Under the pieces are notes generated by a model, which saw only the letters and a program-made list of their open reading frames with translations, searched no databases and was not told the DNA's origin. Below are positions 1 to 12,666 of a DNA stretch of 12,666 nucleotides, one piece after another (positions within the stretch are counted from its first letter, which is position 1; each line of letters starts with the position of its first letter). The DNA is taken from the NCBI GenBank assembly GCA_025351545.1, contig JANXVQ010000766.1:1-12666 (forward strand), read 5' to 3'. The translations under genes were made by a program, and so were the position numbers. This stretch comes from Spirosoma sp. Its GTDB lineage: Bacteria; Bacteroidota; Bacteroidia; Cytophagales; Spirosomataceae.

Positions 1-708
1 GTATAAAAATGGTACGATGGCTAGTCCACTGCCGAATACAAACGCCCCTGCTTTGGCGAAAAAAAGTGCAAGTTTCCATAGTATTGAATCGGAGGGTAGG
101 GTCAGTATCTGCACCATAAACAGAGCCATATAACTGTTAACTTCTGGTCGGATAAACTGGGGTGGTGTTTTAATCAGCCAATAGATACCCCCCGACAACA
201 GCATCAGCCACAGCAGTTCCGATTCGGTGACCGCTGTAGCCATAGCTGATAAGCTGAACAAGGCCCAGCCAAGCTTGTCTTTTTCTGCCGTCCTGATTGC
301 TAGCTTGTAGGTTCCTGTCGTGATAATGCCAATGACGGCGGCTCCTATGCCATAGAAGATAGACTGCATCCAGGGTAACCCTCCAAACCGCACGTAGGCC
401 CAGCCTAGCCCTACAACCATGATAAATGAAGGAAGCACAAAAGAAATTCCGGCCAGCGTAGCACCCAGCAACCCGTAGTGAACGTACCCCAGATAAATAG
501 CTAGCTGAGCCGCCAGTGGGCCGGGAGCTAATTGAGCCAGGGCTACTCCTTCCCGGTAGTCTTCTTCTGTAATCCATTGACGCTCAATAACCAGATCGTG
601 GTGCATGGCACTAACCAAAGCCGGAGGGCCGCCAAATCCAGTGGTGCCCAATCGGAGAAAATACCGTACCAGATTTGTTTTTGTGTACGATAAGGTCGTT
701 GATTCCAT
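1..708 (-). CDS. chrA: Chromate transporter ChrA, 3' end cut by window edge
   Basis: Membrane transporter of the CHR family, which exports chromate from the cytoplasm. The frame is open from the ATG at 708 to base 1 (236 codons), so only the N-terminal half plus the start of the second half is visible. The first CHR domain spans about residues 12-180, with the family signatures GTTGFGGPPA (21-30) and AQLAPGPLAAQLAIYLGY (58-75), followed by several hydrophobic helices (about 83-106, 113-131, 150-178). Residues 217-236 (FFAKAGAFVFGSGLAIVPFL) restart the same signature, which indicates a long-chain two-domain CHR protein of about 400 residues. It lies 107 bp downstream of the DUF1259 gene on the same strand, so co-transcription is likely. 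Family assignment is firm. Chromate as the real substrate is inferred from the family and from the chrB remnant nearby. Confidence 0.93.
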   Translation of the reverse strand, partial: MESTTLSYTKTNLVRYFLRLGTTGFGGPPALVSAMHHDLVIERQWITEEDYREGVALAQLAPGPLAAQLAIYLGYVHYGLLGATLAGISFVLPSFIMVVGLGWAYVRFGGLPWMQSIFYGIGAAVIGIITTGTYKLAIRTAEKDKLGWALFSLSAMATAVTESELLWLMLLSGGIYWLIKTPPQFIRPEVNSYMALFMVQILTLPSDSILWKLALFFAKAGAFVFGSGLAIVPFLY

Positions 709-815
709 ACGAGTAGGGTGGACGTTATTGAACGCAGTTGATTAACCTGGCGTGTTTTGGCTTTGATGGCCTGGCTGGAGTTGACGCTTATTGGTCTTCA
801 CTTTATAACGGAAGG

Positions 816-1796
816 CTAGTTCTGTTTATCACTTTTCTTGCCTAGCAAGTCCAGTGCTGTTCGAAACCCTTTTGCCAAATCTGTAGCAGGTCCACGACCG
901 TAATAGTGCAGGAAAATTGTGCGTGGCTGTTCACCCAGCATGTGATGGTGCAACGCTACGACCTCCAGCTTGTTGTTTCGCAGTGCTCTTACCACGTTGT
1001 TCACCTCCCCTTCAAGCATAGCTATGTCGCCCGCTATGTGAGCATCCTCTTGTCGGCCCGCAAAAGATGCCCAGGAGTTTAGGCCAATGGCGGCAGTTAT
1101 TTCGGCACCCATTGCCACTACCTGTACGTCATTCCGACCAATGGTGTATTTGTAAGTCGGTCCATTAACCACGCCTTTGTAGTTAATAATCTCGTCTAAC
1201 GCGGGTAGATCGAAGAGTTCTTTTCCGGTTGGCGTTGTGTTTGAGGATAAAGGTCGTTCCGGTTGATTGGCAGGTAAGAGTTTTGTGCGACTGATAGCCT
1301 GTGCATACTTTTTGGCTAACTCTATTGTATCACCCATACCATGCAGGTGCATGTAGAAAATACGCGGTTGTTCGTAAAAAAAGTGGTTGTGAATAGCACC
1401 TACCTCAAGGCCGGCAGCAAGGGTAGCATCAATAAGTGGATTTACCTCGGTTTCCAGCAGCACGGTGTCGCTCATCATAACGGTTTGCTTACCATCAAGG
1501 GTCTTTTTAAAGGCTACCCACCCGCCAAAACCGAATGGAATTGGTACAGGATCGCCTTTCACTGTTATTTGTAAATCATTACGTGGTAAGGGTACATTAT
1601 ACGTAGCCTGCGCTTCATTATAAACTCCTTTTTTACCAAGTGCAGAAGCAATAGCGTCCTGTTCTACCACCGACAAAGCAGGGGTTTTTCCAATGTTTGA
1701 GCCGCTTGTTTTTATATCTGGCGACACACCAGATGTGGTGCAGAGCGGTATTGCTCCCGCAACGACGGCTGTTTGTAAGAAAGATCTTCGTTTCAT
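816..1796 (-). CDS. Tat-exported protein with two DUF1259 repeats
   Basis: 326 residues from the ATG at 1796. That start is preferred over an upstream in-frame alternative at 1847 because it places a twin-arginine-type signal (KRRSFLQ, then a hydrophobic stretch to about residue 18) at the N-terminus, so the product is probably exported folded to the periplasm. The mature part is an internal duplication of the DUF1259 domain: repeat 1 at about 55-172 and repeat 2 at about 205-318. Each repeat has a histidine-rich core followed by EQPR and a second histidine patch: HNHFFYEQPR..MHLHGMGD (136-156) and HHHMLGEQPR..LHYYGRG (283-302). The clustered histidines suggest metal binding, but no function is established. 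It lies between a chrB remnant and chrA, so a role in metal or oxyanion stress is plausible by context only. The enclosing longer frame has no extra support. Confidence 0.85.
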   Translation of the reverse strand: MKRRSFLQTAVVAGAIPLCTTSGVSPDIKTSGSNIGKTPALSVVEQDAIASALGKKGVYNEAQATYNVPLPRNDLQITVKGDPVPIPFGFGGWVAFKKTLDGKQTVMMSDTVLLETEVNPLIDATLAAGLEVGAIHNHFFYEQPRIFYMHLHGMGDTIELAKKYAQAISRTKLLPANQPERPLSSNTTPTGKELFDLPALDEIINYKGVVNGPTYKYTIGRNDVQVVAMGAEITAAIGLNSWASFAGRQEDAHIAGDIAMLEGEVNNVVRALRNNKLEVVALHHHMLGEQPRTIFLHYYGRGPATDLAKGFRTALDLLGKKSDKQN

Positions 1797-1830
1797 AATT
1801 AGTTGGAAAGGAATTACCACATTGGATTCA

Positions 1831-2241
1831 TTAAAAGACAATACCAACTTGCAAACCAGCCGTTACGCTCGTAGGCTGATCGTTGCCAAAGCGAACCGGA
1901 ATTGGTAAAGCTACAAAGTAGCTGTTCGTTTTGCTCCGTTTGACGATTTTATTGAGTACCGGGCTAAAACCATAGCGACCCGATGTCTCAAAGGATAACC
2001 GACTGGCCAGTGTGAAATCGTGCCCAAAATTGACCAATACACCCGAATGGAAAAGTATGTTAGCTACTCGACTGGTCCCATTTTCGGCCCGGATAATGGG
2101 TACAATCTCAAGTGAAAATCCCAATTTGGCTGTTTTCCATAAATTGAGACCAATGGGAAACCCAACTACATAATAGTGACTGAAATTAGCCTCGTAATGG
2201 TTTGCACTGAGGGTTGTTATTGGCCTGCGATTCAGAAACAA
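1831..2241 (-). pseudogene. C-terminal fragment of an outer-membrane beta-barrel protein
   Basis: The open frame ends at TAA 1831 and reads back to a stop at 2278-2280 with no ATG. The first possible start is the TTG at 2241, giving 136 residues. There is no signal peptide. The sequence alternates polar and hydrophobic residues in strand-like segments (SHYYVVGFPIGLNLW, KLGFSLEIVPII, SYFVALPIPVRFG) and ends in a C-terminal phenylalanine (LQVGIVF), the typical end of an outer-membrane barrel. It therefore looks like the last few strands of a barrel whose front part, including the export signal, is missing. Its 5' edge is joined to the beginning of a chrB-type gene in a different frame, which indicates a deletion junction. 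It is unlikely to make a functional product. The gap to the DUF1259 start is 34 bp. Confidence 0.6.
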
Positions 2242-2335
2242 AGAGGATCTCGGCTGTGGGGTCGATAAAACGCCTGATCAACCAGGGGCAGGCTAATCGG
2301 TCGATCTTAGGACGTTCGCGGGTAATCCAGACCAT
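2186..2335 (-). pseudogene. chrB: 5' remnant of a chromate-resistance ChrB-domain gene
   Basis: An ATG at 2335, 27 bp after the stop of the upstream glycosyltransferase gene, opens a 49-codon frame ending at TAA 2186. Residues 3-26 read WITRERPKIDRLACPWLIRR followed by FIDP, and AEILFV follows at 28-33. This is the very characteristic start of the ChrB C-terminal domain found in stand-alone chromate-resistance proteins. After about residue 34-37 the similarity ends, and the frame runs a few codons into DNA that in another frame encodes the outer-membrane barrel fragment. A complete ChrB-domain protein is usually well over 100 residues, so this is a truncated remnant. Proximity to chrA and DUF1259 fits a decayed chromate-resistance cluster. 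The motif match is from memory of the family. Confidence 0.75.
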
Positions 2336-2362
2336 AGGGATTGACGAATAGAGAGTAAGAAT

Positions 2363-3430
2363 CTAATTGTCAGTAAAGTTTTCGCCCAGCATCTGCTGCA
2401 CCCGTTCTGCTACGGCTTCGGCGGAAATATCGTTCAAACAGGCCAAATCACCCCGCCAGCAGGGTTTATTGCCGAATACCGAACAGGGGCGGCAGGTTAG
2501 TATATCGGTCGAAATTTGAAGGATAGCCTTCTCCCCCTGTCCCCACGGACCAAAGCCCGCGTCGGGATGGGTAGCCCCCCAGATGGATAATACGGGTACA
2601 TTACTTAGAGCTGCAAGGTGCATATTACCCGAATCCATACAGAGCATGCCTGCCAATCGGCTGATAAGAGACAGTTCGGCGGCTAGGGAGAGTTGACCGG
2701 CCACGAGTATGGCCTGTGGAAACTGTTTCTGCACTACTTCGAGTTGAGAAATTTCGGCGGCACCGCCCCCAAACAGGAAAATTGCAGGTGATGGGTTAGC
2801 ATAAAGATGAGCTAGCAAAGGAGCGACCTGATCGAAAGGCCACATCTTTTGCGCATGCTGCGCAAAGGGCGCAATACCGAGCCAAGGCGTGTCAGTGGTG
2901 ATAGATTGCCGGTTTAGAAACTCGGCAAGTTCATCTTCGACGGAGGTAAATGGGGGAAACTGAAACGGTTTTGCTGGTCGAAGGGGAAACCCGGCCGCGT
3001 CGAATACGCGCGCATACCGCTCCACGCTGTGCAGCAACGGCCGACGGACTTTATTTTCTTTTTTGGTCAAGGCTTTTTTCTCGGCCCGACCTTTGTTAAT
3101 CGTAAACGACGGAACGCCCACCAATCGGAACAAACTCTTCAACGCGGATGAACGCAAATTCTGGTGAGCGTCAATAACGACATCGAACGAAGCCATCAGA
3201 CGCAGTTCGTTAAACAGTCGAACGACGCCTTTGAGTCCGTTATGCCGCCCATCAAAGTCGGCACCAACTACTTGAACGTTAGGGAACTGCTCAAAAAAAA
3301 CGGCAAATTTTTGACGTGTCACCAGCGTAATTCCCGTGTCGGGATAGCGTTGCGTAAACGCCTGTATAACGGGTGCCAGCAGGGCCACATCGCCCATTGC
3401 CGAAAACCGAAGAAGAAGCAACTGCTTCAT
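2363..3430 (-). CDS. Glycosyltransferase family 9 (heptosyltransferase-like)
   Basis: 355 residues with the GT9 / ADP-heptose:LPS heptosyltransferase architecture of two Rossmann-like halves. The N-terminus LLLLRFSAMGDVALLAP (4-20) is the acceptor-side signature. The C-terminal nucleotide-sugar half carries APFAQHAQKMWP (187-198) and MDSGNMHLAALSNVPVLSIW (265-284), followed by GATHPDAGFGPWG. A cysteine cluster near the end (C313, C316, C324, C331) resembles the C-terminal CxxC region seen in Bacteroidota GT9 enzymes. The likely role is transfer of a heptose or similar sugar to lipopolysaccharide core on the cytoplasmic face of the inner membrane; donor and acceptor cannot be read from sequence. 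It starts 31 bp after the DUF4254 gene, probably in one transcript. Length and motifs are normal for the family. Confidence 0.9.
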   Translation of the reverse strand: MKQLLLLRFSAMGDVALLAPVIQAFTQRYPDTGITLVTRQKFAVFFEQFPNVQVVGADFDGRHNGLKGVVRLFNELRLMASFDVVIDAHQNLRSSALKSLFRLVGVPSFTINKGRAEKKALTKKENKVRRPLLHSVERYARVFDAAGFPLRPAKPFQFPPFTSVEDELAEFLNRQSITTDTPWLGIAPFAQHAQKMWPFDQVAPLLAHLYANPSPAIFLFGGGAAEISQLEVVQKQFPQAILVAGQLSLAAELSLISRLAGMLCMDSGNMHLAALSNVPVLSIWGATHPDAGFGPWGQGEKAILQISTDILTCRPCSVFGNKPCWRGDLACLNDISAEAVAERVQQMLGENFTDN

Positions 3431-3461
3431 ACACTTATTAAAGGGGTAAGCAAGATCGAGC

Positions 3462-4067
3462 CTATTCCTGACTGCTATACAGCACCGGATTCAGCGTGGG
3501 GTCGTTGTACATTTTCATCTGCTGATATACCTTCATGTAGCGGTCGCCATTGCGGATATCATCCAGCAATTCGTCGAAACACTGGGCCAGATCACCTTCC
3601 TGCTCGACTAGTACCGCAAGTTTTTGCTTGGCTTTCCGGCGGTGCTCATCCGATACCGAAGGCCGGTCTACCTGTTCGCGAAAGTGGTACAGTTTCAGTT
3701 GCAGAATCGACATCCGGTCGAGGAGCCAGGCCGGTGTTTCGGAGTTTAATCGGGCAGTAGGCTTAGGGGTAATAGACTGAAACTGACTAAAAAACCATCC
3801 ATCTATTTGCTCTACGGTATCTGTCCGGTCCTGATTCGACAGGTCAATTCGACGCTTGATCGCCACTAGCTCATCCGGGCGAATAGTCGGGCTACGGATA
3901 AGGTCTTCGAGGTGCCACTGAACCGTATCAATCCAATTTTTCTGGTACAATAAAAAGGCAATATCGCTGGCAGAATACGGGTTGTTGAGGGGTGTATCAA
4001 CATCGTCGATCAGGTGATAGTCCTGAATACTCTGGCGGAACAGATTGTTAGCAAAAGTGGCGTTCAT
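3462..4067 (-). CDS. DUF4254 family protein
   Basis: 201 residues, soluble, with no signal peptide or membrane helix. I recognise it as DUF4254 from its overall pattern: an early NNPYSASDIAFLLYQKNWIDTVQWHLEDL segment (residues about 28-56), then long charged helices with a DRMSILQLKLYHFREQ segment (about 117-132) and NGDRYMKVYQQMKMYNDP (about 173-190). The predicted structure is mostly helical. The family has no established biochemical function. In Bacteroidota it commonly lies next to GT9 glycosyltransferase genes, as here (31 bp gap, same strand), which suggests a supporting role in surface-glycan assembly. A good -7 promoter box lies just upstream, so this gene is probably the first of the DUF4254-GT9 transcript. 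Function remains unknown. Confidence 0.8.
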   Translation of the reverse strand: MNATFANNLFRQSIQDYHLIDDVDTPLNNPYSASDIAFLLYQKNWIDTVQWHLEDLIRSPTIRPDELVAIKRRIDLSNQDRTDTVEQIDGWFFSQFQSITPKPTARLNSETPAWLLDRMSILQLKLYHFREQVDRPSVSDEHRRKAKQKLAVLVEQEGDLAQCFDELLDDIRNGDRYMKVYQQMKMYNDPTLNPVLYSSQE

Positions 4068-4084
4068 AGGCGGTTAATCAAACG

Positions 4085-4092
4085 CAAAGATA
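4085..4092 (-). promoter_or_regulatory. Bacteroidota-type -7 box for the DUF4254-GT9 transcript
   Basis: On the minus strand the bases read TATCTTTG, a full match to the Bacteroidota sigma-A -7 consensus TAnnTTTG, ending 17 bp before the ATG at 4067. About 20 bp further upstream is CTG, one base off the TTG expected at -33. The box is bracketed by a 6-bp inverted repeat (AAACGC / GCGTTT, 4080-4085 and 4094-4099), a possible operator. The 129-bp gap that contains it separates the DUF4254 gene from moeA and shows nothing else convincing. Confidence 0.55.
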
Positions 4093-4196
4093 GGCGTTTT
4101 CACTGGTAATGTCAGAAGGAGGGACCGTCATCGACCCTGCCAACGCCAGGTTTGATAGAATTAAACACACCACCCTTTCTATTCAGTTATTACTTT

Positions 4197-5405
4197 TTAT
4201 ACCTTACCCCACACTTGAAAGGCTTCACCCGCGCTAAATTCCGAGCGTTCGGCAGGAAGTTCCATAAATGCGTCGGCAGTGAGTAAATTGGCAAAATCAG
4301 CCGAGCCGGAGCCTGGCAATGGATGCGCCAATGTTCGCCCATCGGGTTCAGAACTCAAGCGGACAGACAGGAAATACGTGACATTTGGCTTAAACACAAC
4401 CGGCTCGGCTAATTGTGCATACCGGACTGGTGCTGGTGGTAATCCCAACGATGTTCGCAGGTAAGGCACTACATAGCGATAAGCACACAGCACCGTAGAA
4501 ACCGGATTTCCGGGTAAGGCGAAGACGGTTTTGCCCAATGCCGTTCCAAACCAAAGTGGTTTGCCGGGCCGCTGATCCACTTTATGAAACTGCTTTTGAA
4601 CACCCAAACGGGCCAGTACAGCTGGCACGAAATCGGCCTTTCCGGCCGAGACGCCACCACTCAGAATCAAGATGTCATTTTCGGCAAGCAGTGTGGTCAA
4701 TCGGTCGGTCAGAATGGCTTCGTCATCGACGATATGGTGCAGCGTTGCCTGAATGCCCAGCAAGGCCAGAGTAGCGCGGAGCATGTAGGTGTTCGACCGC
4801 CGAATCTGGTAGGGCAGGGGCGTATCGGCAACATCCACTAACTCGTCACCAGTAGAAATAAGGGCCACGCGGGGCAGCGCTGTAACCGTCAACATCGTCT
4901 GCCCAACCGAAGCCGCAACTGCCAACTCGGACGGTCCCATGCGGGTTCCGATCGATAACAATTCGTTGCCCGCCCGGCGGTCAGTCGCTTGAGGATGAAT
5001 ATGCTGGCCAATCTCAACATTCTCAATGACAATAGTCGCTTGTGCATCGACAATATTCACATCTTCATACCGAATAACCGTATCGGCTCCAATCGGCAGT
5101 ATGGACCCGGTCATGACTTCCAGGCAGGCATTGATATTGCTTCCTGTTTGCTGCGGCAACGTGAGTTGGGGTTGCCCGGCGCGTTGCATACCCACAATAG
5201 TAAACGTTCGTTGTCCGGTCGCATAATCTGCAAATCGAATGGCGATTCCATCCATAGCCACCCGGTCGAATGGGGGAAAATCCCGGTCAGCTCGAACCAC
5301 AGCGCGAAGAACCCGGCCATCAGCATCAGTCAGCAAAACCGTTTCTGTGGGCAGCGTCAGTATATGCTGTTGAGTAATGGCGAAAGCGTCGGCGACAGAA
5401 AGCAT
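4197..5405 (-). CDS. moeA: Molybdopterin molybdenumtransferase MoeA
   Basis: MoeA inserts molybdate into adenylylated molybdopterin in the last step of molybdenum-cofactor synthesis. The 402 residues match the usual length of about 400. Visible family motifs in order are PPFDRVAMDGIAI (44-56), GADTVIRYEDV (107-116), ISTGDELVD (183-191), the MoCF/MogA-like active-site loop SGGVSAGKADFV (249-260), RPGKPLWFG (279-287) and ALPGNPVS (296-303). A C-terminal beta domain (about 325-402) completes the four-domain fold. The ATG at 5405 directly precedes the conserved N-terminal helix. It is divergently transcribed from moaC and mobA, with 97 bp between moeA and moaC that contain a perfect 22-bp inverted repeat. 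All expected domains are present, so it should be functional. Confidence 0.96.
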   Translation of the reverse strand: MLSVADAFAITQQHILTLPTETVLLTDADGRVLRAVVRADRDFPPFDRVAMDGIAIRFADYATGQRTFTIVGMQRAGQPQLTLPQQTGSNINACLEVMTGSILPIGADTVIRYEDVNIVDAQATIVIENVEIGQHIHPQATDRRAGNELLSIGTRMGPSELAVAASVGQTMLTVTALPRVALISTGDELVDVADTPLPYQIRRSNTYMLRATLALLGIQATLHHIVDDEAILTDRLTTLLAENDILILSGGVSAGKADFVPAVLARLGVQKQFHKVDQRPGKPLWFGTALGKTVFALPGNPVSTVLCAYRYVVPYLRTSLGLPPAPVRYAQLAEPVVFKPNVTYFLSVRLSSEPDGRTLAHPLPGSGSADFANLLTADAFMELPAERSEFSAGEAFQVWGKV

Positions 5406-5420
5406 AGTAGGGATGATGGA

Positions 5421-5486
5421 TTATGAATGATAAATGATGAATTTTGACGAAGAGAGCGCAATCTATTCATCATTTATCATTCATAA
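5421..5486. repeat. Perfect 22-bp inverted repeat between moeA and moaC
   Basis: The left arm 5421-5442 begins TTATGAATGATAAATG. The right arm 5465-5486 is its exact reverse complement and ends CATTTATCATTCATAA. A 22-bp spacer (5443-5464) separates them. It occupies most of the divergent intergenic region, so it could act on both transcripts as an operator or as a cruciform/hairpin, or it could be a copy of an AT-rich dispersed repeat. An in-frame ATG inside it (5434) would add 23 residues to MoaC but is not believed to be used. Confidence 0.85.
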
Positions 5487-5502
5487 CTTATCATTGACCA
5501 CA

Positions 5503-5976
5503 ATGTCTTCTTTTACGCACCTCAATGCCGACGGTAATCCGGCTATGGTCGACGTGGGTGCCAAGACCGTTACGCGTCGGACGGCCCGCGCCCGTAGTGT
5601 CGTTTCGCTCGGCCCCGACATTATGCAACACCTGAACGGCCACGATATTTCTACCAAAAAAGGCCCCGTGTTTCAAACGGCCATTATTGCCGGAACAATG
5701 GCGGCCAAACGCACCGACGATCTGATTCCACTCTGCCATTCGCTCGGTTTAGACAACTGCCAGATTACGATCACGACTGAGGGAAGTGAGGCTATTGTAG
5801 ACTGTCTAGTATCGACGGAAGGCAAAACCGGCGTCGAAATGGAAGCGCTGGTTGGCGCGTCAGTGGCGGCACTAACGATCTACGATATGTGCAAAGCCTT
5901 TTCGCACGATATAATTATCAGGGAAACCAAACTGATGGAAAAAACGGGTGGAAAACGAGATTTTCGGCGTGAGTAA
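5503..5976 (+). CDS. moaC: Cyclic pyranopterin monophosphate synthase MoaC
   Basis: Together with MoaA, MoaC converts GTP-derived 3',8-cyclo-dihydro-GTP to cyclic pyranopterin monophosphate, the first stage of molybdenum-cofactor synthesis. The product has 157 residues, the usual family size, from the ATG at 5503. This start gives the standard N-terminus, with FTHLNADGNPAMVDV at residues 4-18. Conserved parts are GPVFQTAIIAGTMAAKRT (54-71), DLIPLCHSL with H79, GVEMEALVGAS (110-120), TIYDMCKA with D128 and K131, and ETKLMEKTGGKRDF near the end. D128 and K131 sit at the same positions as the active-site pair of the E. coli enzyme. The 3' end overlaps the possible start region of mobA, which points to translational coupling. 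Confidence 0.97.
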   Translation: MSSFTHLNADGNPAMVDVGAKTVTRRTARARSVVSLGPDIMQHLNGHDISTKKGPVFQTAIIAGTMAAKRTDDLIPLCHSLGLDNCQITITTEGSEAIVDCLVSTEGKTGVEMEALVGASVAALTIYDMCKAFSHDIIIRETKLMEKTGGKRDFRRE

Positions 5977-6595
5977 CGTGGATTCGCCCGGCGTGGATTC
6001 GCCCGGCCGGTCCGCCGGTGCGGTGGATTCGCTAAATGGGCTTATTTTGACGGGTGGCCGCAGTACGCGAATGGGGCATGATAAATCGCAACTGATTTAT
6101 CATGGAAAACCCCAGCGCGAACACCTTATCGACTTGCTCAAGCCGTATTGTAACGCCGTTTTCTGGTCGGTAAATGCAGAACAGGCGGCAGAAATAACGA
6201 CGATAAATCAGTCAATTATTGTTGATGCATTTGACTTGGTGGGGCCACTCAATGGAATCTTGTCGGCCTTTCAGTATGATGCAATAGCGGCTTGGTTGGT
6301 CGTGGCCTGCGATATGCCGTTGCTGACGGCCCGTTCACTCGACGCGCTGGTGAATGGGCGAAATTCGGCAAAAATGGCAACGGTATTTTATGATTCAGAC
6401 GGTCAATCACCCGAACCGTTATTGGGTATTTATGAGCCAGCCTTTGGGCCGATTTTACAACAGGCTCAAGTGAACGGAGCATATTCGCCCCGCCAGCTTC
6501 TGCGGCAAAACGATGTAAAATTGTTAACCGCGCCCGACATTCGTGAACTGGCGAATATTAATGATCCGAAGGCCAGAGCCGCCTTGGGGGTGTAA
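5948..6595 (+). CDS. mobA: Molybdenum cofactor guanylyltransferase MobA
   Basis: MobA transfers GMP from GTP to molybdenum cofactor to make the guanine-dinucleotide form. The nucleotidyltransferase core starts at about residue 30 with LNGLILTGGRSTRMGHDKSQ (GTP-binding loop), continues with VVACDMPLLT (metal-binding Asp) and ends with SPEPLLGIYEP and a C-terminal ANINDP motif. The core length is normal. The start is uncertain: there is no ATG before the core, only in-frame GTG codons at 5948, 5969, 5978, 5993 and 6023. The first two overlap the end of moaC. The 5993 start, and those around it, arise from a 15-bp tandem duplication. The GTG at 6023 would give the most family-like N-terminus (MDSLNGLILTGG). 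The widest frame is reported. Residues before 26 are low-complexity (VDSPG repeats, RSAGA) and probably dispensable. Confidence 0.9.
   Translation: MENEIFGVSNVDSPGVDSPGRSAGAVDSLNGLILTGGRSTRMGHDKSQLIYHGKPQREHLIDLLKPYCNAVFWSVNAEQAAEITTINQSIIVDAFDLVGPLNGILSAFQYDAIAAWLVVACDMPLLTARSLDALVNGRNSAKMATVFYDSDGQSPEPLLGIYEPAFGPILQQAQVNGAYSPRQLLRQNDVKLLTAPDIRELANINDPKARAALGV
5978..6007 (+). repeat. 15-bp tandem duplication in the mobA start region
   Basis: The 15-mer GTGGATTCGCCCGGC occurs twice without interruption (5978-5992, 5993-6007). A third partial copy, GTGGATTCG, follows at 6023 after a 15-bp GC-rich spacer. All units are in frame with mobA, so they add VDSPG repeats and extra GTG start candidates. 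Confidence 0.9.
6006..6023 (-). repeat. GC-rich 18-bp dispersed repeat, copy 1 (inside mobA)
   Basis: On the minus strand this reads CCGCACCGGCGGACCGGC, identical to 8731-8748 on the plus strand. Here it lies inside the variable N-terminal codons of mobA. A looser copy (15 of 18 bases) is at 7299-7316. Confidence 0.8.
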
Positions 6596-6602
6596 AACAT
6601 CG

Positions 6603-6635
6603 CGCTTAAATTGGGGTTTATATCCAAAATAAGCG
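6603..6635 (+). other. Stem-loop between mobA and the next gene
   Basis: CGCTTA (6603-6608) pairs with TAAGCG (6630-6635), and TTGG (6611-6614) pairs with CCAA (6624-6627) across a symmetric AA/AA internal loop. It fills the 43-bp gap and ends 3 bp before the next ATG. It could be a weak terminator, a leader structure that masks the start, or chance. It has no U-tract. Confidence 0.35.
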
Positions 6636-6638
6636 TTT

Positions 6639-7247
6639 ATGAAATCACTTCGAAAACTTATCTTAGCGGCTGGTTCTGTGTTGCTTGGCGGAGTAGCAAT
6701 GGCCCAACGCGTAACACCATCGCCCGAATTGCGCGACTTCAGTGAGCAACGTATTCGTCATCAGAAAACACTCGGCCTCACACTCGGTAGTTTTGCTCTG
6801 GCCAACATTGCTGTTAGTGCCATCGCGGCCGGACAAACATCGGGCGAAACAGCGTATTTCCATAAGATGAATGTGTACTGGAATCTGGTCAATCTCGGCA
6901 TTGCCGGGGCTGGTCTGCTGGGTTCGCGTAAAAAGAATAATGATTCCGAAACGCTGGCCGATGCCGTTCGGCAACACGAGAACATGAAGCAGATTTTGCT
7001 GATCAATGCCGGTTTAGACGTGGCCTATGTGGTGGGCGGAGCTTACCTGAACGAGCGAGCGGAGTCTCATCCCGACAAGGCCGATCAGTTGCGTGGTTAC
7101 GGTAAATCCATTATGGCACAGGGTGGTTTTCTGCTGGTATTCGATTTAATTAACTACTTTATTGTCAAAAAGCGTGGCGATAAGCAGGAGCGTTTGTTAC
7201 TTTCCGCTACACCCAACGGGCTTGGTTTGGTCATGCCTATCCACTAG
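6639..7247 (+). CDS. Signal-peptide-bearing membrane protein of unknown function
   Basis: 202 residues; I cannot assign a family. The N-terminus is a clear Sec signal (K-R-K followed by a hydrophobic run to G18, cleavage likely after AMA at residue 22). The mature protein has four probable membrane-spanning or membrane-embedded helices at about 45-65, 78-96, 118-137 and 158-176. The longest soluble segments are the start (23-44, charged, LRDFSEQRIRHQK) and the stretch 97-117. The last 20 residues after KKRGDKQE (VMPIH end) are short and mildly hydrophobic. The composition fits a conserved Bacteroidota inner-membrane protein. It starts 43 bp after mobA on the same strand and may share its transcript, but nothing in the sequence links it to molybdenum metabolism. 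Confidence 0.7.
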   Translation: MKSLRKLILAAGSVLLGGVAMAQRVTPSPELRDFSEQRIRHQKTLGLTLGSFALANIAVSAIAAGQTSGETAYFHKMNVYWNLVNLGIAGAGLLGSRKKNNDSETLADAVRQHENMKQILLINAGLDVAYVVGGAYLNERAESHPDKADQLRGYGKSIMAQGGFLLVFDLINYFIVKKRGDKQERLLLSATPNGLGLVMPIH

Positions 7248-7325
7248 GGATAGATGGATTGATTAACATACGGAGCCGTTTTTCGATAACTTAATAATCG
7301 CACCGGAGGCCCGGCGCAACGAGCA

Positions 7326-8111
7326 ATGCAACCCCATTTACACCCTTTTCAATCATTCATCACAACAGCCATTACCCATATTCAGGAAGATCCTGGTACG
7401 GTTGGTTTAGCTGCGGGTGGCTCCTGGGCATCCGGCGAGGTGGACGCCTATTCTGACCTTGATCTGGTGCTGGTTACGAGTCGAAAAATAGCGCCGGACA
7501 TTAATTTAATGCAGGAATATGCGGGTAAATTAGGCTTGATGGTTGCGTCCTTCCGGGGTGATCATGTGGGTGAACCGCGCTTGCTGATTGCCCTATACGA
7601 ATCAGCACTGTTGCACGTCGATATTAAATTTTTAACACCCGATGAATTTCATAATCGGGTCGAAGATCCCATCGTTCTTTGGGAGCGGGATCAGGCATTG
7701 ACAAACATCATTCAGCAGTCAACGGCGCATTACCCGCCGTTTGATTTCCAATGGGCCGAGGATCGTTTCTGGATATGGGCACATTATGCGGCCCTGAAAG
7801 TTGGTCGGGGGGAGTTTTTTGAAGCGATTGACTTTCTGGCCTTTGTGCGGAATGCTGTGCTTGGGCCGATGCTGCACCTCAAAAATTCGAGCTTACCACG
7901 AGGAGTTCGTAGAGCAGAAACTACCTTTGGCGTGGCTGAGCTTACGCAACTGCGCAAGACCGTAGCGATGCCCGAACGGGCTATTTTGCTTAGTAGCTTG
8001 TGGGAGGTGATGTATCTCTACGAATCCCTGCGCGATGTACTGGTTCCGGCAGGATTTCAGAAAAACAGTGCCGCTCAGTTGGCCGTTACACGATATGTGG
8101 CCGGGCTTTAA
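7326..8111 (+). CDS. Stand-alone nucleotidyltransferase (DNA polymerase beta superfamily)
   Basis: 261 residues. The N-terminal domain has the nucleotidyltransferase signature AAGGSWASGEVDAYSDLDLV (residues 29-48), in which GGS and the D44-x-D46 pair form the metal and nucleotide site. A third carboxylate is present in LLHVDIKF (D99). These are the three catalytic acids of the minimal nucleotidyltransferase fold, so it is probably active. The remaining 150 residues are helical (for example EDRFWIWAHYAALKVGRGEFFEAIDFLAFVRN, about 144-175) and resemble the C-terminal helical part of aminoglycoside adenylyltransferase-like proteins. The substrate is unknown; antibiotic modification should not be assumed. 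The gene is preceded by a 78-bp gap and followed by a strong hairpin (8115-8169), which suggests it ends its own transcript. Confidence 0.8.
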   Translation: MQPHLHPFQSFITTAITHIQEDPGTVGLAAGGSWASGEVDAYSDLDLVLVTSRKIAPDINLMQEYAGKLGLMVASFRGDHVGEPRLLIALYESALLHVDIKFLTPDEFHNRVEDPIVLWERDQALTNIIQQSTAHYPPFDFQWAEDRFWIWAHYAALKVGRGEFFEAIDFLAFVRNAVLGPMLHLKNSSLPRGVRRAETTFGVAELTQLRKTVAMPERAILLSSLWEVMYLYESLRDVLVPAGFQKNSAAQLAVTRYVAGL

Positions 8112-8114
8112 CGT

Positions 8115-8169
8115 TCATCAACAGGCAATAATAGACAGGCGTTGTTTTACTATTATTGCCTGTTGATGA
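8115..8169. terminator. Perfect 20-bp inverted repeat, terminator-like hairpin
   Basis: TCATCAACAGGCAATAATAG (8115-8134) is exactly complementary to 8150-8169, with a 15-nt loop (8135-8149). It begins 3 bp after the stop of the nucleotidyltransferase gene and ends about 40 bp before the preferred guanine deaminase start. No U-tract follows, so termination is inferred from position and stem strength. An ATG at 8166 lies inside the right arm. Confidence 0.65.
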
Positions 8170-8207
8170 CTACTCTGGACAATACGCTAGCTATAGTAAA
8201 TAATAAA

Positions 8208-8684
8208 ATGACGAATCAGGATGATTATTTTCTGCGCGAGGCCATCCGGTTGGCCCGCGAAGGTATGACAACCGGACAAGGTGGGCCATTTGGTTGTGTC
8301 GTTGTTCGTGATGGCGAAATTGTGGGGCGTGGGTGCAACCAGGTTACGTCGACAAATGACCCGACGGCCCACGCCGAAGTGGTGGCCATTCGGGACGCCT
8401 GCCGAAATCTGGGTACGTTTCAGCTGGATGATTGTACGTTATATGCGTCCTGCGAACCCTGCCCGATGTGTTTAGGGGCTATTTATTGGGCGCGTCCCAC
8501 CCGAGTTGTTTACGGGGCTTTTCACTCCGATGCCGCTACAGTCGGTTTTGACGACCAGTTCATTTATGAGGAACTGGATAAACCCCGCGAGCAACGCCAC
8601 ATTCCAATGCACCAACTGCTGCGCGATGAAGCCGATGCAGTTTTTCAGGAATGGGTAGCTATGGAAAAGCGAATACATTATTAA
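8208..8684 (+). CDS. guaD: Guanine deaminase of the cytidine-deaminase fold (GuaD type)
   Basis: Converts guanine to xanthine and ammonia in the cytoplasm. It has 158 residues from the ATG at 8208, close to the 156 of Bacillus subtilis GuaD. Earlier in-frame ATGs (8142, 8166) fall in or next to a hairpin and add sequence with no family counterpart. The zinc site is complete: H55-A-E57 in DPTAHAEV and C85/C88 in SCEPCPMCLGAIYWARP. Features that set guanine deaminase apart from tRNA adenosine deaminases are visible: GQGGPFG (23-29), VTSTNDPTAHAE, GFDDQFIYEE (113-122) and a C-terminal tyrosine (IHY), as in the domain-swapped Bacillus enzyme where the terminal Tyr contacts the substrate. The neighbours show no other purine genes. 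It may supply xanthine to a molybdenum-dependent xanthine dehydrogenase, but that is speculation. Confidence 0.88.
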   Translation: MTNQDDYFLREAIRLAREGMTTGQGGPFGCVVVRDGEIVGRGCNQVTSTNDPTAHAEVVAIRDACRNLGTFQLDDCTLYASCEPCPMCLGAIYWARPTRVVYGAFHSDAATVGFDDQFIYEELDKPREQRHIPMHQLLRDEADAVFQEWVAMEKRIHY

Positions 8685-8717
8685 CGAATGCGTCTGCTCT
8701 ATCTACTGGTTTTTGCT

Positions 8718-8762
8718 GACGCATAAGAGACCGCACCGGCGGACCGGCAAGTATGCGTCTCT
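8718..8762. repeat. Hairpin-forming GC-rich repeat upstream of kdnA (copy 2)
   Basis: Contains CCGCACCGGCGGACCGGC (8731-8748), the inverse-orientation copy of the block inside mobA. Around it two alternative stems are possible: GACGCATA (8718-8725) with TATGCGTC (8752-8759), or AGAGAC+GCA (8726-8735, one bulged C) with TGC+GTCTCT (8754-8762). The centre can form a CCGG-CGGA-CCGG tetraloop hairpin. This looks like a REP/MITE-style dispersed element. Confidence 0.65.
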
Positions 8763-8777
8763 ACAAAACAAAAGCCG

Positions 8778-8785
8778 TACCTTTG
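8778..8785 (+). promoter_or_regulatory. Bacteroidota-type -7 box for kdnA
   Basis: TACCTTTG is a full match to TAnnTTTG, 63 bp upstream of the kdnA ATG. No TTG is seen at the expected -33 position, so promoter strength is uncertain. The 164-bp gap between guaD and kdnA otherwise holds the GC-rich repeat and a leader hairpin. Confidence 0.45.
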
Positions 8786-8796
8786 TGAAAAAAATA

Positions 8797-8831
8797 AAGC
8801 CGCTTCTAAAACCTAATTTCTGAAGCGACTT
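8797..8831 (+). promoter_or_regulatory. Hairpin in the predicted kdnA leader
   Basis: AAG-C-CGCTTC (8797-8806) pairs with GAAGCG-A-CTT (8822-8831), nine pairs with one mismatch and a 15-nt A/T-rich loop. It lies just after the -7 box and 17 bp before the kdnA ATG, so it would form at the start of the mRNA. It could influence translation or stability of the kdn transcript. No known riboswitch is recognised. Confidence 0.4.
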
Positions 8832-8848
8832 ACTAAACGGTTTACGTC

Positions 8849-10054
8849 ATGCCAGGAATGGAGTTTTTCGGATCGGCCGAGCGCAAGGAAATCAACGATG
8901 TGCTTGAGACTGGTATCCTGTTTCGGTATAATCACGAAGCGCAACGCAATAATATTTACAAAGCCCGCGAGTTCGAGGCTGAGGTCGCCAAGTTAGTTGG
9001 GGCAAAGTACGCCCACGCTGTATCGAGCGGCTCAACTGCCGTTTTGTGTGCATTGGCAGCTGCCGGAATTGGTGCGGGCGACGAGGTTATTGTGCCGCCA
9101 TTTACCTACATCGCCACCGTTGAGGCCGTTTTGATGGCGGGCGCCTTACCTGTTTTTGCTGATATTGACGAAACGCTTTGTCTAAGTGCCGCCGGTATCC
9201 GTCGTGTCATCACACCTAAAACCAAAGCCATCTGCCTGGTGCATATGTGCGGCCAAATGGCTGATATGGATGCGATTATGGCGATTGTGAAGGAGCATAA
9301 TTTAGTGCTTGTCGAAGATGCCGGTCAGGCAATGGGCGCAAGTTACAAAGGTGTTTCGAGCGGTCTGTGGGGCAAAACCGGTGCTTATTCGTTCGACTTC
9401 TTCAAGATTGCAACGGCGGGCGAAGGCGGCATTATGGTCACCAACGACGAAACAGCCTATAAACACGCTGATTCCTATTCCGATCACGGCCACGACCACG
9501 TTGGTAGTAACCGGGGCATGGAACAACACCCGATTCTGGGTTTCAACTACCGTATTAGCGAACTCCACGCGGCTATTGGTTTAGTTCAGACGCGCCGGGT
9601 GCCGGAGATTATTAAAAATAATAATGCCCACAAAGCGCAACTTATGTCGGCGTTAGCGACTGTGCCGGGGGTAACCTTTGCACAAATTCCCGACGCGAAT
9701 GGTGATTCGGCAACATTCCTGAATATACTACTGACAGATACCGATTCAGCACAACGCACGGTCGACGAACTAAACGCGGCCGGTGTGGGCGGATTCAATT
9801 ACTGGTTCACGAATATGTACCACTTCATTAATCAGTGGAACCACATTAAAGAAATGCGGACGGCTGCCCCGTTAGCAATCGAAAAACTTGGTGCCCCACA
9901 AGACTATAAAAACCTCGACATTCCCAACGCACAGGCGACTATTGGTCGACTAATTTCGTTCGGTATCCGGGCAACGTGGACATCGGAAGAAGTGGCTGCA
10001 TTGGCCAAAAATATCGAAGCCGCCGTTCGAAAAGCAACACTGGTAGAAGCGTAA
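8849..10054 (+). CDS. kdnA: Kdo8N transaminase KdnA (DegT/DnrJ/EryC1/StrS family)
   Basis: PLP-dependent sugar aminotransferase that converts 8-oxo-Kdo, made by KdnB, to 8-amino-3,8-dideoxy-D-manno-octulosonate (Kdo8N) using glutamate. 401 residues. From memory it closely resembles Shewanella oneidensis KdnA along its length: MPGxExFG start, TGILFRYN (21-28), AHAVSSGSTAV (55-65), AGDEVIVPPFTYIATVEA (76-93), IDETLCLS, LVHMCGQMADMD, the cofactor-binding D157 in VEDAGQAMGASYKG, the Schiff-base lysine K186 in SFDFFKIATAGEGG, and SDHGHDHVG..RGMEQHPILGFNYRISE. The SDHGHDH motif and the MPG start are specific enough to favour KdnA over generic perosamine- or QuiC-type enzymes. It is the first gene of the predicted kdn transcript. 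The gene after it is an antitoxin rather than kdnB; kdnB follows 599 bp further on. Confidence 0.9.
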   Translation: MPGMEFFGSAERKEINDVLETGILFRYNHEAQRNNIYKAREFEAEVAKLVGAKYAHAVSSGSTAVLCALAAAGIGAGDEVIVPPFTYIATVEAVLMAGALPVFADIDETLCLSAAGIRRVITPKTKAICLVHMCGQMADMDAIMAIVKEHNLVLVEDAGQAMGASYKGVSSGLWGKTGAYSFDFFKIATAGEGGIMVTNDETAYKHADSYSDHGHDHVGSNRGMEQHPILGFNYRISELHAAIGLVQTRRVPEIIKNNNAHKAQLMSALATVPGVTFAQIPDANGDSATFLNILLTDTDSAQRTVDELNAAGVGGFNYWFTNMYHFINQWNHIKEMRTAAPLAIEKLGAPQDYKNLDIPNAQATIGRLISFGIRATWTSEEVAALAKNIEAAVRKATLVEA

Positions 10055-10073
10055 TTTACCTTACAATAAACGT

Positions 10074-10277
10074 ATGTCAACGACCGCCTTATTGACCCAG
10101 ATAACAGCCCTTCCTCCCGAATTGCGTCGGGAGGTTGAAGACTTTGTTGCTTTTTTACGGACGAAGAAGCAACGGGAAGCAAGTCTAGCGAAACGTGAGT
10201 TTGGTTATGCTAAAGGGAAAGTACGATTGTCAAGGGATTTCGACGCTCCCCTAGATGACTTTAACGAGTATATGTAA
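10074..10277 (+). CDS. DUF2281-type antitoxin
   Basis: 67 residues. The N-terminal half (LLTQITALPPELRREVEDFV then AFLRTKK) is the helical DUF2281 motif. The C-terminal tail FGYAKGKVRLSRDFDAPLDD-FNEYM (about 43-67) is the extended peptide that in such antitoxins wraps over the toxin active site. The stop codon TAA shares its last base with the ATG of the next gene, the PIN-domain toxin, the usual antitoxin-first coupled arrangement. It begins 19 bp after kdnA. Such antitoxins generally repress their own promoter, but I see no clear operator in the 19-bp gap, so it may depend on kdnA read-through. Confidence 0.85.
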   Translation: MSTTALLTQITALPPELRREVEDFVAFLRTKKQREASLAKREFGYAKGKVRLSRDFDAPLDDFNEYM

Positions 10278-10660
10278 TGCGACTATTGCTTGACACGCAC
10301 ACATTACTCTGGTTTTATGGTGGAGATGAATCGTTACCCGCCGATCTCAAAGAGATTATTGGGGACCCCGCTAATGATTGTTACATCAGTATCGCAAGTT
10401 TGTGGGAAATAACGATCAAGATTAGTTTAGGTAAATTGGAAATTAGTACGCCAATAACAGAGTTATTCAGTTTTCTGGAACGCAATCAATTCTGGGTAGT
10501 ACCGATTGAGTTTGACCATTTACTGCACTTGCAGAAATTGCCACATCATCACAAGGATCCATTTGATCGGTTGATTATCGCACAGGCTTTGTCCGAAAAT
10601 TTACCTATTGCGACAAAAGATCAATTTTTCGGCCATTATGGCTTAACAACACAATGGTAG
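10277..10660 (+). CDS. PIN-domain ribonuclease toxin (VapC-like)
   Basis: 127 residues, the size of a type II toxin of the PIN family. The metal-binding acids expected for an Mg-dependent RNase are present: D6 in LLLDTHTLLW, E44 in ASLWEITIKISLGKL, D94 (and D97) in HHKDPFDRLIIAQA, and D115 in IATKDQFF. The sequence is of the COG3744 subgroup that pairs with DUF2281 antitoxins. Its target RNA is unknown. Translation is coupled to the antitoxin by a 1-base overlap (TAATG). Its own stop TAG (10658-10660) lies inside the first codons of kdnB (ATGGTAG), a 7-base overlap. By eye the pair is more A/T-rich than kdnA and kdnB, which is consistent with acquisition by insertion. Confidence 0.9.
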   Translation: MRLLLDTHTLLWFYGGDESLPADLKEIIGDPANDCYISIASLWEITIKISLGKLEISTPITELFSFLERNQFWVVPIEFDHLLHLQKLPHHHKDPFDRLIIAQALSENLPIATKDQFFGHYGLTTQW

Positions 10661-11751
10661 CAACACCAACCACGCATAAAAATTTTAAGGGCATTGAGAA
10701 GACGGTTTTTGGTCGGGGAAGTTTTTCTCAACTCGACGAAATTCTGGCTCCGCGCCGGGGCGACAACGAAGGCTATTTTGTCTTTTTGGTCGATAATTAT
10801 TTCAAAGGGAAACCCCTTGAAGGTCAGGTTCCGGTTCATCCTGAAGATTTAACGTACTATATCAGCGTTGAAGAACACGAACCAACAACTGACCAGATTG
10901 ATCAGCTTCGCGATGAAATCCTAGCTAAAAAAGGCTTGCCATCGGGTGTCGTGGGTATCGGGGGAGGTAGCATCATGGACATCGCCAAAGCATTGTCGTT
11001 GATGTTGACTAACGAGGGGTCTTCGACACTTTATCAGGGATTGAATCTCATTAAAAAGCCGGGCGTTTACCACGTTGGTGTGCCGACCATTTCTGGAACT
11101 GGTGCCGAGGTTTCGATGACTGCCGTGCTAACCGGACCGGTTAAAAAACTGGGTCTCAAATGCGAATGGACGGTATTCAACCAAATCGTACTCGATCCCG
11201 ATCTGATTGCCAGCGTACCCCGTAACTGGTGGTTTTACACCGGTATGGATACTTACATTCACTGCATTGAGTCGGAGAATGGGCGGATGAATAATGCCTA
11301 TTCGCACGCTTACGCTGAGCAGGCCATGAAACTCTGTCGGGAAGTGTATCTGGGTGAAAACTCTGGGCAGACAGCCGAAAACGACGATAAATTAATGGTG
11401 GCGTCGATGATGGGCGGGTTGAGTCTGACCTACTCCGAAGTGGGCGTTTGTCATGCCATCAGCTACGGGTTGTCGAAGATTTTGGGAACTCGCCATTGTT
11501 ATGCCAACTGTCTGATTATGAATCACCTCGGCGATTATTATCCTGAGGGCGTGGCTGAGTTTAAGGAAATGGTAGCGTATCACCAGATTGATTTGCCGCA
11601 GGGTTTATCGAACGAATGGAGTGACGATACCATCACTCAGATGGCGCATATATCGTACAATTTGCCGCATATGTGGTTACACGCTATCGGCGATAATTGG
11701 CAGGACGTTATTACGATTGACCTGCTGAAAGGTCTGTTCCGGCGATTGTAA
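10654..11751 (+). CDS. kdnB: Kdo 8-oxidase/dehydrogenase KdnB (iron-type alcohol dehydrogenase)
   Basis: Metal-dependent alcohol dehydrogenase that oxidises the C8 hydroxyl of free Kdo so that KdnA can aminate it. 365 residues. N-terminus NFKGIEKTVFGRGSFSQLDE (10-29), nucleotide loop GIGGGSIMDIAKALSLML (101-118), PTISGTGAEVSMTAVL (144-159). The metal ligands of this family are all visible: D199 and H203 in TGMDTYIHCIE, H267 in VCHAISYGL, and H281 in GTRHCYANC, with the classical 4- and 14-residue spacings. From memory it matches Shewanella oneidensis KdnB over the whole length, including SYGLSxxLG and the C-terminal LFRR. The ATG at 10654 overlaps the toxin stop by 7 bases, so expression may be coupled to the toxin-antitoxin transcript; the next in-frame ATG is far inside the protein. 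Confidence 0.91.
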   Translation: MVATPTTHKNFKGIEKTVFGRGSFSQLDEILAPRRGDNEGYFVFLVDNYFKGKPLEGQVPVHPEDLTYYISVEEHEPTTDQIDQLRDEILAKKGLPSGVVGIGGGSIMDIAKALSLMLTNEGSSTLYQGLNLIKKPGVYHVGVPTISGTGAEVSMTAVLTGPVKKLGLKCEWTVFNQIVLDPDLIASVPRNWWFYTGMDTYIHCIESENGRMNNAYSHAYAEQAMKLCREVYLGENSGQTAENDDKLMVASMMGGLSLTYSEVGVCHAISYGLSKILGTRHCYANCLIMNHLGDYYPEGVAEFKEMVAYHQIDLPQGLSNEWSDDTITQMAHISYNLPHMWLHAIGDNWQDVITIDLLKGLFRRL

Positions 11752-11827
11752 ATGAACCGATTCAAGTTAAGATTAGATTTCTTTCGGGGTCTAGTATTGA
11801 CGCTGAACTTTCGAAGATTTGACATCA

Positions 11828-11937
11828 CACTAGAACGCTGATTTTTATGATTGGTAGGATATGTATGATTTTTATCTTTCCCAGTCAACGGTAAACTATT
11901 GAAAATCTTAATTATCATAAGAATCAGCGTTCTATTA
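11828..11937. repeat. MITE-like inverted repeat with flanking 6-bp direct repeats
   Basis: TAGAACGCTGATTTTTATGAT (11831-11851) pairs with 11914-11934 over 21 bp with one mismatch, which is a G-U pair in RNA; the spacer is 62 bp and A/T-rich. ACATCA occurs 3 bp outside each arm (11822-11827 and 11938-11943), as a target-site duplication would. It fills most of the 209-bp kdnB-kdsA gap, which holds no gene. As RNA it could also act as a terminator or processing hairpin. Confidence 0.6.
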
Positions 11938-11960
11938 ACATCATTATTGACTAAAAAAAC

Positions 11961-12666
11961 ATGTCTCAGAAAATTGTTCGCGTTGGCGACATCGAATGTG
12001 GATCGGATGAGTTATTTCTCATTAGCGGACCCTGTGTTATCGAAGATGAAAAAATTATGATGACCGTTGCCGAGCAACTCCGGGAAATCCAGGAGCGTAT
12101 GGGCATCAAAATTATTTATAAGTCATCATTTCAGAAGGATAACCGTTCCAGCCTGACGTATTATAACGGGCCGGGTATCGAAAAAGGAATGAAGATTCTG
12201 GCTAAAGTGAAGGAGCAGTTTGGCTTCCCATTGCTAACCGATGTGCATTATCCTGATCAGTGCGCTCCCGTTGCTGAAGTGGTCGACATTTTGCAAATTC
12301 CGGCTTACCTGTGTATGCAAACCATGCTGGTTGTGGCCGCTGCCAAAACGGGCAAGGTTGTTAACGTGAAACACGGACAGTTTCTGGCTCCGGAAAACAT
12401 GAAACACCCGGTCAAAAAAATTGAGGATTCGGGTAACGATCAGATCATCCTGACCGAACGGGGCTACACCTTTGGTTATAATGACTTAGTGGTTGATCCG
12501 CGCGCTTTTTACCACATGGCACGCACTAACTACCCGGTTGTGTTCGACGTAACCCACGCTATCCGTAAGTACGGTATTCCGTCTGCCGATGCGAAAGGTG
12601 GAGCGCGCGAATACCTGCCTGTGCTGGCCCGTGCCGGTGTAGCTGCGGGTGTCGATGGCCTGTTTG
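11961..12666 (+). CDS. kdsA: 3-deoxy-8-phosphooctulonate synthase KdsA, 3' end cut by window edge
   Basis: Condenses phosphoenolpyruvate with D-arabinose 5-phosphate to Kdo-8-phosphate, the committed step to the Kdo-type sugar of lipopolysaccharide. 235 residues are visible of the roughly 270-280 expected. Motifs: ISGPCVIE (21-28), YKSSFQKDNRSS (53-64), LLTDVHYPDQ (91-100), VNVKHGQFLAP (134-144), ILTERGYTFGYNDLVVD (163-179), FDVTHAIRKYG (195-205), DAKGGAREY. C25 in GPC and H199 correspond to the metal-binding Cys and His of the Aquifex enzyme, so this is a metal-dependent KdsA rather than the E. coli type, which has Asn there. The remaining two metal ligands lie beyond the window. It follows kdnB on the same strand and provides precursor for the Kdo8N branch. 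It may have its own transcript, because a long inverted repeat separates it from kdnB. Confidence 0.96.
   Translation, partial: MSQKIVRVGDIECGSDELFLISGPCVIEDEKIMMTVAEQLREIQERMGIKIIYKSSFQKDNRSSLTYYNGPGIEKGMKILAKVKEQFGFPLLTDVHYPDQCAPVAEVVDILQIPAYLCMQTMLVVAAAKTGKVVNVKHGQFLAPENMKHPVKKIEDSGNDQIILTERGYTFGYNDLVVDPRAFYHMARTNYPVVFDVTHAIRKYGIPSADAKGGAREYLPVLARAGVAAGVDGLF

Follow-up and report, generated by a model that had tools for sequence, protein, structure and literature searches.

A predicted VapBC pair between kdnA and kdnB of Spirosoma lies in a recurrent slot for toxin–antitoxin modules and may have lent its 3' end to the kdnB start

The window, which is the whole stretch of 12,666 nucleotides analysed here, carries a predicted kdnA–kdnB operon of a Spirosoma species with a toxin–antitoxin (TA) pair between the two biosynthetic genes. 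Other genomes of the genus have kdnB genes that, over the core compared, match named Spirosoma records without a difference. The relevant features all lie on the forward strand:

8778..8785, + strand: TAnnTTTG, Bacteroidota-type -7 promoter motif upstream of kdnA, probable operon promoter
8849..10054, + strand: kdnA, DegT-family aminotransferase, 401 aa, identified to family level
10055..10073, + strand: spacer between kdnA and the antitoxin gene, 19 bp
10074..10277, + strand: VapB-type antitoxin, DUF2281, 67 aa (Pfam and NCBIfam)
10277..10660, + strand: predicted VapC-type toxin, PIN domain, 127 aa (Pfam, model, residues)
10625..10653, + strand: toxin-gene 3' end, apparently retained as kdnB leader (“scar”) in many relatives without the pair
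10654..10660, + strand: ATGGTAG, 7-base overlap of kdnB start codon and toxin stop
10654..11751, + strand: kdnB, iron-dependent alcohol dehydrogenase family, Kdo 8-oxidase relative, 365 aa
11961..12666, + strand: kdsA (Kdo-8-phosphate synthase), next gene downstream, cut by the window end

The nearest solved relative of the KdnB product is 3-deoxy-alpha-D-manno-octulosonate 8-oxidase (5k8c, E 2.5e-126). KdnA belongs to the DegT family (276 bits in Pfam) and scores under the cut-offs of all NCBIfam aminotransferase models among the matches listed. Genes for a putative Kdo 8-oxidase relative and for an aminotransferase are neighbours here, which is consistent with kdnAB, with KdnA placed to family level. 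An earlier note on this DNA had described a TA pair between these genes, with a gap of 19 bp after kdnA and overlaps of one and seven bases, and the gene coordinates confirm this arrangement. The note had also called the pair richer in A/T than its neighbours, and its GC content is indeed 42.2%, compared with 50.9% for kdnA, 48.0% for kdnB, and 49.1% for the window. Only 6.7% of 587-bp windows are as GC-poor as the pair, and in five relatives with an intact pair the GC content of the slot is likewise below that of both flanking genes.

Family matches to DUF2281 and PIN bear out the further claim that a real TA pair lies within a biosynthetic operon. The antitoxin matches DUF2281 in Pfam (E 2.7e-15) and passes the NCBIfam equivalog TA_VapB (80.1 bits, cut-off 60). 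The toxin matches the PIN domain in Pfam (E 3.8e-17, 63.4 bits, cut-off 23.6) and has no match in NCBIfam and none by sequence in the PDB at E 0.01. Its AlphaFold model has a mean pLDDT of 87 on a five-row alignment (two of the five models good, three poor), and the closest PDB matches to this predicted structure are VapC chains, such as 3tnd_A (E 1e-5, TM 0.69). Residues D6, E44, D97, and D115, which we take to be the conserved acidic catalytic residues, are invariant in five slot copies. The antitoxin gene lies adjacent to and upstream of the toxin gene and overlaps it by one base (TAATG), as in the VapBC layout. These features point to a type II VapBC module with a putative toxin function. 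Purifying selection acts on both genes (dN/dS 0.07 and 0.11 between loci L089 and L090, the sole pair of loci short of near-saturation in all four genes), and other species carry this pair at the same position, so it is not a chance arrangement. A second close copy in the same genome was also sought, and only a 34% PIN match was found in this assembly, which is 80% complete. The domain pair is the same as that of a marine VapC/DUF2281 system, for which toxicity and neutralisation were demonstrated in E. coli (PMC12654330), and of PIN/DUF2281 pairs of Synechocystis (PMC4963859). In the marine example the toxin gene comes first (PMC12654330), whereas here the antitoxin gene does, as in the Synechocystis table (PMC4963859).

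TAnnTTTG is the Bacteroidota-type -7 promoter consensus. In 25 of 25 Spirosoma loci this motif falls within the 140 nt before kdnA (1.0 expected from shuffles), whereas only 1 of 30 has it before kdnB (1.05 expected), which makes it likely that kdnA, the pair, and kdnB share one transcript. TTG at the -33 place is found in only one of the 25 kdnA upstream regions. Within the window the motif is not significant by itself (six occurrences, 8.6 expected), and it is absent from the + strand between 8786 and the window end; the scan of the window found no promoter motif of the pair's own. A sigma-70-type scan of the window returned 11 sites (6.2 expected), none of them on the + strand between the end of kdnA and the start of kdnB. 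The terminator scan stayed below shuffles (1 compared with 3.5) and was used only for the interval between kdnA and kdnB, where it found no terminator-like site. The earlier claim that transcription is tied across the pair is probably right, and the tight link that it had seen between the toxin end and the kdnB start is plain from the 7-base ATGGTAG overlap.

Occupancy of the kdnA–kdnB junction was surveyed by searching for kdnB in 198 relatives and in a collection of 84,980 species genomes, of which the best 80 of 179 relatives were kept as named loci. The 129 loci obtained were reduced to 105 by removal of 24 same-genome duplicates, and 88 of these have kdnA upstream of kdnB; 14 of the 80 named loci, in which no kdnA was found beside kdnB, are excluded from the 88. 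In this set, which draws on the best 80 of 179 relatives and whose loci are not phylogenetically independent, the junction holds extra genes in 36 of 88 distinct loci and has no insert in the other 52. TA or TA-like genes of eight kinds make up 33 of the 36 inserts in the same set: DUF2281-PIN, intact or decayed (nine loci); DUF4160-DUF2442 (seven); a 52-aa protein with DUF6169 (five); DUF6922 with an AbiEii nucleotidyltransferase (five); an ORF6N protein (four); and, in one locus each, a second VapBC type with an apparently broken toxin frame, a MazEF-like pair, and a HicAB-like pair. The DUF6169 and ORF6N kinds are classed as TA-like by layout only, and the HicB-like and MazE-like partners, like DUF4258 (see below), score under their Pfam cut-offs. 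The three remaining inserts, a HIT protein alone (two loci) and a lipoprotein-like ORF (one locus), are not TA genes. On the tree of these loci, which again draw on the best 80 of 179 relatives, a quick search with hand-coded slot states counts at least 27 state changes of the junction. Filled and unfilled states occur between the same conserved flanks, and different modules occur at the same junction; judged by these gene arrangements, the kdnA–kdnB junction is a recurrent slot for TA modules.

For comparison, we examined junctions of codirectional genes conserved in at least seven of the 80 named loci (the best 80 of 179 relatives), in which gene calling recovered 63 kdnA–kdnB pairs. Among these named loci, kdnA–kdnB is occupied in 28 of 63 cases, and 11 junctions that do not touch kdnB are occupied in 0 of 101. 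Other kdnB junctions in the best 80 relatives are also interrupted: 9 of 30 for kdnB–kdsA, 5 of 17 and 2 of 7 for two further genes that follow kdnB, and 1 of 9 for another gene that precedes it. For all kdnB junctions together, the Fisher test gives 6e-14 on these loci, which are not independent. With the threshold loosened to at least three of the same loci, non-kdnB junctions are occupied in 2 of 110 cases, one with a PIN gene (L096) and one resembling a broken neighbour gene (L088). When small gene clusters are admitted, 18 of 172 are occupied, six of them within the kdnA–kdnB slot and the rest representing unsorted gene-content differences; the controls are less clean under such looser counting. 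Two control junctions in the genus are never interrupted, namely DUF4254–GT9 (0 of 25; 5 of the 30 GT9 loci are paralogues without a DUF4254 neighbour) and moaC–mobA (0 of 30, with mobA loci from 30 of 36 genomes). The tadA–kdnA junction shows no module in 20 cases, one of whose gaps contains a 54-aa ORF. Embedding in an operon is not special by itself, because 10 of 25 PIN copies outside the slot are flanked on both sides by codirectional genes; in 12 of the 25, another gene on the same strand follows within 60 bp.

Inserts downstream of kdnB are partly signal-peptidase-like or transposase-like and partly TA-like pairs. The kdnB–kdsA gap of L088, L095, L008, L100, and L092 contains TA-like pairs, either DUF5615 with a 76-aa partner or a DUF4258-like protein with a 74-aa partner, the partners presumably being DUF433 and DUF2283. 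L100 apparently has both kinds in this gap and a third pair between kdnA and kdnB. In ten Spirosoma loci (L082–L084, L089, L090, L007, L008, and L018–L020) the gap holds a gene of about 167 aa, absent from the window, which we assume to resemble lipoprotein signal peptidase. Two Runella loci (L119 and L122) have a transposase-like ORF after kdnB, presumably of the REP-associated type, and we also take a GxxExxY-like protein to be among the neighbouring inserts. In L096, another junction of two conserved genes, some 2.7 kb upstream of kdnB, holds a PIN toxin gene (839–1228).

An intact DUF2281-PIN pair occupies the same place in six loci: the window, L005 (genome G023), L089 (S. panaciterrae), L090, and the Siphonobacter loci L098 and L099. 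On the kdnA+kdnB tree, with slot states coded by hand, the intact Spirosoma loci (the window, L005, L089, and L090) are scattered among pair-less ones; a loss-only count gives 13 losses, or seven when branches under 80 are collapsed. Within Spirosoma, the slot PINs branch in the same order as kdnAB, and synonymous divergence of the toxin gene between L089 and L090 is similar to that of the flanks (pS 0.51 for PIN, 0.49 for the antitoxin, 0.44 for kdnB, and 0.40 for kdnA). In the PIN tree, a single origin of the slot copies is weakly supported (61/0, 62% of bootstraps). Decayed forms include a frameshifted toxin in L063, next to Siphonobacter, an internally deleted toxin beside an intact antitoxin in L097, an antitoxin with a toxin tail in L093 and L007, toxin tails of at least 17 codons in L082, L088, and L096, and tails of about 10 codons in several loci. 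The antitoxin frame is intact or nearly so beside a broken toxin in L097, L093, L063, and L007, and among the loci examined every intact slot toxin has its antitoxin beside it.

The presence of the toxin 3' end at many “empty” Spirosoma junctions indicates that these junctions record losses. With the start codon excluded, 11 of the 16 spacers tested resemble the toxin end to a degree that at most 1 of 1000 shuffles attains; the match is marginal in L014 (8 of 1000) and L086 (39 of 1000), and the same test gives no support for a scar in L010, L019, and L092. No scar was found in L091, L094, L095, L031, and L068. A 23-position pattern of the toxin end, with two positions free, is exact in 12 of 238 loci, representing seven genomes: the intact L005 and the toxin-less L083, L085, L087, L088, L016, and L007. 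The toxin tail F..Y.....W is native to PIN proteins, since it is shared by 6 of 6 copies in the slot and by 18 of 25 elsewhere. The intact L090 and its near relative L019, with a 24-nt spacer, mark what, from their sequences, is a recent loss. In the window, AATTT at the kdnA stop recurs in the toxin's 3' end, and in L003 it is found at the kdnA stop and again about 29 nt before kdnB, positions that would fit that of the junction in L083. The likeliest history of the Spirosoma pair is therefore an old presence with repeated loss (7–13 losses) rather than a new insertion, and the scars led us to reject a recent insertion with clean empty sites in Spirosoma. The earlier note had expected a genome with an empty site to display the state before insertion. 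The proposed comparison of spacing does recover relatives with kdnA directly before kdnB, but many of the Spirosoma sites hold the last ~10 codons of the toxin.

Start positions of kdnB, for which only ATG was considered, were compared in 30 Spirosoma loci and 12 rows from outside the genus. In 11 of the 12 outgroup rows, including Siphonobacter with an intact pair, ATG stands at -1, directly before the conserved HKNF. In 23 of the 30 Spirosoma loci, the start is ATGGTAR at -7 or -9, where the toxin gene has its final codon and stop, and the codon at -1 is no longer ATG; a second ATG is present at -18 in L086. The remaining seven Spirosoma starts are at -12 (L091 and L094), -3 (L093 and L096), and -1 (L095, L031, and L068), with an additional ATG at -25 in L095. 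This distribution suggests that the kdnB start was captured from the end of the toxin gene, whose codons would act as a leader. Because kdnA and kdnB overlap by eight bases in seven loci, including that of Chryseolinea serpens, the overlap with the toxin may restore an older kind of coupling.

Although the earlier note had described KdnB as an essential-pathway enzyme, no kdnB orthologue is present in 5 of 36 genus genomes (G003, G005, G008, G012, and G014), each about 99% complete, and the best kdnA-like matches there reach 35–41% over part of the protein. With kdnAB missing from these five near-complete genomes, the genus can do without the pathway. G033 also lacks kdnB, at 71% completeness. 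In G014 (L222, 1400–1501), kdnA and kdnB are both gone, and only the promoter motif separates tadA from kdsA (94%). The four other kdnAB-less genus genomes (L223–L226) contain only a 42–43% relative of kdsA, and the Kdo branch seems, from these matches, to have been replaced in them.

We consider it likely that the pair is an ancestral, repeatedly lost VapBC passenger whose 3' end became the start region of kdnB. The module would have been in the junction already in the ancestor of Spirosoma, perhaps in that shared with Siphonobacter, and it is one of at least eight small TA or TA-like kinds that have filled the slot in Cytophagales and relatives. The pair would probably be expressed from the kdnA promoter. 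In Spirosoma, the kdnB start, judged by sequence, has shifted upstream into the toxin stop (ATGGTAR), which would have turned the toxin's last codons into a leader for kdnB. Decay takes the toxin first and leaves the flanking genes in place. Some losses may have been deletions between two short repeats, one at the kdnA stop and the other some 29 nt ahead of kdnB. In Runella, L129 and L070 cease to be homologous 3 nt past the kdnA stop and are alike again from the start of kdnB, with flanks 94.9 and 95.7% identical; here (L129 compared with L070 and L130) the whole spacer may have been exchanged through the conserved flanking genes. The modules would most likely endure as selfish passengers that protect themselves inside a transcribed operon the cell does not need. 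Modules and operon would stabilise each other to some extent at most, and the modules would not be regulators of Kdo8N synthesis.

Several other explanations account for parts of these data. The pair could be an addiction element that punishes loss of kdnAB and so stabilises Kdo8N synthesis. kdnAB is indeed dispensable and has been lost, as the five near-complete genomes without an orthologue attest, the modules sit between the two genes, so that loss of both takes the antitoxin away, and another resident of the slot, DUF4160-DUF2442, raised plasmid persistence in Thermus (PMC12724237). The module has nevertheless been lost 7–13 times with kdnAB kept, 52 of the 88 loci (a set drawing on the best 80 of 179 relatives) have kdnA–kdnB with no insert, and G014 is without both genes. 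Given these repeated losses and the state of G014, any addiction would be weak or temporary, and we regard this explanation as unlikely. A regulatory coupling, in which toxin or antitoxin adjusts kdnB output and hence lipopolysaccharide under stress, would suit the single-transcript layout and the 7-base overlap; kdnAB is equally intact, however, where the junction holds unrelated modules or none, and the ATGGTAR start outlives the toxin, which implies that it serves kdnB initiation with no need for the toxin. We consider such a role very improbable.

The weak support for the slot PIN group and the apparent replacement of slot contents in Runella would also be compatible with independent gains, whereby intact copies were transferred in separately and the toxin end derives from an old kdnB leader, which would be what the “scars” represent. 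Against this, the tail is the native C-terminus of PIN proteins, shared by the Siphonobacter slot copies and 18 of 25 copies elsewhere, the toxins of L007, L097, L093, L096, L082, and L088 are partly deleted, and both the order of the slot PINs and their synonymous divergence match those of the flanking genes, so that we hold separate gains to be improbable. AbiEii, ORF6N, and VapC, families linked to phage biology, are among the kinds in the slot, and lipopolysaccharide is a phage receptor; modules might thus gather beside a surface-sugar operon to act jointly against phages. None of the six slot proteins tried has a PADLOC match, though, and we give little credence to a defence cluster of this kind. 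Somewhat more plausible, if still doubtful as a whole, is a docking site in which kdnA and kdnB serve as homology arms that trade whole spacers with different modules, embedded modules slow the loss of a dispensable lipopolysaccharide operon, and kdnB has captured its start codon and leader from the toxin gene, whose end would remain a permanent working part of the operon once the toxin had died.

The reading that we favour, of an old passenger that is repeatedly lost, has precedents. TA pairs between operon genes, other modules in the same place, and module decay are already known (PMC7167474). The intercistronic modules of E. coli include relA-mazEF-mazG, dinB-yafNO-yafP, and ccd in folA-apaH; as in these cases, a TA module here lies between two operon genes, relatives have the uninterrupted operon, and modules decay, and other modules share the position, much as parDE takes the same place in Salmonella (PMC7167474). 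Unlike in the E. coli cases described there, at least eight TA or TA-like kinds are found at one junction, the kdnB start codon lies inside the toxin stop, and toxin 3' ends appear to be left as a leader (PMC7167474). DUF4160-DUF2442, the domain pair of the second resident of the Spirosoma slot, is that of dhiTA (PMC8198452), which is reported to be a working TA system (PMC8198452, PMC12724237), and the parts of these two papers that concern dhiTA make no tie to kdnAB. KdnA and KdnB of Shewanella were described by Gattis et al. 2013 (cited in PMC5125639), and Shewanella KdnB is of the same enzyme family as KdnB here (PMC5125639); this comparison covers the enzyme family, and in the window a TA module separates the two genes. 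In the portion of the open-licence literature consulted, we found no description of the slot diversity, the toxin-derived leader, or the captured start, which does not imply their absence from print.

The entry of TA modules into chromosomes and their exit have been called unelucidated (PMC7167474). The kdnA–kdnB junction offers a natural series within one genus, with intact, internally deleted, tail-only, and replaced modules between conserved flanks and with control junctions. It suggests how the trace of a selfish module can outlast the module, with its 3' end kept as the start region of the gene that follows, and more such fossils could surface in scans of “intergenic” leaders.

Two loci show further peculiarities. 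L088 (Spirosoma telluris) has a kdnB that is disrupted close to the start and a kdsA in two matching pieces, perhaps through sequencing errors. In L007 (genome G032), the spacer contains an inverted repeat with TTTGTCATTCCGACG arms between the truncated antitoxin gene and the toxin tail; G032 has 13 matches to the TTTGTCATTCCGACG half-site, several of them in facing pairs about 55 bp apart, and the element looks like a short mobile repeat.
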